This document shows, piece after piece, positions 1 to 64,000 of a DNA stretch of 64,000 bases (positions are counted from its first letter, which is position 1; each line of letters begins with the position of its first letter). The stretch is from Acididesulfobacillus acetoxydans (GTDB taxonomy: Bacteria > Bacillota > Desulfitobacteriia > Desulfitobacteriales > Desulfitobacteriaceae), in NCBI RefSeq assembly GCF_902729405.1, contig NZ_LR746496.1, positions 930,001-994,000 of the forward strand, written 5' to 3'. The position numbers were made by a program, and so were the translations under genes. The notes below the pieces were generated by a model, which was given only the letters and a program-made list of their open reading frames with translations, was not told the origin of the DNA and did not search any database.

Positions 1-1
1 A

Positions 2-487
2 GCATACGACCTGACTCCCGCTCCTTCCGCCCAACATCAATTTGCGGTTGGAGCGTTGTTTTTCATGATCAGGTCGTAAATACAAGGCAAGAACTGCCTC
101 TTATTTACGGCCCCATTCGATGTCTTTTTTAGTGAGAGTGGAAACTATGAACTGCCGGACGATGCAACCCAGCCTGATATTGCGGTAATTTGCGACAAAA
201 AGCAGATAGCTGAAAAAGGCTGTTATGGTTCTCCGACACTCATTGTTGAGGTCTTGTCTCCCTCAACGGCTGTAAAAGATTTCAACGAAGAATTCGAATT
301 ATATCAAAAGTATGGGGTGAAAGAGTATTGGATTGTTGATCCCGCCAATCGAATGATTCATGTCCACAGTCTGCATGAAGGCTTGTATACCAAACGGATC
401 ACTTATGGAGATAGGGACAACTTAAAATCGGCAACTTTTGTGGATTTGGCGATCCCTTTGGTATCCGTCTTCGAACTGGAAGCATAG
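2..487 (+). pseudogene. Uma2-family (DUF820) nuclease remnant, nonsense-interrupted
   Basis: The frame is open from the left edge except for one in-frame TAA at 77-79. Before the stop it reads YDLTPAPSAQHQFAVG, and after it KNCLLFTAPFDVFF, QPDIAVICD and EVLSPSTA, then GVKEYWIVDP. These are the ordered blocks of Uma2-type restriction-endonuclease-fold proteins. The distance from HQ to the NC..APFDV block equals the usual family spacing, so the TAA replaces one residue and is not a gene boundary. No ribosome binding site precedes the later TTG at 254. The 5' end lies outside the window. I infer an inactivated gene; a sequencing error at one base is the alternative. Confidence 0.75.
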
Positions 488-665
488 CGGACAGCGAGAT
501 CCTTTTTGCGCTAATAGGCAAATGCGGGTCTGCGGCTATCCGTGAAATACTCTCGCGCGTATCTGGCAGCGGGGACCCAGTTAGCGCAGTGGGAATGGGT
601 AAGAAGAAAAAGCTCAGTCGACCATGTATCGCGGCAGGAAGACTGAGCAGGGCATGGGAGGTAAG

Positions 666-995
666 ATGGCTGCATTTGATGACTTTGAGAAGTTAGATAT
701 CCGGGTGGGGGAAATCGTCAGGGCGGAAGTATTCGAAAAGGCAAAAAGGCCGGCATATAAACTTTGGGTCGATTTTGGTGAGGAGATTGGCACAAAGAAA
801 TCGAGTGCTCAAATTGCGGACTGCTACGACAAGGGAGAACTCATCGGGAAACAAGTCTTGGGGGTGGTCAATTTCCCTCCCCGACAAATTGCGGATTTCA
901 TGTCGGAGGTCTTAATCCTGGGGGTTTACGCCAAACAGGGAGTTGTACTCGTTCAGCCGGAGCAAGCCGTGAGAAAAGGTGACAGGCTTGGTTGA
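666..995 (+). CDS. csaA: CsaA-like tRNA-binding-domain protein
   Basis: A 109-residue protein that is a single EMAP-II/tRNA-binding OB fold, matching the size of bacterial CsaA, a homodimeric export-linked chaperone-like protein. Recognisable blocks are the N-terminal FEKLDIRVGEI, the central KKSSAQIAD and the C-terminal GVVNFPPRQIADFMSEVLILG. The start is ATG 666, preceded by GGGAGG at about 657; a longer reading from 624 adds unconserved residues. It appears to be a single-gene unit between a dead Uma2 gene and a convergent gene. The family assignment is firm; the chaperone role rests on family knowledge. Confidence 0.9.
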   Translation: MAAFDDFEKLDIRVGEIVRAEVFEKAKRPAYKLWVDFGEEIGTKKSSAQIADCYDKGELIGKQVLGVVNFPPRQIADFMSEVLILGVYAKQGVVLVQPEQAVRKGDRLG

Positions 996-1072
996 AAAAG
1001 TCAATAGGGGCAATAGCAAAGGAAATTGTTGGCCGCATGGCTTTCCTCCTGCGGCCAAACCGTGGGAGCACG

Positions 1073-1381
1073 TCAGTCCGGTTTGTTGCGGGAAAAAGCG
1101 GCGGCAGATGCCGCCAGAATACCGTTGCCGAACGCGTAGTAAGCGATGCGCAGGGCTTCGGCAATTTCCGCGTCTGTGGTGCCCATGCCCCTGAGAGTGC
1201 GGGCGATGCTTTCGACTCCGGTGGCGGCTCCATGGGCTGCATCCAGAGCCATGGCGATCAGGAGTTTCGTTTTGGCGTCGAGAGTTTCCGGTTTCATGGC
1301 TGTTGATGCGACTTTTTCAATAGCCTGAGCGAACTCGGGATCGGTTTGATCGAGAAAGGCTAAAAAGGGTGGCAAAGCCAT
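1073..1381 (-). CDS. carboxymuconolactone decarboxylase-like protein lacking CxxC
   Basis: A 102-residue all-helical protein of the CMD/AhpD-like type. It shows KTKLLIAMALDAAHGAATGVE and then GMGTTDAEIAEALRIAYYAFGNG, which fit the two core helices. In the peroxidatic members of this superfamily the first helix carries a C-x-x-C-H motif. Here the equivalent stretch (AAHGAATGVE) has no cysteine, so peroxidase activity like that of AhpD is unlikely. The start is ATG 1381, with AGGAGG eight bases upstream on the minus strand. It is convergent with csaA. The function is unknown beyond the fold. Confidence 0.8.
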   Translation of the reverse strand: MALPPFLAFLDQTDPEFAQAIEKVASTAMKPETLDAKTKLLIAMALDAAHGAATGVESIARTLRGMGTTDAEIAEALRIAYYAFGNGILAASAAAFSRNKPD

Positions 1382-1548
1382 AGTGAATTCCTCCTTTTGC
1401 TCAGTTCCTCCGGTCTTCTTACTGCTTGGCCGGGATGTTCAATTTTACTTTATCCGAGGAAAGGCTGCGCGTCAAGAAAGGATTTGTGTCTATTGTTAAC
1501 GAGCTGCTGAAAATACTGAGCCTGCATTAGAACAAGGACTTCCTCACT

Positions 1549-2601
1549 TTGCTCCATGCCTTGACCGGTAAGTTATCTTTATCGGCGACTGAGGTGACGG
1601 CAAAAATCAAAGAGGTGACGGACAGCATTGAGGACTACGAAAAGGTTGAACAGACTACGTCTTTTGAAGAAGGAGCCACCCAAACCTTTTCTCCCTCCCG
1701 GATATGGTTCAAACGCCCCCACTTTTACCGGGTGGAGTCAACTCATCCTTCCTGGGGAAGAACTGCCGTTATCATGCGGGGGAGTGAAGGTTTAACCATA
1801 ATGGAGAAGAGCCGGCAGGCCACTTGGCTGAAAATGAGTGATAAGCTGAGGGGGCAGATGGATCTGGGCTTTGCCGATACCCTGAAAACCCTGGCTGCGG
1901 ACAAATCAAGCCGCTTATTGGGGACAGAGTATATTGAGGGCCGTCCGGCTCTGCACCTTCAGTTCACGGAACAGGTAAGCAACAAGGGAGAGATGACGAC
2001 CCATCTCTGGATGGATAAGGAGACCTGGATGCCGTTGGTCACGGAGTGGTACGATGTCGAGGGTCGTCTGGTGCAGCGTAAGATTGTTCGGGAGTTGAGG
2101 TTGAACCAGGGCTTGCCGGATTCTCTCTTCGAACTGTCGATTCCGGAAGGTTATGTGGTTACGGATAAACGGCAGGAGGAACTCCAGCCCATGGCAGAGA
2201 TTTCCTGGGAGGAAGCCGCGTCCAGATTGGGATGTGCGCCCTACCGGCTCCAAATGGGTCTGGAGAACGAGCCACTCAAGGCGAAGAATCAGTGGGTTAT
2301 GGTTTCGCCTGAGCGGGGAGCCTTGCTCAGCCAGTACACTGAACTGGGAAAACCTTTCCCCAAGCTGATGATTACCTAGGGGCCTTTTGATCCAACCAAT
2401 CTGCCGGAGGGTATGACAGCCAAGCCCGAACGTTTCATCTTCGATCAACAGGAGGTTGAGGGGAAATATGTGGCTGCGGATGTCTACCGGGTCAAGGGTA
2501 TGCTGATTTGGCAAACGGATGAGTACTATTTCAGTTTGGGTGGGGACTACGGACTAGATGAACTCAAAGACCTGGCAGCCCGGCTGAAGAAGCCGGAGTA
2601 G
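1549..2601 (+). pseudogene. LolA/MucB-like lipoprotein-carrier-type protein, amber-interrupted
   Basis: One reading frame runs from about 1531 to 2601, broken by TAG at 2377-2379. The part before the stop (IKEVTDSIEDYEKVEQTT, RIWFKRPHFYRVES, LLGTEYIEGRPALHLQF, THLWMDKETWMPLV) is typical of outer-membrane-lipoprotein-sorting-like proteins, which in Firmicutes are secreted or lipid-anchored. The part after it (RFIFDQQEVEGKYVAADVYRVKGMLIWQ) continues the C-terminal domain in the same frame. The 5' end is also damaged: another in-frame TAG lies at 1528, and no signal peptide or ribosome binding site precedes the TTG at 1549. I infer a decayed gene. Amber read-through as pyrrolysine is unlikely in this family. 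Confidence 0.7.
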
Positions 2602-2613
2602 GAAGGAGTTGGA

Positions 2614-2726
2614 TTAGGAAAATAGTGGGTTAGGAAAGAACTAGGTTAGGAAGGAACTAGGTTAGGACAGAACGAGGATTAGGACAGAACTAGGTTGGGA
2701 CAGAATTGAATTAGGAAAATAGTGGG
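2614..2726 (+). repeat. minisatellite of seven 16-17 bp units
   Basis: Seven head-to-tail units of the form TTAGGAmAGAACTAGG follow each other directly after the broken LolA-like gene; one unit is 17 bp and the rest 16 bp. The first and last copies share the variant TTAGGAAAATAGTGGG. The unit core TTAGGA resembles the 20-bp units before hutH. The remaining stretch to 3097 holds no gene I can support. It is purine-rich, with many GAAAAxGATACG-like words, and ends in the ribosome binding site of the next gene. Confidence 0.85.
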
Positions 2727-3097
2727 CTAGGATTAGGCTCTTCAGGAAAAAGCCGGGGCAGAAGAAGTGGTTGGAAACAGGCCGCCTGTGAATAGGGTTT
2801 CGGCCCTTTGCGCCAGGCGGCCCAGCACTTAAGCGGACAGTGGATGGAGTGCCAAAAACTGGGTTCCCTAACACAAACACAAGGATCGATGACTACCACC
2901 GCTAAAATATTTCGCATGCTTAGGGGTTGCATTTTAAGGCTCTATTGGGCATAATGGAGCAGGAACGAATGCTGAACAATGGCAATGAAAACGGAATAGA
3001 CAGTGAAAAGTGAACTGAAAGATGATGCTGAAAAGGATACGAAAAACGATACGGAAAAAAATAATGATAGGGAATGGGTGCCCGGAGGTGGGGGTTA

Positions 3098-3637
3098 ATG
3101 ATGGAGATTGAGGCTCTGATCGAGGAAGCCTTGGCAACGGGTTTCTCACACGCCGCGAAACTGAAAACAGACACGCTGCGATTTTTGCCGGAAGTTCGCG
3201 ACATGTGCAGCGCCGACCGCTGCCACAACTACAACAAGTGCTGGACGTGCCCGCCGGCGTGCGGTACGCTTGAAGAATTTGAAGCCAAGGCCCGCCGGTT
3301 TCAACAGGGTATCATCGTTCAGAGCGTAGGCCGTATTGAAGATTCATTTGATATTGAAAGTATGCAGGCGCTGGAAAAGCAACACACCAAGAATTTTGAG
3401 AAGCTGGTTCTCAGACTGCGGAGTCGATCCCTGAACTTTTTGGCCTTGGGGGCTGGGGGTTGTACCATCTGTGAAACATGCTCCTACCCGGATGAACCTT
3501 GCCGTTTCCCGGACAGGGCGGTGACCTCGATGGAGGCGAGCGGCCTTTGGGTCAGCGATGTCTGCGAGAAGAACGGTGTTGAGTACAACTATGGGCCCAA
3601 CCGAATGGCGTATACAAGCTGTATTCTGGTGGAATAG
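3098..3637 (+). CDS. DUF2284 cysteine-rich metal-binding protein
   Basis: A 179-residue protein of the DUF2284 family, described as putative metal binding. Cysteine clusters are visible: CSADRCHNYNKCWTCPPACG near residue 35, then GGCTICETCSYPDEPCRFP near 120. A conserved end block YNYGPNRMAYTSCILVE finishes the protein. The spacing of the cysteines suggests one or two iron-sulfur clusters, but no function is established. The start is ATG 3098, behind GGAGGTGGGGG at 3083-3093; ATG 3101 is an equal alternative. It is transcribed alone and faces the next gene tail to tail. Confidence 0.85.
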   Translation: MMEIEALIEEALATGFSHAAKLKTDTLRFLPEVRDMCSADRCHNYNKCWTCPPACGTLEEFEAKARRFQQGIIVQSVGRIEDSFDIESMQALEKQHTKNFEKLVLRLRSRSLNFLALGAGGCTICETCSYPDEPCRFPDRAVTSMEASGLWVSDVCEKNGVEYNYGPNRMAYTSCILVE

Positions 3638-3672
3638 GCCTTTGCACCAACAAAAAAGCCATCAATATTACC

Positions 3673-4026
3673 TCAAGGGGCGGAGTCTATTCGGAAGGAT
3701 ACATGGCCACTCTGGAAATGGGGGATAAATATTTGAGAACAATCCTGGGTTTTTTCGGGATTACTGACTTTACCACAATAGTCGCAGAAATGCTGGATGT
3801 CATTGGGGTTGGCATCGAAGACATTCTGAATAAAACAGTTAGCCGGGCGAAAGAAGTCGCAGCCATTTTCTAGATTTCCATACCCTTCAGCTAATCCTGC
3901 GAGCGGAGCAGAGGAATTTACGACAACTCGCGAGCCAGAGTAGTTCCTTCCTCCTGCGGAGTATTCCGCAGTCAGTACGAGTCGTCCGAGAAGGAGGACA
4001 AGGCTTGCGCATAAAAGGAGTTTCAT
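3673..4026 (-). CDS. small putative secreted Cys-containing protein
   Basis: I do not recognise a family. The 117-residue product starts with a plausible signal sequence (MKLLLCASLVLLLGRLVLTAEYS) and has a cysteine-rich C-terminal half containing HFCDYCGK and then TQDCSQIFIPHF, which resembles a zinc-ribbon knuckle. The start is ATG 4026, with AGGA five to eight bases upstream; TTG 4029 directly precedes it. It is divergent from the ABC exporter that begins at 4057, so the two share a very short promoter region. It could be a non-coding reading frame, but the signal-peptide-like start and Cys spacing favour a gene. Confidence 0.45.
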   Translation of the reverse strand: MKLLLCASLVLLLGRLVLTAEYSAGGRNYSGSRVVVNSSAPLAGLAEGYGNLENGCDFFRPANCFIQNVFDANPNDIQHFCDYCGKVSNPEKTQDCSQIFIPHFQSGHVSFRIDSAP

Positions 4027-4056
4027 CAATCCTGGAGTAAAGGAACTAAGAATTGG

Positions 4057-6282
4057 ATGTTAAAATTAGCCAGATATCTGAAGCCGTATACCGTCATGCT
4101 GATCGCGGCTGTTCTTCTCATTTTCGTGCAGGCCATGTCAGACCTTTCCCTGCCGGATTACATGTCGAACATCGTTAACCAGGGAATCCAGCAGGGCGGC
4201 ATCTTGAACGCCGTGCCGGTGGCGGTCAGGAAAAGCGAAATGTCCAAACTCACGCTGTTCATGAACCCGGCAGAGAAAGCCGAGGTCCTTAAAGACTACA
4301 ACTTGGTTGATAAAGCGAGTGCGGACTATGGGAAATATGTCAAGGATTATCCGAGGCTTGCGGAAGACGCGATTTATGTTCTTAAAAACGTTGGGACTGC
4401 GGAAATCAACAGGCTGAACCCTGTCTTGGGCCGGGCCTTTTTGGCTGTGTCCGGTATCGAGAAAATGCAGGCCGCCGCCAAAGGTGGAGTTGTATCTTTT
4501 AAAGGCATGCAAATACCGGCCAAGACCGATTTGTTCGCGCTTTTGGCCCGGCTGCCGGAGGCTCAGCGGGCCAAGCTTAGGAACGAAATGAGCAGTAAGT
4601 TCTCAACGATGGGCGACAGCATGATCATTCAGGCTGCCGCCGGTCCGGTCAAAGCGGAATATGCCGCCTTAGGCATGAACACCAACAAGATCCAGACCGA
4701 TTATATCCGGAATACGGGTTTCGTTATGCTGTTGGTCGCGTTGCTCAGTGCGGTTTGCACAGTGCTGGTGGGTTTTTTGTCGGCGCTGATTGCGGCAGGG
4801 TTTTCGCGCGATTTGCGCAAGGGCCTGTTTGCCAAGGTCGAGAGCTTCTCCAGCGGGGAGTTTGACCAATTCTCCACCGCCTCGCTCATTACGAGGACTA
4901 CAAATGACATTACCCAGATTCAAACCCTGGCCATGATTATGATCCGGATGGTGTTTTATGCGCCGATCATGGGGGTGGGCGGGGTGATCCGGGCTCTGGG
5001 GAAGAGCAGCTCCATGTCCTGGATTATTGCCTTGGCTGTCATCGTCCTCTTGGGCCTGATTTTGGTCGTGTTTTCAATGGCCCTGCCTAGGTTCAAGCGC
5101 ATCCAGAAACTCGTCGACCGACTTAATCTCATAATGCGCGAAAATCTTGCGGGGATGATGGTAATCAGGGCTTTCAATGCTCAGGCTTTTGAGGAAAACC
5201 GCTTTGATCAGGCGAACGTGGATCTCACGCGAACCAACCTCGTCGTCAACCGGGTCATGGTGGTCATGATGCCGGCGATGACGATCATCATGAACGGCGT
5301 TAGCCTGCTCATCGTCTGGGTCGGCGCCCATCAAATTGCCAACGCGGGTATGCAAGTGGGCGATATGATGGCCTTTATGCAGTATGCCATACAAATCATC
5401 ATGGCCTTCCTGATGCTCTCGATCATGTTTATCATGATCCCGCGGGCTTCCGTTTCCGCCCAGCGTATCGGGGAAGTTTTGCAGGTGGAGCCGAGCATCG
5501 TGGATCCGAAAGAGCCCGTACATTTTAGTCGAAAAGTGGCCGGGGTGCTGGAACTCAAGAATGTGTCCTTCCGCTATCCGGGTGCCGAGGAAGATGCCCT
5601 GAAGAACATCAGTTTCACAGCTTTACCGGGCCAAACCACGGCTATCATCGGGGCAACGGGTGCCGGCAAGAGCACCCTTATCAACCTGATTCCCCGCTTC
5701 TACGATGTGACGGAAGGGGCCATATTGTTGGATGGAGTGGATGTGCGAACCGTGCTTCAGCATGAACTCCATGAGAAGATTGGCTACGTGCCGCAGAAAG
5801 GCATTCTTTTCAGCGGCAGCATTGAATCCAACCTGAGATATGCGGATGAGTCCGCTTCGGATGAGGAGATAAAAAAAGCGGCGCAAATTGCTCAAGCCGA
5901 GGAATTCATCGCACAAAAGCCGGAAGGGTTTGCGTCCGAGATTTCGCAAGGGGGGGGCAATGTGTCCGGCGGTCAGAAACAGCGGCTGTCCATCGCCCGG
6001 GCCTTAGTGAAAAGACCCGAAATCTATATTTTTGACGACAGTTTTTCGGCCTTGGACTTTAAGACGGATGCGGCTTTGAGGAAGGCACTCAAGGCGGAAA
6101 CAGGCGGCAGCACGGTTCTCATCGTAGCCCAGCGGATTTCCACGATCATGAATGCCGAGCAGATCATTGTTCTGGAGGATGGCCGGGTGGCCGGAAAAGG
6201 GACACACAGGGAACTGATGGAACATTGCGAGGCCTATCGGGAGATTGCCCTATCCCAGTTGTCCAAGGAGGAATTGGCATGA
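4057..6282 (+). CDS. heterodimeric ABC exporter subunit, degenerate-site half
   Basis: A 741-residue fused permease-ATPase of the type I (LmrCD/TM287-288 style) exporters. TM1 is at residues 10-30, and TM2 begins only near 222. About 150 mostly soluble residues between them form an outside-facing insertion that is absent from the partner. The nucleotide domain has Walker A GATGAGKST and an intact signature VSGGQKQRLS, but its Walker B ends IYIFDDSFSALD. The catalytic glutamate is therefore aspartate, as expected for the non-hydrolytic site of a heterodimer. Substrate is unknown; drugs, lipids or peptides are typical. ATG 4057 has AGGA at a long spacing. The stop overlaps the next start (ATGA). 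Confidence 0.92.
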   Translation: MLKLARYLKPYTVMLIAAVLLIFVQAMSDLSLPDYMSNIVNQGIQQGGILNAVPVAVRKSEMSKLTLFMNPAEKAEVLKDYNLVDKASADYGKYVKDYPRLAEDAIYVLKNVGTAEINRLNPVLGRAFLAVSGIEKMQAAAKGGVVSFKGMQIPAKTDLFALLARLPEAQRAKLRNEMSSKFSTMGDSMIIQAAAGPVKAEYAALGMNTNKIQTDYIRNTGFVMLLVALLSAVCTVLVGFLSALIAAGFSRDLRKGLFAKVESFSSGEFDQFSTASLITRTTNDITQIQTLAMIMIRMVFYAPIMGVGGVIRALGKSSSMSWIIALAVIVLLGLILVVFSMALPRFKRIQKLVDRLNLIMRENLAGMMVIRAFNAQAFEENRFDQANVDLTRTNLVVNRVMVVMMPAMTIIMNGVSLLIVWVGAHQIANAGMQVGDMMAFMQYAIQIIMAFLMLSIMFIMIPRASVSAQRIGEVLQVEPSIVDPKEPVHFSRKVAGVLELKNVSFRYPGAEEDALKNISFTALPGQTTAIIGATGAGKSTLINLIPRFYDVTEGAILLDGVDVRTVLQHELHEKIGYVPQKGILFSGSIESNLRYADESASDEEIKKAAQIAQAEEFIAQKPEGFASEISQGGGNVSGGQKQRLSIARALVKRPEIYIFDDSFSALDFKTDAALRKALKAETGGSTVLIVAQRISTIMNAEQIIVLEDGRVAGKGTHRELMEHCEAYREIALSQLSKEELA

Positions 6283-8159
6283 GTGAGGAGAGAAGGGTAC
6301 CACAACCCCGGCGTGGGCCCATGGGCGGTATGGGGCACGGGCCGGGCGGTATGATAGGGGGCGGCGAAAAAGCCCGGGATTTCCGCGGCACCATGAAAAA
6401 ACTCTGGGCCTATTTGAACGTTTATCGCACGGCCATGGCCGTTGTTGTCATTTTCGCGGCGGCCAGTGCCATATTTTCCATAGTGGGACCCAAAATATTG
6501 GGAAACGTAACCACACACCTCTTTGAAGGCGCGTTAAGCATGATTGCCGGGAACAGCGGCGGGATAGATTTTGGCTATGTCGGCAGGACCATCCTTTTCC
6601 TGGTCGCTCTGTATTTTTTGAGCGCACTGTTCAGCTACATTCAGGGCTGGGTCATGACGGGCGTCGCCATGAAAGTGAGCTACCGGTTCCGCCGGGATAT
6701 CTCGGAGAAAATCAACCGCATGCCTCTGGGCTATTTTGAGCGGACCAACCATGGCGAAGTGTTGTCCCGTGTGACGAATGATGTCGATACGCTCAGCCAA
6801 ACGCTCAATCAAAGCTTGACCCAGATCATCACCTCCGTAACCACCGTGATCGGGGTCTTGGTCATGATGCTGAGCATAAGCTGGCTTCTGACCTTGGTTG
6901 CGCTTGTCGTTATTCCTCTCTCGATGATTATCGTTATGGTGATCATTAAATGGTCCCAGAAATACTTCAAAGAACAACAGGATAATCTAGGGCATGTGAA
7001 CGGCCATGTGGAGGAAATGTATGGCGGCCATGTGATTATGAAGGCTTTTAACGGTGAAAGGAAGAGCCTAGAGCAGTTTGACGGCTTTAATGAGGATCTT
7101 TACCGGGTGGCCTGGAAGTCGCAGTTTTTGTCCGGGCTCATCATGCCGATCATGAGTTTTGTCAGTAACTTGAGTTTCGTCGCCGTCAGCGTCCTGGGCG
7201 GCTGGCTCGTAATCAGGAACGCCATGCAGGTAGGAGACATTCAGGCTTTCATTCAATACGTGCGTTCCTTTACCCAGCCGATCACCCAGCTGGCCAATAT
7301 TTCCAACATCCTGCAGCAGACCGCCGCTTCCGCTGAGCGTGTTTTCGAATTCCTGGCGGAGGAGGAGGAAGTCCCGGATAACTCTGAGCCTGTCCGGTCA
7401 GACGGTGTCCAAGGGAGTGTCGAGTTTAAGCATGTGCATTTTGGCTATGACCCGGAAAAAGTGGTTATTAACGATTTCTCGGCCCAAGTAAAACCCGGTC
7501 AGAAAGTGGCGATCGTCGGTCCGACCGGGGCGGGCAAGACCACGATGGTCAAACTCCTCATGCGCTTCTATGATGTCAACGAGGGGGCAATTTTGGTGGA
7601 CGGCCATGATATCAGGGATTTCAGCCGCGGCGATCTGCGCTCTAAGTTTGGCATGGTTTTGCAGGATACTTGGCTCTATAACGGCACCATTATGGAGAAC
7701 ATCCGCTATGGCCGGCTGGGCGCTAATGACGAGGAGGTCGTAGCGGCGGCGAAGGCGGCGCACGTAGACGGCTTTGTCCACACCCTGCCGAAGGGATATA
7801 AAATGGTGCTGAATGAAGAAGCATCCAATGTCTCCCAGGGGCAAAAACAGCTCCTGACGATTGCCAGGGCGATCCTGGCGGATCCGAAGATACTCATTCT
7901 GGATGAAGCGACGAGTTCGGTCGATACCCGGACTGAGGTGCAGATCCAAAAAGCCATGGATCACCTCATGGCCAATAGGACGAGCTTTATCATTGCTCAC
8001 CGCTTGTCCACCATCCGCGACGCGGATTTGATCCTGGTGATGAATCACGGCGATATCGTGGAGACGGGGCACCATAAGGAACTCTTGGCCAAGGGCGGGT
8101 TCTATGCCAACCTCTACAACAGCCAGTTTGAGGCGGGCGCCGTAGCGGAGGCGGGTTAG
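6279..8159 (+). CDS. heterodimeric ABC exporter subunit, catalytic Walker B half
   Basis: A 626-residue permease-ATPase, translationally coupled to the preceding subunit by an ATGA overlap and with its own AAGGAGG. The N-terminal tail is Gly/Arg/Met-rich (PMGGMGHGPGGMIGGG), a feature often seen in these partners. The nucleotide domain has Walker A GPTGAGKTT, Walker B ILILDEATSSVD with the catalytic Glu, and switch H in AHRLST, but a degenerate signature VSQGQKQLL. Together the two proteins make one consensus and one degenerate ATP site. No regulator is adjacent; the nearest MarR gene is at 21.5 kb and belongs to another exporter. Confidence 0.93.
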   Translation: MSEERRVPQPRRGPMGGMGHGPGGMIGGGEKARDFRGTMKKLWAYLNVYRTAMAVVVIFAAASAIFSIVGPKILGNVTTHLFEGALSMIAGNSGGIDFGYVGRTILFLVALYFLSALFSYIQGWVMTGVAMKVSYRFRRDISEKINRMPLGYFERTNHGEVLSRVTNDVDTLSQTLNQSLTQIITSVTTVIGVLVMMLSISWLLTLVALVVIPLSMIIVMVIIKWSQKYFKEQQDNLGHVNGHVEEMYGGHVIMKAFNGERKSLEQFDGFNEDLYRVAWKSQFLSGLIMPIMSFVSNLSFVAVSVLGGWLVIRNAMQVGDIQAFIQYVRSFTQPITQLANISNILQQTAASAERVFEFLAEEEEVPDNSEPVRSDGVQGSVEFKHVHFGYDPEKVVINDFSAQVKPGQKVAIVGPTGAGKTTMVKLLMRFYDVNEGAILVDGHDIRDFSRGDLRSKFGMVLQDTWLYNGTIMENIRYGRLGANDEEVVAAAKAAHVDGFVHTLPKGYKMVLNEEASNVSQGQKQLLTIARAILADPKILILDEATSSVDTRTEVQIQKAMDHLMANRTSFIIAHRLSTIRDADLILVMNHGDIVETGHHKELLAKGGFYANLYNSQFEAGAVAEAG

Positions 8160-8160
8160 G

Positions 8161-8210
8161 TCGGTGAACTACCCCCGCTTACGCTTCGCTAAGAAGCGGG
8201 GGCTTCTCGG
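8161..8210 (+). repeat. GC-rich hairpin element, IS200/IS605-end-like (family 2, copy 1)
   Basis: The element begins two bases after the ABC stop codon and reads GGTGAACTA, then CCCCCGCTT, an 11-base loop, AAGCGGGGG and CTTCT. A second copy lies at 47886-47935. Between copies the stem changes from CTT/AAG to CCT/AGG, a compensating pair change. Its layout resembles the subterminal hairpins of IS200/IS605-type elements. Here it probably also serves as the transcription stop of the ABC operon, although the T tract is weak. The following stretch to 8560 holds no gene I can support. Confidence 0.7.
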
Positions 8211-8560
8211 CGAACACTCGGGCGTTGGCTTCCTGTTTCATCAACCGTTGCCTTCGTGCAGCACTCAAGGTTTCCGGGTGCTGGATGAGCACCTGCTCCC
8301 TGATAAACCCCCGCTACCAGTGAAGTACCGAAGAGCCCGGGGCGGGGAAATTCGCACGCCGGCACATTGCGGGGTTGCGGCATAGGTTTCACTTATTTGT
8401 CTGCGAAAGGTGCTATAATCAAGCTGACGTATGCAGAGAATCTGCCGCTTGCGGGCCAGCGGAAAAGGCGGCAAGCAACAGTATGGAACGGTTGCAAAAG
8501 AGAAACGCCTCATAGGACTTAAAAAGGCCCCCGAAAAGGGAACCCAAGCAAGGGAACATA

Positions 8561-8569
8561 TGGTATACT
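8561..8569 (+). promoter_or_regulatory. extended -10 promoter of the toxin gene
   Basis: TGGTATACT is a TG-N-TATACT extended -10 box about 95 bases before the toxin start. No good -35 box is seen, which is compatible with an extended -10 promoter. A similar TGCTATAAT lies at 8412-8419 and could be a second start further upstream. Confidence 0.45.
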
Positions 8570-8665
8570 AGGTTCGTACAACCGAATAGGTGCAGGGTGG
8601 GCGGCTTTTCCCCTGGATAGTGCCCCTGATCTTCCTCAACGAAAAGGAGATGGGGGGTGCTGGCG

Positions 8666-8764
8666 ATGAGCGTATATCATGCGCTAATGTTTGCAATTTC
8701 CTTTGCGACATTAGTGCTGTTCATACTCAAGGTCGCAAAGAACTTAATGGAAAAGCAAAAGTAG
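8666..8764 (+). CDS. holin-like type I toxin peptide (Hol-Tox type)
   Basis: The product is 32 residues: a short polar start (MSVYHALMFA), one membrane helix (about residues 5-24) and a basic tail ending KNLMEKQK. This is the pattern of putative holin-like toxins in Firmicutes, which damage the membrane when overproduced and are silenced by an antisense RNA. GGAGATGGGGGG lies upstream. The 3' end of the gene overlaps a predicted antisense RNA driven by a near-consensus promoter on the other strand. Family match is by pattern, length and context only. Confidence 0.75.
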   Translation: MSVYHALMFAISFATLVLFILKVAKNLMEKQK

Positions 8765-8874
8765 CCCCACCTGTTTGACGAGGAGGCTGCTTTTGCTTCC
8801 CGAGTCCACCTATCAGCCGCTTAATACGGCCCGGTTGTGCAGGCTGGGATGCTCACAACATCCCGGCCTTTAAT
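8755..8874 (-). ncRNA. predicted antisense antitoxin RNA
   Basis: A promoter at 8909-8881 on the minus strand would start an RNA near 8874 that runs leftward across the toxin terminator hairpin and into the last codons of the toxin gene. The hairpin at about 8752-8796 (AAAAGTAGCC facing GGCTGCTTTT) can stop transcription in this direction, because the minus strand then reads into CTTTTGCTTTT. The expected length is about 120 nt. This is the standard layout of type I toxin-antitoxin loci with 3'-overlapping antisense RNA. Existence of the RNA is inferred. Confidence 0.6.
8841..8872 (+). terminator. toxin mRNA terminator hairpin
   Basis: AGGCTGGGATG faces CATCCCGGCCT across a seven-base loop (one G-T wobble), followed by a short TTTAAT tract. 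It lies about 77 bases after the toxin stop. The same hairpin would form the 5' end of the antisense RNA. Confidence 0.6.
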
Positions 8875-8880
8875 ATGTAT

Positions 8881-8909
8881 ATTATACCTTGCGGGGGCAA
8901 TCAATTCAA
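8881..8909 (-). promoter_or_regulatory. promoter of the antisense antitoxin RNA
   Basis: On the minus strand TTGAAT and TATAAT are separated by exactly 17 bases, close to the sigma-A consensus and stronger than the toxin promoter. That bias is expected when the antitoxin RNA must exceed the toxin mRNA. Confidence 0.65.
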
Positions 8910-9231
8910 GGAAAACGAGAAAAGGAACGTGTGGGAGCAAGAATATTTTTTTACGATACCCGGAAATAGCCTGCAAACGGCTCAAAAACGAGGTAAAATA
9001 GTCCTTGAAGGCAGGGGGTAAATCCTGCCCAAAATTCATGGCAATAAGAGGGAGCCCTATTGGGGTTTCTTTTTTGGTGCTCAAAATCAGGAAGAAGGTG
9101 GTCTTAATGGGTATTCGAGTAGGCCCAGGGGTAACGAATCAGGGTAGGATCTAGAGGGGAACGTAGGGAAACGTGAATCCCCAGTGAGCTTAGTTCCAAA
9201 AGAGATCTCAATCAAGAAAGGAGTGGATTTT

Positions 9232-9378
9232 GTGAAAACAAATATCTTCTGCGTGTCCAATCCCCATTATCAAAAAAACGAGTGTAAGAAAATACATAGC
9301 CACAATTGCAACAACCATGTACGCATCTGGCTTCTTTCACTAATTACCGCTTTGCTATGCCATTATACCATTTCTTGA
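9232..9378 (+). CDS. small Cys/His-rich hypothetical protein
   Basis: I do not recognise it. The GTG start has AAAGGAG eight bases upstream, an ideal arrangement. The 48-residue product is rich in Cys and His in its first half (FCVSNPHYQ, CKKIHSHNCNNH) and hydrophobic near the end (WLLSLITALLCHYTI). Its AT content is higher than that of neighbouring genes. It could be a short membrane peptide related to the toxin locus or a chance frame. The remaining bases between 8911 and 9231 hold nothing I can call. Confidence 0.35.
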   Translation: MKTNIFCVSNPHYQKNECKKIHSHNCNNHVRIWLLSLITALLCHYTIS

Positions 9379-9470
9379 GTGAGAGCAAAACAGAAAGGTA
9401 GAAGGGTGAGGCAATTGATCTCCCTATTAAAATGGGGAGAATTCTTGCTATTACGTCCTAAGAGGTTCTG

Positions 9471-9516
9471 TGCTAGAATATTAGCGAACCGGGGACAGTA
9501 AGCAGTAAGCCGGAAG
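9471..9516 (+). promoter_or_regulatory. possible fchA promoter with one HutP-like NAG triplet cluster
   Basis: TGCTAGAAT at 9471-9479 is an extended -10 box. Twenty bases further, AAG-CAGT-AAG-CCGG-AAG (9500-9516) is a NAG-N4-NAG-N4-NAG array, the spacing bound by HutP. A single cluster can occur by chance, and I see no intrinsic terminator between it and fchA. A HutP role here is therefore only a suggestion, made because hutP lies in the same locus. Confidence 0.3.
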
Positions 9517-9649
9517 CGGGCGCCGGAGACCGGTAGGAGACCGGTAAAAGCGCAGGAAAAGAAGAATCCCGGTTGGGGGAGTTGGCCGTGTGGGCAAATG
9601 GAGACTGTCTTAGGTGAGGATATGGGAAAATGGCGGGGGGGAATAAGGT

Positions 9650-10276
9650 ATGTTGAGAGATTTTACGCTGACCGATTTTGTGGCTGAAGTAGCATCTTCG
9701 GCCCCGGCACCGGGCGGAGGCAGTGTGGCCGCCTTGGCGGGGGCCCAGGGTTGTGCTCTGCTGGGCATGGCAGCCCGGCTGACCATGGGGAGAAAGAAAT
9801 ACGCTGCCATGGAAGCAGAGATGGCCAGGCTTCTTGAGTTCGCTTCAGAGCGGCAGGTGCGGTTGTTGCAACTGGTGGATGAGGATACCGTAGGGTTTAA
9901 GGAAGTGATGGCTGCCCTGACTCTGCCCAAAGACACGGATGAGGAACAAACCCTGCGCCGGGCGGAACTGGAAAAGGCGACTTTGCAGGCCGCTCGGGTT
10001 CCTCTGGAGACGGCCGGGTTATGCCTGGAAGGCCTGCGGCGGCTCCCCGGCCTGTTGTCAGGCGGGAATCAGAATGCTCTCAGCGATATGGGCGTAGCGG
10101 CCCTAAGTCTCCGGACGGGGCTGGAGGGAGCGCTGTACAATGTGCAGATCAATGCCTTGGGTCTCAAGTCAAGAGAGGAGAAGGAACGGCTTTTACAGGA
10201 ATGTGCGGTCATGCGGGCCGAGGGCAGGAAGTTGTCGGAGACGGTAGAGGCGGAAATTCTGAGCAGGCTGGGTTAA
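9650..10276 (+). CDS. fchA: formimidotetrahydrofolate cyclodeaminase
   Basis: A 208-residue protein of the cyclodeaminase/cyclohydrolase family. It converts 5-formimino-tetrahydrofolate to 5,10-methenyl-tetrahydrofolate and ammonia in the cytoplasm. The hallmark SSAPAPGGGSVAALAGAQG is at residues 16-34, followed by MAARLTMGRKKY and the C-terminal ALYNVQINALGL, all typical of FchA and of the cyclodeaminase half of bifunctional FTCD. Its partner, glutamate formimidoyltransferase, is encoded separately at 15.7 kb, as is usual in Firmicutes. The ATG has AAGG seven bases upstream. It opens the histidine locus. Confidence 0.93.
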   Translation: MLRDFTLTDFVAEVASSAPAPGGGSVAALAGAQGCALLGMAARLTMGRKKYAAMEAEMARLLEFASERQVRLLQLVDEDTVGFKEVMAALTLPKDTDEEQTLRRAELEKATLQAARVPLETAGLCLEGLRRLPGLLSGGNQNALSDMGVAALSLRTGLEGALYNVQINALGLKSREEKERLLQECAVMRAEGRKLSETVEAEILSRLG

Positions 10277-10290
10277 CGGAGGGAAAACCG

Positions 10291-10452
10291 ATGTGCCGGA
10301 GACGGTCAGCCACCCTATACCTAAAGGCGTCTGAAACCAGGGGCTTGTGCGCGAAGTATTCGGTAAAAGAGGAAACGCTGAATGCGCTCGGGTGGGGGCG
10401 GTTGGCTGAGTCGCGCTGTCGTTATCGGCAGCGCCGGAAATTGGGGGAGTGA
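10291..10452 (+). CDS. possible 53-residue basic peptide between fchA and hutU-like gene
   Basis: I do not recognise it. ATG 10291 has GGAGGG eight bases upstream, and the frame ends inside the start of the next gene (GTGA overlap). Translation of it could therefore couple the two genes. The product is short, Arg-rich (CRRRSATLYLK, RCRYRQRRKLGE) and has no visible domain. It may be a translational coupler or a chance frame. Confidence 0.3.
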   Translation: MCRRRSATLYLKASETRGLCAKYSVKEETLNALGWGRLAESRCRYRQRRKLGE

Positions 10453-12056
10453 TTCGCTTGGAATGTAAAGGTTGGGAGCAGGAGGGTCTTTTGCGGTTGC
10501 TGTTGAACAGCCTGGATCCGGAAGTTGCCGAATGTCCGGAAGAGTTGATCGTCTACGGCGGGACAGGCAAGGCGGCCAGGGATAGAGAAAGCGCGGAAGG
10601 AATAAGGAAAGAGCTGACCCAATTAAAAGATGATGAAACCCTTCTCATCCAATCGGGGAAACCGGTCGCTGTTTTTCCTTCCCATCCCTTTGCTCCGCGG
10701 GTCATCATGGCAGGCTCCCTATTAGTACCCTCATACTCGGACTATGATACTTTCTCACGATTGGAACGCCGCGGCTTGACCGCGTTCGGGCAAACTACAG
10801 CCAGTTGCTGGGCTTATATTGGTTCGCAGGGGGTGATGGAGGGGACGGCCAACACCTACGGAGAGGTGGCCAGACGTCACTTCGGCGGAACTCTTAGGGG
10901 TCGCTGGGTACTCACAGCGGGTTTGGGCGGTATGGGCTCTGCCCAACCACTCGGAGTGGAATATAACGATGGAGTGGTGCTGGCTGTCGAAGTGGATGAG
11001 TCTAAGGTTGACCGACGCGTGCGCAACAGCCTGTGTCAGATGAAGGCCGCCGATCTGGACGAAGCTCTGTTTCTTGTTCGGGAAGCTGTGGGGCGTAAGG
11101 AAGCCCGCTCTGTCGCTTTAGTGGGTAATGCAGCCCAGGTTTTTCGAGATCTGCTAAAGCGAGGGGTTACTCCCGACGTGGTTACCGATCAGACGGCTGC
11201 TCACGATTTGCTCAATGGTTATGTACCTGCCGGTATTTCTTTGCCGGAGGCCGTTAAGTTAAGGGCCGATGCACCGGAAAAGTACTTGGATCTGAGCCGC
11301 CGGGGGATTGTCGAACACGTGAAAGCCATGATGGAATTTATGCACCGGGGCGCGGTGGTCTTTGATTACGGTAATAATATCCGTCATCAGGCCGTTGCCG
11401 CGGGACTACCCGAGGCTTTCGAAATTCCTGGTTTCGTATCCGCTTATCTCAGGGATTATTTCTGCGTCGGGCGTGGTCCTTTCCGCTGGATTGCCCTTTC
11501 CGGCCAACCGGAGGATATTTATGCGCTGGATGAATTCATTCTCGCTGAATTCAAGGATGACGAGGAGATAACCCATTGGATTCATTTTGCTCAGGAACGC
11601 ATCCCTTTCCAAGGACTGCCGGCTCGTACCTGCTGGCTGAATTTGGATCAACGTCTGCGTTTAGTGCAGGTCATCACCGATTTGCTAAGGCAAGGCAAGT
11701 TGGCGGCTCCATTGGCCTTGACGAGGGACCACATGGGTTCTGTGGCCAGCCCATGGCGGGAGACGGAAAAGATGCCCGACGGCAGCGACAGTATTGCCGA
11801 TTGGCCAGTATTGGGCGGCCTTTTGAACGCTATTTCCGGTGCCAGTCTAGTCAGTATACAACAAGGAGGAGGCGTGGGTGTCGGTTATTCCCTTCACACC
11901 GGCATGACCGTGATTGTGGACGCTTCTGAGATATCTGCCAAAAAGGCGCAACAGGTGACTGTGAGCGATGTCGGGTTAGGCATCATCAGGCATGCAGACG
12001 CCGGTTATACTTCGGCTCAGAGGATGTCGCGCCAATACGGTTTCCACGTTGACTGA
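10449..12056 (+). CDS. urocanate hydratase-like protein, divergent short paralogue
   Basis: A 535-residue member of the urocanase family, close to the usual 550. It keeps YGGTGKAARD near the N terminus, TAGLGGMGSAQPL of the Rossmann NAD domain, VTDQTAAHD, VFDYGNNIR, GPFRWIALSG, FQGLPARTCWL with the family cysteine, and IIRHADAGY. Three conserved spots differ from HutU proteins I know. RDHLDxGSVASP is shortened to RDHMGSVASP. The paired histidines before GGGVGMG are QQ. RETE is preceded by W instead of N. A full-length HutU is encoded 1.5 kb away. It may act on a modified urocanate or be impaired. GTG start behind GGGGGAG. Confidence 0.85.
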   Translation: MIRLECKGWEQEGLLRLLLNSLDPEVAECPEELIVYGGTGKAARDRESAEGIRKELTQLKDDETLLIQSGKPVAVFPSHPFAPRVIMAGSLLVPSYSDYDTFSRLERRGLTAFGQTTASCWAYIGSQGVMEGTANTYGEVARRHFGGTLRGRWVLTAGLGGMGSAQPLGVEYNDGVVLAVEVDESKVDRRVRNSLCQMKAADLDEALFLVREAVGRKEARSVALVGNAAQVFRDLLKRGVTPDVVTDQTAAHDLLNGYVPAGISLPEAVKLRADAPEKYLDLSRRGIVEHVKAMMEFMHRGAVVFDYGNNIRHQAVAAGLPEAFEIPGFVSAYLRDYFCVGRGPFRWIALSGQPEDIYALDEFILAEFKDDEEITHWIHFAQERIPFQGLPARTCWLNLDQRLRLVQVITDLLRQGKLAAPLALTRDHMGSVASPWRETEKMPDGSDSIADWPVLGGLLNAISGASLVSIQQGGGVGVGYSLHTGMTVIVDASEISAKKAQQVTVSDVGLGIIRHADAGYTSAQRMSRQYGFHVD

Positions 12057-12079
12057 GGGCGGTCAGAGGGGGATCAACG

Positions 12080-13249
12080 ATGGATAGTTTTCTCGGTCGT
12101 ATGAGACAGGAATTGGCCTACAATCTCACTTTCGGTTTGGAAGCAAGCGTGCGGGAACTTTGGGAAATGGTTAGGAGAGCGGGTTTACAATATCCGCCCA
12201 GTATTGTAACCGTATGGGAGGTTTCCGGTGCCGAAACGCTTTTTCGTGACCGCAGTGAGTTATGGAAAGTGTCGTGGCGCCGAGAGCTGAAAAAAACCTT
12301 TGATTCAGTTTTAGACAACAATGCCATACATTGTTTCATCTCTGACCGGGCGCTGGCCGTTCTCTTTAACAACCATGACTGGGGACCAGGAGACGATAGT
12401 TCACCGCTACCTGAGCTGAAGCGGAGGATAGAAAACCTTCTCGCCTTGAAGTTCGTTGTAGGAGTCGGGCGGGTGTACCCCGATGCCCGCCAGCTGGGAA
12501 TGTCGTTTCATGAGGCTAGGCAGACAGCGGAGCGGGTTAGGATCGTTGGCGGTCAGGATATAGGCTTTTTTGACGCCATGTCAGAGGGTGATGATGAACC
12601 CCTGCTTGAAACGGAGAAATTGGCCCTAAAACGGGCCATTCAGAAAAACGACAGGCGGGAGACAGCTCTGGTAATCCAGAAGATCAAAGAGATGCTGAGT
12701 GACCGGCTAGACAACGCTAACCTCAGCGGTGCCAAGACGGTTATCTTCGAACTGCTGTCGGTGGTCTCAATCGCTTCACTGGAGAGCGGGCGGACTCTGG
12801 AGGAATTGTTTCCTTATTTCTTGGAATGGATAACGAAACTTCGTCTTGCCAAGGAGGTCTCCGACTTGCACGAGATGATTGCCAGTGCCGGTGAAAAGGT
12901 TTTGGTTCTTAGGAATCACGACCGAAGCCTGGAAGCTAGGATGATAACCCGCGCCAAAGAGTTTTTGGAAAACCACTTGGGCGAAGACCTCACGTTGTCC
13001 GACATAGCCAAACGACAATTCCTCAGCCCTTGTTACTTTAGCCGGCTTTTCAAACAGTCGACGGGGCAAACGGTAATGGAGTTCCTCACCGCCTTGCGCA
13101 TGGCGAAGGGCAAAGAACTCCTGGAGAAGACAAATCAGCCGGTCAGCCAGGTGGCTGGCACCGTCGGCTACAGCGATCCGAACTACTTCAGCCGGGTATT
13201 CAAACGGCACTTTGGCATGGCCCCAAGTGAATATCGCGCTAAATATTAG
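12080..13249 (+). CDS. AraC-family transcriptional regulator (YesN/CdaR-like sensor)
   Basis: A 389-residue regulator. The C-terminal 100 residues form a two-helix-turn-helix AraC domain (LTLSDIAKRQFLSPCYFSRLFK, then VSQVAGTVGYSDPNYFSRVFKRHFGMAPSEYR). The middle contains a degenerate GGDEF-like segment (VVGVGRVYPDARQLGMSFHEARQTAE) followed by a helical bundle, the build found in YesN and CdaR relatives that sense small molecules. It follows the divergent urocanase by 23 bases on the same strand, so it probably controls that gene or the surrounding hut genes. A terminator follows. The ligand is unknown; urocanate or a related imidazole compound is a reasonable guess. Confidence 0.9.
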   Translation: MDSFLGRMRQELAYNLTFGLEASVRELWEMVRRAGLQYPPSIVTVWEVSGAETLFRDRSELWKVSWRRELKKTFDSVLDNNAIHCFISDRALAVLFNNHDWGPGDDSSPLPELKRRIENLLALKFVVGVGRVYPDARQLGMSFHEARQTAERVRIVGGQDIGFFDAMSEGDDEPLLETEKLALKRAIQKNDRRETALVIQKIKEMLSDRLDNANLSGAKTVIFELLSVVSIASLESGRTLEELFPYFLEWITKLRLAKEVSDLHEMIASAGEKVLVLRNHDRSLEARMITRAKEFLENHLGEDLTLSDIAKRQFLSPCYFSRLFKQSTGQTVMEFLTALRMAKGKELLEKTNQPVSQVAGTVGYSDPNYFSRVFKRHFGMAPSEYRAKY

Positions 13250-13252
13250 CGT

Positions 13253-13293
13253 TACCCCAGCAAGGTTTGCTCACCTCGCGGGGGTATTTTTTT
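13253..13293 (+). terminator. intrinsic terminator after the AraC gene
   Basis: TACCCC at 13253 pairs with GGGGTA at 13281-13286, with an inner AGCAA/TTGCT hairpin, and a run of seven T residues follows. It separates the fchA-to-araC group from the long hutU gene. Confidence 0.75.
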
Positions 13294-13425
13294 GGCAAGA
13301 TTATGCGGGTACGACAAGATAGTTCAGAGGATAAAAGATGTTGATGCTCGAAGTGTCACATTAGGTCTACTTAACCCATAAGACGAATACGGTGAAGTCG
13401 CCATCAGACTGACGCTAATGTCGGC

Positions 13426-13454
13426 TTGACAGAGAAGTGCGGAATCAGTGGTAA
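13426..13454 (+). promoter_or_regulatory. possible promoter of the hutU-ftcD-hutI group
   Basis: A perfect TTGACA at 13426-13431 is followed after 17 bases by TGGTAA, a weak -10. It lies about 75 bases before the chosen hutU start, after a terminator. The weak -10 would fit an activated promoter. Confidence 0.4.
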
Positions 13455-13530
13455 CAAATGGGCCAAGTGTGATTCTGTTACGGAGCTCATCCAGAGGATG
13501 ATCTATTTAGAGATGAGGAGGTTTTGCTTT

Positions 13531-15570
13531 ATGGGTATGTCAAAAAACGATGAAATCGCTCAAGCAATGACCATCAAGCTGGAATTTGAAAATCTGCCGG
13601 AGCTGCCGGAATTTGTGGCAGGGATTCGGCGGGCACCGGACCGGGGTTTCGCCCTGACGCCGAATCAAACGAAGACAGCACTGCGGAACGCCTTGCGTTA
13701 TGTGCCGGAAAAATTCCATGAACAGTTGGCGCCTGAGTTTTTGCAGGAACTTTACACCCGGGGTCGTATTTACGCTTATCGTTTTCGCCCGGCCGGACGG
13801 ATATACGGAAAGCCTGTGCAGGAATATCAGGGAAAATGTCTCGAAGGCAAGGCTTTTCAGGTCATGATCGAGAACAACCTGGATTTTGAGGTGGCGCTCT
13901 ATCCTTACGAACTGGTGACCTACGGCGAGACGGGCAGCGTCTGTCAGAATTGGCTCCAGTACCGGCTGATCAAAAAATACCTTGAAGAACTGACGAATGA
14001 AACGACGCTGGTGGTTGAGTCGGGACATCCGCTGGGGCTGTTTCCTTCTCGTCCGGAAGCCCCCCGGGTTATCATCACCAATGCCCTTATGGTCGGCATG
14101 TTTGATAACCAACATGACTGGGAGATTGCCGAGCAGATGGGAGTTGCCAACTACGGTCAGATGACGGCCGGCGGTTGGATGTACATCGGTCCCCAGGGGA
14201 TTGTGCACGGAACTTTTAATACGATTCTTAACGCCGGGAGAATGAAATTAGGCGTTGCGCCGGACGGAGACCTGCGGGGGCGCCTCTTTGTTTCCTCCGG
14301 CTTGGGCGGGATGAGCGGAGCCCAGCCCAAAGCCGCGGAAATCGCGGGAGCGGTCGGGATCATGGCCGAAGTGGATGAATCGCGGATCAAGACCCGTTAC
14401 GAACAGGGTTGGGTCAGACGGATTTCCCGGGATTTAGACGAGGTGTTTCAGGTTGCCGATGAATACTTAGCCAAAGAGGAAGCTTTTTCTATCGCCTACC
14501 ACGGCAATATCGTCGATCTCCTGGAGTACGCCGTTCAACACCGGCGCAGAGTGGATCTTCTCTCGGATCAGACTTCTTGCCACGTGGCCTACGACGGCGG
14601 GTATTGCCCTCAGGGGGTATCGTTTGAGGAACGCACCCGGCTGCTGGCGACTGACCGGGAGAAGTTCCGTCAACTTGTGGACAAAAGCCTGCGCCGGCAC
14701 TTCGAACTCATCAAGGCATTGGTCGAACGCGGGACGTATTTCTTTGATTATGGCAACTCCTTTCTCAAGGCGGTTTTCGACGCCGGAGTGAAGGAAATTT
14801 CCCGCAATGGGGTGGATGAAAAGGACGGCTTTATTTTCCCTTCCTATGTGGAAGACATCATGGGACCGGAGTTGTTCGACTATGGTTACGGGCCGTTCCG
14901 CTGGGTCTGTTTGAGCGGGCGGCATGAGGATTTGCTGAAGACTGACCGAGCGGCCATGGAGTGCATCGATGTCAAGCGGCGCGGTCAGGATAGGGACAAC
15001 TATATTTGGATTCGGGACGCGGATCGCAATCGGCTGGTCGTAGGAACACAGGCCCGCATCCTTTATCAGGACGCAGAGGGCAGGATGAAAATTGCCCTTA
15101 AATTTAACGAAATGGTGCGCACAGGCGAGATCGGGCCGGTCATGCTCGGGCGGGATCACCATGATGTCAGCGGTACGGATTCTCCTTTCCGCGAGACGGC
15201 CAATATCAAGGACGGCAGCAATGTCATGGCCGATATGGCAACCCAATGTTTTGCCGGTAACGCGGCTAGGGGGATGAGTCTGGTTTCCTTGCACAACGGG
15301 GGCGGGGTTGGTATCGGTAAGGCCATAAACGGAGGGTTCGGCTTGGTTCTGGACGGGAGTGAACGGGTAGACCGGGTTATTCGTTCGGCCCTCCTCTGGG
15401 ATGTTATGGGTGGAGTGGCCCGCCGCGCCTGGGCACGCAATGAGCATTCGATCAGTACGGGTGTGGAATTTAACCGTCAGTACCAAGGTTGGGGCCAGAT
15501 TACCCTGCCGTATTTGGTCAAACCCGAGTTCCTTGAGGATCTGGTTCGTAAGAGGTTCCCGCAACGGTAG
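13531..15570 (+). CDS. hutU: urocanate hydratase, long type
   Basis: A 679-residue urocanase of the long class found in many Firmicutes and Bacteroidetes. It hydrates urocanate to 4-imidazolone-5-propionate using tightly bound NAD as electrophile. Visible blocks are LVTYGETGSVCQNW, SGLGGMSGAQPKAAE of the NAD domain, LSDQTSCHVAYDGGYCPQG, YFFDYGNSF, GPFRWVCLSG, MLGRDHHDVSGTDSPFRET and SLHNGGGVGIG. The N-terminal 100 residues and an insertion near 450 account for the extra length. ATG 13531 has GAGGAGG at 13515-13521; ATG 13537 is an alternative. This is the better candidate for the catabolic HutU of the locus. Confidence 0.93.
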   Translation: MGMSKNDEIAQAMTIKLEFENLPELPEFVAGIRRAPDRGFALTPNQTKTALRNALRYVPEKFHEQLAPEFLQELYTRGRIYAYRFRPAGRIYGKPVQEYQGKCLEGKAFQVMIENNLDFEVALYPYELVTYGETGSVCQNWLQYRLIKKYLEELTNETTLVVESGHPLGLFPSRPEAPRVIITNALMVGMFDNQHDWEIAEQMGVANYGQMTAGGWMYIGPQGIVHGTFNTILNAGRMKLGVAPDGDLRGRLFVSSGLGGMSGAQPKAAEIAGAVGIMAEVDESRIKTRYEQGWVRRISRDLDEVFQVADEYLAKEEAFSIAYHGNIVDLLEYAVQHRRRVDLLSDQTSCHVAYDGGYCPQGVSFEERTRLLATDREKFRQLVDKSLRRHFELIKALVERGTYFFDYGNSFLKAVFDAGVKEISRNGVDEKDGFIFPSYVEDIMGPELFDYGYGPFRWVCLSGRHEDLLKTDRAAMECIDVKRRGQDRDNYIWIRDADRNRLVVGTQARILYQDAEGRMKIALKFNEMVRTGEIGPVMLGRDHHDVSGTDSPFRETANIKDGSNVMADMATQCFAGNAARGMSLVSLHNGGGVGIGKAINGGFGLVLDGSERVDRVIRSALLWDVMGGVARRAWARNEHSISTGVEFNRQYQGWGQITLPYLVKPEFLEDLVRKRFPQR

Positions 15571-15737
15571 GGAATTGGCGGGCAGGAATTCAGGACGGGC
15601 GGGCAGGATACGAATCAGGATGTGAATTCGAATTAAGATGGGAATAGGTAGGATGCGGACGGAGAGCACTTGATGTGCATTCAAAATATTCCGGGGCGGA
15701 TCACAGTCGGGGTTATACGTACTGGGAAAGGCGGCGC

Positions 15738-16643
15738 GTGGGCATCGTGGCAAAAATCGTTGAATGTATTCCCAACATTAGTGAAGGACGGCGACCTGAG
15801 GTGGTCGAGGAAGTGATTGCCGAGGTTAGGAAAGTCCCCGGGGTAGTCTTGCTCGATTACTCCGGCAACGCAGACCATAACCGGACGGTCGTCACTTTTA
15901 CCGGCGAACCGGAGGGAGTCTTGGAGGCGGCCTGGCGCTTGATCGGGAAGGCCGCGCAGCTTATCAATCTGGAGGAGCACCGGGGTGCGCACCCGCGCCT
16001 GGGGGCAACGGATGTCGTCCCGTTCGTTCCGGTCCGGGACGTGAGTATGGAAGAATGTGTAGACATGGCTCGAAGCCTAGGTGAACGGGTCGGCCGGGAA
16101 CTGAAACTTCCGGTTTATCTCTACGAACGGGCCGCAACCCGTCCCGAACGGCGAAATCTGGCAGAAGTCCGTCGGGGAGAATATGAGGGGCTCAAAGAAA
16201 GCATCAAGACGGAGGAGCGCAAGCCGGACTATGGCCCCAGTGTTCTGGGTACAGCCGGGGCTGTCGTCATCGGGGCCCGGCCCCCCCTGGTGGCTTTTAA
16301 CGTCAACCTCGGTACATCAGACCTGGGGGTAGCCAAGGCGATTGCCAAAGCTATCCGGGGAAGTTCCGGCGGTTTTGTATACATTAAAGCCTTGGGGGTA
16401 AACCTGGCGGAGAGAGGACAGGTGCAAGTGTCCATGAATATGGTGGACACTCAGGGTACCCCGCTTTACCGGGCTATGGAGTTCATTAAAGCGGAGGCGG
16501 CCCATTACGGGGTCCCGGTGGTCGGGAGCGAAATCGTCGGGCTGGTGCCCCTGGAAGCACTGCTCGAGACAGCGGCTTACTATTTGAACTTGAAGGAATT
16601 CTCCGCAGAACAGGTTTTGGAGAAACGGGTCTTCGGGTTTTAA
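15738..16643 (+). CDS. ftcD: glutamate formimidoyltransferase
   Basis: A 301-residue monofunctional formiminotransferase. It moves the formimino group of N-formimino-glutamate to tetrahydrofolate, releasing glutamate; FchA then acts on the product. Signature blocks are KIVECIPNISEGRRPEVV at the N terminus, SGNADHNRTVVTFTG, HRGAHPRLGATDVVPFVPV carrying the catalytic His region, and VNMVDTQGTPLYR-like SMNMVDTQ. GTG 15738 follows AAAGG by seven bases; GTG 15747 is an alternative. The 165 bases before it contain short GGCAGGAAT-type repeats. It lies between hutU and hutI on the same strand. Confidence 0.93.
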   Translation: MGIVAKIVECIPNISEGRRPEVVEEVIAEVRKVPGVVLLDYSGNADHNRTVVTFTGEPEGVLEAAWRLIGKAAQLINLEEHRGAHPRLGATDVVPFVPVRDVSMEECVDMARSLGERVGRELKLPVYLYERAATRPERRNLAEVRRGEYEGLKESIKTEERKPDYGPSVLGTAGAVVIGARPPLVAFNVNLGTSDLGVAKAIAKAIRGSSGGFVYIKALGVNLAERGQVQVSMNMVDTQGTPLYRAMEFIKAEAAHYGVPVVGSEIVGLVPLEALLETAAYYLNLKEFSAEQVLEKRVFGF

Positions 16644-16840
16644 TATTTTGGCTTTTACGATTTACGGGTTGGGTTATGTCACTGCTTCCCCGGCTGGGAT
16701 TTACGTATTCAAAATCGTATTTAAGGCATGCCTAGGTAAGCGGAGGTTACAGTTGTTCTTGATTTCTGTGGCTTGGGGACTTTGGCAAATCCTCAAGCCG
16801 GCCTGTTTGGGATTTTACCGGGAAGACTGGGGGTGAAGTC

Positions 16841-18088
16841 GTGGTTCAGGCGGATTTGTTGATTCATTCCGGCACGGTGGTGACCCTGGCCGGACACAGC
16901 GCGCAGCCCGCGCGGGGGCAAGCAATGTCCTCAGTCGGCCTGATTAAGGATGGGGCCTTGGCTGTCCGCGGGGACAGCATAGTGGCGGTGGGGACCGGTG
17001 CTGAGGTCCGAGCGGCCGGTTGGTTGGGCAGAGAGACGAGAGAGATCAATGCCGGCGGGAAGCTCGTGTTGCCGGGATTTGTCGATCCACATACACATGT
17101 GCTCTATGCCGGCTCGCGTGAAAATGAACTGGCCATGAAATTAGCGGGCGTCTCCTATCTGGACATTCTCAAACAGGGTGGGGGTATCCTAGCTACGGTT
17201 CGCAGTACGACCCAGGCCACGGATGAGGAGATCAAGGCGCAAACCCGCAAAAGGCTGGCAAGAATGCTCAGCCAAGGGACGACTACCTTGGAGATCAAGA
17301 GCGGTTACGGCCTCACTGTGGCAGAGGAGTTGAGGGCTCTGCACCTGATCAGGGAACTGGATGAGGAGGGAGTGCAGGATCTCGTTCCCACCTTTATGGG
17401 TGCTCACGCTGTTCCGCCGGGCTGGAGCGAAGAAGAATATACAACTCTCATCGCAGAGGAAATGCTCCCACAGGTGGCGCGGGAAAGTTTGGCCGAGTAT
17501 TGCGACGTCTTTTGCGAAAAAGGCGTGTTCAGTCCTGAGAGCAGCGCCAAGATATTACGTAAGGCCAGGGAAGTGGGCTTAAAGCTGAAGCTCCATGCCG
17601 ACGAGCTGGAGAGTTCGGGAGGCGCGGAATTGGCGGCTCGGGTGGGAGCGGTCAGTGCCGAACACCTGCTTCGGGCCTCAGACGCAGGTATCCGGGCTCT
17701 GGCCGCAGAAAATGTCATCGCGGTGCTTCTGCCGGCAACCTCTTTCAACTTGGCGCAAAATGTATATGCCAGGGCGAAAACCATGCTGGCAGCGGGGGTG
17801 CCCTTAGCCCTGGCTACGGATTCCAACCCGGGTTCCTCACCGACGGAATCCATGCCTTTCGTCTTGACTCTGGCCTGTCTCTATCTCAAACTCTCGCCGG
17901 AAGAGGCGTTAACCGCGGCGACGATCAACGCCGCCCACGCCCTGGGCTGCGCCGCGCTGGTCGGCAGCCTGGAGGTGGGAAAGAGAGCGGATATCCTCAT
18001 CCTGGATGTTCCCAATCTCAATTACCTACCATATCATTTTGGCAGCAATCCTGTGGAAACCGTGATCAAGCGGGGTCGAATTGTCTGA
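16841..18088 (+). CDS. hutI: imidazolonepropionase
   Basis: A 415-residue amidohydrolase. It opens 4-imidazolone-5-propionate to N-formimino-L-glutamate. The metal-binding HTHVLYAGSRENE is near residue 85, with KSGYGLTVAEELRAL, HADELESSGGAELAA and the metal-ligand aspartate in ATDSNPGSSPTESMPF, all diagnostic of HutI among amidohydrolases. The length is normal for the family. The GTG start has GGGGGTGA eight bases upstream. The 197 bases between ftcD and hutI hold no recognisable gene. Confidence 0.95.
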   Translation: MVQADLLIHSGTVVTLAGHSAQPARGQAMSSVGLIKDGALAVRGDSIVAVGTGAEVRAAGWLGRETREINAGGKLVLPGFVDPHTHVLYAGSRENELAMKLAGVSYLDILKQGGGILATVRSTTQATDEEIKAQTRKRLARMLSQGTTTLEIKSGYGLTVAEELRALHLIRELDEEGVQDLVPTFMGAHAVPPGWSEEEYTTLIAEEMLPQVARESLAEYCDVFCEKGVFSPESSAKILRKAREVGLKLKLHADELESSGGAELAARVGAVSAEHLLRASDAGIRALAAENVIAVLLPATSFNLAQNVYARAKTMLAAGVPLALATDSNPGSSPTESMPFVLTLACLYLKLSPEEALTAATINAAHALGCAALVGSLEVGKRADILILDVPNLNYLPYHFGSNPVETVIKRGRIV

Positions 18089-18203
18089 CGCTGTTTCAGC
18101 GGTTCGGCGACAGTGGCCGCAGGACACTATCGTGATGTTCACCTTTAGCTAAATGAGTTCACTGCTTTTGCGCTGCCGCGATGCCGGCGGGATGGAGGTT
18201 TCT

Positions 18204-18665
18204 ATGGCGAACCAAAATGCGGCCCCGTTTTCCCTCAGTAAATTGGCACTGCTTCTTCCCCTGCTGCAAGGTCACGATTGGCAGAAAACAGTGGAGGAGC
18301 AGCTGGCAGGCGGAGGCTATCGTTACACTTTGGGCCGGGTCGGGGCAATGGATTTGATGAAAGTCGTGGCAGCCGTGGAGACGGCAGCTAAGCGCAACCG
18401 GCTCATCGACGAAGAACAGTACAGGGAAGTCCATGCCCTGTACCACGCCATCATCGAGGCCATTCAGGGTGTGGGCAGGGGAACCATGCAGTTTGGTGAG
18501 ATCCTACGCACCGTTGGCCTCACATTCGCGGTGGTTCGGGGGCCGATGTTCCCGCAAGGGGCAGAGCCAGGGGACTGGATCGCTGTATGCCTTTATGGTA
18601 CGATTGGGGCGCCCCGCAAAGGCTTTGAACATGAGGTGCTGGGATTCGGCATCAACCATGTGTAA
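18204..18665 (+). CDS. hutP: HutP, histidine-dependent RNA-binding antiterminator
   Basis: A 153-residue homologue of Bacillus HutP. HutP hexamers bind L-histidine and Mg2+ and then NAG-triplet RNA, preventing an intrinsic terminator from forming before hutH. The core is clear: LGRVGAMDLMKVVAAVETAAK, then ALYHAIIEAIQGVGRG, LRTVGLTFAVVRG, DWIAVCLYGTIGAPRKGFEHE and the end GFGINHV. The histidine pair within HALYHA and the C-terminal HEVLGFGINH match metal and ligand contacts known in the family. ATG 18204 has GGATGGAGG seven bases upstream. Its predicted RNA target lies immediately downstream. Confidence 0.95.
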   Translation: MANQNAAPFSLSKLALLLPLLQGHDWQKTVEEQLAGGGYRYTLGRVGAMDLMKVVAAVETAAKRNRLIDEEQYREVHALYHAIIEAIQGVGRGTMQFGEILRTVGLTFAVVRGPMFPQGAEPGDWIAVCLYGTIGAPRKGFEHEVLGFGINHV

Positions 18666-18910
18666 CCAAGAGGCTTAGCCGCATGCTCCTCGCTTTAGCC
18701 AGGCTTTAGTCATGGGGAGATTCAGTCGATCGTTTTTCCGCGGCCCACAAAATGGTATGCTGAAGATCGGTCACGCAAGGGGATGCTTTTACACAACGGA
18801 AAAGAGCCGGCACTTTTGGTCGATGAGGATAGACTGGCTGTCAAGCTCTGGCGATAGGGTTCAGGCTGAGTCCGAAACTTTGGGGCTGATCATAATCTGG
18901 TGTTTCGTAG

Positions 18911-18938
18911 TTGCGAATGGTTCTTTTGGGTGTATAAT
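18911..18938 (+). promoter_or_regulatory. predicted promoter of the hutH leader
   Basis: TTGCGA and TATAAT are 16 bases apart. Transcription would start near 18945, about 30 bases before the first NAG cluster and 400 bases before hutH. The 245 bases between hutP and this promoter hold no gene. Confidence 0.55.
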
Positions 18939-18976
18939 GAATAAGAGAGCGGCTTCAAGTGTCGTGCGCGCCGGGT

Positions 18977-19158
18977 TAGCTATAAGTCGTTAGATTCCCG
19001 GAGAAGCACAGGCCATTCAGAGGGGGAATAGCTGCCGCGTTTCCCGGTCAAGCCGGTAAGTTTAACGATTTAACGCTGTTCCGGAGAGCGTAAGGATTTG
19101 CTTGCGGGTTGTAAGGTTCCACCGGAAAAACCGATGAGCCAAAGTTAGAAGTATTTAG
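18977..19158 (+). promoter_or_regulatory. HutP antitermination target: two NAG triplet clusters
   Basis: Cluster I at 18977-18993 reads TAG-CTAT-AAG-TCGT-TAG. Cluster II at 19142-19158 reads AAG-TTAG-AAG-TATT-TAG and abuts the terminator stem. Both have exactly the NAG-N4-NAG-N4-NAG spacing that HutP recognises. In Bacillus the two clusters are about 20 bases apart; here about 148 bases separate them. The neighbour gene is hutP itself and the next gene is hutH, the same order as in Bacillus. I infer histidine-dependent antitermination. Confidence 0.75.
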
Positions 19159-19159
19159 G

Positions 19160-19195
19160 GGCTTGTACCTATTTGGGTATGAGCCTTTTCGTTTT
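19160..19195 (+). terminator. HutP-controlled attenuator terminator before hutH
   Basis: GGCTTGTACC (19160-19169) pairs with GGTATGAGCC (19176-19185) through ten base pairs, two of them G-U, with a six-base loop. TTTTCGTTTT follows. Cluster II of the NAG triplets ends two bases before the stem, so bound HutP could block hairpin formation. Confidence 0.8.
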
Positions 19196-19228
19196 AGTAA
19201 GGGCGGGGAGGCCGGTAAGAAGAGAACA

Positions 19229-19328
19229 TAAGGATTCGTATGACGGGTTAAGGATTCGTATGACGGGTTAAGGATTGGTACGATAGGTTAAGGATTAGTG
19301 TGACAGGTTAAGGATTGGTAGGATAGGT
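19229..19328 (+). repeat. five tandem 20-bp units between attenuator and hutH
   Basis: Five exact-length units start with TAAGGATT and end with GGT. Units 1 and 2 are identical; units 3 to 5 vary in the middle (CGTATGACGG, GGTACGATAG, AGTGTGACAG, GGTAGGATAG). The array ends two bases before the GAGGAGG ribosome binding site of hutH and lies after the terminator, so it is transcribed only when antitermination succeeds. Each unit carries an AAG at a fixed 20-base period. Confidence 0.9.
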
Positions 19329-19345
19329 CGAGGAGGTAGTTATAA

Positions 19346-20908
19346 ATGGGTTCGCACATTAAAAAGGTCATAACGATCGGCCAGGGTAAACTCACTTTAG
19401 AAGATGTGGTCGCCGTAGCCCGCTACCGGAGCAAAGTGAGGTTGTCCCAGCTTGCCAAGGAGAGCATGCAAAAAAGCCGGGATTATGTGGACAGGATCCT
19501 GCGGGAAAACCGGGTTGTCTACGGATTGACAACAGGCTTCGGCAAATTCAGCGACACTCTGATCTCACGGGAGGACAGCAAAACTTTGCAGTGGAATTTG
19601 ATCCGCAGTCATGCTTGCGGGGTCGGAGAGCCCTTGGCTGATGAAATCGTACGGGCTATTATTCTGCTGCGCGTCAATGCCCTGTCTCTGGGGTACTCGG
19701 GGATTCGGCCGCAAACTGTGGAGACGCTGGCTGCGATGCTGAACCACGGGGTGACGCCGGTCATTCCGGAAAAAGGTTCACTGGGAGCCAGTGGGGATTT
19801 GGCACCCCTGGCCCATTTAGCCTTGGTTGTTGTCGGGGAGGGAGAAGCCTTCTACGGCGGCGAACGCCTTCCGGGCGGGGAGGCGATGCGCAGGGCCGGT
19901 ATTGCCACAGTGGTCCTGGAAGCCAAAGAGGGGCTGGCTCTGATCAATGGGACACAGGTTATGACGGCTATCGCGGCCCTGGCGATTTGGGATGCTCTCA
20001 ACCTGGCGGACTGGGCGGATGGCGCCGCTGCCCTCACCTTTGAGGCTTTACGGGGTATCAAGGATGCCTTGGACCCCGAAACCCATGCTTTGCGTCCGCA
20101 TCCGGGGCAAATGGCGGTGGCAGAACATCTGAAAAAGTTGACCGCGGGCAGTCAATTGCTCACGTTCCAGGGGGAAGAGAGGGTACAGGACGCGTATTCC
20201 CTGCGGTGTGTCCCCCAGGTGCATGGGGCGAGCCGGGACGCGCTGGTCTACATTGCCGAAAAAGTGCGGCTGGAGATGAATTCAGTCACAGACAATCCCT
20301 TGATTTTTGCCGACCGGGATCGCGTTATTTCCGGCGGGAACTTTCATGGGCAACCGATGGCTTTGGCCATGGATTTTCTGTCGATCAGTGCAGCCGAGCT
20401 GGCGGATATTTCCGAGCGCCGGCTGGAGCGTCTCGTCAATCCCCAATTGAATGAAAAGCTTCCGCCTTTTTTAACGGAGCACGGCGGTATGAACTCGGGT
20501 TTTATGATTGCCCAATATGCGGCGGCCTCCTTGGTTTCGGAGAACAAATCGTTGGCGCATCCCGCGAGCGTCGATTCGATCCCGTCCTCGGGCAACCAGG
20601 AGGACCATGTCAGCATGGGGACGATAGCGGCCCGCAAAGCCCGGGAAATCGTCCGCAATGCTTATTACGTTTTGGCTATCGAGTTGCTCGCAGCGGCACA
20701 AGCCGCGGACTTCCGCGGAGCGCAATCCTTGGGGGAAGGCACGCGCTGGATTTACGACAGATGCAGGGAGCAGGTGTCTTTTGTGGCCGAGGATCGAGTT
20801 CTCTCCGCAGACTTTGAGAAATTCGCCGCCTTTATGCGGGAGACGCAGTTGCCGGTTGACTTGCTGCAAGGGCAACACCAGGCACCGCAAAAGCTCGGAA
20901 GGGTTTAA
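19346..20908 (+). CDS. hutH: histidine ammonia-lyase
   Basis: A 520-residue lyase that removes ammonia from L-histidine to give trans-urocanate. The Ala-Ser-Gly triad that cyclises to the MIO cofactor is in GSLGASGDLAPLAHL. Other family blocks are YGLTTGFGKF with the active-site tyrosine, QDAYSLRCVPQVHGA, NSVTDNPLIF and SSGNQEDHVSMG. The length is normal. The ATG has GAGGAGG nine bases upstream. It is the most downstream hut gene and is read through the HutP-controlled leader. An IS200 relic follows. Confidence 0.96.
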   Translation: MGSHIKKVITIGQGKLTLEDVVAVARYRSKVRLSQLAKESMQKSRDYVDRILRENRVVYGLTTGFGKFSDTLISREDSKTLQWNLIRSHACGVGEPLADEIVRAIILLRVNALSLGYSGIRPQTVETLAAMLNHGVTPVIPEKGSLGASGDLAPLAHLALVVVGEGEAFYGGERLPGGEAMRRAGIATVVLEAKEGLALINGTQVMTAIAALAIWDALNLADWADGAAALTFEALRGIKDALDPETHALRPHPGQMAVAEHLKKLTAGSQLLTFQGEERVQDAYSLRCVPQVHGASRDALVYIAEKVRLEMNSVTDNPLIFADRDRVISGGNFHGQPMALAMDFLSISAAELADISERRLERLVNPQLNEKLPPFLTEHGGMNSGFMIAQYAAASLVSENKSLAHPASVDSIPSSGNQEDHVSMGTIAARKAREIVRNAYYVLAIELLAAAQAADFRGAQSLGEGTRWIYDRCREQVSFVAEDRVLSADFEKFAAFMRETQLPVDLLQGQHQAPQKLGRV

Positions 20909-20984
20909 GGGATCTACAGGCTGAAAACAGGCTGACGGGTCCTGCTTATGGCATTGCCGGGACGTGATTCCGTGTTTACGGGGC

Positions 20985-21340
20985 TTACAGGCACTCTTCA
21001 ATGTAATGCCGGATAGTCTCAGCCGGGACGTTCCCGGCTGTCCCCACGTAGCAGCCCGGTGCCCATAGCGTTCCTCAGCCTGTCTTTTATGCCAGATTGG
21101 GAAATGCCATGAGTACCCGTCTAGCTGGCCAGTCCTTAAACGCTTTTACAATCTTGGCGGTGCGTATTTGGGTGGTGCAGATACGAACAGGTGAACATGG
21201 TCCGGCCTGAAATATTGACCATGTGCATGAAGTTTTTGAGGAAGGCGCTCTCATCCCCGGAATCGAATTCCGAGGTTTTCTCGCGCACGTTCTATAACCG
21301 CTCGGCAAGCCATATTTCTCGGCACCGGTCGTCATCTGTG
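20985..21340 (-). pseudogene. tnpA: IS200/IS605-type TnpA transposase relic
   Basis: Reading the minus strand gives PDHVHLFVSAPPKYAP, with the HUH motif (HVH), of a Y1 transposase. A frameshift then leads to TAKIVKAFKDWPARRVLMAFPNLA, two in-frame stops close together, and finally GTLWAPGCYVGTAGNVPAETIRHYIEECL, which holds the nucleophile Tyr region. The N-terminal third is scrambled by further frameshifts. The element is clearly dead. It is relevant because the hairpin repeat families in this window resemble ends mobilised by such enzymes. Flanking ends were not located. Confidence 0.8.
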
Positions 21341-21360
21341 CGGAGCCCGGTAATTTGGTC

Positions 21361-21389
21361 TTGAAAAGCTTTAGTTAACTAACTAAAAT
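21361..21389 (+). promoter_or_regulatory. promoter and likely MarR operator
   Basis: TTGAAA, 17 bases, then TAAAAT. The palindromic stretch TTAGTTAACTAACTAA (21371-21386) fills the spacer and reaches into the -10 box. Its position fits autorepression by the MarR protein encoded directly downstream. Confidence 0.65.
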
Positions 21390-21474
21390 AAGGTTTGTAA
21401 GCTATGATTTCGACGCGTTAAGGCAAAACTCGGGGGCCAACGTCAGGTAAACCACAATGCGGGAGGTTTTATCA

Positions 21475-21903
21475 ATGAGCGAAGACGGAGTGACGGAACA
21501 GTTTTTAAGCTGCTGGCGGGCCATCAACCGGCATCTGCGCAAGGGGATGCTGACGGAAGGAGAGGAAAGAATTACCCGCTTACAATGGATGCTGTTGCGC
21601 CAGGTGAACAAGGAAGAAGCCAATACGATGGGAAATCTGGCTGCCAAATTCGGAGTGCGGCCCAGTACAATATCTCAAATGGCGGATCGTCTGGAGAAAT
21701 CGCAGCTTATACGCCGCGTTCCTGACACCCGGGATGCGCGTATAAAGTCCATCACTTTGACGGAGAAGGGGCAGGGATTTATTGAGCGGGTGGAGTCACT
21801 TTGGGCGATTCGCCTTCAAGAAGGACTGGGCCGGTTTTCCCCCGATGAACAAAACGCGCTGCTGGAACTTCTGGAGAGGCTGGTAGCCTCACTGGCAGGG
21901 TAA
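21475..21903 (+). CDS. MarR-family transcriptional repressor
   Basis: A 142-residue winged-helix regulator. The recognition region is NTMGNLAAKFGVRPSTISQMADRLEKSQLI, followed by the wing RRVPDTRDARIKSITLTEKG, both typical of MarR. ATG 21475 is preceded by GGGAGG. It is followed after 262 bases by an ABC exporter on the same strand, a common drug- or stress-export pairing, so it probably controls that exporter and itself through the palindrome at 21371. The ligand cannot be told. The gap to the exporter holds no gene I can support. Confidence 0.93.
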   Translation: MSEDGVTEQFLSCWRAINRHLRKGMLTEGEERITRLQWMLLRQVNKEEANTMGNLAAKFGVRPSTISQMADRLEKSQLIRRVPDTRDARIKSITLTEKGQGFIERVESLWAIRLQEGLGRFSPDEQNALLELLERLVASLAG

Positions 21904-22165
21904 GGCGATTATTACTTGCTGATAAGAGCAAGGCCTGCTGCCCGGAAAGTCGAAAGTTGAAGTGTTCGGAAAGCAAGGGAAAGGGGCGTCTTTTCCGGTT
22001 AGGTTGCCGTACGTTCGTAAAGTCGGCTGGGCGGAAGGGAGGCAGGGAAGCGTGTCAGTGGGTGCGTAGGTTTTTGCCGGAAGAAATAGGGCGGGAAGGG
22101 ACTTTTTTCCCCAGCAGGAGCGCCGCTATTTGTACAGGCGGGCTCCAGAGGAAAGGTGATGGTCT

Positions 22166-24085
22166 ATGGGCGTGGAATTTCGCGGCTTGGGATTGGGGGC
22201 CAATTCCGGGGGGAGCGGTTCGGGTGGAAACAGCCGCTGGCGCCTGCGGGAGCTGGCAAACCAAGAACATTTTGATTGGCAGATCATCAAGAGGGTCCTC
22301 AAGGCCTTTGTACCCTATTGGCCCACGGCGATCCTAGTGATGCTGGTGATTTTCGTGAGCGCCATAGGCAATGTGGCGCCCGCTTGGCTAACACAAAAAA
22401 TCATCGATGAAGGTATCCTTAAGGGGCGGCTTGCCGAGCTGATTTGGCTCACACTGACCTTGGTCGGGGTCGCGATCGCTACGGGACTTCTGGGTGTCTG
22501 GCAGAACTGGCTCAGCAACTTGATCGCGCAGCATGTCATGGCGGATTACCGCCTGGCTCTCTTTCGCAAATTACAAGAACAGACGGTAAACTTTTTTGCT
22601 TCCACCCAAAGCGGAGATCTGGTTTCCAGAGTCATGAATGATGTGACGGCGATTCAGAACGCGATCACCACGACTTTAGTAGGGTTTGTCAGCAACTTGC
22701 TCATGATTGCGGTCACCTTAACTCTGATGTTTAAAATGAACTGGCGCATGTCGGTGCTCGCCATGATCGTCGTGCCGGCCTTCGTTATTCCTACGCAAAG
22801 GGTGGGCCGGGTGAGGCAGAAGCTCCAGGCCGAGATTCAGGAATGGCTCTCGGCCATGACCGTGCAGCTGAGTGAGACTTTGGGGGTAAGCGGGGCGCTT
22901 TTGATCCGGATGTTTAACCGGGAGGAAGCGGAGGAAAAGAAGTTTGCCACAGCCAACGTAAAATTGCGGGACTTGCAGGTCCGGCAAGGACTGATCGGGC
23001 GCTGGCTTTTTATGTGGCTGGGCATGTTTTCCTCCATCGGGCCTGCCTTACTCTGGGGCTACGGTGGCTGGTTGGTCATTCACCATGAGATGGAGCTGGG
23101 GGTCATTGTCGCTTTCACGACTTTGCTTTCAAAACTGTATGGCCCTCTGAGTCAGCTGGCCCAGGTGCACGTGAACGTGCTCTCGTCCATCGCTTTGTTC
23201 CGGCGCATTTATTCCGTCATGGATCTGGAGACCGAAGTAAGCAGCGGTCCTGTGATCCTTCAGGAGCAAGGCGTTAGAGGGCGCATTGAGCTTCGGGGGG
23301 TTTCCTATTCCTATCCGGACTATACCGGTCAAGAAGAGCTCAGGCCGGCTCTGCAAGAGGTTACTTTGACATTGGAACCGGGCCAGAAGGTGGCTCTGGT
23401 GGGCCCGAGCGGAGCCGGCAAGACGACTCTGCTCAACTTGATTCCTCGCTTCGCGGACCCAACGGGGGGCAGTTTGCTTTTGGATGGTGTTGATTGCAAG
23501 ACACTTTCTTTGCGGTCGTTAAGAGCGCAGATGGGGCTGGTGCCGCAGGATCCTTTCTTTTTTCACGATACCGTCTACAACAACCTGCGGGTGGCCCGGG
23601 AAAACGCGACACTGGAGGAGATGGAGCAGGCCTGCCGGGCGGCCCAGATTCACGATATGATCGCCGATTTACCCCAAGGGTATCAAACCATGGTGGGTGA
23701 ACGGGGGTACCGTCTTTCCGGTGGAGAGCGGCAGCGCTTGGCGATTGCGCGGGTTTTGCTGCAAGGACCGCGCATCGTTTTGTTGGATGAAGCCACAAGT
23801 GCGCTCGATACCGTAGTCGAACGCAAGATCCAAGATGCCTTGGCGGTTCTTTTGGAAGGTCGCACAGCCTTGGTTATAGCCCATCGCTTGTCCACCGTAC
23901 TGTCGGCTGACAAAATCGTGGTTTTAAACGAGGGTAGGGTGGTCGCGGCCGGTAAGCATGAGGAATTGTTGCAAACCTGTCCTTTATACAAAGAACTCTA
24001 CGAAGTTCAATTCGGTGTGCAGAGTACCCCTGAGCCGGAACAAGAAGCGAAAGAGGGCAGGAAGGGCGGGCAGATAGATAGATAG
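22166..24085 (+). CDS. ABC exporter, permease-ATPase fusion (homodimer type)
   Basis: A 639-residue type I exporter. Six membrane segments lie at about 50-320. The nucleotide domain has canonical Walker A GPSGAGKTT, signature LSGGERQRLA, Walker B IVLLDEATSALD and AHRLST, so both sites of a homodimer would be catalytic, unlike the pair at 4-8 kb. The N terminus is Gly/Ser-rich (GLGANSGGSGSGG). Its last codons fall in a GATA/GATG microsatellite that supplies the final residues and the stop. It is probably controlled by the upstream MarR protein. ATG follows AAAGGTGAT. Confidence 0.93.
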   Translation: MGVEFRGLGLGANSGGSGSGGNSRWRLRELANQEHFDWQIIKRVLKAFVPYWPTAILVMLVIFVSAIGNVAPAWLTQKIIDEGILKGRLAELIWLTLTLVGVAIATGLLGVWQNWLSNLIAQHVMADYRLALFRKLQEQTVNFFASTQSGDLVSRVMNDVTAIQNAITTTLVGFVSNLLMIAVTLTLMFKMNWRMSVLAMIVVPAFVIPTQRVGRVRQKLQAEIQEWLSAMTVQLSETLGVSGALLIRMFNREEAEEKKFATANVKLRDLQVRQGLIGRWLFMWLGMFSSIGPALLWGYGGWLVIHHEMELGVIVAFTTLLSKLYGPLSQLAQVHVNVLSSIALFRRIYSVMDLETEVSSGPVILQEQGVRGRIELRGVSYSYPDYTGQEELRPALQEVTLTLEPGQKVALVGPSGAGKTTLLNLIPRFADPTGGSLLLDGVDCKTLSLRSLRAQMGLVPQDPFFFHDTVYNNLRVARENATLEEMEQACRAAQIHDMIADLPQGYQTMVGERGYRLSGGERQRLAIARVLLQGPRIVLLDEATSALDTVVERKIQDALAVLLEGRTALVIAHRLSTVLSADKIVVLNEGRVVAAGKHEELLQTCPLYKELYEVQFGVQSTPEPEQEAKEGRKGGQIDR

Positions 24086-24112
24086 ATGGATAGATGAATG
24101 GATGGATGGATC
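24073..24112 (+). repeat. GATA/GATG tetranucleotide microsatellite
   Basis: About ten four-base units (GATA, then GATG/AATG) run through the last four codons and the stop (TAG 24083) of the ABC exporter gene. The bases after it up to 24299 contain two hairpins (CTGCTTCCCTTAAGGGCAG near 24127, and CTGATG-TGGCAC-CATCAG near 24159) but no gene. Confidence 0.8.
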
Positions 24113-24299
24113 TACGGGCTAAGTACTGCTTCCCTTAAGGGCAGGCTCTTCCGGCGCTGATGTGGCACCATCAGTGCAGGGAGACGGCCGCCGGACCGCG
24201 CAAGGGGAGTGAACACTTTGAGCAAACGGAGGTAAAAAAGAAGTTTCTGGATTCTTTAACTGGAATTTACATGAATTTAACTTTCTATTAACTTTCGGA

Positions 24300-24308
24300 T
24301 GGTATAAT
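24300..24308 (+). promoter_or_regulatory. extended -10 promoter of a small gene
   Basis: TGGTATAAT is a full TG-N-TATAAT extended -10 box in an AT-rich stretch, 45 bases before a well-placed ribosome binding site. TTAACT words lie upstream at non-ideal distances. Confidence 0.55.
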
Positions 24309-24352
24309 ATCTTCCGTAGAAAAAAGCCGTTTTGTCCGGAAGGAGATAAGTC

Positions 24353-24538
24353 ATGACCCAGCGAGAGGAGCAAATTGTTGGCGCCATTTGGGGCAAGTTG
24401 GGGCGGCAGTGCCCGCCATGGTCTAATCGTTCCGCGGAGAACCGACCTCTGTCTGTGCGTTGCGTGGAGATTCGATCCGAAACCGGTGTAAGAATGCCGG
24501 TCTTGACAGGGATCAGTAAGCGTCTTAAGATTTCTTAA
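24353..24538 (+). CDS. 61-residue protein of unknown function in a complete transcription unit
   Basis: I do not recognise the product. It starts MTQREEQIVGAIWGKLGRQ and is rich in Arg, with two cysteines. The evidence for a gene is context: an extended -10 box, then GGAAGGAG seven bases before ATG, then a stop inside a strong intrinsic terminator hairpin. The unit is about 240 bases long, so it could equally be a small regulatory RNA that encodes a short peptide, or a truncated gene. Confidence 0.4.
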   Translation: MTQREEQIVGAIWGKLGRQCPPWSNRSAENRPLSVRCVEIRSETGVRMPVLTGISKRLKIS

Positions 24539-24554
24539 GCCGCTTTTCTTTTTT
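24518..24554 (+). terminator. strong intrinsic terminator
   Basis: AAGCG-T-CTTAAG pairs with CTTAAG-C-CGCTT around an ATTT loop (one mismatch) and runs into TTTTCTTTTTT. It overlaps the stop of the small gene. The following 240 bases to ykuK hold no recognisable gene. Confidence 0.85.
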
Positions 24555-24794
24555 GGGGCCGCAAGGCGGTACCAACGAAGGATGAAAACCCGAGTGCCCG
24601 TTGTTCACCGCCGCTGGTTTAGGGGTTGTAACTCGGCTTTGCTGAGCCCAGGGCTGCCGTCCTAGAGCCGGATTCATGCCCGGGTGGTCCTTACGACCGC
24701 AACGGGCCGACTTTGCCGGTTTCGTTTGTCCCAAAGGAGTTTTGAAATGCCCCGAGATGTGAGAGAATAGACTTAACGTGGGGGGTGTGGAATA

Positions 24795-25268
24795 GTGTTT
24801 AGCATTACGCACGGTGAGGTCAGCTTCGAAGAGACCTATGCTTTGATCAAGGCCTACTTGGCTCCGGACGAGAAGGGTGAATACCGCGTTTCTGTGGGAG
24901 CGGACAGTCAGAATTTCAGCTACACCAAGATCCCGATTATCATAGGAATTCACAAGGTGCAAAACAATGTGGGCAGAGGGGGAATCTTCTTTTCCGAAAT
25001 CAAAAGGGTCAAGAGGATTAGTAACATACGCCAGAAGATTCTCTATGAGACAAATCTGAGCCTGGATTTAGCTGAAAAACTCCGGCAAAGATTTGCCCAG
25101 GATCATATTCGCAACGAAATCGCCATCCACGTGGATGCCGGATTCAACGGACCGACGCGGGACTATATTCCGGAAATAACCGGCTGGGTCAAAGCCTGCG
25201 GCTTCCGCTGCGTGGTGAAGCCCGATGCCTATATAGCCTCGAGCGTAGCTAACAGGCTGTCAAAGTGA
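24795..25268 (+). CDS. YkuK-family RNase H-like protein (DUF458)
   Basis: A 157-residue protein matching the DUF458/YkuK family, which has an RNase H-like fold and no proven role. Blocks visible are YRVSVGADSQNF with an acidic residue after the first strand, IIIGIHKVQNNVGRGGIFF, and AIHVDAGFNGPTRDYIPEITGWVKACGF, with a conserved Asp in VDAG, ending VKPDAYIASSVANRL. GTG start behind GGGGGTGT. It stands alone. Confidence 0.85.
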   Translation: MFSITHGEVSFEETYALIKAYLAPDEKGEYRVSVGADSQNFSYTKIPIIIGIHKVQNNVGRGGIFFSEIKRVKRISNIRQKILYETNLSLDLAEKLRQRFAQDHIRNEIAIHVDAGFNGPTRDYIPEITGWVKACGFRCVVKPDAYIASSVANRLSK

Positions 25269-25816
25269 GGTCTTCGAAGAGGAAACACCCAGACAGCTTA
25301 GCCAGCAAAAAAATTCAACCTTTTTATGTATAATTGCCGGCTCTTTACGCAAAATACATCTGAGAGCACGCACTGATTGAGCCAAGATTTTCGAATACTT
25401 GACGAAAGAGTATTCGAGGGTCGGCCAAAGATTGTATCCAAGGAGTGCATCCGCTGATACAGTCGGAGGGAAGATTCCATACGGTTAGGAAAAGTTTCAT
25501 TGCGGTCGGTATTACATATTGATTGCAATGAGGTTCCAACTTATCGTATGGGGTCGAGCGCAGATCATAGCGGGTGTTGTAACGGTCATGTTCAGCCGAG
25601 AGGTTGGGTATGGCTGGGTAAATATCTGTTATGGTCGAACGAACCATCAGTACGGGTGGCGAACTGTTTCGCCGTGGTCGCAAGATTACGGCGGGGCATT
25701 AAACCATTTGTATTGGTGCAAGGTAGATCAGGGACGTGCTCTCTTCAGTTTGCCTTATAACTGAGTCTATTGGCAGATATTTCCGTTCTCCGGGAGGCGT
25801 TGTTGCAGATGGCGGG
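25269..25816. other. intergenic stretch without supported gene
   Basis: Open frames exist on both strands, but none has a ribosome binding site, recognisable motif or family match. I see a perfect 8-bp hairpin CGAATACT/AGTATTCG at 25392-25416 and a TATAAT at about 25330. Composition is more AT-rich than the neighbours, which fits decayed or acquired DNA. Confidence 0.5.
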
Positions 25817-25855
25817 AAGATTCCGCATCACTCAATGGTGGTGCGGAATCTTTTT
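25817..25855 (+). terminator. intrinsic terminator of the intergenic stretch
   Basis: AAGATTCCGCA pairs with TGCGGAATCTT with further pairs near the loop, followed by TTTTT. It is a good terminator, but no gene ends just before it, so it may close an unrecognised transcript. The rest up to 26106 contains a GGGCTGG/CCAGCCC hairpin (26044-26079) before the icd ribosome binding site. Confidence 0.75.
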
Positions 25856-26106
25856 GGGCAGGAATCTTCCCTGTCTGCGCAGAAATAAACATAAACGGCG
25901 GGTTTAAGCAGCAACGGCCGTTCAAACGTGTGTTCAAATACATGTAGTCGGTTTGGATATGGATCGGGGGCCCCGCCCGGCCTATTGTGCCGGGGGATCT
26001 TGACAAGCCCGGCTGGTTTACGGTAATGTTCAGGCTGACAGGTGGGCTGGAGAGGTTTTTTAGTGCCCGGACCCAGCCCAAGGGATAAGGAGGAAAATGG
26101 CGGCAC

Positions 26107-27321
26107 ATGAACAAAATCGCAATGCGCACCCCTTTGGTCGAGATGGATGGAGACGAAATGACCCGGATTATCTGGCAAGCCATCAAGGACATATTGCTTT
26201 ACCCCTATATTGATTTGCAGACGGAGTATTATGATCTCGGGTTAAAGAAAAGGGACGAGACCGAAGACAGGATTACGGCGGAGGCGGCCGCCGCGACGAG
26301 AAAATACAGAGTTGCCGTTAAATGTGCCACGATCACCCCTAATGCCCAGAGAGTTGAGGAGTACAACCTAAAAAAAATGTGGAAGAGCCCTAACGGGACT
26401 ATCCGGGCGGCTCTGGACGGGACGGTTTTCCGCTCACCCATTGTCGCAGCGGGAATTCAGCCTCTCATACCCAGCTGGAAAAAACCAATCACGATCGCCC
26501 GGCATGCCTATGGAGATATTTACAGGAATGTTGAATATCGGGTGGAGGAACCCGGTAAGGCGGAACTCGTCTTCACTAATCGTGAAGGGGAGGAGACGCG
26601 TCAGAGTGTCTTTGATTTTCCGGGCAAAGGAGTCGTGATGGGGATGCATAATCTCGACCGTTCGATTGCCGGTTTCGCTCGCTCCTGCTTCAATTACGCC
26701 TTGGACCTGAAACAAGACCTCTGGTTTTCGGCCAAAGATACGATTTCTAAGCAATATGATCATACCTTCAAGGATATTTTCCAGGAAATCTACGATAAAG
26801 AATACCGGGAAAAGTTCCGGGAAGCGCAGATTGAGTATTTCTATACGTTGATTGATGACGCCGTGGCCCGTGTGATTCGCTCGGAAGGGGGTTACATCTG
26901 GGCCTGTAAGAACTATGACGGCGATGTTATGTCAGACATGGTAGCCACCGCTTTCGGCAGCCTGGCCATGATGACTTCGGTGCTGGTCTCCCCGGAAGGC
27001 TGTTATGAGTTCGAGGCGGCCCATGGCACTGTCACCAGGCACTATTACCGTCATCTGAGAGGGGAAGAGACCTCCACAAATTCCATGGCTACGCTTTTTG
27101 CCTGGACGGGGGCTCTGAAGAAGCGCTCTGAGTTGGACGGACTGAGGGATCTGGCGGAATTCGCCCGCAAGTTGGAGACAGCGGCCCTGAAGACGATTGA
27201 AGCCGGGATTATGACGAAGGATCTGGCTCAGATTTCACAGCTGCCGCAGAAGAAAATTGTCAATACGGAGGGTTTTCTCTGGGCGGTGAAGCGCGAGCTC
27301 GAGAGAGAATTGCAGCAATGA
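26107..27321 (+). CDS. icd: isocitrate dehydrogenase, NADP-type, eukaryote-like class
   Basis: A 404-residue enzyme of the type II IDH class shared by eukaryotes and some bacteria. It oxidises isocitrate to 2-oxoglutarate and CO2. The start [16 protein letters not shown] is diagnostic; [27 protein letters not shown] binds substrate, [15 protein letters not shown] carries the metal-binding aspartates, and [28 protein letters not shown] is the cofactor region with His and Arg favouring NADP. AAGGAGG lies 15 bases upstream, rather long. It could feed biosynthesis of glutamate, which hut catabolism also produces. Confidence 0.95.
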
Positions 27322-27466
27322 ACCTCCGGGGGGAGCCGCCGGATGCGGAGGACCGTGGTATCCTGGTTAAGAGCGAGTCATGTCCAAGCTCAAGGGAAGG
27401 CAACGGATAGTCGCGATGCCTTTTCTGGAGTGTGCAATGTTGGGTGAAGGCAAGAAAGGGGGGGAG

Positions 27467-27510
27467 GGGGTCTTTCCTCTCCTGACTGGAGTCAGAAGTG
27501 TCCGGGCCCC
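27467..27510 (+). promoter_or_regulatory. 44-nt conserved hairpin leader element, copy A
   Basis: The stretch ends six bases before the EamA start codon. It is 37/44 identical to copy B (33150-33193). It folds as an outer 7-bp stem GGGGTCT/GGGCCCC (two G-U pairs) and an inner hairpin CTGACT-GG-AGTCAG. Differences between the copies keep both stems. No ribosome binding site lies between element and ATG. It is either a cis-regulatory RNA or a mobile palindrome. Confidence 0.6.
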
Positions 27511-27516
27511 TGGGTT

Positions 27517-28425
27517 ATGAAGATATCGCGTTCATTGTGGGCTGATCTTTTGCTGATTTTTGTCGCTCTCATTTGGGGTCTCAGCTTTACGGCCGTCAAG
27601 GACGCCATTGGGATTATCCCGCCGATGGAATTTATCGGCTTAAGGTTCATGCTCTCAGCCCTGGTGCTGGGAGCCATCTTTTTCAACCGGCTCAAGAAGA
27701 TGACCCGTCATGAATTACTGGCCGGTTGTGTAATTGGCTTGTTCCTTGCCCTCGGCTTTCTCGCCCAGACCATAGGCCTGGCCTACACGACCCCCGGAAA
27801 ATCAGGCTTTCTAACCAGTTTGTACATTATTATCGTTCCCTTTCTGACTTCGTTGTTTTATAAGAAGTTCGTCGGCTGGATGCCCATCGCTGCGGCAGTT
27901 TTGGCCTTTGTGGGAGTATGCTTGATCTCACTGGCCGGAAATGACGTATTGGGGTTTGGCCAAGGGGATCTTCTCTCCATCCTGTGTGCCTTTGCCTTTG
28001 CCTTGCAGATCTTGGCGGTGGCGCACTATGTCAAGAGGTATAATGTGTACGTTTTAACCGTGATCCAGATTGTTGTCACGGGGATTATCAGTCTGGGCTA
28101 TTCATTTGCGTTCGAACCGGTTACTTGGGTGCTGCCCGCTACGGTTTGGCTGGCTATGATTTATACCGGCCTGATGGCAACCTGCTTTGCCTTTTTGGCG
28201 CAGAATTTTGCCCAAAGACATACTTCCTCATCCCATGCGGCTCTGCTGCTTGGCTTGGAAGCTCCTTTTTCCTTGCTCTTCTCTGTCATCATCTGGGGTG
28301 AAGTCCTCACTGCCAGGAGCATTATCGGCAGTTCACTGATCTTTGCGGCGATTTTGCTGGTCGAGGTGATCCCGTCATTTTGGCAGCCGGCTGGAGAGAG
28401 GAATACGGACACGACCGCCTCATAG
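27517..28425 (+). CDS. EamA/DMT-family transporter
   Basis: A 302-residue membrane protein with ten predicted helices in two EamA repeats. It shows LLLIFVALIWGLSFTAVKDA at the first helix, a WGxxF block typical of the drug/metabolite transporter superfamily, and the second-repeat equivalent VWLAMIYTGLMATCFAFLAQNFAQRHTSSSHAALL. The substrate is unknown; amino acids or metabolites are usual. The ATG has no ribosome binding site within 15 bases; a purine-rich GGGGGGGAGGGGG stretch lies 50 bases upstream, inside and before the hairpin element. It stands alone. Confidence 0.92.
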   Translation: MKISRSLWADLLLIFVALIWGLSFTAVKDAIGIIPPMEFIGLRFMLSALVLGAIFFNRLKKMTRHELLAGCVIGLFLALGFLAQTIGLAYTTPGKSGFLTSLYIIIVPFLTSLFYKKFVGWMPIAAAVLAFVGVCLISLAGNDVLGFGQGDLLSILCAFAFALQILAVAHYVKRYNVYVLTVIQIVVTGIISLGYSFAFEPVTWVLPATVWLAMIYTGLMATCFAFLAQNFAQRHTSSSHAALLLGLEAPFSLLFSVIIWGEVLTARSIIGSSLIFAAILLVEVIPSFWQPAGERNTDTTAS

Positions 28426-28572
28426 CGGCGATTGACCGGGACCGGTTAATGAGTACAGCTTCAGTCCGGCAGACCCTTGCCCGGGCCGAAGCGGATAAAG
28501 AAGTGGATGCAAGGTCTTGGAACCCGTGTCGTTAAATCTTTCCTCCAAGGTGTCCGCGCGGGTGCGGATGAG

Positions 28573-29130
28573 CTAAAGCTTCAGCCCGAGAGACACCATT
28601 TGCCGCGCCGCGGCGTGAATGGTATCAAGTTTATACCCCCGGCTCCTCTGGGTGATCCCGATCAGGTCAAACTTTTCCGCCTTGACATGCATCAGGAATC
28701 TTTCCATGGACGTCAGGCAGGAAGTCAGGCCATTGCCGCTGCCTCCTGCGGCCGCCACGGCGAGAAAGGGTTTATCTTGCAAAAAGGTCCTGTCATTTCT
28801 GAAGGCCTCACAACGCCGCAGCCGATCGGTAAAGGCCTTGGCGGATTCGCTCATATCGCCCCAATACACGGGGGTGATGAGGACAAAGGCATCCGCGTCA
28901 GCCATGGAAACATGCAGACTCTGAAAATCATCCTGAACTTGGCACTCGTGTTCGTTGCGGCAAGGCCCCCAACCGTTGCCGCAAGCTTGGCAGTGGCCGA
29001 TCTTGAGCCGGTTCAGATTGACCATATCAACCTGAGCGCCGGCCGCTTCCGCTCCTGTCTTAGCGGCGCTCCCACAGGCAGCGGTTAAACCTTCAATATT
29101 GGGGCTGCAGGTCAAGATCATTACTTTCAT
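28573..29130 (-). CDS. flavodoxin-fold NAD(P)H-dependent FMN reductase-like protein
   Basis: A 185-residue flavoprotein. MKVMILTCSPNIEGLTAACG is the phosphate-binding loop of NADPH-dependent FMN reductase/iron-sulfur flavoproteins. CQACGNGWGPCRNEHECQVQDDF gives a four-cysteine group that resembles the cluster motif of iron-sulfur flavoproteins. FVLITPVYWGDMSESAKAFTDRLRR is the second flavin loop. It likely shuttles electrons in the cytoplasm. The start is ATG 29130 behind AAAGGATGG. It is divergent from the DUF169 gene, with 247 bases between. An inverted repeat CGTGT/ACACG covers a TATAAT near 29170 and may be its promoter. Confidence 0.88.
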   Translation of the reverse strand: MKVMILTCSPNIEGLTAACGSAAKTGAEAAGAQVDMVNLNRLKIGHCQACGNGWGPCRNEHECQVQDDFQSLHVSMADADAFVLITPVYWGDMSESAKAFTDRLRRCEAFRNDRTFLQDKPFLAVAAAGGSGNGLTSCLTSMERFLMHVKAEKFDLIGITQRSRGYKLDTIHAAARQMVSLGLKL

Positions 29131-29377
29131 GAATCTAGTCCATCCTTTGCTTTGAATTTGCCGTGTCTATTATAACACGTGCGGGGCGCGGAGTCGCGGT
29201 GGCGGTAGCCGGCCAGAGGTGATATAATTAATGATGAGTATTTACATGGGACTTGTGCGACCCGGACATTGCCTTGGCTGGGGCGTAGACGATTGTGCCG
29301 TCGGAGCCGGATTAAACCGCAGGTATGCGCGAGCCGGGGTGGGTAAATGATCGGTCGGGAACGTTAGGAGGATGGAA

Positions 29378-30094
29378 ATGATCAGCAGAATCGCCGAAGC
29401 CATAAAACTTAAAAATCAACCGGTAGCTGTCTTCCGCTCAGATGTTAGGCCCGAGGGGGCCCTGCAGTTTCGTGAGGGAAGGTGGGGCTGCGCCATAGCC
29501 ATGTTAAATGCGGCCGCCAAAGGTCGCACGGCGGTCTTCGACGTTGCGACCACAACCTGTCAGGGCGGCAGAGTGGGTCTCGGTTTCAACCGCTTTGAGT
29601 TAGGTTTTATCGAGTACTTCCTGTCAACCGGTGGTGTGGGCGGGAGAGAAGGGGAATTTTACAAGAAGAGCCCAGAAATAGCGGCTCAATTTGCCGCCGG
29701 GTTACCTGACGTTGCCGCGAAGACTTACCTGGTTTTCAGACCCCTGTCCCAGCTGGCCGCGGACGAAACTCCTGAGGTCTTGATCTTTTTGGTCAATGCC
29801 GATCAGCTTTCTGCCCTCGTCCAGTTTGCCAATTTCGACAAACCAAGCCAGGATAATGTCAAAGTGGAGATGGGTTCGGGCTGTCAACAAGCCGTACTCT
29901 ATGCTTTAGCCGAGGTGGAGGCGGAGAATCAGAAATGCGTCATAGGGTTGACTGATCCTTCCGCACGGAAGTTTATCGACAAGGATGTGCTTTCTTTCAG
30001 TATACCTTACAGGCGTTTCCTCGAACTGGAGGCCCAGGTGGATGAAAGTTTCCTGACCAAAGAGACTTGGCAGCAGATTGCGGCTAGAATCTAG
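29378..30094 (+). CDS. DUF169-family protein
   Basis: A 238-residue protein of the DUF169 family, common in anaerobes and archaea and of unknown function. It has the typical [11 protein letters not shown] near the start, [30 protein letters not shown] and [15 protein letters not shown], with conserved cysteines that may hold a metal or cluster. ATG 29378 has AGGAGG six bases upstream; ATG 29372 is too close. The 3' end overlaps by four bases with a decayed gene on the other strand. Confidence 0.85.
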
Positions 30095-30502
30095 CGGCGC
30101 GACTTGTCCGCCAAACCTTCTCTTCTGTGCAAGTCCGCAATCACTTCTCCCAGAGGATTGACGGCCAGGAACAAAACGTCTTCCGACGACGAAGCCCCCA
30201 AGTTTTTCAGTTGTTCGCCCAACCAGGTGTTGTCATGCTTAGTGTTTCGCAATTTATCCTTGTCGACCTCACCATCAACAATGATCTCTGTGAACGGACC
30301 TTCCCCCCTTCCCGAAAGGTCAGGTCCCCGCGCGAGATCGATCTTCGAAACTGACTGATTCGACATTTCCCATAGCCGCTCCCGCTACCCAGTTGAAGTA
30401 GGTCAGCTGGGTTAATTGTGTGCTGCCAATGAGGCGAACCAGCAGTAACAAGATTGCGAAAGTAGCAAGAGCGCTAATCGTAAGGAATGGCCATAAGTAC
30501 AT
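30091..30502 (-). pseudogene. DUF421 (YetF-like) membrane protein, internally deleted
   Basis: The 5' part has a good AAGGAGG and encodes one membrane helix followed by TQLTYFNWVAGAAMGNV, the conserved second-helix region of DUF421 proteins. The frame then shifts near 30350. The downstream frame encodes the C-terminal soluble part (GPFTEIIVDGEVDKDKL, LGEQLKNLGASSSEDVLFLAVNPLGEVI). The third helix and about 80 residues between are missing, and the whole is about 140 codons against the usual 200-plus. I infer an inactivated gene. Confidence 0.7.
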
Positions 30503-30816
30503 GATAGCCTTTCGTTTCCCCTCCTTAATTTCCACCCTTGCCAACGCCAAGGACATTTAGGCAAACTTAATGGTAACTGTAATATGCAGAAGTTTCTGCA
30601 GCTCTATGCACTTTGCACCGGGGAATATTCTATATGTGATAGCTTTAAGGCTGGATAGTGCTAATGATTTCGTCAAATAATAAGTTTGCGTCAGCAGTGG
30701 TTTTACTCACACCGGGAGGAGTAGGTGCGGTCCGTCCCCTGTTAACCGAGAGGTAAGTATGGGGCTGGCTCGGGGGTCAGGTGCTGCCCGGACCCGGTTG
30801 AGGGAGGTGGAGAACC

Positions 30817-31836
30817 ATTAAATTTGGCATTGCCGGACCGGTTTCCAAGGATTACGTTATCTTGCCTTCGGGTCAGCGCTCAGAAAGATACGGGGCTGTG
30901 GCCTACAGTGTCAGTGCGTTGCTCCAACTGCTTGAACACTCTTCGGATCACGCGATTTGCCTTTCTCACGTGGCACCGGAAGATTTTGCTGCCGTGACGG
31001 CCCTTCTCGACCATCCCAACCTCGATTTAACAGGTTTGACCCAAAGGGACCGGGGCACGACCGAAATTGAACTGACCTACCTTAACGGCAAAGAACGGCA
31101 AAGTCGCCAAAGCAACGTCATGCCGCCTTTCACCCTAGCCGAAATGGATTTGCTCGCAGAGTGCGAAGCCGTGCTCCTAATGCCACTGAATGAGAGCGAT
31201 ATTCCCCTGGCTTGCGTGCAAAAATTGAGAAGGGTGACAAACGGACTGCTTTTTCTGGATGTTCACGGCTTGATTACGGGGCTAAACGAAAGGGGAGAGA
31301 GGTTTAGAAAGAAGTGGGCCGATGCCGCAGCCTGGCTGCCAGAGATTGACATTCTCAAGATGAATGACAGTGAGACCTCCTGGGTGGCCGGCGAGCCGCT
31401 GAAGACCCTTGAGGAATTTGTGGAATTTGCCGCGGGGATTGTGGCCTCGGGGCCCGAGGCCTGCTGGATTACTTTTGGTGACCGGTCTTCCTTGATTTCC
31501 TGGCGAGCCTGGCGAAGAGAGAAACGCATTTTCTGGGCCCAGGTACCGGTCGTCACGGACATTGGGCCTGTGCTGGACACGACAGGCTGCGGGGACGCCT
31601 CATCGGCCGGTTTCCTTTATAGTTACGTCAAACTTTTTCACAATCCCATTCACTCGGTCATTCTTGGCAACACGCTCGGCTCGCTCAAAGCCGCGTCTCT
31701 GGAAACTAAGGCTTTCCCCCCTCTTCCGGAAATAAAAGGGGTTATTGTCACGCACTATGGCGAGTATTTACATACGCTGCTGGACGATTTCCTAACCAGC
31801 AACCACCTCATCGTTCACGAATTCAAAGGAGGGTGA
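30817..31836 (+). CDS. PfkB/ribokinase-family sugar kinase with apparent ATT start
   Basis: A 339-residue kinase-like protein. KFGIAGPVSKDYVILPSGQ is the first strand and sugar-binding part; LPEIDILKMNDSETSW and the C-terminal DTTGCGDASSAGF (the PfkB signature with catalytic Asp) identify the family. The substrate is unknown. The frame is closed by TGA at 30799 and the first ATG/GTG/TTG is TTG 30862, which would remove the first strand. ATT 30817 lies nine bases after GGAGG and would give a natural start, so I place the start there. A glycosyltransferase gene follows after four bases, probably one operon. Confidence 0.8.
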   Translation: MKFGIAGPVSKDYVILPSGQRSERYGAVAYSVSALLQLLEHSSDHAICLSHVAPEDFAAVTALLDHPNLDLTGLTQRDRGTTEIELTYLNGKERQSRQSNVMPPFTLAEMDLLAECEAVLLMPLNESDIPLACVQKLRRVTNGLLFLDVHGLITGLNERGERFRKKWADAAAWLPEIDILKMNDSETSWVAGEPLKTLEEFVEFAAGIVASGPEACWITFGDRSSLISWRAWRREKRIFWAQVPVVTDIGPVLDTTGCGDASSAGFLYSYVKLFHNPIHSVILGNTLGSLKAASLETKAFPPLPEIKGVIVTHYGEYLHTLLDDFLTSNHLIVHEFKGG

Positions 31837-31840
31837 AAGG

Positions 31841-33031
31841 GTGAAAGTCCTATGTACGGCGCAAGTGGGAGGGACGGCTCTGGGTCAGACCATGCGCGTA
31901 GTGGCGGTGGCGAAGGAGCTTAAACGCCGGGGCCATCAAGTCAAGATTTTGGCGGGAGAAAAACAAATCCCCCTCATGCAAAGTCAAGGCTTGGATTCCA
32001 TTCCCATGCCGACCTTGGCGATCGATTTTCCCTTTGGAGCCATGTGGGGCGCCGGTGGGGAACCGAGAGAAGAAGTGATGGCTCGTCTTAAGAAAAGCAT
32101 AGAACCGCTGGCCAAAGCGGAGCAGGAAATTGTGCGGCGGGAAAAGCCTGAGGTTCTGGTTTGCGCCAGTTTCACCGGGCCGTCGTCGGCCAGGGCCTGT
32201 GATATCCCCTGCGCGATGGTCGTGCTGCAGCCTCACGGGCGAAAAACCATGGAGTTTGCCACGCAGCGGCTGCAGGCCGGGACGCGGTTTTTGGAAATGC
32301 TCAAAGCGGTAAACCTCATCATCATGGAGGGCATGCCGGAACTCGACGGAGGGATAGCGGCAGAGATCAAAGGGGAATGGGCCGAAGCCTTGCGTGAAAA
32401 AGTGCGTTTCACCGGCCCGCTTTTGCCGGAATCTCCGGAAAACCTGCCCGCACGGGAAGAACTCAAGCTCCGCTACGGCGGCAGGCAAGAGGGCGCTTTG
32501 GTTTACGTGACGATAGGGGGAGGTACTCCGTTAATCGGCAAGGATTTTCTTTCTCTGGTTCTGGAGGCTTTTCGCCCCCTACCGGACGTGCACGTGGTCA
32601 TGGCCACCGGTTTAGCGCTTGAACCGGGGGAATTGGCAGAGTACGATCCGCCGCCGAATGTTTCGGTCCGCGGTTTTGTTCCCGGCCTGGAATTGATTAA
32701 GGCGAGCGATGTGACGGTTTTTCACGGGGGCTCGTCAACTCTGATGACTTGCCTGGCCTGCGGGACACCGGGCGTGGTGGTGCCTTCCATGGTCGAACAG
32801 GAAGATAACGGGGCCGTGCTGGCCGCCAACGGTGCGGGTATCGTCTTGGCTAAGAACGGTTTGACAGCGGCGGCTTTAGCAGCTGCTGTGCAGAAAATTC
32901 TTCAAGACCCCGCTTTCCGGAGAAATGCCCAAAAGCTGAGACAGTTGGGGGAAAAATACGGGGGTGCCTCAGCCGCGGCCAAAATGGTTGAAGAAATGTC
33001 TAAGCAGGAGCTGAGCGCGAAGTTACCTTAA
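31841..33031 (+). CDS. MGT-type glycosyltransferase (GT-B fold)
   Basis: A 396-residue nucleotide-sugar-dependent glycosyltransferase. The N-terminal LGQTMRVVAVAKELKRRGHQVKILAG and the C-terminal donor site VTVFHGGSSTLMTCLACGTPGVVVPSMVEQEDNGAVLAANGAGI are those of the UDP-glycosyltransferase/macrolide glycosyltransferase group. The acceptor is unknown. GTG start behind GGAGGGTGAAAGG, four bases after the kinase stop. With the kinase before it and the sugar nucleotidyltransferase and mutase after it, it could form part of a small glycoconjugate pathway. Confidence 0.9.
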   Translation: MKVLCTAQVGGTALGQTMRVVAVAKELKRRGHQVKILAGEKQIPLMQSQGLDSIPMPTLAIDFPFGAMWGAGGEPREEVMARLKKSIEPLAKAEQEIVRREKPEVLVCASFTGPSSARACDIPCAMVVLQPHGRKTMEFATQRLQAGTRFLEMLKAVNLIIMEGMPELDGGIAAEIKGEWAEALREKVRFTGPLLPESPENLPAREELKLRYGGRQEGALVYVTIGGGTPLIGKDFLSLVLEAFRPLPDVHVVMATGLALEPGELAEYDPPPNVSVRGFVPGLELIKASDVTVFHGGSSTLMTCLACGTPGVVVPSMVEQEDNGAVLAANGAGIVLAKNGLTAAALAAAVQKILQDPAFRRNAQKLRQLGEKYGGASAAAKMVEEMSKQELSAKLP

Positions 33032-33043
33032 AGTTCTGCAAGC

Positions 33044-33143
33044 AGACGATAGTTGAACACAATGAAGAAAGGAAAGGAAAGAAAGCGGAGGAAATCAAAA
33101 ATGCAAATTAGACGATAGTTGAACATAATGAAGAAAGGAAAGG
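33044..33143 (+). repeat. direct repeat of 34 bp, period 66
   Basis: AGACGATAGTTGAACAC and the following AATGAAGAAAGGAAAGG occur at 33044-33077 and again at 33110-33143, 33 of 34 bases identical. A purine-rich spacer lies between. The second copy abuts hairpin element B. The array fills the gap between the glycosyltransferase and the nucleotidyltransferase. Confidence 0.9.
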
Positions 33144-33149
33144 GGAAAA

Positions 33150-33193
33150 GGGGCCTTTCGTCTCCTGACTCAGGTCAGAAGTATCCAGGCCCC
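33150..33193 (+). promoter_or_regulatory. 44-nt conserved hairpin leader element, copy B
   Basis: It folds as a perfect outer stem GGGGCCT/AGGCCCC and an inner hairpin CTGAC-TCAG-GTCAG, ending seven bases before the ATG of the nucleotidyltransferase. Compared with copy A (27467-27510), the outer stem replaces U-G pairs with C-G and U-A, so pairing is kept. There is no ribosome binding site between element and ATG. Confidence 0.6.
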
Positions 33194-33200
33194 GATAACC

Positions 33201-33962
33201 ATGAAAACGTTGATCTTGGCCGCGGGCAAAGGCACCCGCCTGCGCCCTCTGACCGCCTATGTGCCTAAACCGATGCTGCCGCTGCAGGGCAAACCGCTGC
33301 TGGAATGGGTTCTTCTGCCTCTGATTGCGGCCGGAATGAGGGATTTTGTGCTGGCCGTCAGTTACCTGGCCGAACAGATCGTGAACTATTTCGGCGACGG
33401 CGCCCGATGGGGTGTGACAATCAGTTATAGCAGGGGCCCCGAACCTGCCGGCAAGGCGGGAGAAATCTGGCGGGCCCGTGAGCTCTTACATAGCGGGGAC
33501 GACCCGTTTTTGCTCGTGCCGGGGGATACCATTGCCCACCTGGATTACCGGGAACTGCTGGATTTTCACCGGTCCCACGGGGGTCCGGTGACCGTGGCGT
33601 TTTCCAGACGATACCGGCTGGAAGTGGGAACGGCGGAACTGGATGAAAAAAACCGGGTGACAAGATTTCGGGAAAAGGCTAACTTGGACCAGCCGGTGAG
33701 CACAGGCGCCTATGTCTTGGACGAGCGTATTTTGTCCCAGATCGAAGCCTTGCAGCCGGAAGGACGGGAAGTGGATTTGCCGGCTGAAGTTTTTCCCCGC
33801 CTTTTGGCCCAAGGGACGCCGATATACGGGTATGTAGGCGACTATTCCTGGTGGGACGTGGGACGGATGAACGACTATGAAAAGCTGACCGGACTTTCCC
33901 CGGCGCAAGCCGGCGAAATTTTAGGCGGGGGAGGGCGAGATGGGCATCTTCAAAGCCTGTGA
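33201..33962 (+). CDS. NDP-sugar pyrophosphorylase (nucleotidyltransferase)
   Basis: A 253-residue single-domain enzyme that joins a sugar 1-phosphate with an NTP. MKTLILAAGKGTRLRPLT is the nucleotide-binding loop with the catalytic Arg; PKPMLPLQGKPLLEW follows, LVPGDTI carries the metal-binding Asp, and WWDVGRMNDYEKL ends the fold. It lacks the left-handed helix acyltransferase domain of GlmU. Glucose- or mannose-1-phosphate is the likely substrate, given the mutase whose start overlaps its end by 23 bases. The start lacks a ribosome binding site and is preceded by hairpin element B. Confidence 0.92.
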   Translation: MKTLILAAGKGTRLRPLTAYVPKPMLPLQGKPLLEWVLLPLIAAGMRDFVLAVSYLAEQIVNYFGDGARWGVTISYSRGPEPAGKAGEIWRARELLHSGDDPFLLVPGDTIAHLDYRELLDFHRSHGGPVTVAFSRRYRLEVGTAELDEKNRVTRFREKANLDQPVSTGAYVLDERILSQIEALQPEGREVDLPAEVFPRLLAQGTPIYGYVGDYSWWDVGRMNDYEKLTGLSPAQAGEILGGGGRDGHLQSL

Positions 33963-35337
33963 TATCCGGGGGATCTACGGCGAGGAGCTGACGGAAAGGG
34001 AGGCCTGCGCTTTAGGGCGGGCTTGCGGCGCATGGCTCCGCGCTCCGGTGTGTTTGGTAGCCGGGGATGTGCGTTTAAGTACGCCGGTACTGAAAGCCGC
34101 TTTGAGCGACGGCTTGGTCCAGGCAGGCTGCCGGGTCACGGATGCCGGGGTTTTAACCACTCCGGCTTTCTATTATGCCGTACAACAGACAGGAAGTACT
34201 CTGGGCATCATGGTCACGGCTTCGCACAACCCGGCGGCCTACAACGGTTTTAAGATCCTGGTGGAAAACCGGCCGATTCATGAGGAAGAACTGGCCCTCC
34301 TGCAGGAGCTGATGGCAGCAGGCACTTTCATGCCGGGAGCGGGCCGTTACCGCCGGGATGATGGCTGGATGAGCCTCTACCGCGAGGAAATCCTGCGCCA
34401 TTTTCGACTTCGACGGGAGCGGCGCCGGGTCCGGCCGGGAACGGGCAGTGCCCGCCCGCAAAACCTCCGGGTGGTCCTGGACTGTGGCAACGGGGCCTGT
34501 TCTCTGCTCGCTCCGGAAATTTTTCGCTTCTTGGGTTATGAGGTCGAGGAGCTTTTTTGCGTTGCGGACGGGAATTTCCCCAACCGTCCGCCTAACCCGG
34601 CTGTCGCCGAGAACCTGACGGTTTTGCGGCGGCAAATGAGCGGCAAAAGTGATGCCGTGGGCATCGCTTATGACGGAGACGGGGACAGGGTCTCTTTTGT
34701 CTCGGAACGCGGACAGATGATCGAGAATGACCGCATTTTGATCCTCTTTGCCCGCCATCTCTTGGCCAGGGAGAAAGGGGTTATCGTTTATGATTCCAAA
34801 TGCTCGCTGGCAGTGGCGGAAGAAATTGAGCGCCTAGGTGGAACCGCGCGTATGGCCCGCTCGGGGCATGGGTTTGTGCGCACTGAGTTCCTGGCAGCAA
34901 AAGCCCTCTTGGCCGGGGAACTCAGCGGGCATTTCTTCTGGTGCGATTTACAGTTTGACGATGCCATTTTTTCTTCCCTGATGCTTCTGGATTTGCTCGA
35001 AGAAAACGGGTTGTCACTGGCTCAGGCGGACGCGGCCCTCCCCCGCTACCTGATTACGCCGGATATTCGTCTGCCCTTTGCGGGGGATGCTCAAGGCTTG
35101 GTTGAAGACGTGGCGCAAAAACTTTCCCGCTTTCCCCTTTCCCGCCTGGATGGCGTGCGCGTGGAACTGCCGGATTGCTGGGGGATGGTCCGGCCATCTG
35201 TCACGGAGCCCATCATCACTTTGCGCTTCGAAGGAAAGGACGCAGCAAGCCTGCATTTTATCACGGAACAGGTTTTGGCAGCCCTGCCTGAGGCTATAAG
35301 GCCGGGTGCCCTTACCGCGCTCGGGAAGGTACTTTAA
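33940..35337 (+). CDS. phosphomannomutase/phosphoglucomutase
   Basis: A 465-residue alpha-D-phosphohexomutase that interconverts hexose 6- and 1-phosphates. The phosphoserine loop is MVTASHNPAAYNGFKI near residue 93, the metal loop AYDGDGDRVSF near 245 and the sugar loop GELSGHFFW near 328; a phosphate-binding domain ends the protein. The start resembles PMM/PGM enzymes (KACDIRGIYGEEL). It is translationally coupled to the nucleotidyltransferase, so the pair makes an activated sugar from a hexose phosphate. Confidence 0.94.
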   Translation: MGIFKACDIRGIYGEELTEREACALGRACGAWLRAPVCLVAGDVRLSTPVLKAALSDGLVQAGCRVTDAGVLTTPAFYYAVQQTGSTLGIMVTASHNPAAYNGFKILVENRPIHEEELALLQELMAAGTFMPGAGRYRRDDGWMSLYREEILRHFRLRRERRRVRPGTGSARPQNLRVVLDCGNGACSLLAPEIFRFLGYEVEELFCVADGNFPNRPPNPAVAENLTVLRRQMSGKSDAVGIAYDGDGDRVSFVSERGQMIENDRILILFARHLLAREKGVIVYDSKCSLAVAEEIERLGGTARMARSGHGFVRTEFLAAKALLAGELSGHFFWCDLQFDDAIFSSLMLLDLLEENGLSLAQADAALPRYLITPDIRLPFAGDAQGLVEDVAQKLSRFPLSRLDGVRVELPDCWGMVRPSVTEPIITLRFEGKDAASLHFITEQVLAALPEAIRPGALTALGKVL

Positions 35338-35471
35338 AGGCGGAGTTGCCGCAGACCGAGATTCGTGTAGACGGAGATGCCGTTCAGACGGAGATTGCGG
35401 AGGGCCCGCGTGCTTGCGGTCAGTGAAGCGGGAAGATCCGCCTGCTGGCGAAAGCCGTCACGGGCTAGGCT

Positions 35472-36041
35472 TTATATTTTTCCGGTATAGGCGAAGTCCC
35501 GGTGAATGCCCGGCATTCCCGGCTGCCAGTCGGCGGGGACTCCCAGTCCGGTCGCGGCTTCGAACTGCAGGCCTTGAATGACCCGGATGATTTCGGGGAC
35601 ATTTCTGCCGACTTCCGGAGGATTGAGGCAGGAAAACTTAACCTCGCCGCCGGGGGCAATAATGAAAGTGGCGCGGAAGGCATATCCTAATCCTTCTCTC
35701 AGAACTCCATAGAGACGGCATATGTCTTGGGTCCGATCTGAAAGCAGGGGATACTGAACACTGCGCGCCGATGGAGAAGTGGCCGCGAATATTTTGTGAG
35801 AATAGATGCTGTCCGTACTGATGCCCAGGACTTCTGCTCCCAATTGTTGAAAAGTATGATAGCGCGCTGCCACGGCCGCTAATTCTGTCGGTCAGACAAA
35901 GGTAAAATCACCGGCGTAAAAGAAGAGAACCACCCATTGGTTGAGGTAATCGCCGAGTTTGATTGTCACCTTATCACCTTGATAATAAGCCTCGGCCACG
36001 AAATCCGGCGCCATGTCCGTGGGTCTGATCATATGACTCAT
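35472..36041 (-). CDS. peroxiredoxin with selenocysteine (UGA) at the peroxidatic position
   Basis: The minus-strand frame from ATG 36041 (AAGGGGGG upstream) runs 189 codons with one internal TGA at 35894-35892, codon 50. It reads FYAGDFTFV, then U, then PTELAAVAARY; in ordinary AhpC/Prx proteins the residue is the peroxidatic Cys of TFVCPTEL. Both halves are intact: GAEVLGISTDSIYSHKIF, RATFIIAPGGEV and TGLGVPADWQPG follow. No C-terminal VCP-type resolving Cys is present; two other Cys lie at about 125 and 150. Eleven bases after TGA, TAGCG/CGCTA can form a stem around a GU-containing loop, a candidate bacterial SECIS. Selenium-dependent peroxiredoxins are known in clostridia. The alternative is a nonsense mutation. 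Confidence 0.85.
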
Positions 36042-36074
36042 ATTTTTCGCCCCCCTTGAGAAATTTCCATCCAA

Positions 36075-36112
36075 CCGTGAGACTCCCACTTCTACAAGTG
36101 GGAGTGGTTTCC
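36075..36112 (-). repeat. CCACTCCCACTTG hairpin element (family 1, copy 1)
   Basis: On the minus strand: GGAAACCACTCCCACTTG, TAG, AAGTGGGAGTCTCACGG. ACTCCCACTT pairs with AAGTGGGAGT, ten perfect pairs. Related copies are at 45627, 61664 and 63749. It lies just before the Sec-peroxiredoxin ribosome binding site. The bases from here to the WYL gene at 36383 hold a second dispersed repeat (36197-36252) but no gene. Confidence 0.75.
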
Positions 36113-36382
36113 CCGTTGCTTCGGTGGGGGTAGACTCCATCCTTCAGCGCGATAGCATTCGTTAAAGGCTCAGCGCTTTCGGCAAAAATGTCCACTGGAC
36201 ACTTTCGTCACTGAAGTCTCGATGTTCAACTTTAGTTAAACGGGTTTACTCCAGTATACGCCGGTGGGTGAAATTTGCGCCGCAATTTGATCAGTGCAAA
36301 AAGCCGCCGCGGATGCTGCAGGAAATTCGCGGTAAGTTGTGGAATTATTACAACGGGACAAGATTGAACGCGGGTGATTCGG

Positions 36383-37558
36383 ATGACTAAAGTTGAGCGT
36401 CAGCACCGGCTGCTTAAACTGGTGGCGACTTCGCCTTGGGTGTATACGACGGATGCCTTGGCCTCGGGGCTTAAGTCGAGTGTCAGCAGCATTGTTCGGG
36501 ATCTAAAAGAGCTGGAAGCGAACGGCTACAGCCTGACAAAAAATGAACAGGGTCAATTATTTCTCCAAGAAACAGGGTGGGACAGTTTTAGCGGCGTTAA
36601 AGAGGCGACCCTTCGCCAGTTGGAGATCCTGCGCTTCATTGCAGCTCATGAACAAACTGCGGGAAGGGCGGACATTGTGAGCCATTTTACCCGCGGTTAC
36701 GAAGTCGGCGAGAAAACGATTGAACGCGATCTCAAAGATCTCTGCCAAAGGCATTTGATCGATGAGGTGAATGGGAGATATGTTCTCAATGCGAGTCAAC
36801 TCCTTCCCCCCATAGACCTGGATACCGTGGAGAAAGGTCTGTTAATTGACGCTTTGACCATGCAAAGAGAGGTTTCGGCCAGAAGGGATGAAGCGAAATC
36901 CGCCGCGGCAAAACTGCAAGTTTCCTTACGCTTGCCGGGCGGCGGGATCGAGACTGTGGTAGTGCACGGCAGAAGGCCGATTGAGGATTTGCGGAGGAGC
37001 CATTATTGTCAGCGCTTGGAAGAATTTGCCCGGAAGCGGGAAACGGTCAAGCTTCTTTACCGCCGGGGCCGGGAGGCAGCCCGTGAGGTCAGAGTCAACC
37101 CTTTGGGAATTGTCTATTATTGGGCCCTCGATAACTGGTATCTGGCGGCTCAGGATAACGAAAGGCCGCAGCAGATCAAGACCTATTTGCTTGACCGCAT
37201 TCTTCTTGCGGAATCGACGGGCGTAAATTTTTCTTTTCCCGAAGGATTCCGGCTGGAAGACTGGTATAGGTTCTCCTGGGGCGTCTTTCGCCAAGGGAAT
37301 CCGGTCGATGTAAAGATCCGCTTTCATGACTACTATGCCACCGTTCAACGGGTTAGAGAGGAATTGGCAAACCGGAAAACCTGTACCCTGCGGGAAGAGA
37401 ACGGCCATCTCCTCGTCGAGGATCGTGTGGACGGTCTCGCGGAACTCGCCGTCTGGCTCAGGGGTTTCGGACCCGGGGCGGAAGTGATAGGGCCCAAGGA
37501 GTTGCGCGATTTGGTGGTTAATGATTTAGAAAAGATACTGGAGATCTACGGGGAGTGA
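36383..37558 (+). CDS. WYL-domain transcriptional regulator 1
   Basis: A 391-residue regulator with an N-terminal helix-turn-helix region (WVYTTDALASGLKSSVSSIVRDLKELEANGY), a second winged segment (GRADIVSHFTRGYEVGEKTIERDLKDL) and a C-terminal WYL domain (VRVNPLGIVYYWALDNWYLAAQDN) followed by a WCX extension. WYL domains bind nucleic-acid or nucleotide ligands, and such proteins often regulate defence or DNA-damage genes. The start is ATG 36383; GTG 36374 is possible. It is followed after seven bases by a paralogue, so the two probably act together. Confidence 0.88.
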   Translation: MTKVERQHRLLKLVATSPWVYTTDALASGLKSSVSSIVRDLKELEANGYSLTKNEQGQLFLQETGWDSFSGVKEATLRQLEILRFIAAHEQTAGRADIVSHFTRGYEVGEKTIERDLKDLCQRHLIDEVNGRYVLNASQLLPPIDLDTVEKGLLIDALTMQREVSARRDEAKSAAAKLQVSLRLPGGGIETVVVHGRRPIEDLRRSHYCQRLEEFARKRETVKLLYRRGREAAREVRVNPLGIVYYWALDNWYLAAQDNERPQQIKTYLLDRILLAESTGVNFSFPEGFRLEDWYRFSWGVFRQGNPVDVKIRFHDYYATVQRVREELANRKTCTLREENGHLLVEDRVDGLAELAVWLRGFGPGAEVIGPKELRDLVVNDLEKILEIYGE

Positions 37559-37565
37559 TTGAGTC

Positions 37566-38534
37566 ATGGACTCCGTCTTGAGAATGGAAAGGATACTGGC
37601 TTTGATCGAGGCGAAGCCGGGAATCTGCGGATTGGCCCTGGCGGCTGATTGCGGCGTGCCTTGGCCGCTGCTGCAGAAAGATCTTGAGACGATTTTGCTG
37701 GATGTGGATCATCCCATCCCCCTCTATACAGATGCCGATGAAGATGGGGAAGAAGGAATGGACCGGCTGTGCCCCGAAACGAGATGGTTTTTGGAAACTT
37801 CACAGAGAAGAAATGTTCCGGCCCATTTTACGGTGGGAGAATTTCTGCAGATTTTGGATGCCTTGGATTTCATTGAGCAGAAACTGAGAAGAGGAGTTTC
37901 GCTCAAAGAGAAGATCTCGGCGGGTCTGGACTTGGTGCAAGAGGGCACCTATCGCTACATCAAAGGGAGACTCGCTCCACTCCAGCGGCTTGATGACGAA
38001 ATTCTCTTGACGGTGGAGAAGGCGCTTCAGTGGCGAAGAAAAATATCGTTTGAGTTTAAGTCCTGGCCCCTAGTGGCCGCGCCGCTGGGGGTGGTTTACT
38101 ACTCCCGCTTGCGGCAATGGTATCTGGCTGCCGAGAGCGGAGGGTTGATCAAGACCTACAATCTTGCCAAGGTGCGGCACATAGGTATGACCGGAGAGTC
38201 TTTTACTTATCCTGAAGGCTTTTCCCTGCGGGATTGGCTGGCTCCGCGCTGGGGTATGGAATTTGGACGAGAGCTCGAAGTGAAAGTAAGGTTTTTGAAC
38301 CGCTCTCAGACCTTTGCCAAGGTACGTAAAGATGTGGCCCACCGTTCCTGCCTGCTCAGAGAAGAAGACGGCGGTCAGAGCCTAATCTATGAAGACACGA
38401 TCGTCGGGAAAAACGAATTCCTGGCCTGGATTCTCGGTTTCGGTTCAGCCGCGGAGATTCTTGAACCCGCGGAACTGAGAGGCGAGATCATTTCTCGGGT
38501 TAAAGAATGCCTTTCCCACTACCGGCAAATTTGA
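37566..38534 (+). CDS. WYL-domain transcriptional regulator 2
   Basis: A 322-residue paralogue of the preceding gene. The first 60 residues (RMERILALIEAKPGICGLALAADCGV) form a short helix-turn-helix region and the WYL core is AAPLGVVYYSRLRQWYLAAESG near 175, with a C-terminal WCX part. It lacks the second winged segment of the first protein. Tandem WYL pairs of this kind occur in Actinobacteria (PafBC) and some Firmicutes and can form heterodimers; that is inference here. GGGGAG lies 13 bases upstream, at the end of the first gene, which suggests coupling. Confidence 0.88.
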   Translation: MDSVLRMERILALIEAKPGICGLALAADCGVPWPLLQKDLETILLDVDHPIPLYTDADEDGEEGMDRLCPETRWFLETSQRRNVPAHFTVGEFLQILDALDFIEQKLRRGVSLKEKISAGLDLVQEGTYRYIKGRLAPLQRLDDEILLTVEKALQWRRKISFEFKSWPLVAAPLGVVYYSRLRQWYLAAESGGLIKTYNLAKVRHIGMTGESFTYPEGFSLRDWLAPRWGMEFGRELEVKVRFLNRSQTFAKVRKDVAHRSCLLREEDGGQSLIYEDTIVGKNEFLAWILGFGSAAEILEPAELRGEIISRVKECLSHYRQI

Positions 38535-38697
38535 GTTATTAAGCTTCATGTGACTATCTCAATATGACTAAGATAACGTGAGCAAGGCCTTGGCGGCTGC
38601 ACACGAATCTGAACTTCAGCCTGCTGTCTCCATTTTTTGCTATACTTGTTCCAGAGAGCGGGTTCGTCGGCTACCATTAAGGTGTTAGGGAGAGAAA

Positions 38698-39636
38698 ATG
38701 AGTATGTTAAAGGATTGCCAGGCCGGAGAGAAGTTTTCGGGGACGGTTCTGGTCACGGAGTGGAAAGAAAGCCCGTTTCGTTCCAAACCCGGCAGCTTTA
38801 TCGTCATGACGTGTCAGGACAGCAGCGGAACTTTGCCGGCTAAACTATGGGAGACGGAGGCCCGCCACTTTGAGTGGCTAAGAGAGAAGGATGTGTTTCA
38901 CATCGAGGCTTCCGTCAGCGAGTACCGGGGGGCGTTGGAATTATCCGTGGGATCCATGAGGCCCGCCGAAGCCGAGGAAATAGACCTGACTCAGCTCTTG
39001 ATGAGTTCTCCCTTAGCGGAGGAGATCTTGGAGAGACGTTTGCAGGCACTGAGAAGAACAGTTCGGGATGAGAGCCTGAGTCTCTTGTTAAACCGTATTC
39101 TCGATCATCCGGAGTTCGGGGTGTTATACCGGCGGGCGCCAGCAGCTGTGAAGATTCACCAGCCCTATCTTAGGGGGCTTTGGGAGCACAGTGTGGCTGT
39201 GACGGAGTTGGCCTTGGAGCTGGCGGGTAGTTACAGCGAAGTCAATACCGACTTGCTGACCGTTGGGGCACTTCTTCATGATGTCGGTAAGATTTTCGAA
39301 TACAACTTCGAGCGTGCGGTTTCGTATACCACTGAAGGCCGCCTCTTGGGCCACATCCTTATGGGAGTCGATCTTATCAGCCGGGAGATAGCGGCAATTC
39401 CCCATTTCCCGCCGGATGTCCGTACCAAGCTTTTGCATATTATAGCCAGCCACCACGGCCGCTATGAATGGCAATCCCCACGGCGTCCGAAATCCATGGA
39501 AGCGATCATTATCCACTATGCGGATGCGCTGGAAGCCGAACTTTGGCAATTCCGGCGCACGAAAGACGAAAATCCAGACGAAGAGTGGTCTCCGTATGTC
39601 CGGCCTATGGAGCGTTATCTCTATCTGGGCAAATAG
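38698..39636 (+). CDS. yhaM: YhaM-like 3'-5' exoribonuclease (OB + HD domains)
   Basis: A 312-residue protein. The N-terminal OB fold (FSGTVLVTEWKES, GSFIVMTCQDSSGTLPAKLW) binds nucleic acid, and the HD phosphohydrolase domain starts near 155. Metal-binding residues are seen in GLWEHSVAVTE, LLHDVGKIFEY, GHILMG and SHHGRYEWQSP, and Asp in HYADALEAEL. This order and length match YhaM/Cbf1. ATG behind GGGAGAG. It follows the WYL pair after 163 bases on the same strand. Confidence 0.92.
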   Translation: MSMLKDCQAGEKFSGTVLVTEWKESPFRSKPGSFIVMTCQDSSGTLPAKLWETEARHFEWLREKDVFHIEASVSEYRGALELSVGSMRPAEAEEIDLTQLLMSSPLAEEILERRLQALRRTVRDESLSLLLNRILDHPEFGVLYRRAPAAVKIHQPYLRGLWEHSVAVTELALELAGSYSEVNTDLLTVGALLHDVGKIFEYNFERAVSYTTEGRLLGHILMGVDLISREIAAIPHFPPDVRTKLLHIIASHHGRYEWQSPRRPKSMEAIIIHYADALEAELWQFRRTKDENPDEEWSPYVRPMERYLYLGK

Positions 39637-39734
39637 AACTCAGAGTGGCTAACGATCTGCCTTGCTGGGTTGGGGGCGAAGAGGAACCGTAAAAGTGACC
39701 CGGGAATTTCCATACTTCGAAAGGTTGATGGCGC

Positions 39735-40418
39735 ATGTGCGGACGATTTTCCTTGGCGGAACCGGAAGGAATCGAGGAGCGGTTTACCCTGGAGCGGTTG
39801 GGTCAGCCGCTCCGGCCCCGCTATAACATTGCTCCGTCCCAGCCGGTTGCCGTTGTAATCCATGAGGCCGGGGTTAATTACTTAAGAGCGTTTCGCTGGG
39901 GTCTGGTGCCTTCTTGGGCGAAAGATACGGCTATTGGCTACAAATTGATCAATGCGCGGGCGGAGACTTTGGAGGAGAAAGCGAGTTTTCGCCCGCTGCT
40001 GCCAAGAAAGCGTTGCCTCATCCCGGCTGACGGCTTCTACGAGTGGGAAAAAGCGGGACGCAGCAAACGCCCTTATCGCATCACTTTGCGAGGTGAGGAG
40101 ATGTTTGCTTTTGCGGGGCTCTGGGATTCGTGGCTGTCACCGGCGGGAGAGACGGTCAATTCCTGTACGATTATTACGACTTCGGCGAACTCCTTGCTTG
40201 AAGCCATCCATGATCGGATGCCGGTTATATTGCCCAGGGAAGCGGAAAGAATATGGCTTGATCAGACTGTCAGCTACGGTCCGGCTTTACGAAGTCTGTT
40301 GGCACCTTTTCCCGCTGACATGATGCGGCTCTATGAAGTCTCGCCGCTGGTAAATTCTCCGGTTAATGAAAGCCGGGAGTGTATTGGAGGAATTCAGGAT
40401 GCAGGGCAAACCCGTTAA
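39735..40418 (+). CDS. SRAP-family DNA abasic-site protein (YedK/HMCES-like)
   Basis: A 227-residue SOS-response-associated peptidase family member. Cys2 after the initiator (MCGRFSLAEPE) would form the thiazolidine cross-link to abasic sites in single-stranded DNA. Further family blocks are PRYNIAPSQPVAVV, FRWGLVPSWAKD, LINARAETLEEKASFR, RCLIPADGFYEWEK with the catalytic Glu, and AIHDRMPVILP with the catalytic His. It protects stalled replication. The start ATG has GGCGC only; translation may be weak. It overlaps the thioesterase gene. Confidence 0.94.
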   Translation: MCGRFSLAEPEGIEERFTLERLGQPLRPRYNIAPSQPVAVVIHEAGVNYLRAFRWGLVPSWAKDTAIGYKLINARAETLEEKASFRPLLPRKRCLIPADGFYEWEKAGRSKRPYRITLRGEEMFAFAGLWDSWLSPAGETVNSCTIITTSANSLLEAIHDRMPVILPREAERIWLDQTVSYGPALRSLLAPFPADMMRLYEVSPLVNSPVNESRECIGGIQDAGQTR

Positions 40419-40893
40419 ATACTCACAGGTCACCATGTCTAATGTCATGCTGCCGCAGCACGCCAATCCGTCCGGGAATGTTCATGGCGGCGAGATTATG
40501 AAACTGATTGACAGTGCCGCCGGGGTGGTGGCCCAGAGGCACGCCCGTTCGAATGTCGTCACCGCCAGGGTGGACGAACTTATCTTTCTGCGCCCCATCC
40601 GCATCGGCAATGTGGTCACTTGTTACGGAAAATTAACCTTTGTCGGCCGCAGTTCAATGGAAGTTTCAGTCACGGTCACCGTGGAAGACGTTTCCAAGGA
40701 TGAACCGGCTAAAACGGCTTTAACGGCCTTCTTAACCTTTGTGGCGCTGGACGCGAACGGGAAACCCCGGGAAGTGCCGCCACTGGAGATTGCCGGTGAG
40801 GAGGAAGGCCGCTTATTCGAGGAAGGGCGGCAACGCTACCTGGCTTATAAGCGGCTGAGGGGTAACGACCATTCACCGCGTACCGCCGAATAG
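40399..40893 (+). CDS. acyl-CoA thioesterase, hotdog fold
   Basis: A 164-residue thioesterase of the YciA/BACH type. MSNVMLPQHANPSGNVHGGEIMKLIDSAAGVVAQRHA holds the active-site loop and the conserved Asp; RVDELIFLRPIRIGNVV and TALTAFLTFVALD complete the hotdog fold. It hydrolyses acyl-CoA to free acid and CoA. ATG 40399 has GGAGG nine bases upstream and overlaps the SRAP gene by 20 bases, so the two are coupled. The chain length it prefers cannot be told. Confidence 0.9.
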   Translation: MQGKPVKYSQVTMSNVMLPQHANPSGNVHGGEIMKLIDSAAGVVAQRHARSNVVTARVDELIFLRPIRIGNVVTCYGKLTFVGRSSMEVSVTVTVEDVSKDEPAKTALTAFLTFVALDANGKPREVPPLEIAGEEEGRLFEEGRQRYLAYKRLRGNDHSPRTAE

Positions 40894-40907
40894 CGCCGTA
40901 ATCCCGG

Positions 40908-41306
40908 TTGCGCGGAAACAACAAAGCTCGACAGAGGTCGCGGGTCGTAAGTGACAGAAAGCACGGACAGTTTAAGTTTGCGGCACTCCTTCTCCTCCAC
41001 AAGCTGGCGAATCAAGGGATACAGATTTATTATTCGGGAGATTTCGATCCCGAAGGTTTATTGATGGCCGAAGCGCTCTGTCAACGCTATGGCGGGTGTG
41101 TTACGTCGTGGCGTTTCAGCCCCGGGGACTATTTGTTCTCAGAGCCCGGCAGCCCGCTGACCGAGGTGCGCCTGCACAAGCTTGATAAGGTCACAAGTCC
41201 GGAACTGACGGCCGTCAAAAAGGAGATGCTGCGGCTGAAGAAAGCGGGATACCAAGAGGGAACCCTTCCGCTGTTGTGGCGGGATATCCTGGCGGCCTCA
41301 AGGTAA
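40908..41306 (+). pseudogene. C-terminal fragment of a DUF2399/JetD-like Toprim protein
   Basis: The reading frame encodes GQFKFAALLLLHKLANQGIQIYYSGDFDPEGLLMAEALCQRYGG, then WRFSPGDYLF. This is the DUF2399 Toprim-like end of proteins in the TIGR02677-02680 cluster (a Wadjet-type defence set) and relatives. Normal family members are over 400 residues; here only about 115 remain and the N-terminal two thirds are missing, cut at the end of the thioesterase gene. The TTG 40908 has no convincing ribosome binding site. I infer a truncated remnant. Confidence 0.6.
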
Positions 41307-41511
41307 GCACCCTGTGCCTCGCCTGGGATCGTTCCGTCGGCCGAAACGATATTCGTGTGAGCCCCGGGCAGTGGAAAACACAAATGCTACAGTGAAAAAG
41401 CATGATGCTAGAAGAGAAGCATACACAGATGGTATGGAGAAGGAAACTAAGGTGACAGCGAGCGTGACTCGATGGTCGAAGATATACCTGACGGAAAGGA
41501 GGAGCGGGGGA

Positions 41512-41586
41512 ATGTCCGGGCGTTCCCGCGACATTCCTCTTCCCTGTGAGCGGGGAAGTATCCTGCCAAAGCGGCGTGAGGACTGA
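41512..41586 (+). CDS. possible 24-residue leader peptide before dam
   Basis: ATG 41512 has AAAGGAGGAGCGGGG just upstream, the best ribosome binding site in the area, and the frame stops at TGA 41584, inside the start of the methylase gene. The peptide (MSGRSRDIPLPCERG, then SILPKRRED) has no known match. It could couple translation to the methylase. The 200 bases before it hold no gene. Confidence 0.3.
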   Translation: MSGRSRDIPLPCERGSILPKRRED

Positions 41587-42427
41587 CAAATCACTCAAAC
41601 CTGTGGTTAAATGGGCAGGTGGCAAAAGGCAAATTTTAGCTGAGATCGTGAAACACATTCCCCGGGACCTCACCACGTATTATGAACCCTTCCTGGGGGG
41701 TGGGGCTGTATTGTTTGAGCTTCAGCCCGAAAGGGCTGTGGTCAATGATCTCAACCGGGAGTTGATCAACCTCTATCAGGTGATCAAGAACCAGGTCGAT
41801 GAGCTCATCGAAGACTTACGGAAGCACAAAAACGAGAAAGGGTATTTTTACCGGCTGAGGGCCTTGGATCGTGACAGGGGACTCTATGTCGACCTCACCC
41901 CCGTCCAAAAAGCCTCCAGAGTGATCTACCTTAACAAGACCTGCTACAACGGTTTATTCAGAGTGAATAAAGCCGGGGAATTTAATACCCCTTTTGGCCG
42001 CTACAAAAATCCGAAAATCGTAAATGAGGTGGGTTTGCGGGCCGTCAGTGACTATTTGAACAGGGCCTCGGTTAGCATCACCTGTCAGGATTTCGAGCAA
42101 GCGGTCAAAGGCGCGGAAAGCGGGTCGTTTGTTTATTTTGATCCTCCTTATGATCCGGTTTCTCAGACGGCCGATTTCACCGCCTATGCCGAGGGTGGCT
42201 TCAGCCGTGAAGAACAAGAAAGACTGAAACGGACCTGCGACCGCCTGAATGAGAAAGGGATACGATTTCTGCTCTCCAATTCGGCGACCGATTTTATCAA
42301 GGAGCTCTACCAAGGGTACAGGATTGAGATTATCCAAGCTAAGAGATCGGTCAACTCCGTGGCCGCGCGGCGGGGTGGGATTGACGAGGTTCTACTGATG
42401 AATTTCGAGCCCGGCAAGGGCAGCTGA
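41576..42427 (+). CDS. dam: DNA adenine methyltransferase, Dam/DpnIIA type
   Basis: A 283-residue N6-adenine methylase of the alpha group. VVKWAGGKRQIL and PFLGGGAVLFELQP bind S-adenosylmethionine, and the catalytic DPPY is in FVYFDPPYDPVSQTADF. The family recognises GATC or similar sites. No cognate endonuclease is beside it. The neighbour on the left is the truncated JetD-like fragment, so the region may be a worn defence island. GTG 41576 is chosen because conservation begins here; the leader peptide frame overlaps it. Confidence 0.9.
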   Translation: MRTDKSLKPVVKWAGGKRQILAEIVKHIPRDLTTYYEPFLGGGAVLFELQPERAVVNDLNRELINLYQVIKNQVDELIEDLRKHKNEKGYFYRLRALDRDRGLYVDLTPVQKASRVIYLNKTCYNGLFRVNKAGEFNTPFGRYKNPKIVNEVGLRAVSDYLNRASVSITCQDFEQAVKGAESGSFVYFDPPYDPVSQTADFTAYAEGGFSREEQERLKRTCDRLNEKGIRFLLSNSATDFIKELYQGYRIEIIQAKRSVNSVAARRGGIDEVLLMNFEPGKGS

Positions 42428-42537
42428 AAGGGAGAGGAAGCGTATCTTGCGGGCGGGCCGGGGGATATCCATCCTTCGATACACCCCCCGCCTCATTAAA
42501 CCTCCTTGAGCGGGATCACCTCGGCCCTCCGAGAGGA

Positions 42538-44610
42538 TTACCACTGTCTCCCGAGACTTCCCGGGCCGTTGGCCATCATGTTCACAGTTCCCCGGGGATA
42601 GAGGACGTTGTAATGATCGAGTGTCGGATTCGGGTTACTGCCGGTCGGTTGCGGGAAGACCAATTCAAGCTTGAACTCCGGTCCTGCTGTATACCCGATG
42701 ATTTTCTGTCCGAAGACCGTGGCGTTATAGGCCGGGGAGCCCAAGACCTGTTCGGCTTTGGTCAAGGTTAGGCCCGAGAAAGAACTGCGGGCGAAAGAGC
42801 GGACTTCAAAGATCTGGCCTCCTTTATTGAAACCGAAGGTGATATCGTGCTTGGAATAGGTGGCATAGATCCCATCGGCCGACGCCACCCAGTCGGTTTG
42901 ATCCGGTTTTCCCCAGGACTGTTCCACGGTGCCGATATTAGTCGTCTTCGCCGAGAAGCTGCTGTTGTTGATGACTTGTCCGGCCGTGGCCGACTGCATC
43001 ATATTGAGCAGAAGCAGGGTGTTGGGATCGGTGGTTTGAACGGCTTGGGCCGGCTCGGTCGCCTGCAGAGGATGGCCGGCGAGAATCTGCTCCACTTCTT
43101 TGTATCCGGCTGGAAAAGCATAGTTGTAGCGGGCGGGAAGAGCAAACACATAGCTGCTGTTGTGACCCAGTTCGCTGGGGTTTATAGGAGCGGCTCCGAT
43201 ATGGAAATCTCCCTGCCGGAGGGAACTCCACTGGGCGGAGGTAAAGATCATGATTGGAATATCCTGACGGGGGTTCTGGGAAGTCCAGCGGGGATCTCTG
43301 AGGGAAATCTGGGGACCGGTGGCAACGATCTTATTGGTCTTTACATTGTTCCCGGTCCACTGGCCTTTGATCACTGAATAGCCTTTCCAGCTATCCGGCA
43401 GGGAGAAATTAAAACCATACTCTGTGTTGCGGTAGACCAGGGTGCTGGGAGAAGCGGTGGGCGGGGAAGTCTGAGAGCCGGCGGACGTGCCGCCCGCCGG
43501 GTTCTGTCCCGGGTTTGGTTTACCCAGGCCGGAACAGCCCACGACGAGGGTCAGTGCCAAGGCAACCGCCGCCCATTTCAGGGTGGCTTTTTTTGATGAC
43601 GCTATCATGCTGATTCTCCTCTTGTTAAACGTATTGGCGAAACCGAGGGTTCCGGGGGCCCAGTGCGGCTGTGAAAGCAGCTGCAAAAGCGTGATGATCG
43701 TCTGAGCGTAGGGCTTACGTTCTTCGGGTTTGAGTGCGCTGAGGGCGGTGGCGTCACAAGCGATCTCACAGTCCTGCTTCATCCGCTGCAAAGCATAGCC
43801 TAGAAGCGGATTGAACCAGTAGAAGGCTTGCACAAACGTAACGACTGCATTGGCCAACTGGTCCCGTCTCTTTAAATGGCTCAGCTCGTGCAGGAATATG
43901 AAGCGCAGCTCTTCCGCGGACAACTGAGCCGCAATCTCCGGGGAGACCATGATTTTCGGCCGCAATAAACCGAAGAGGGCAGGGGATTTCAGGGAGGGGT
44001 CGCAGATGACAGAAACATTGGCCCGGACCCGGAGACGCGTTCGACAGTCCGCCAGGACTGCAGTTATAGTTGGGATCCGACAGAGCGGGCGTTTCCTGAG
44101 CTTCAGCCATAAGAGTCCGTTAATAAGGAGAATATAGAACACTATGGCTAAAACTCCGGCCAGCCAGATGGCGGCGGCGGTGGTCCAGTTGAGCCCGATC
44201 TTAGGGCCGGCCGAGGCAGGGCCGGAAACCGCACTCCCGGAGCCGGAAGTCCCAGACACGGAGCCGACAGTCGAAGGGGAAGTTTGCCGGCCGGGCTGAC
44301 TCACTGGGTTTGCCGTGGCCGGGGAAGGCTTCTGGGACAGGCTTGCTGTGGGAGTTCCGCCCGAAGCCCAAGGAGGAACATTGAAGGAAGCGGGCGGGGT
44401 TCCCCGAGGGATCAGGTGCAGGAGATTCAACGAAGCCGGGGGAGTAAAGGGAATGAGGAGTTTCAAGATGAGCAAAAACCAAAGCGCGTAATGCCAATGG
44501 GCACTGAGTCTTCGGCCCAAGAGCCGTTTGACCGAGAAGATGCCCAAAGCCATAAAACTGCCTAAAAGCGACAGAGAGACGACATAGCGAAAGAGGTCCG
44601 CCAAATTCAC
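42538..44610 (-). CDS. M56 (BlaR1-like) membrane metalloprotease with extracytoplasmic DUF4309 part
   Basis: A 690-residue sensor protease. Membrane helices lie at 1-60 and 150-175; the zinc site HELSHLKRRD is near 240, and ALQRMKQDCEIACDATAL follows. A further helix ends in LTLVVGCSG near 365. The outside part has no penicillin-binding domain. It carries a Ser/Thr/Pro linker, a PsbP-like segment (YGFNFSLPDSWKGYSV) and then a DUF4309 domain (SWGKPDQTDWVASADGIYATYSKHDITFGF). BlaR1 relatives cleave BlaI-type repressors when a cell-wall signal is sensed. The BlaI gene is 18 bases upstream in the same operon. Confidence 0.88.
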   Translation of the reverse strand: MNLADLFRYVVSLSLLGSFMALGIFSVKRLLGRRLSAHWHYALWFLLILKLLIPFTPPASLNLLHLIPRGTPPASFNVPPWASGGTPTASLSQKPSPATANPVSQPGRQTSPSTVGSVSGTSGSGSAVSGPASAGPKIGLNWTTAAAIWLAGVLAIVFYILLINGLLWLKLRKRPLCRIPTITAVLADCRTRLRVRANVSVICDPSLKSPALFGLLRPKIMVSPEIAAQLSAEELRFIFLHELSHLKRRDQLANAVVTFVQAFYWFNPLLGYALQRMKQDCEIACDATALSALKPEERKPYAQTIITLLQLLSQPHWAPGTLGFANTFNKRRISMIASSKKATLKWAAVALALTLVVGCSGLGKPNPGQNPAGGTSAGSQTSPPTASPSTLVYRNTEYGFNFSLPDSWKGYSVIKGQWTGNNVKTNKIVATGPQISLRDPRWTSQNPRQDIPIMIFTSAQWSSLRQGDFHIGAAPINPSELGHNSSYVFALPARYNYAFPAGYKEVEQILAGHPLQATEPAQAVQTTDPNTLLLLNMMQSATAGQVINNSSFSAKTTNIGTVEQSWGKPDQTDWVASADGIYATYSKHDITFGFNKGGQIFEVRSFARSSFSGLTLTKAEQVLGSPAYNATVFGQKIIGYTAGPEFKLELVFPQPTGSNPNPTLDHYNVLYPRGTVNMMANGPGSLGRQW

Positions 44611-44628
44611 GGGTTCACCCCCTTTCCC

Positions 44629-45006
44629 TTACTTGAGCTTTTCATCCAGCAGATGTCTCAGATCTTGAAGCTCTTGGTCAGACAGGCTCTCCTCCTTGAC
44701 AAAATGGGTCAGCAGCAATTGAAAGGAACCGCCGTAGACTTTGTGCAGAAACGACTGAGTTTCTTCGTGCATGCACTCCTCTTGGGAAACCAAGGGGTAA
44801 AAGCGGTACAAAGACTCGTCTTTGTTCACACCCAGAGCTCCTTTTTTGACCAAACGGCCCATCAAAGTTTGAATGGTCTTGGGGCTCCAAGTGCTCACCG
44901 GCTTCAAGCGTTCGACCACCGAGGAAGCCGTCAGCGGCGACTCTTCCCAGAGGACTTTCATAACGAGCCACTCCGCATCCGATATTTTGCCAGCGGCATC
45001 TTTCAT
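44629..45006 (-). CDS. BlaI/MecI-family repressor
   Basis: A 125-residue winged-helix repressor. It shows ISDAEWLVMKVLWEESPLTASSVVERL, WSPKTIQTLMGRLVKKGALGV for the recognition helix and wing, and a C-terminal dimer part with EESLSDQELQDLRHLLDEKLK. ATG 45006 has GGGAGG upstream. A perfect GTGTAAT/ATTACAC operator lies 28 bases before the start. It pairs with the M56 protease downstream and is expected to be cleaved by it on signal. Confidence 0.93.
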   Translation of the reverse strand: MKDAAGKISDAEWLVMKVLWEESPLTASSVVERLKPVSTWSPKTIQTLMGRLVKKGALGVNKDESLYRFYPLVSQEECMHEETQSFLHKVYGGSFQLLLTHFVKEESLSDQELQDLRHLLDEKLK

Positions 45007-45033
45007 CTAAAAAAGCCTCCCTCTTTCTGTAAA

Positions 45034-45057
45034 GTGTAATCTAGAGCTAAATTACAC
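45034..45057. promoter_or_regulatory. BlaI-type operator
   Basis: GTGTAAT, ten bases, ATTACAC: a perfect 7-bp inverted repeat in the 5' region of the BlaI gene. TGTA/TACA half sites are typical of BlaI/MecI operators. Autorepression is inferred. Confidence 0.7.
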
Positions 45058-45129
45058 CTGTAGGGTGGAATTGTCAAGAGGAGACAGGCTAAAATCACGA
45101 TATATTTTCTAGACCCTGTTCTCGGGTTT

Positions 45130-45417
45130 GTGCAACAGGCACTTCAAGCTAACCACATGGGTGTAGAAGGATTTGTCGCGGCTGCTTCTGCTTTGGGTCA
45201 GGGTTATTACACCAGTTATGGCGGAGGACCAGTGAGCTTCTGCTCGAAAACGTCCTACACCTTAACCTCCTCAGCGGGTGCCCGTATCTGGGCAGAGAGT
45301 GAATACGGTACCCCTCCCGGAGATGATTTCGTCACCACATTCGATGCTAATTCCGATTTGCAGGCCTTGAACTATGTGGAGGAGAGCAATCCTCTACCCA
45401 ATTTGAACTCAAGCTAA
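45130..45417 (+). CDS. hypothetical protein or gene fragment
   Basis: I do not recognise it. The 95-residue frame is Ala/Ser/Tyr-rich (GYYTSYGGGPVSFCSKTSYTL, then GARIWAESEYGT) and ends YVEESNPLPNLNSS. The GTG start has no ribosome binding site, and the frame stays open further upstream into the blaI operator region, so it may be the 3' end of a lost gene. The composition is coding-like, but confidence is low. Confidence 0.3.
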   Translation: MQQALQANHMGVEGFVAAASALGQGYYTSYGGGPVSFCSKTSYTLTSSAGARIWAESEYGTPPGDDFVTTFDANSDLQALNYVEESNPLPNLNSS

Positions 45418-45499
45418 AATCGTGAATCCTGAGCTCTTGTCTAAAGAGGCCCTTGTCTGGTAATAACTAAGTGATAATGAGTTTGGGGAGGTGCAGGTT

Positions 45500-46063
45500 T
45501 TGATAACGACACCCGTATCCGTTGGCCCGGTGGAATTGCCGGCTGAGGGGTTGGTGCTCGTGGCCTATGAAGAATACCCCGAGGCTTTCAATGTTAAAGT
45601 CTACGAAGAGGAAGATTTTGCGGCCGGCGAACCACTCCCACTTGCAGAGGCGGGAGTCCCACGTTCGGCTCAAAAGGAGATAGCGCAATATCCCGTCTGC
45701 GGGTTTCATCTGTCGCAAGCCCTAAGTGAGCTCAGGGAGATGTATACCGGATGGGCTAAAGTAGAACGAACTCAGCCCTTGAAGCTTATCGGCATTCATA
45801 ATGAAGATCCCCTGATTCTCTATATCCAGTTCTCACTGGGTGAGCGTTATTTTGTCTATGAGCGGAATTTAATGTCAAAGAATGAGAGGGTCCGGGAGGA
45901 ACTGTTTGGTCGGAAGCATCATCTCCGGCAGCGGTCTTTAAACAACGAAGATGAAGAGTACCTTATCTCAAGCCTAAGATTCATGCCCAAGGCGAAAAAA
46001 GCGATTAGCTACTATACGTATAAGAGGTCCGTCCGTTACCGGCGGAAAGAATGTGGCCGTTAA
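45500..46063 (+). CDS. hypothetical protein containing an in-frame hairpin element
   Basis: I do not recognise the family. The 187-residue product begins with LITTPVSVGPVELPAEGLVLVAYEEYPEAF and ends with a basic stretch. TTG 45500 has GGGGAGG nine bases upstream. Residues about 43-55 (EPLPLAEAGVPR) are encoded by a family 1 hairpin element; the copy before the peroxiredoxin, translated in the same phase, gives KPLPLVEVGVSR. Without the element the protein would read EEDFAAG directly into SAQKEIAQYPVCGF. The element thus seems to have inserted without breaking the frame. Confidence 0.6.
   Translation: MITTPVSVGPVELPAEGLVLVAYEEYPEAFNVKVYEEEDFAAGEPLPLAEAGVPRSAQKEIAQYPVCGFHLSQALSELREMYTGWAKVERTQPLKLIGIHNEDPLILYIQFSLGERYFVYERNLMSKNERVREELFGRKHHLRQRSLNNEDEEYLISSLRFMPKAKKAISYYTYKRSVRYRRKECGR
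45627..45663 (+). repeat. CCACTCCCACTTG hairpin element (family 1, copy 2, inside a gene)
   Basis: GGCGAACCACTCCCACTTG, CAG, AGGCGGGAGTCCCACG. ACTCCCACTT against AGGCGGGAGT leaves two changed positions compared with the perfect copy at 36075. It is within the coding sequence at 45500-46063 and adds a multiple of three bases. Confidence 0.7.
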
Positions 46064-46307
46064 GACAAGCGTTGGAGTTGACTTTCAAGCGCCCGTGTCT
46101 AATACTGAGAGGGGGGAAAGTGTGCGAGCGTACGTGTGCAGAGGAGAAGCTTTGCTGTTGTGATATCACTTCAGAGACATTATTATTGTGGAAATGGGTC
46201 TGACAACGTCTGCCTACGCGGACGAAGGCGGAATCATTATCTCTTTTTGAGCGGCCTGTCCCTGATTGGCAGCGCAGCTGGGCAGGTATTATAGGGATTG
46301 CTCGATA

Positions 46308-46331
46308 AAGTCACGCAAGGCGTGGCTTTTT
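46308..46331 (+). terminator. intrinsic terminator
   Basis: AAGTCACGC pairs with GCGTGGCTT around a three-base AAG loop (one G-T pair), then TTTTT. It lies 245 bases after the hypothetical gene. A TTGGCA with TATTAT 15 bases later (46265-46291) lies just before it and would give only a very short transcript. No gene is seen between 46064 and 46619 otherwise. Confidence 0.7.
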
Positions 46332-46468
46332 CCCTAACAGAAAGTAGAAAGTACAAGAGGATAATGGAAGTTAGGCTTTTGCCCGAGCTAAGGCTTGCCT
46401 ACCAAGGGACAAGTGCGACTGAGCCTTGAAGCAAGGCAGTCTCCTTTGGCGCAGGCTAAGTTTTTACG

Positions 46469-46504
46469 CAGTCCACTCAGCCCAGACAGTCCACTCAGCC
46501 CAGG
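46469..46504 (+). repeat. two tandem 18-bp units
   Basis: CAGTCCACTCAGCCCAGA is followed directly by CAGTCCACTCAGCCCAGG. It lies in the 5' region of the secreted protein gene; its function is unknown. Confidence 0.85.
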
Positions 46505-46619
46505 CAAACCGACCGGGGAGAGTTTAGACTTTATTAATAAGGGATTTAGGAATTGGCAAGGTTTAACGGTTAGAATAAAGGCAGGAAGCTTCCGAGGAAA
46601 GTATGAAGGAGTTGAACAA

Positions 46620-47858
46620 ATGAAGTTTAAGAAACAGACCGCTCTGCTTTTGAGCTTTACCGTGGGAGCCCTGTTGGTGGCGACGACGGCTCTGGCCGAC
46701 ATGACCCACAAAAGCGGGTATGATCAGCTGAAAGATGCGCTCAAAAATACGGCGGCTCAGTGCAGCAGCAAATTCGACAATTTTACCATGGATATTTCTT
46801 ATGTGGTCAAAGACAACGGCAAGACTGTCAGCTCGTCGGATACCGTGCGAAAGATGGACCGGAAAGCGGATGCCACCCTGGAGGAGACAGAACTGGTGAC
46901 TCAGGATGGGGGACGCCAAACCAGTGAGCATTATGCTGATCCGCAAACAATGATTGACCACTCCTCGCAGAATTCCACCTATTTTGTGACGCATTTCGAC
47001 CCGGCCCGTAAGTTTGAGGTCTTGTCTGATCCCTTCCAAAGCAAGGGAGCGGGAGATGTTGAGCGCATCGTGGATGCGGTGGTCGGCAACCTGAAGGATT
47101 ATGTCGTGGTCAAAGAGAGTCCGAATGGGAGCAAAGAGTTCTCAGGTTCCCTCAATCAAACTCAAATTCCGTCGTTGATTAATGCGCTGGTTTCCTTTCA
47201 GGCTAAACGCGGTTTGGTCCATTCCCTGCCCCAGTTGACCCAAGATATTTTTATCAAAGAGATTAAGGGTAATGCCCAGGTGAACCGGAACGGGGTTATG
47301 CAGAGCCTTTTGGGTACGCTCGTCATGTCAGGCAAGGATGCCCAGGGGCAAGTCCACCTGATTAGTCTTGAGGTTTTGGGTAAGTTAAGCGGGATCAATG
47401 CCACCCAGGTGGTCAAACCCGATCTGGGCGGGAAAAAAGTGCAAGAAAACACGGTTTCCTCGGCGACTTACAAACAGCAAATCGTCAATCCCAAGATGTA
47501 CGTGGGTGAATTCAAAAACGATATCGTCATCCAAAAAGACGGCAAATTTGTCAAAGCCGGAGAGAGGATCCTGGACATTACCCAGGCGGATCAACAGACG
47601 GTGACCGGTCAATACAAGGAGGAATATAAGCCCGGGTTTGAAAGCTATGCCACGCATAAAGTGAATTTCCACTTCAAAGCCAAGTTATCCCCGCAGGGTC
47701 CTCCCGGAGGAAAATTCAGTGCGGTCAGCGCCAACGGCGACCGGATCAGCGGTCAGCTTTATTTCGACCCTAACTTAGGCAAGGTTAATTTGGTGTTGAA
47801 CGGGATGGCAAGCATGGGACCGGGATACGATTCCACCTTCGAGCCGGTGTTCCACTAA
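46620..47858 (+). CDS. secreted protein of unknown function
   Basis: A 412-residue protein with a clear signal peptide (MKFKKQTALLLSFTVGALLVATTALA, probable cleavage after ALA). No family is recognised. The mature part is beta-rich by pattern, with long runs such as FTMDISYVVKDNGKTVSSS and VRKMDRKADATLEETELV, and a C-terminal part (NFHFKAKLSPQGPPGGKFSAVSANGDRISGQLYFDP). The ATG has GAAGGAG nine bases upstream. It lies 300 bases before an ABC-2 transporter with two-component genes on the same strand and could be part of that envelope-stress module. A family 2 hairpin follows it. Confidence 0.75.
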   Translation: MKFKKQTALLLSFTVGALLVATTALADMTHKSGYDQLKDALKNTAAQCSSKFDNFTMDISYVVKDNGKTVSSSDTVRKMDRKADATLEETELVTQDGGRQTSEHYADPQTMIDHSSQNSTYFVTHFDPARKFEVLSDPFQSKGAGDVERIVDAVVGNLKDYVVVKESPNGSKEFSGSLNQTQIPSLINALVSFQAKRGLVHSLPQLTQDIFIKEIKGNAQVNRNGVMQSLLGTLVMSGKDAQGQVHLISLEVLGKLSGINATQVVKPDLGGKKVQENTVSSATYKQQIVNPKMYVGEFKNDIVIQKDGKFVKAGERILDITQADQQTVTGQYKEEYKPGFESYATHKVNFHFKAKLSPQGPPGGKFSAVSANGDRISGQLYFDPNLGKVNLVLNGMASMGPGYDSTFEPVFH

Positions 47859-47885
47859 GACCCGGCAGGGAAACCGCGATTTCGC

Positions 47886-47935
47886 TCGGTGAACCTCCCC
47901 CGCCTACGCTTTAGGCTAAGAGGCGGGGGCTTCAG
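47886..47935 (+). repeat. GC-rich hairpin element, IS200/IS605-end-like (family 2, copy 2)
   Basis: TCGGTGAACCT, CCCCCGCCT, loop, AGGCGGGGG, CTTC. It matches the copy at 8161 in the flanks and stem, with a compensating base-pair change at the stem's inner end. It lies 27 bases after the secreted protein gene. Confidence 0.7.
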
Positions 47936-48076
47936 GGAGAATATCGCCGGATCCGAATATAGAATAGATGGGTAAAGCCGGTGCAAAGATGCATTAGGGA
48001 TAGCGGTGCGTGGAAGGAATCCTCAGCGGAGGGATGTCTAACCGAGGGCCGGGATGGATTGGGGATGCGATTGTTT

Positions 48077-48119
48077 GGCAGGGGGAGTGAGTCCTCTCTG
48101 GGGACTTACTCCCCCTGCC
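48077..48119 (+). other. 18-bp stem-loop before the ABC operon
   Basis: GGCAGGGGGAGTGAGTCC pairs with GGACTTACTCCCCCTGCC through 18 pairs (one G-T) and a seven-base loop. No T tract follows. It lies 35 bases before the ABC gene start and could act as an mRNA-stabilising or regulatory leader hairpin, or block transcription read-through. Confidence 0.75.
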
Positions 48120-48153
48120 GGCGAGAAGAAGTTAGAGGGTGAGGAGGCTGGGC

Positions 48154-48897
48154 GTGAGCAAAGAAAAAGTGATTGAGATTCAGAATTTGACGAAGCTCTA
48201 TAAGAACGGCCGAGGGATCGACGACATCAGCCTGGACATTTACCGGGGGGATGTTTTCGGTTTTCTCGGACCCAACGGCGCAGGTAAAACGACCGCCATG
48301 AAAGTGATGACCGGCTTAATCCGTCCCGACCGGGGGGAAGTAAGAATTCTCGGCTACAGCATTGCCGAAGAGTATGAAAAGGCCATGGCTAAAGTGGGCT
48401 GCATTATTGAGACGGCGGAATCTTATCCTTACTTAAGTGCCTTTGAGAACTTGAAACAGTTTGCTCGTTATTACCCAGAGGTGGATGACAAGCGCATTGA
48501 GGAAGTTTTAGAACTCACCGGTATGCTAAAATATAAGCGGGAAAAGCCCAGGAGATTTTCTTTGGGGATGAAGCAACGGTTGGGCTTAGCCGCTGCCATT
48601 CTTTCCCGGCCGGAGGTCGTGATCTTGGACGAGCCTTTGAACGGGCTTGATGTGGAAGGGATGATTGCCATGCGCAATCTGATCAAGGGTTTAGCGGAGA
48701 CCGAGACCGGGACGGGGAGGACGACTTTCTTTATTTCCAGCCATTTGATTCACGATGTGGAACTGACCTGTAACCGCATCGGCGTAATCTATAACGGAAA
48801 AATTCTCGATGTGGACTCGACCGCCAACATCCTGAAGGATTACGCGACGCTGGAAAATTATTTTGTGAGTGAGGTTGAACAAAGTGGCCGTATTTAA
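48154..48897 (+). CDS. ABC transporter ATP-binding protein (bacitracin/lantibiotic type)
   Basis: A 247-residue ATPase with Walker A GPNGAGKTTAMK, signature FSLGMKQRLGLAAAIL and Walker B VVILDEPLNGLD, then SSHLIHDVE. The LGMKQR signature and the RRFSLG lead are those of the BcrA/CcmA-like group exporting peptides or antibiotics with an ABC-2 permease. GTG 48154 has GAGGAGG eight bases upstream. The permease start overlaps its end. A kinase and response regulator follow on the same strand, as in antibiotic-sensing modules. Confidence 0.93.
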   Translation: MSKEKVIEIQNLTKLYKNGRGIDDISLDIYRGDVFGFLGPNGAGKTTAMKVMTGLIRPDRGEVRILGYSIAEEYEKAMAKVGCIIETAESYPYLSAFENLKQFARYYPEVDDKRIEEVLELTGMLKYKREKPRRFSLGMKQRLGLAAAILSRPEVVILDEPLNGLDVEGMIAMRNLIKGLAETETGTGRTTFFISSHLIHDVELTCNRIGVIYNGKILDVDSTANILKDYATLENYFVSEVEQSGRI

Positions 48898-49636
48898 AGC
48901 TGCGCTGGTAAACGAAATCGAAAAACTCAGCAAAAAGAAGAAGGCCTGGGTGGCCGTGATCCTTTCTCTGGCCGTTATCGTGGCGGGCCAACTGGTGATT
49001 CTCGCGGTCAGGAGCGGCTTTGGTCTCCGGGGTGTGGGCAGCGGCGAGTTTCCCCTCCTCGTTCTCTCCCTGGTGGTGAACACGATTCTCCCCCTTTTTG
49101 CGGCTTTGGTCGCGATCGACAGTTTTTCCGGGGAGAGTGCTCAAAATACGCTGCGCATCACCTTAACGCGGCCTGTCAGCCGGTTGAAGATCTTTAGCGC
49201 GAAGATCGGGGCCATCACCCTTTTTCTTTTGGCGGCACTATTTCTGCTGCTCATATTCTCTCTCTTGGCAGGGCTTTTGTTCAATGCCAATTCCTTGACC
49301 TGGCCTGATTTTTTCCGCATTGTTCTCTCTTTCCTGGTAAGTCTCCTGCCACTAGTCATTTTAGCTCTGGGCATTGTTCTTCTGACAAATCTGGTGAGAA
49401 GCGGGATTACGGTGTTCTTCCTGGCCATCCTCGCGTTCTTGCTCCTAAAAGTGTTGGGACTGGTATTTTCCACCTATGCCGATTTGTTGCCGACGGCTTC
49501 GCTGGACTGGTATAATTTATGGTTGGCAGGGGTTTTTCCCTGGACTACAATTGTCCGGCAATTTCTACTCATGTTAGGTTACGGGGTCATGTTCTTCGTG
49601 GCCGGATTCTACTTATTTGATCAGAAGGAACTTTGA
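48884..49636 (+). CDS. ABC-2 type permease
   Basis: A 250-residue membrane protein with six predicted helices. The ABC-2 mark AIDSFSGESAQNTLRITLTRPVSRLKIFSAKI between helices two and three (the coupling region) is clear. It would form the channel for the preceding ATPase. GTG 48884 has GAGG nine bases upstream and overlaps the ATPase gene by 14 bases. It is followed by the histidine kinase within three bases. Confidence 0.9.
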   Translation: MAVFKAALVNEIEKLSKKKKAWVAVILSLAVIVAGQLVILAVRSGFGLRGVGSGEFPLLVLSLVVNTILPLFAALVAIDSFSGESAQNTLRITLTRPVSRLKIFSAKIGAITLFLLAALFLLLIFSLLAGLLFNANSLTWPDFFRIVLSFLVSLLPLVILALGIVLLTNLVRSGITVFFLAILAFLLLKVLGLVFSTYADLLPTASLDWYNLWLAGVFPWTTIVRQFLLMLGYGVMFFVAGFYLFDQKEL

Positions 49637-49638
49637 TC

Positions 49639-51150
49639 ATGAACCTTAAATGGCGGTTGAGCTCAGCCAACGCTCTGGCGGTCCTGGTGCCGGTGGGCTT
49701 TACCGTTCTCGTGGCTTTGGCCTGCCTCTTCCTTTATGGTCAATTGTCCGGCTCCGGCGGATTGTGGTCAAACTACCAAAAAATGGCCGAAGCGCACTCC
49801 GTGGTTCTAAGCAGCGAAAAGAGTATTCTCCAGGCGGCTCCGGAGGCGGTGGAAAAGGCTGCTTTTCAGCAGCATTTGCAAGACAATCTAGCCGGCATCG
49901 GGGGTGAGGTCGTCATCGTAAAGAATGGGGAGCCTTTGTTTTCCTCCCGTTCCTTCGGCAAGATTGCCATCGCCAAGCTCCTGGAGGCAGGAAAAGCTGC
50001 GTCGGCGGCGGGACCGGCAGAGGCCGCTTCTGCGGCCGGACCGGTGGAGGCCGGGGGGATAGACTATGAGGTGCGGCAAGTGAACCTCCGGTTTAGAGAC
50101 GGTTCACAAGGATCCGTCCTCTTGCTGACGCCATTCGATCAGGCTGTGCCGGCACTGGGCGCGTTTCTCCTCCTGCTGGGGGCTTCTTTTGCGGTGTCAT
50201 TTTTGGCCATGAATCTTTGGGTTTCCTTCCGCTTCTCGCGCAGTATTTTAAGTCCGCTCAGCCACTTGCGGCAGACGGCGGCCGAAATCAGCCGCGGCAA
50301 TCTCGACTGCCGGATCGCGGAAGAGGGAGATGAAGAAATTCAAGCCTTATGCCGGGATTTAGAGCGAATGCGAATCAAACTCAAAGACTCTGTCCACACC
50401 CGGATGCAATATGAGGATAACCGCAAAATGCTCATTTCCAGTATCTCACATGACCTGCAAACGCCGGTGACTTCTATTAAAGGGTATGTGGAGGGAATCC
50501 TGGACGGGGTTGCCAATACTCCCGCCAAGCAGGAGAAATACCTGCAAACCATTCATGTCAAAGCAGAGCAAATCGATCAGATGATCGAGGACCTTCTCCT
50601 TTATGCCAAACTGGATCTCCATCAGGTCCCGTTCAATTTTGAGAAGACGGACGCGGAGGATTATCTTCGGGACTGTATTGAAGAAAATGAAGCGGAGTTG
50701 GCCCGCCGGCAGATTGAGATAACATTACAGACGGATTTGGCACAACGGCGTGAACTCCTCCTGGACCGGGAGAGAATGAAAAGGGTGTTGGTCAATGTTC
50801 TTGACAACGCCTGTAAATACATGAACAAGACTCCGGGAAAAATCACATTCATTTTGCGGGAGACGCCTGCCAGTACGATTGTGGAGGTTCGAGACAATGG
50901 CGCGGGCATTCCGGCCCAGGATTTGCCGCGGATTTTTGACCGCTTCTTTCGTTCGGATCTGTCCGGACTCCGGAAAAACGGGAGTGGCTTGGGCTTGGCG
51001 ATCGCCAAGCAAATTGTGGAAGGTCACGGAGGAAGAATTTGGGCTGTCGGTGAGGAAGGGGTGGGGACGAGCATCATGATTTCTTTGCCCAAGGGTCCCG
51101 TTAGTCTACGGCCCGACTTCGTTCGTTCTAAGGAAGCGGGCGGCGGCTGA
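49639..51150 (+). CDS. sensor histidine kinase
   Basis: A 503-residue kinase. Two membrane helices (about 12-35 and 175-200) enclose a 135-residue sensor part; a HAMP region follows (SPLSHLRQTAAEISRGNLDCRI). The phosphorylated His is in SISHDLQTPVTSIKGYVEG, the N box is LVNVLDNACKYM and the G boxes are VRDNGAGIP and NGSGLGLAIAKQI. The sensor part contains a nearly exact repeat AASAAGPAE/AASAAGPVE, encoded by a 27-bp tandem. The ligand could be a cell-wall-active compound, given the ABC genes before it. Confidence 0.93.
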   Translation: MNLKWRLSSANALAVLVPVGFTVLVALACLFLYGQLSGSGGLWSNYQKMAEAHSVVLSSEKSILQAAPEAVEKAAFQQHLQDNLAGIGGEVVIVKNGEPLFSSRSFGKIAIAKLLEAGKAASAAGPAEAASAAGPVEAGGIDYEVRQVNLRFRDGSQGSVLLLTPFDQAVPALGAFLLLLGASFAVSFLAMNLWVSFRFSRSILSPLSHLRQTAAEISRGNLDCRIAEEGDEEIQALCRDLERMRIKLKDSVHTRMQYEDNRKMLISSISHDLQTPVTSIKGYVEGILDGVANTPAKQEKYLQTIHVKAEQIDQMIEDLLLYAKLDLHQVPFNFEKTDAEDYLRDCIEENEAELARRQIEITLQTDLAQRRELLLDRERMKRVLVNVLDNACKYMNKTPGKITFILRETPASTIVEVRDNGAGIPAQDLPRIFDRFFRSDLSGLRKNGSGLGLAIAKQIVEGHGGRIWAVGEEGVGTSIMISLPKGPVSLRPDFVRSKEAGGG

Positions 51151-51269
51151 TCATTCTTTCGCCTCAAGTGAACGCACGCGACCTTGCTTGAGAAAACGAG
51201 CGGGCCCGGCAGAGCCGCTCTTTGAGTGCGGCCGCGGGCATTTGCGGCAGCTTTCGGGGGAGGATGGAA

Positions 51270-51968
51270 ATGAAAAAGATTTTAATTATTGAAGACGACG
51301 CCAGCATTGCCGAATTGCAGAAAGACTATCTGGAACTGGCCGGGTTCGAAGTTACGCTGCGGACGGATGGGGAGAGTGGCAGGCAAGCGCTTCAAGCCGG
51401 AGGGATTGACCTTCTCATTCTCGATATCATGCTGCCGAGGCTTGACGGCTTGGATATCCTGCGCGGGATGAAAGAAAGAAAAGATATTCCGGTCCTCCTC
51501 GTCTCGGCCAAAAAAGAGGAAGTAGATAAGATTAAAGGGCTGACTTTGGGGGCGGATGATTATATCACCAAGCCCTTCAGTCCGGGGGAATTGGTGGCTC
51601 GGGTTAAGTCTCACCTGGAAAATTACGGGCGTTTGAAAGAGAAGTTTGGATCCGGGGTTAGGAATACACCCACTCTGCGTATCCGCGGCCTGGAGATAGA
51701 CCGGGATGCCCGCCGCGTCTTCGTGCACGGAGAAGAGGTGAGCCTGGCCCAGAAGGAATTTGATCTGCTGCTCTTTTTAGCTCGGAATCCGAACCGTGTT
51801 TTCGGCCGCGAGGAGCTCTTTGAACGGGTCTGGGGTTTAGAGTCCTTGGGCGACGCTTCCACCGTGACCGTGCATATCGCCAATGTGCGCAAGAAAATTG
51901 AAAGTACCCCCGGGAACCCTCAGTATATTGAAACCGTTTGGGGAGCGGGGTATCGCTTCAAAGTGTAA
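51270..51968 (+). CDS. OmpR-family response regulator
   Basis: A 232-residue regulator. The receiver has IIEDDASIAELQ, the phospho-accepting Asp in LLILDIMLPRLDGLDILR and the Lys in YITKPFSPGELVARV. The winged-helix DNA-binding domain ends with TVTVHIANVRKKIESTPGNPQYIETVWGAGYRFKV. ATG 51270 is six bases after GGGGGAGG; the nearer ATG 51264 is inside the spacing. It pairs with the kinase upstream, 119 bases away, and probably controls the ABC transporter and perhaps the secreted protein. Confidence 0.94.
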   Translation: MKKILIIEDDASIAELQKDYLELAGFEVTLRTDGESGRQALQAGGIDLLILDIMLPRLDGLDILRGMKERKDIPVLLVSAKKEEVDKIKGLTLGADDYITKPFSPGELVARVKSHLENYGRLKEKFGSGVRNTPTLRIRGLEIDRDARRVFVHGEEVSLAQKEFDLLLFLARNPNRVFGREELFERVWGLESLGDASTVTVHIANVRKKIESTPGNPQYIETVWGAGYRFKV

Positions 51969-52104
51969 GTGCTCCGATAATTGTTCCCGAACGGCAGGAA
52001 TTGTTACGGCTATGGCGAAAATAGACTATATAGAAAATGGATTAGTAGGTCAGTAAGGAAGTTGTTCAGCGCTGCCCGGCCGTGTCAGTTAGGGAGACGA
52101 TCAT

Positions 52105-53574
52105 ATGGATGTTGAACGCTTTGCCTTTTATCAGCTGGGTGAATGCCTTGGCCGAGCCATGGAGTGTGCCGACTTCCCCATGCTGGTGAAAATCCTGGGT
52201 TCTCTGGGTTTGGGTGATCTCCAGATCGACTGGAAAAATAACCGGCCCGTGTTTCGCTTGTCCGTGTACGGCAAACCAAGAGCCGCATCCGGCACGGTTT
52301 CCTGCTTTTTTCAAGCCGGTTTTTTAGCCGGGTGCTTGCAGAACTTTTGGCGGGAGCAAGTCAAAATTGTGGAAACCAAATGCCTGAGTTTGGGAGACAG
52401 CTGTTGCGAATTTTCTGTTATAATAGACTCCGCCCAGCCGAGGTCGGCTTTTTGCCCCTTGGCGCCGGGGGGGGTGGTCGGGCAGGTCGACAAATTGGCT
52501 ATCCATTCCTTTTTGGACCTGCAGAAACAGTGGTTGCAGGCGCGTAGTGTCAGGGGTACGGCCGAGGTCGGACAAGCGAAAAAAGCGGAGAAGAATAATT
52601 CGTCTTCTCCGCTTTTCACCCTCGAAGATTTGAAAGGGATATCCCAAAGTATGGTCGATTTAAAGCAAATGGCCGCCAGGGCGGCCCGCTCGGATTTCAC
52701 GGTCCTCATTCAAGGGGAGTCAGGCACCGGTAAGGAACTGTTGGCTCAAGCTATCCACCATATGAGCCGGCGGGCGCAGGGACCGTGGATCAGCCTGAAT
52801 TGTGCCGCCGTCCCGGAAAATCTCTGGGAGGCTGAGTTTTTTGGTTTTGAGGAAGGCTCTTTCACCGGGGCGAAAAAAGGCGGCAATCCGGGCAAGATCG
52901 AGCTCGCGCACGGGGGGACGCTCTTTCTGGATGAAATCGGCGACATGCCCCTGGCGATGCAGGCTAAATTGCTGCGGGTACTGCAATATGGGGAAGTGCA
53001 AAAACTGGGAAGTGTTCGCCGCTGGGCAGCAGACGTGCGCTTGATTGCGGCTTCCAATAAAAATCTGACGCGACTGGTGGAGGAGGGTGCCTTCCGGGAG
53101 GACCTTTATTATCGACTCAATGTCATTAGGCTGGAGATTCCGCCCTTGCGCGAACGGCCGGAGGATATTCCGGTTCTCGCCCTCCACATCCTGGCCAAGC
53201 TCAGCGGCAAATATCCCGAGAGTTCCAAGAACATTACTCCCACCGCCCTGGAGCGTTTGCAGCAATATGTTTGGCCCGGAAACGTGCGGGAGCTGGAAAA
53301 TATCATGGAGAGGGCTTTTTCTTTGATTGACGGCGCACTGATCGATTTGGAGGACCTCCTGGTCTTTCTGCCGGGTAACCTCACCTCTCCGGCCGGCCAG
53401 GCAGGCGGCTCGCTCAAAGACAGTTTGGCGGGAATTGAGCGGGAGCTGATCCTGGAAGCGATAGAAGCGGCCGCAGGTAACCGTACCCAGGCGGCCCGGA
53501 TTTTAGGCCTTTCCCGTTCCACACTCCATGTCAAATTGAAGCGGCACAATATTGTTGGGCGCGACGAGCCTTAG
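52105..53574 (+). CDS. sigma-54-dependent activator with V4R sensor domain
   Basis: A 489-residue activator. The N-terminal 110 residues form a V4R-type small-molecule domain (FFQAGFLAGCLQNFWREQVKIVETKCLSLGDSCCEFSV), with paired cysteines. The AAA+ domain starts near 180: Walker A GESGTGKE, the sigma-54 contact loop as GSFTGA (usual GAFTGA) and Walker B GGTLFLDEIGDM. A Fis-type helix-turn-helix (NRTQAARILGLSRSTLHVKLKR) ends it. The hdr-mvh operon with a -24/-12 promoter starts 270 bases downstream, so this is its likely activator. The Cys-containing V4R domain could sense a metal, cluster or hydrophobic ligand. Confidence 0.92.
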   Translation: MDVERFAFYQLGECLGRAMECADFPMLVKILGSLGLGDLQIDWKNNRPVFRLSVYGKPRAASGTVSCFFQAGFLAGCLQNFWREQVKIVETKCLSLGDSCCEFSVIIDSAQPRSAFCPLAPGGVVGQVDKLAIHSFLDLQKQWLQARSVRGTAEVGQAKKAEKNNSSSPLFTLEDLKGISQSMVDLKQMAARAARSDFTVLIQGESGTGKELLAQAIHHMSRRAQGPWISLNCAAVPENLWEAEFFGFEEGSFTGAKKGGNPGKIELAHGGTLFLDEIGDMPLAMQAKLLRVLQYGEVQKLGSVRRWAADVRLIAASNKNLTRLVEEGAFREDLYYRLNVIRLEIPPLRERPEDIPVLALHILAKLSGKYPESSKNITPTALERLQQYVWPGNVRELENIMERAFSLIDGALIDLEDLLVFLPGNLTSPAGQAGGSLKDSLAGIERELILEAIEAAAGNRTQAARILGLSRSTLHVKLKRHNIVGRDEP

Positions 53575-53594
53575 GTGCGGACGAATTAAGCAGA

Positions 53595-53659
53595 ATAATC
53601 CGTGAACTGAGTATTCACAATAGTCCGGATTATAGGACGGGACGTCCGGAAAACCGGAC
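53595..53659 (+). promoter_or_regulatory. candidate enhancer sites for the sigma-54 activator
   Basis: ATAATCCG (53595-53602) is inverted as CGGATTAT (53626-53633), enclosing GTGAA/TTCAC, and GTCCGG-AAAA-CCGGAC follows at 53644-53659. The shared core is TCCGGA. The sites lie 118-182 bases before the -24 box, the normal range for enhancer sites. Binding by the neighbouring activator is inferred. Confidence 0.5.
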
Positions 53660-53663
53660 AGTT

Positions 53664-53691
53664 AAGTCTCCTCCCCCAGAGGAGACTTTTT
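53664..53691 (+). terminator. intrinsic terminator of the activator gene
   Basis: AAGTCTCCTC pairs with GAGGAGACTT, ten perfect pairs, with a CCCCA loop, followed by TTTTTCT. It ends the activator transcript before the hdr promoter. Confidence 0.85.
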
Positions 53692-53776
53692 CTGCTTATC
53701 AGACCCCAGCTCAGTCCCAAGCCGCCAAGGGGCATCCGCAAATGCCAAAATGACCAGGGTAAAAACATTTCCGCAG

Positions 53777-53792
53777 TGGCATGCATTTTGCA
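53777..53792 (+). promoter_or_regulatory. sigma-54 (-24/-12) promoter of the hdr-mvh operon
   Basis: TGGCATGCATTTTGCA matches the TGGCAC-N5-TTGCA consensus, with GG and GC exactly ten bases apart. The start would be near 53804, 37 bases before hdrC. The activator gene lies directly upstream. Confidence 0.85.
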
Positions 53793-53840
53793 ACCCGAGG
53801 ATGGGTCAGGAACTAAATAGATTCCAGAGGAGGGAGGCCC

Positions 53841-54413
53841 ATGGCAGAAGCACTGCCGGTCGTGCAGGAGGGGAGCTTGGATCCTGATTTTAAGCGCTTG
53901 ATTGAAACCCTGTCCGGCGCCCAAAACCTCAATGCCTGCATCCAATGCGGAACCTGCTCCGGTTCCTGTTCGTTCAGCGAGCGGATGGCGCATACGCCCC
54001 GGCGCCTGCTGGAGATGGTGCGGGCCGGGATGCGGGAGGAGGTTCTGAACAGTGACACTTACTGGTACTGTACCTCATGTTACTACTGCACTGTACGCTG
54101 CCCGCGGGGAATTAACCTGACCGAAGTCATGTATGCGCTTAAACACCTGGCCATTTCGGTAAACAAAGACAAAAACGCGGCTTTTTACGATTGTTTTGGG
54201 TCTGTCCTGCAAAGCTACGGCCGGCTCTATGAAAACGGACTGCTGCTGAAACTGGCTTTGAAGACGGATCCCCTGATGCTGGTCGCTTACGGTCCTATCG
54301 GGGTGAAGATGTTTCTCAAGGGCAAACTGAATATTCTGCCCAGCCGGGTGCGAGCTCTTTCGGAAATCCGGCGTCTTTACGAAAAAGTAGGGGAAATGGA
54401 GGAAAAAATATGA
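53841..54413 (+). CDS. hdrC: heterodisulfide reductase-like subunit C
   Basis: A 190-residue iron-sulfur protein. Two [4Fe-4S] motifs are present: CIQCGTCSGSC near residue 34 and CTSCYYCTVRCPRG near 75, the second with YYC as in HdrC. The C-terminal helical part links to HdrB. It carries electrons from HdrA to HdrB. ATG is behind GGAGGGAGG. It is the first gene of the operon and overlaps hdrB by four bases (ATGA). Confidence 0.93.
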   Translation: MAEALPVVQEGSLDPDFKRLIETLSGAQNLNACIQCGTCSGSCSFSERMAHTPRRLLEMVRAGMREEVLNSDTYWYCTSCYYCTVRCPRGINLTEVMYALKHLAISVNKDKNAAFYDCFGSVLQSYGRLYENGLLLKLALKTDPLMLVAYGPIGVKMFLKGKLNILPSRVRALSEIRRLYEKVGEMEEKI

Positions 54414-55288
54414 GTTATGCCTATTACCCGGGTTGCTCCCTCCATGCCACGGCTCGCGAATATGATGAGTCAACCAGGGCGGTTTTCGAAAATCTGGGGA
54501 TAGGCCTGCGGGAGATCGAGGATTGGAACTGCTGCGGGGCCACCGCACTGCCTTCCACCAGCTACCTCTTTTCCCTCGTCGTTCCCAGCCGTAATCTCGC
54601 CTTGGCCGAGGAGGCGGGGGAAGACGTGGCGGTGGCTTGTAATTCCTGTTTTGTCACTTTGCGCCGGGCCAAGTCCGTCTATGAAGAAAATCCGCTCTGG
54701 CGCGCCAAAATTCAGGAAGCCATGGGCGCCATCGGCCGAAGTTTTACGGCCAGAGTCCAGATCAGGCATGTTCTCGATATTGTGGTCAACGATGTGGGCT
54801 TGGACCGGATAGCCGAGACGGTGCGCAGGCCTTTGCAGGGTTTAAAAGTCGTGCCTTACTACGGCTGTCAGATTGCCCGGCCGAAAAACGAATTTGCCCA
54901 CCCTGAACTGCCTACGGAAATGGATCGCCTCTTGGAGGTCTTAGGGGCTGAGGTCCTGCGCTATGATCACAAGACGAAATGCTGTGGCGGCGCCTTGATG
55001 ACGACGAAACCGGAAGCGGTTTTGGAACTGGAAAAGGAACTTCTGGGTGAAGCATATCTGCGGGGGGCGGAGGCTATGGTCGTGAGCTGCCCGCTCTGCC
55101 AGTTTAACCTGGATGCGTATCAGGACAAAGTCAATAAACGCTTCCAAACAAACTACCATATCCCGGTGATTTATTTCACGCAGCTTCTGGGGGTAGCCCA
55201 GGGGATAGCCCCGAAAAAACTCGGTCTGAAACGCAACCTGGTTCCGCTCAGGGGACTTCTGCACAAGTATTACGGGGAGGTGATTTAA
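54410..55288 (+). CDS. hdrB: heterodisulfide reductase-like subunit B
   Basis: A 292-residue protein with two CCG domains, which hold the unusual [4Fe-4S] clusters that split disulfides in methanogens. The first set is YYPGCSLHATA, NCCGATALP and CNSCFVTLRRA; the second is YYGCQIARP, KCCGGALMT and CPLCQFNLD. All cluster cysteines are there, so it should be catalytic. The physiological disulfide or other acceptor in this bacterium is unknown. It overlaps hdrC by four bases and hdrA by one (TAATG). Confidence 0.94.
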   Translation: MSYAYYPGCSLHATAREYDESTRAVFENLGIGLREIEDWNCCGATALPSTSYLFSLVVPSRNLALAEEAGEDVAVACNSCFVTLRRAKSVYEENPLWRAKIQEAMGAIGRSFTARVQIRHVLDIVVNDVGLDRIAETVRRPLQGLKVVPYYGCQIARPKNEFAHPELPTEMDRLLEVLGAEVLRYDHKTKCCGGALMTTKPEAVLELEKELLGEAYLRGAEAMVVSCPLCQFNLDAYQDKVNKRFQTNYHIPVIYFTQLLGVAQGIAPKKLGLKRNLVPLRGLLHKYYGEVI

Positions 55289-58200
55289 TGGCAGAGGAGA
55301 TCAGGACCGGCGTCTATGTCTGCCATTGTGGCACGAATATTGCCGATAAAGTGGATGTCGAGGCGGTGGGCAAGTTTGCCGGAACCCTGCCGGGCGTAGT
55401 TGTCAGCCGGGATTATAAGTACATGTGCTCTGACCCCGGCCAAGATTTGATTAAGAAAGACATTAAAGAATTGGGCTTAAACCGAGTGGTTGTCGCTTCC
55501 TGCTCCCCCCGGATGCACGAGCCGACCTTTCGTCGGGCGCTGGCAGCCGCGGGGCTCAACGGATACCTCTTTGAGATGGCCAACATTCGCGAGCAGGTTT
55601 CCTGGGTCAGCAGCAATCCCCTGCAGGCGACGGTTAAAGCCAAATCCCTCGTTTCCGGCGCGGTGCGTAAGGTCAAATACAACCGGCCTTTGGAGGAAAG
55701 GTATGTCCCGGTCAATCCGAACGTGTTAATTGTGGGCGGCGGGGTGGCCGGTTTGGAAGCCGCTTTGAAAATAGCCGGGTCGGGAAACCAAGTCTATCTC
55801 GTGGAAAGGGAGGCCTCGTTGGGAGGCAAGATGGCGAAGTTTGACAAGACCTTTCCCACCTTGGATTGTGCCGCTTGCATCCTGACCCCGAAAATGGTAG
55901 AGGCCGGGCAGCATGAAAAGATTAAGCTCCTGACTTACAGCGAAGTGGTTCAAGTCGACGGTTTTGTCGGTAACTTCCAAGTCAAGGTCCGGAAAAAAGC
56001 GCGCTATGTGGATGTCAACAAATGCACGGGCTGCGGAGATTGTGAGGCGGTTTGCCCCGTCAACACCGTGGACAAATTTAATGAAGGGTTGAGCCAGCGC
56101 AAGGCTGTTTTTAAAGAGTTCCCCCAAGCGGTTCCTAATGTTTACCAGATAACGAAAACCGGGACGCCCCCTTGCCGGTTGACTTGCCCGGCTGGGGTCA
56201 ACGTGCAGGGATACCTGGCTTTAACCCGCCAGGGCAAGTTTAGTGAGGCGCTGGCTTTAATCCGGGAGGCTATGCCCCTGCCCGCGGTCTGCGGCCGGGT
56301 CTGTTTTCACCCCTGTGAAGGGGAATGCCGGCGCGGGGATATTGATGCGCCGGTGGCTATTAACGCGGTCAAGCGATTTTTGGCCGACTATGAAGCGAAA
56401 AACGGGTCTGCTCAGCCTGCGTCCGCTCCCGCCAGTGGGCGCAAAGTGGCTATTGTAGGCGCAGGCCCGGCCGGCTTGGCGGCGGGCTATTATCTGAGCA
56501 GGGCCGGACACGAAGTGGTCATTCTGGAAGGCAAAGCGGAAGCCGGTGGGCTGCTTCGCTACGGTATTCCCGAATACCGTTTGCCCAAAGAGATTCTCCG
56601 GCGGGAAATCGACCAGATCGCCCGCAGCGGTGTGAACATCAGGACTAACCAATGGCTGGGGCGGGACTTCACCCTGGAGAAATTGCGCCGGGAATATGAC
56701 GCGGTCTTTCTGGCCTTGGGCACGTCCAAGGAGCAAACCCTGGGCATTCCGGGCGAGGATCTGCAGGGAGTCTTGAGCAGCCTCAAGTTTTTAGAATCGG
56801 CCAACACGCGGGCGGAGAGCGTTCGCGGCCGGGTACTGGTCATCGGCGGCGGCAATGCCGCGGTGGACGCCGCCCGTACGGCTTTGCGCCTGGGGGCCCA
56901 AAGCGTGGAAATCGTGTACCGGAGAACGCGAGACGCGATGCCGGCTTTTGCCGAGGAAATCCGGGAGGCGGAAAAGGAGGGAGTAAAATTCCGTTTTCTC
57001 ACCGCTCCCTTGCGGGTCGTGGGCCGGGGCGGTCGGGTGCAGGCCTTGGAATGCCAGCCGCGGCAGCTGGGTGAGGTGGATGCCGGCGGCCGGCGTAAGA
57101 GCATTCCCGCTACAGGTCCGAATGTCCTTTTGGAAGCGGAGTTGATTATTGCCGCCGTGGGTCAGAAAGTGGAACTTCCCGCTTCTTTGGTAGGCAGGGT
57201 GGCCCTTGCCGCCAAGGGAACGGTTCAGGTCGATGAATATGGTAAAACGACAAGTGACGGGGTCTTTGCCGGCGGGGACCTGGTGAGCGGTCCCTCGAGC
57301 ATGGTGAGTGCAATTGCGGCCGGAAAAGAGGCCGCCGGCATCATTGATGCTTTCGTGCGCGGTGAGGCACTGCCGGGGCCGGCTCCTAAACCCCGTCCCC
57401 TGCCCAAAGCCGCAAGCGTGACAGAGTTTTACAAGGCCGCCCGCCATGAGCCGGCCCAACTGGAACCGGAAAAGCGGCGCGGTTTGAGTGCCGAGGTCAC
57501 GGTCACCCTGAGCGAAGAAGAGGTCCTGGATGAGGCCAAGCGTTGTTTGGATTGCGGGGTCTGCTCGGAATGCCAGGAGTGCGTGAAAGTGTGCCAGGCC
57601 GGGGCGATTGATCACCGGATGCAGGATGAAGAAGTGGAATTGGAAGTGGGCAATATCATCCTGGCCACGGGTTACGAGATCTTGGATCCCAGTGTCGGCG
57701 TGCAGTGGGGTTACGGGCGCTTTCCTAATGTGCTCACCGGTCTGCAGTTTGAGCGTCTGACCAATGCCTCCGGGCCCACCGCGGGTCGGATTGTGCGGGA
57801 AGACGGGCGGGAGCCTGAAGCTGTCGCCATCCTGCACTGCATCGGCAGCCGGGATAAAAACTACAAAGAATACTGTTCCCGGGTCTGCTGTATGGCCAGC
57901 CTGAAATTTGCCCATCTGGTCAAAGACAAGACCAAGGCCAAAGTGTACGAATTTTATATCGACATGCGTGCCTATGGCAAGCAATACGAAGAATTTTACA
58001 ACCGGGTTCAGGATGAAGGGGTAAATTTCATCCGGGGTAAAGGAGCCGAGGTGCTGGAAAAGGACGGGCGGCTGGTGATCCGGGCCGAAGATACCCTCCT
58101 AGGTGTTTTCCGGGAAGTCCCGGTGGATATGGTTATCCTCAATACCGCGCTCATCCCCCGTGCCGATGCCGACGCAGTGGCTCGCCTCTTCACGATTCAG

Positions 58201-58620
58201 CGCAGTGCCGACGGTTTCTTCCTGGAATCCCATCCTAAATTGGAGCCGATGAAAACGGCGACCGACGGGATCTACCTGGCCGGGACCTGCCAGGGGCCGA
58301 AAGATATCCCCGATACCGTGGCTCAGGCTGCCGGTGCGGCGGCCGAGGCTTTGGAGAAGATTTCCGCCGGCCGGGTGCGGGTTTCCCCCATTACCGCTTA
58401 TTGTCTGGAAGAACTTTGTTCCGGCTGTAAGACCTGCATTCCCCTGTGTCCCTACAATGCTATTACCTTCTCGGAGGAGAAAAAGGTGGCACTTTACAAT
58501 GAAGCGCTCTGTAAAGGGTGCGGAACCTGCGTGGCTTCCTGTCCTTCGGGGGCGGCCCATATGCGCAACTTTGAAGAAGAACAGATGCTGGAGATTATCG
58601 AGGGGGTGTGTGCGCTGTGA
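55288..58620 (+). CDS. hdrA: HdrA with inserted GltD/NfnB-like NAD(P)H flavoprotein module
   Basis: The 1110-residue protein is far longer than plain HdrA (about 650). Residues 1-275 are HdrA: VCHCGTNIADK, FAD site LIVGGGVAGLEAALK and CTGCGDCEAVCP. About 285-690 is a GltD/NfnB-like unit: PPCRLTCPAGVNVQG, VCGRVCFHPCEGECRR, FAD site VAIVGAGPAGLAAGYYL and NAD(P) site VIGGGNAAVDAARTA. The HdrA part then resumes (CLDCGVCSECQECVKVC, CIGSRDKNYKEYCSRVCC), ending with two ferredoxin motifs (CSGCKTCIPLCP, CKGCGTCVASCP). It should be the flavin-based bifurcating centre, here with an extra pyridine-nucleotide site. Confidence 0.94.
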   Translation: MAEEIRTGVYVCHCGTNIADKVDVEAVGKFAGTLPGVVVSRDYKYMCSDPGQDLIKKDIKELGLNRVVVASCSPRMHEPTFRRALAAAGLNGYLFEMANIREQVSWVSSNPLQATVKAKSLVSGAVRKVKYNRPLEERYVPVNPNVLIVGGGVAGLEAALKIAGSGNQVYLVEREASLGGKMAKFDKTFPTLDCAACILTPKMVEAGQHEKIKLLTYSEVVQVDGFVGNFQVKVRKKARYVDVNKCTGCGDCEAVCPVNTVDKFNEGLSQRKAVFKEFPQAVPNVYQITKTGTPPCRLTCPAGVNVQGYLALTRQGKFSEALALIREAMPLPAVCGRVCFHPCEGECRRGDIDAPVAINAVKRFLADYEAKNGSAQPASAPASGRKVAIVGAGPAGLAAGYYLSRAGHEVVILEGKAEAGGLLRYGIPEYRLPKEILRREIDQIARSGVNIRTNQWLGRDFTLEKLRREYDAVFLALGTSKEQTLGIPGEDLQGVLSSLKFLESANTRAESVRGRVLVIGGGNAAVDAARTALRLGAQSVEIVYRRTRDAMPAFAEEIREAEKEGVKFRFLTAPLRVVGRGGRVQALECQPRQLGEVDAGGRRKSIPATGPNVLLEAELIIAAVGQKVELPASLVGRVALAAKGTVQVDEYGKTTSDGVFAGGDLVSGPSSMVSAIAAGKEAAGIIDAFVRGEALPGPAPKPRPLPKAASVTEFYKAARHEPAQLEPEKRRGLSAEVTVTLSEEEVLDEAKRCLDCGVCSECQECVKVCQAGAIDHRMQDEEVELEVGNIILATGYEILDPSVGVQWGYGRFPNVLTGLQFERLTNASGPTAGRIVREDGREPEAVAILHCIGSRDKNYKEYCSRVCCMASLKFAHLVKDKTKAKVYEFYIDMRAYGKQYEEFYNRVQDEGVNFIRGKGAEVLEKDGRLVIRAEDTLLGVFREVPVDMVILNTALIPRADADAVARLFTIQRSADGFFLESHPKLEPMKTATDGIYLAGTCQGPKDIPDTVAQAAGAAAEALEKISAGRVRVSPITAYCLEELCSGCKTCIPLCPYNAITFSEEKKVALYNEALCKGCGTCVASCPSGAAHMRNFEEEQMLEIIEGVCAL

Positions 58621-59135
58621 GTGAACTTACGACGGGCTCTGCGGCCGCGGGTTCCGCGTCTGAATATGAACCGAAAATCGTCGGTTTTCTCTGCAATTGG
58701 TGTGCCTATACGGCTGCCGATCTGGCCGGAATTGCCCGTATCAAATACCCGGACAACATCCGCATCGTCCGGGTGATGTGTACCGGCCGGGTAGAGCCCA
58801 CCTTTGTCCTCAAAGCCCTCTCGGCCGGAGCGGATGCCGTCTTGGTGGCGGGGTGCCATCCGGGTGGCTGCCATTATCAGGAGGGCAACTATAAGGCCTA
58901 CAAACGCACCCTTTTGCTCCAGAGCATGCTGCCCCAATTCGGGATCGAGAAAGAGCGTTTCCGGTTGGAATTTGTCGCCAGCAGCGAAGGGGAGAAATTT
59001 GCCCGCGTGGTGGGAGACATGGTGGCCAAGATCAAGGAGTTGGGTCCGCTGTCCGGCGCCGGGACGAGGCTCGCCGCCCTGGACGGTTTCTTCGCCGCGG
59101 ACGCAAGGATGGAAGGAGGGGTGAATCTTGGCTGA
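58617..59135 (+). CDS. mvhD: MvhD-like iron-sulfur protein
   Basis: A 172-residue MvhD/HdrD-linking subunit carrying a [2Fe-2S] cluster in methanogens. It shows KIVGFLCNWCAYTAADLAG, RVMCTGRVEP and VAGCHPGGCHYQEGNYKAYKR, the four-cysteine pattern of the family. It connects the hydrogenase to HdrA. GTG 58617 overlaps the hdrA stop (GTGA); GTG 58608 is an alternative. The end adds a Gly/Ala-rich extension. Confidence 0.92.
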   Translation: MSELTTGSAAAGSASEYEPKIVGFLCNWCAYTAADLAGIARIKYPDNIRIVRVMCTGRVEPTFVLKALSAGADAVLVAGCHPGGCHYQEGNYKAYKRTLLLQSMLPQFGIEKERFRLEFVASSEGEKFARVVGDMVAKIKELGPLSGAGTRLAALDGFFAADARMEGGVNLG

Positions 59136-60165
59136 TAAACTAAAGTTCGCTTTCTACTGGAACGCCAGCTGCGGCGGCTGTGAGATCGCGGTGCTCGACA
59201 TCAACGAAAAGATTCTCGATGTGGCTGCCCTCGCGGACATCGTCCTCTGGCCGGTCGCTCTTGATTTCAAGTATCACCATGTCCGGGCCCTAGCCGACGG
59301 CTCGATCGATGTCAGTTTCATCAACGGTTCGATCCGCAACTCGGAGCAAAAAGAGATCGTGGAACTTCTCAGGGAAAAGAGCAAGGTCGTCGTGGCTTTT
59401 GGTTCCTGTGCCCACTTGGGCGGGATTCCGGCCCTGGCTAACCTGTGCAGCCGCGCGGAGATCTTCGATCGGGCTTACCGGGAAACACCCAGTACGGTCA
59501 ATCCCGAAAATGTTCTGCCCCGGCCGCGTACCCGGGTTCCGGAAGGAGAATTGGAACTTCCCGTCTTTTTCGATCACGTCTACCGCCTGGATGAGGTCAT
59601 CCCGGTGGAATACTATGTTCCGGGCTGTCCTCCCACCCCGAGCATGATCGCGGAGGCGGTGACGGCCATCGCGACGGGGAAGCTGCCGCCGGTGGGTACG
59701 GTCTTCGGCAGTGCCAGGACGGTGTGCGATTCCTGCCGGCGCACCAAGGAGGAAAAGAAAGTCAAGGCCTTCCACCGTATCCACGAAGTGGAGGCCGACC
59801 CGGAGCGTTGTTTCCTGGAACAGGGGATTATCTGTGCCGGGCCGGCCACCCGGGACGGCTGCGGTACGCTCTGCCTCAATGCCAATATGCCCTGCCGGGG
59901 TTGTTTCGGTCCTCCGGACGGAGTGGCCGATCAAGGGGCACGCCTTTTGTCCGCTCTGGCTACGCTGGTGGACAGCAAAGATCTGGACGAGATTCAGGGG
60001 TTGATCGACCAAGTGGTCGACCCCGCCGGCTATTTTTACCGTTTCGGGATGTCCAGTTCCCTGCTGAAACACAAAGTCCTGCGGCCTGAAAGAACCGCTG
60101 CTGCGCAGGGGGAGACAATGGCCCAAGCGGCGGCCGCCGCTGAGGAAGGGAGGGGGAGCCGGTGA
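59128..60165 (+). CDS. mvhG: [NiFe] hydrogenase small subunit, MvhG type
   Basis: A 345-residue small subunit of a group 3c (F420-non-reducing, Hdr-linked) hydrogenase. The proximal cluster ligands lie in NASCGGCEIAVLD near residue 14, SCAHLGG near 91 and GCPPTPSMIAEA near 170. Further cysteines (VCDSCRR, CAGPATRDGCG, CPCRGCFG-like MPCRGCFGPP) hold medial and distal clusters. There is no twin-arginine signal, so it acts in the cytoplasm. TTG start behind GGAGGGG. The C-terminal Ala/Glu tail is not conserved in the family. Confidence 0.93.
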   Translation: MADKLKFAFYWNASCGGCEIAVLDINEKILDVAALADIVLWPVALDFKYHHVRALADGSIDVSFINGSIRNSEQKEIVELLREKSKVVVAFGSCAHLGGIPALANLCSRAEIFDRAYRETPSTVNPENVLPRPRTRVPEGELELPVFFDHVYRLDEVIPVEYYVPGCPPTPSMIAEAVTAIATGKLPPVGTVFGSARTVCDSCRRTKEEKKVKAFHRIHEVEADPERCFLEQGIICAGPATRDGCGTLCLNANMPCRGCFGPPDGVADQGARLLSALATLVDSKDLDEIQGLIDQVVDPAGYFYRFGMSSSLLKHKVLRPERTAAAQGETMAQAAAAAEEGRGSR

Positions 60166-61637
60166 GTATGAAACAAGTCACGATCAATCCCATCACCCGC
60201 TTGGAGGGGCATGGTAAGATCGAGATTTTCCTCGATGAGCGGGGGGATGTCGCCAACGCCTATTTCCAGGTCCCGGAACTGCGCGGGTTTGAAAAGTTCT
60301 GCGAGGGCCGTCCGGCTGAGGAGATGCCCCGGATTACCCCCCGCATTTGCGGGGTCTGTCCTTCCGCCCATCACATCGCCTCGACTAAAGCCCTGGACGG
60401 AGTTTTCAATGTCGAGCCGCCCCCGGCCGCCAAGAAACTGCGCGAACTCTTTTACAATGCCCACATGATCCATTCCCATATTGCCCATTTCTACGCTCTG
60501 GCCGCGCCTGATTTTGTGGTCGGTCCGGACGCGGACCCGGCCGAGCGCAATATCCTGGGGGTCATTGGCAAGGTTGGGCTGGAAGTGGGCGGCGAGGTGA
60601 TCAAACACCGGGCCTACGCTCAGGGTATCCAGGCCATGATCGGGGGAAAGCCCACTCACGCGGTTTGCGGTTTGCCGGGGGGGATGAGCAAAAGCATCAC
60701 GGAAGAAGAGCGGCGGGATATTGAAGCGCAGGGCGAATCGCTGGTCCGCTTTGCTCAGTTTTCCCTCAAGATTTTTGAGGACGTGGTGCTTAAGAACAAG
60801 CGCTATGTGGATCTGATCCTGGGCGACCTCTATTATATGAAATCCTATTACATGGGCATGGTCGACGCTGCGAACAAGGTCAGTTTCTACGAAGGCCAGG
60901 TTCGGGTGGTCGATCCGGAGGGTAAGGAATTTGCCAGGTTCTCGGGCTTGGATTATCTGGAACACATTGGCGAGCATGTGGAGCCTTGGTCCTATCTTAA
61001 GTTTCCCTTCCTGAAAAAACTGGGCTGGCAAGGGTTCCAAGACGGCCCCCAGAGCGGGGTCTACCGCGTGGCTCCCCTGGCCCGGCTCAACGCGGCGGAT
61101 GGCATGGCCACACCCTTGGCTCAGGAAGCCTATGAAAAGATGTACTCCACCCTGGGGGGTAAGCCGGCTCATCATACCCTGGCCAACCACTGGGCCCGCT
61201 TGATTGAGCTCCTCTATTCTTCAGAAAGGGTCTTGGAACTGGCCCGCGACCCGGAGATTACCAGTCCCAGGATCCGCGCCTTGCCGGAGGGTAGGCCCAA
61301 AGAAGGGGTGGGAATTATCGAAGCCCCGCGGGGGACGCTCATCCACCATTATCAGACCGATGAAAAAGGTATCTTGACTAAAGTCAATTTGATTGTCGCC
61401 ACAGGTAACAATAATGCCGCTATTAACATATCGGTGCAAAGAGCGGCCAAAGGTTTGATTAAAAAAGGCAAGGTGAGCGAGGGGCTGCTCAATATGGTGG
61501 AAATGGCCTTCCGGGCCTATGATCCCTGCCTGGCCTGCGCCACCCACAATCTCCCCGGTTCCATGCCGCTTCTGGCCAGAATCTACGATCATGAAGGGAA
61601 TTTATGGCAAGAAGTGAACTCGTTTAACCAAGACTGA
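60162..61637 (+). CDS. mvhA: [NiFe] hydrogenase large subunit, MvhA type
   Basis: A 491-residue catalytic subunit. Ni-Fe ligands are in [11 protein letters not shown] near residue 62 and DPCLACATH near 455. [11 protein letters not shown] starts the fold. After the final His a 29-residue tail ([17 protein letters not shown] onward) should be removed by a maturation protease, and such a protease is encoded next. All four ligand positions are Cys; none is UGA here, although the organism seems able to use selenocysteine. GTG 60162 overlaps mvhG (GTGA); ATG 60168 is an alternative. Confidence 0.95.
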
Positions 61638-61663
61638 AGGGCGAGACTTCCATGGTGAATCTA

Positions 61664-61700
61664 GGGAACCATTTCCACTTGTAAAAGGGGGAGTCTCAGG
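61664..61700 (+). repeat. CCACTCCCACTTG hairpin element (family 1, copy 3, diverged)
   Basis: GGGAACCATTTCCACTTG, TAA, AAGGGGGAGTCTCAGG. It keeps the order of the family but has lost part of the stem. It separates mvhA from the maturation protease; the 214 bases after it are open in the protease frame from GTG 61702 but look low-complexity and unconserved. Confidence 0.6.
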
Positions 61701-61914
61701 AGTGGATGAAGCAGGACTAAACCGTGCTCCGACAAGTGATAGAGTAAATAACACGCGCACAGATACAGGTGGCGCAAGGACAAGAGAAGTCAGGCTACAA
61801 GAAGCGGTGGGTCACGGGGACTTAGGACGTGATCCGGCGCTGGGAAAATCAGGGCTGAGCGGGGTTTTGTCCGAAAGAGACGCCCGGTCCCAAGAAGCGG
61901 GGTCAGAAGGAAAG

Positions 61915-62430
61915 ATGCTGAGGAGTGAAGGTAAGGGAAGAAAAACAAACTTGCTGATCCTCGGACTGGGCAATACCCTGCTCTGCGATGACGGGATCGG
62001 GATTTATCTGGGGCGTCTCGTCAGTGCCTTGCTGGCGGAGGAGGATGATTTGCCCGGGGCGGCGCCGGATTTTGTCGAACTTTCCTTGGCCGGCCTCCAA
62101 CTCTTGGATTATATTTCAGGCTACGAGCGCTTGGTGATCATCGATGCCATCCAGACGGCGGACGGAGCGGCGGGGCAATTGTACACTTTTGGTGAAGAAG
62201 TCTTGGCCGGCACCGTGCGTCTGACTTCGGTCCATGACATCAACCTGGCCACGGCCCTGCAGCTGGGGCGCAGGTTGGGCATGAAGATCCCGTCTCAAGT
62301 GCTCATCTACGCTGTCGAGGCCAAAGATGTCTTTACTTTTCAAGAGAGCTGTACTCAGGAACTGAGCGCCGCCATCCCCGAGTTGGCGGCCAGGATCAGC
62401 CGGGATATCCGGGAAAAACTTGCCGGCTGA
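61915..62430 (+). CDS. hydrogenase maturation endopeptidase (HyaD/HycI family)
   Basis: A 171-residue protease that trims the C terminus of the large subunit after nickel insertion. LLILGLGNTLLCDDGIGIYLGRLV holds the first acidic ligand, VIIDAIQTADGAAGQLYTF the second and TSVHDINLATALQLGRRL the His. ATG 61915 has AGAAGGAAAG upstream and places the conserved fold 12 residues in; the frame is open back to 61702, but that part looks non-coding. Its substrate is very probably the MvhA product encoded upstream. Confidence 0.9.
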   Translation: MLRSEGKGRKTNLLILGLGNTLLCDDGIGIYLGRLVSALLAEEDDLPGAAPDFVELSLAGLQLLDYISGYERLVIIDAIQTADGAAGQLYTFGEEVLAGTVRLTSVHDINLATALQLGRRLGMKIPSQVLIYAVEAKDVFTFQESCTQELSAAIPELAARISRDIREKLAG

Positions 62431-62516
62431 GGGTGCCCGCCGAATCCGCCGACTTCCTGACAGGCCCTGCTGCAGGCATTGTAAGTGGCATGGCAACGGA
62501 CCTGGCAACACGACAT
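62355..62516 (-). CDS. possible small cysteine-rich peptide
   Basis: I do not recognise it. On the minus strand ATG 62516 is preceded at seven bases by GGAGGTGG, which is itself part of a perfect hairpin stem. The 53-residue product begins MSCCQVRCHATYNACSRACQ, with five cysteines in the first 19 residues, followed by a Gly-rich GGFGGHPQ. The 3' end is antisense to the protease gene. It could be a metal-binding or modified peptide, or a chance frame. Confidence 0.3.
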   Translation of the reverse strand: MSCCQVRCHATYNACSRACQEVGGFGGHPQPASFSRISRLILAANSGMAALSS

Positions 62517-62551
62517 CAAACCACCTCCGGCATAGCCGGAGGTGGTTTGAT
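62515..62551. terminator. 17-bp perfect hairpin, likely bidirectional transcription stop
   Basis: ATCAAACCACCTCCGGC and its exact complement flank a three-base ATA loop. There is no T run on either side, so termination would be weak or factor-dependent. It ends the hydrogenase operon region. On the minus strand it contains a GGAGG ribosome binding site. Confidence 0.7.
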
Positions 62552-62619
62552 CACCAGTGCATACCAAACATACAAGGGGGAAAGCTAAGCCGGAAGAAGC
62601 TTAAAGGGAGTAAAAGAGC

Positions 62620-63687
62620 ATGAATAATCTGGAAGAGATGGCTGACCATGGGGTGGAGCAAGCAAACTACGATGCTGTCCGGCATAATTGGCAAGACATT
62701 AGTCTTACTGCGGCGGAGATCGGTGAACTATGGGCCATGTATTTAGCTGAAAGTATGTCCACATGCATGCTTCCTTATTTTGTTGCCAAATCGAAGGACC
62801 CGGATATTCACTCCGTGCTGCAATTTTCCTTGGATATCTCGGTCCAACATGTGCAAGCGATCGCCGATATATTCAACGGGGTAAATTTTCCCGTCCCTAA
62901 CGGTTTTACGGATCAAGACTTCGACGTGAACGCCAAACCGCTTTACTCTGAACCGTTTATGCTCCTGTATACCACTCTTATGGCCCACTACGGGGTTCTG
63001 GGTTTTGGTCTGGCCTTTACCAGTTCATCCCGCCCGGATATCAGCGAATTCTTCGCGGCCTGTCTTGACCATTCTCAAGAAATGACGCAAAGAGCCCACA
63101 CCGTTCTGTTGGCAAAAGGACTTCTTCCCAGAGCGCCTAATATTCCGATTCCCGATAGAGTAGAATATGTGCATGACGTGTCGAGTTTTTATAAGGGCTT
63201 GATCGGGGACAAGAGACCGCTCAACGCCCTGGAAATAGAACACCTTTTCGTTAACATTGTTTCGAGATCCTTAAGAAACACCTTAATTACGGGCTTCGAG
63301 CAGTGCACAAAATCCAAATTGGTCAAGGATTACTTGAGTCGATATCGGCTCATGAATGACAAAGAGATCGATGTTCTGACGAAGATCTTGGAAGACAACG
63401 ATTTGTCTGGTCCGCCAAATTATGATAATCATGTGACCGAGTCTTTGGAGTCTCCTTTCAGTGACAAGTTAATGATGTTCCACACTACAGTCATGATAGC
63501 CAATGCCATTAGCAGTGGGGGAATGGCTCTGGCGAACTGCACCCGGGGTGACCTCATCCTGACTTTCGGTCGTTTCATGGCTGAACTCGGTGAGTTTGCG
63601 AAGGATGGCGTCAACCTCATGATCAAACAAGGCTGGTTGGAAAGGGTTCCGGAGTCCGCGAATCGTAAAGAATTAAGCACACAATGA
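62620..63687 (+). CDS. DUF3231-family protein
   Basis: A 355-residue helical protein made of two similar halves of about 170 residues, each with a ferritin-like or four-helix pattern. The first has LTAAEIGELWAMYLAESMSTCML and the second LNALEIEHLFVNIVSRSLRNTL, with MLLYTTLMAHYGVLGFG aligned to MMFHTTVMIANAISSGGMAL. It belongs to DUF3231, found in spore-forming Firmicutes (related to Bacillus YhfB-like spore coat/ferritin-like proteins); the function is not known. ATG behind AAAGGGAG. A transcription unit of its own. Confidence 0.82.
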   Translation: MNNLEEMADHGVEQANYDAVRHNWQDISLTAAEIGELWAMYLAESMSTCMLPYFVAKSKDPDIHSVLQFSLDISVQHVQAIADIFNGVNFPVPNGFTDQDFDVNAKPLYSEPFMLLYTTLMAHYGVLGFGLAFTSSSRPDISEFFAACLDHSQEMTQRAHTVLLAKGLLPRAPNIPIPDRVEYVHDVSSFYKGLIGDKRPLNALEIEHLFVNIVSRSLRNTLITGFEQCTKSKLVKDYLSRYRLMNDKEIDVLTKILEDNDLSGPPNYDNHVTESLESPFSDKLMMFHTTVMIANAISSGGMALANCTRGDLILTFGRFMAELGEFAKDGVNLMIKQGWLERVPESANRKELSTQ

Positions 63688-63748
63688 GAAAAGCCGGCAG
63701 CGCAGGGACTGTCAGCGCGCTATGGACGCTAGTGCAGTCTCTGTGCAT

Positions 63749-63786
63749 GGGACCCACTCCCACTTGTAGAACCGGGAGTCTTACGC
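63749..63786 (+). repeat. CCACTCCCACTTG hairpin element (family 1, copy 4)
   Basis: GGGACCCACTCCCACTTG, TAG, AACCGGGAGTCTTACG. The right arm has two changes against the left. The flank TTACGCTTTGGAT resembles TCACGGTTGGAT of the copy at 36075 on the minus strand, so homology extends past the stem. It lies between DUF3231 and the next gene. Confidence 0.7.
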
Positions 63787-63863
63787 TTTGGATAAAGAAA
63801 CGTGAGATCCACCATACTAGGGTCGGCGACTGAATTTCAGAGGATTTAATTGGAGGAGACGAC

Positions 63864-64000
63864 ATGGAAAAACTGTTTCAACCGATCAACATAGGGAAAG
63901 TAGAAATCAAGAATAGAATCGCCATGGTGCCGATGGCTAACCTTGGTTTGGTGACCCCCGAGGGTTCTTGGACGAAGCGAGCGATTGACTATTACCAGGA
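63864..64000 (+). CDS. Old Yellow Enzyme-family NADH:flavin oxidoreductase (partial)
   Basis: Only the first 45 residues are inside the window. KLFQPINIGKVEIKNRIAMVPMANLGLVTPEGSWT is the first strand and FMN-binding start of Old Yellow Enzyme/2,4-dienoyl-CoA reductase proteins. GGAGGAG lies seven bases before ATG 63864. Whether the longer form with a C-terminal FAD/NAD domain is present cannot be told. Confidence 0.85.
   Translation, partial: MEKLFQPINIGKVEIKNRIAMVPMANLGLVTPEGSWTKRAIDYYQ

Follow-up and report, generated by a model that had tools for sequence, protein, structure and literature searches.

The window, that is, the whole 64,000-nucleotide stretch of Acididesulfobacillus acetoxydans DNA that was analysed (G+C 54.0%), contains two copies, A and B, of a 44-nt hairpin, each directly in front of an ATG start codon. 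Copy A (27,467–27,510, + strand) is in the sense orientation to a gene for an EamA-family transporter (27,517–28,425, + strand; Pfam PF00892, E = 4e-35) and is separated from it by a 6-nt linker (27,511–27,516, + strand); copy B (33,150–33,193, + strand) is in the sense orientation to a sugar-nucleotidyltransferase gene (33,201–33,962, + strand; Pfam PF00483, E = 8e-41), with a 7-nt linker, GATAACC, in between (33,194–33,200, + strand). Both genes begin with ATGAA, i.e. with a 5'-TTCAT-3' pentamer on the − strand (27,517–27,521 and 33,201–33,205, respectively). An earlier note, written from the letters of this DNA, had described the two elements as 84% identical over 44 bases, standing at the same place before unrelated genes and ending 6–7 bases before ATG, all of which agrees with our counts (37 of the 44 positions identical, 84.1%). 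The same note had the genes lacking a ribosome binding site; there is indeed no GGAGG after either element, but a Shine-Dalgarno (SD)-like purine tract lies immediately 5' of each hairpin (A, AAGAAAGGGGGGG; B, GGAAAGGGGAAAA). The tract adjoining copy A (27,451–27,466, + strand; GCAAGAAAGGGGGGGA) matches the AGAAAGGRGG found in other copies, and the tract of copy B (AAGGAAAGGGGAAAA) belongs to the segment 33,031–33,149 (+ strand), the remainder of a stretch of about 180 nt that is missing at the orthologous locus of a congener and in which no recognisable right end was found.

Copies A and B have a common predicted fold, in which an internal loop separates an outer 7-bp stem from an inner hairpin. 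Folding energies were −19.7 kcal/mol for A and −22.1 kcal/mol for B, with a z-score of −3.9 for B and only −1.6 for A. As claimed previously, the differences in the outer stem preserve pairing: pairs 5 and 7, both U-G in A, are C-G and U-A in B. The core common to A and B occurs exactly twice in the 64-kb window, and even a single match at up to 3 mismatches was seen in 0 of 100 dinucleotide shuffles of the window.

Searches with a model built from seven copies (R1), a wider model (R2) and a hairpin-only model (R3), all trained on start-proximal copies and all matching copy A, together with BLAST using copy B, revealed a dispersed family with about 15 copies in the genome that contains the window (4,520,225 bp, one contig; G000) and about 10 in its congener G001, which is about 89% identical. 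Among the relatives, strong leaders were found in G001 only, and G004 has a weaker, credible match directly before an ATG. Across the two species, about a dozen genes have a retained hairpin before the start codon. The products of the downstream genes, as assigned by Pfam, comprise EamA, nucleotidyltransferase, deacetylase, a [2Fe-2S] subunit, a penicillin-binding protein (PBP), a hydrolase, Ham1, a CAAX protease and thiamine pyrophosphokinase (TPK). In both species, diverged copies precede the TPK gene and a glutamine-amidotransferase-like gene; the hairpin before the TPK gene (L118/L155) is enlarged in both. In an alignment of 16 family copies, 92% of the pair cells are standard, and two-sided changes occur in 7 of the 14 pairs; cells with two-sided changes number 16, against a shuffle value of 6.0 and no more than 4 after sliding. 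Conservation of the internal and apical loops in the family alignment is not strong. Two results that would count against the earlier proposal, matches without relation to genes and a lack of pairing conservation, were both looked for, and the proposal withstood both.

When read in the sense orientation, the family shows a consistent order, namely, SD-like tract, outer stem, inner hairpin, 7-nt linker and start codon. A fixed distance from start codons, which the note had suggested checking, was seen, with exactly 7 nt between hairpin and start codon in 20 of the 21 copies counted, copy A being the exception; the 7-nt distance also holds at non-ATG starts, TTG (L053/L075) and GTG (L058/L115). 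Most copies have an SD-like tract shortly 5' of the stem, and in most the tract is predicted to be mostly unpaired while the hairpin forms. The tract moves with the element: copies B and L048, neither of which has a counterpart in the congener, are 88% identical over 66 nt including the tract. Thus, with an SD tract on its 5' side and a start codon 7 nt to its 3' side, the hairpin is a structured spacer, and, judging from sequence, a translational role is likely. The covariation lends indirect support to the idea that efficient translation may require an intact stem. For copies A, L080 and L115, the predicted minimum free energy (MFE) structure is a competing fold in which the SD tract or the stem is otherwise paired (in the 80-nt context of A, it is the purine tract). 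We also modelled pairing between the SD tract and the internal loop as a general switch; such a switch was rejected, being favoured in A, L080 and L115 and neutral or disfavoured in most copies. In L048, L050, L057, L063, L078, L080 and L082, the linker often reads G-ATG-ATN or similar, and its ATG is a second in-frame ATG two codons ahead of the native start, e.g. GATGATCATGAA.

Two intact 1.4-kb elements elsewhere in the genome (loci L019 and L020) open with the family hairpin directly after TTCAT, the same pentamer that lies on the − strand at the gene starts following copies A and B. Both encode a TnpB protein with the domains OrfB_IS605 (PF01385) and TNB, Cas12f1-like (PF07282), each above its cut-off, and both lie inside genes, one in an LDH gene and one in a SEC-C-type gene (names assigned by eye). 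The elements begin immediately after TTCAT, end in TTGAA and produce no target duplication; when the flanks are joined, both host reading frames are exactly restored ('AEILHSILSEIEKYEKDAILFIVTNPVDVLTT' for the LDH gene and 'ADLFTFPSGADMGQLRLTENEDGFNTVLTEHPEVKILYERR' for the other). Subterminal hairpins are present at both ends; the left end (LE) scores 82.9 bits, and the right-end (RE) hairpin, CTCTGACTTTAGTCAGGGG, is matched by positions 25–44 of R1 in both elements. Comparison of these sequences argues strongly that copies A and B, read on the − strand, are LE hairpins of an IS200/IS605-type element, and the evidence for a mobile origin of the hairpins in general is likewise strong. Members of the IS200/IS605 family are expected to have a guide sequence at the foot of the hairpin that pairs with the cleavage site; by eye, the CAA before the RE hairpin could pair in this way with the TTG of TTGAA, and no such pairing is evident at the LE. 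A tandemly duplicated 1.66-kb repeat is nested within the element in L020 (7235–10562) and splits it; a part of this repeat also occurs at the L019 edge.

The elements carry tnpB only, with no tnpA; TnpB-only (IS1341-like) members of the IS200/IS605 family are known to be without TnpA. No element combining TnpA with the family LE was found, the nine Y1_Tnp matches elsewhere in the genome all being without such an LE. The TnpB protein had no match at E < 1e-60 in the 73 other genomes of the order that were searched, one of them that of the congener with the leaders; thus, the TnpB element cannot be taken as the proven parent of the solo hairpins and may be a sister. Other IS605-type ends in the two genomes (L060, L061, L122–L124) have a similar geometry (5-nt target, 7-nt linker, two-part stem) and a similar inner hairpin sequence. 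A search of the element strand out to 420 nt from A and from B gave no RE-like sequence, and the only solo copies with an adjacent RE-like sequence are L055 and, doubtfully, L050, that of the latter belonging to another repeat family.

TTCAT and ATGAA, the latter a frequent gene start, are reverse complements, so that when the element inserts antisense to a gene at its start, the ATGAA remains intact and the hairpin comes to lie directly before it. Empty sites of this kind were found at orthologous loci. At the congener's counterpart of the copy B locus (L156), GCAGGAGTGAGGCTG is followed immediately by ATGAAG (GGCTG joined to ATGAAGACG); the congener orthologues of the genes at L048 and L050 have no hairpin and ATGAA at the start; and, conversely, G000 has an empty site, AAAAAGGAGGCCTTGTGA followed by ATGAAG, where the congener carries a copy at L078. 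The latter (G001 L078:1501–1582) is an expanded leader, its inner hairpin doubled, in front of a sensor-type gene. Thus, since their divergence, the two species have gained or lost copies. These empty sites, together with the same end on the TnpB elements and the precise insertion at TTCAT, lend good support to one of the two readings that the earlier note had considered unusual, a mobile palindrome that lands at start codons.

The two species have at least seven gene-linked copies in common, before genes that encode EamA (A/L116), the [2Fe-2S] subunit, the penicillin-binding protein, the hydrolase, Ham1/RdgB, the CAAX protease and ArgH (the last identified by eye). In seven orthologous pairs, the outer stem retains 5–7 of its 7 base pairs, and the inner hairpins differ between orthologues, most clearly between A and its congener counterpart L116, which has a shorter, different inner hairpin on a preserved outer stem. 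The other reading in the note, a conserved RNA leader, is supported only in a weaker form, in that several orthologous copies have covarying stems between the SD tract and the start codon; as a riboswitch it is unlikely given that the downstream genes do not share a function.

Taken together, we consider it probable that these hairpins are stranded left ends of an IS200/IS605-type element that were retained at gene starts as portable ribosome-binding sites, or structured spacers. The element would insert 3' of 5'-TTCAT-3', presumably mobilised by TnpA acting in trans, and an antisense insertion at an ATGAA gene start would leave the ATGAA intact, with the LE hairpin separating it from the upstream region; subsequently, the body of the element would be lost and the hairpin would stay. 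In the sense direction, the LE would provide an SD-like tract (AGAAAGGRGG-like), a hairpin and a 7-nt linker, and so could act as a portable ribosome-binding site. By folding, the hairpin would keep the SD and the AUG near each other across 44–50 nt, as in T4 genes 38 and 25, and ribosomes would use the 5' SD through the folded hairpin. A broader formulation, which is possible and which we advance tentatively, is that this is a transposon that targets the antisense of the start codon, with an LE that faces outward and carries its own ribosome-binding site, replacing the translation signal of the gene rather than destroying it, and that many such ends were retained by the host as working structured leaders. 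Insertion sequences are usually viewed as breaking genes or bringing promoters; here, an IS605-type end appears to bring a translation start signal. Furthermore, the target sequence appears to aim the end at start codons, which would make a simple transposon nearly harmless. Two close species provide at least seven gene-linked pairs of orthologous copies, plus four pairs that differ by presence or absence, which makes the family a natural experiment in structured SD-AUG spacers as well.

The main rival to retention as a portable ribosome-binding site is that the hairpins are transposon debris of no benefit to the genes, i.e. ends-only derivatives that are found at starts because TTCAT equals antisense ATGAA and insertions within genes have been purged. 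This explanation is unlikely, albeit one to be taken seriously: the equality of the pentamers accounts for most of the position, the TnpB copies do sit inside genes, presence and absence differ between the species, no recognisable gene follows L055, which has a right-end-like sequence, and L059 adjoins a tRNA cluster. However, ATGAA starts make up only 6 of the 157 TTCAT sites in the window (6 of 27 outside genes, a rough count limited to the 64 kb and a crude gene call), compared to 8 of the 10 non-TnpB R3 matches (E up to 0.1) in this genome that lie at starts, an excess with a probability of about 2e-4 even under the 6/27 rate, albeit for a model trained on start copies. Target choice and the purging of gene disruptions explain much, but probably not all, of the start-codon position. 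Also against debris, outer-stem pairing is retained while the inner hairpins change, and the SD tract and the 7-nt linker are conserved, TTG and GTG starts included.

Conceivably, the direction of capture was the reverse, such that a native, trans-regulated RNA leader (a riboswitch or a protein-binding hairpin) coordinating these genes was acquired by the TnpB element as its end. The covariation and orthologous retention, the presence of leaders in a congener without such a TnpB element, and, in some copies, a possible on/off switch formed by pairing of the SD tract with the internal loop on its 5' side are all compatible with a native leader, which we nevertheless regard as very improbable: the downstream genes are unrelated in function, the internal and apical loops are not strongly conserved, unlike a ligand pocket, and the inner hairpin sequence and geometry recur in other IS605-type ends of the two genomes. 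Moreover, Rfam 15 gave no match at the gathering threshold and only chance-level matches in a permissive search, in line with the note's failure to recognise a known riboswitch. A scan of 84,980 species genomes (the window's own genome records perhaps excluded) for the exact pattern gave only two chance matches, both within a single Arsukibacterium gene. Least probable, with a very small chance of being correct, are repeats of the REP/RAYT type, single palindromes spread by a domesticated TnpA_REP. Such repeats would fit dispersed single hairpins that lack a partner end and lie mostly beside genes in a genome with Y1 transposases, whereas here TnpB elements have the hairpin at one end and a distinct right end at the other, and none of the copies scanned is beside a Y1 transposase.

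The retained left ends proposed here can be compared with three known systems. Elements of the IS200/IS605 family insert 3' of a tetra- or pentanucleotide and have a hairpin at each end (PMC7290912). The TnpB elements described here resemble the family, in its IS1341-like, TnpB-carrying form, in their subterminal hairpins, the fixed pentanucleotide 5' of the insertion, a TnpB with OrfB_IS605 and TNB, and the lack of terminal inverted repeats and target duplication; they differ in the target, which is TTCAT rather than TTAC or TTGAT, in the missing tnpA, and in the predominance, among the copies, of solo left ends located at start codons. Short non-autonomous derivatives made of hairpin ends are also known as PATEs or ends-only IS605 MITEs, e.g. 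in Halanaerobium hydrogeniformans (PMC7290912); however, a PATE keeps both ends, whereas A and B have only a recognisable left end, located between the SD tract and the start codon. With respect to translation, the closest parallel is T4 genes 38 and 25, in which the SD would be too far from the AUG but for an intervening hairpin, which makes the distance workable (reviewed in PMC3014915). The layout is the same, SD first, then the hairpin and, shortly after it, the start codon; but the T4 cases are single phage genes with spacers of 22–27 nt, and the hairpin described here measures about 44 nt, derives from a transposon and is dispersed in front of many unrelated genes.

Several other features were observed. 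In the window, positions 20,994–21,173 on the − strand (G000:C1:950994–951173) contain a degraded fragment of a Y1 transposase (TnpA) with two in-frame stops. Upstream of copy B, within the stretch missing from the congener, two 34-nt direct repeats (33,044–33,077 and 33,110–33,143) are 97% identical and 66 nt apart; each contains ATAGTTGAAC, which resembles the right-end tip of the TnpB element in the opposite orientation. A second repeat family, ACCGAATGCTTCGCGCGGAAGCCCCTGGCTTCAGACGNCTTTAGGCATGGGGTGGTTGAC, of about 65 nt, has about 14 copies in this genome and a few in the congener, and is also found on the inner side of L050; its loci are L163, L165, L167 and L169–L177, e.g. G000:C1:2952803–2952875 and 3254869–3254933. 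No TnpB-like ORF was seen alongside these repeats, which look like another IS605-type ends-only element.
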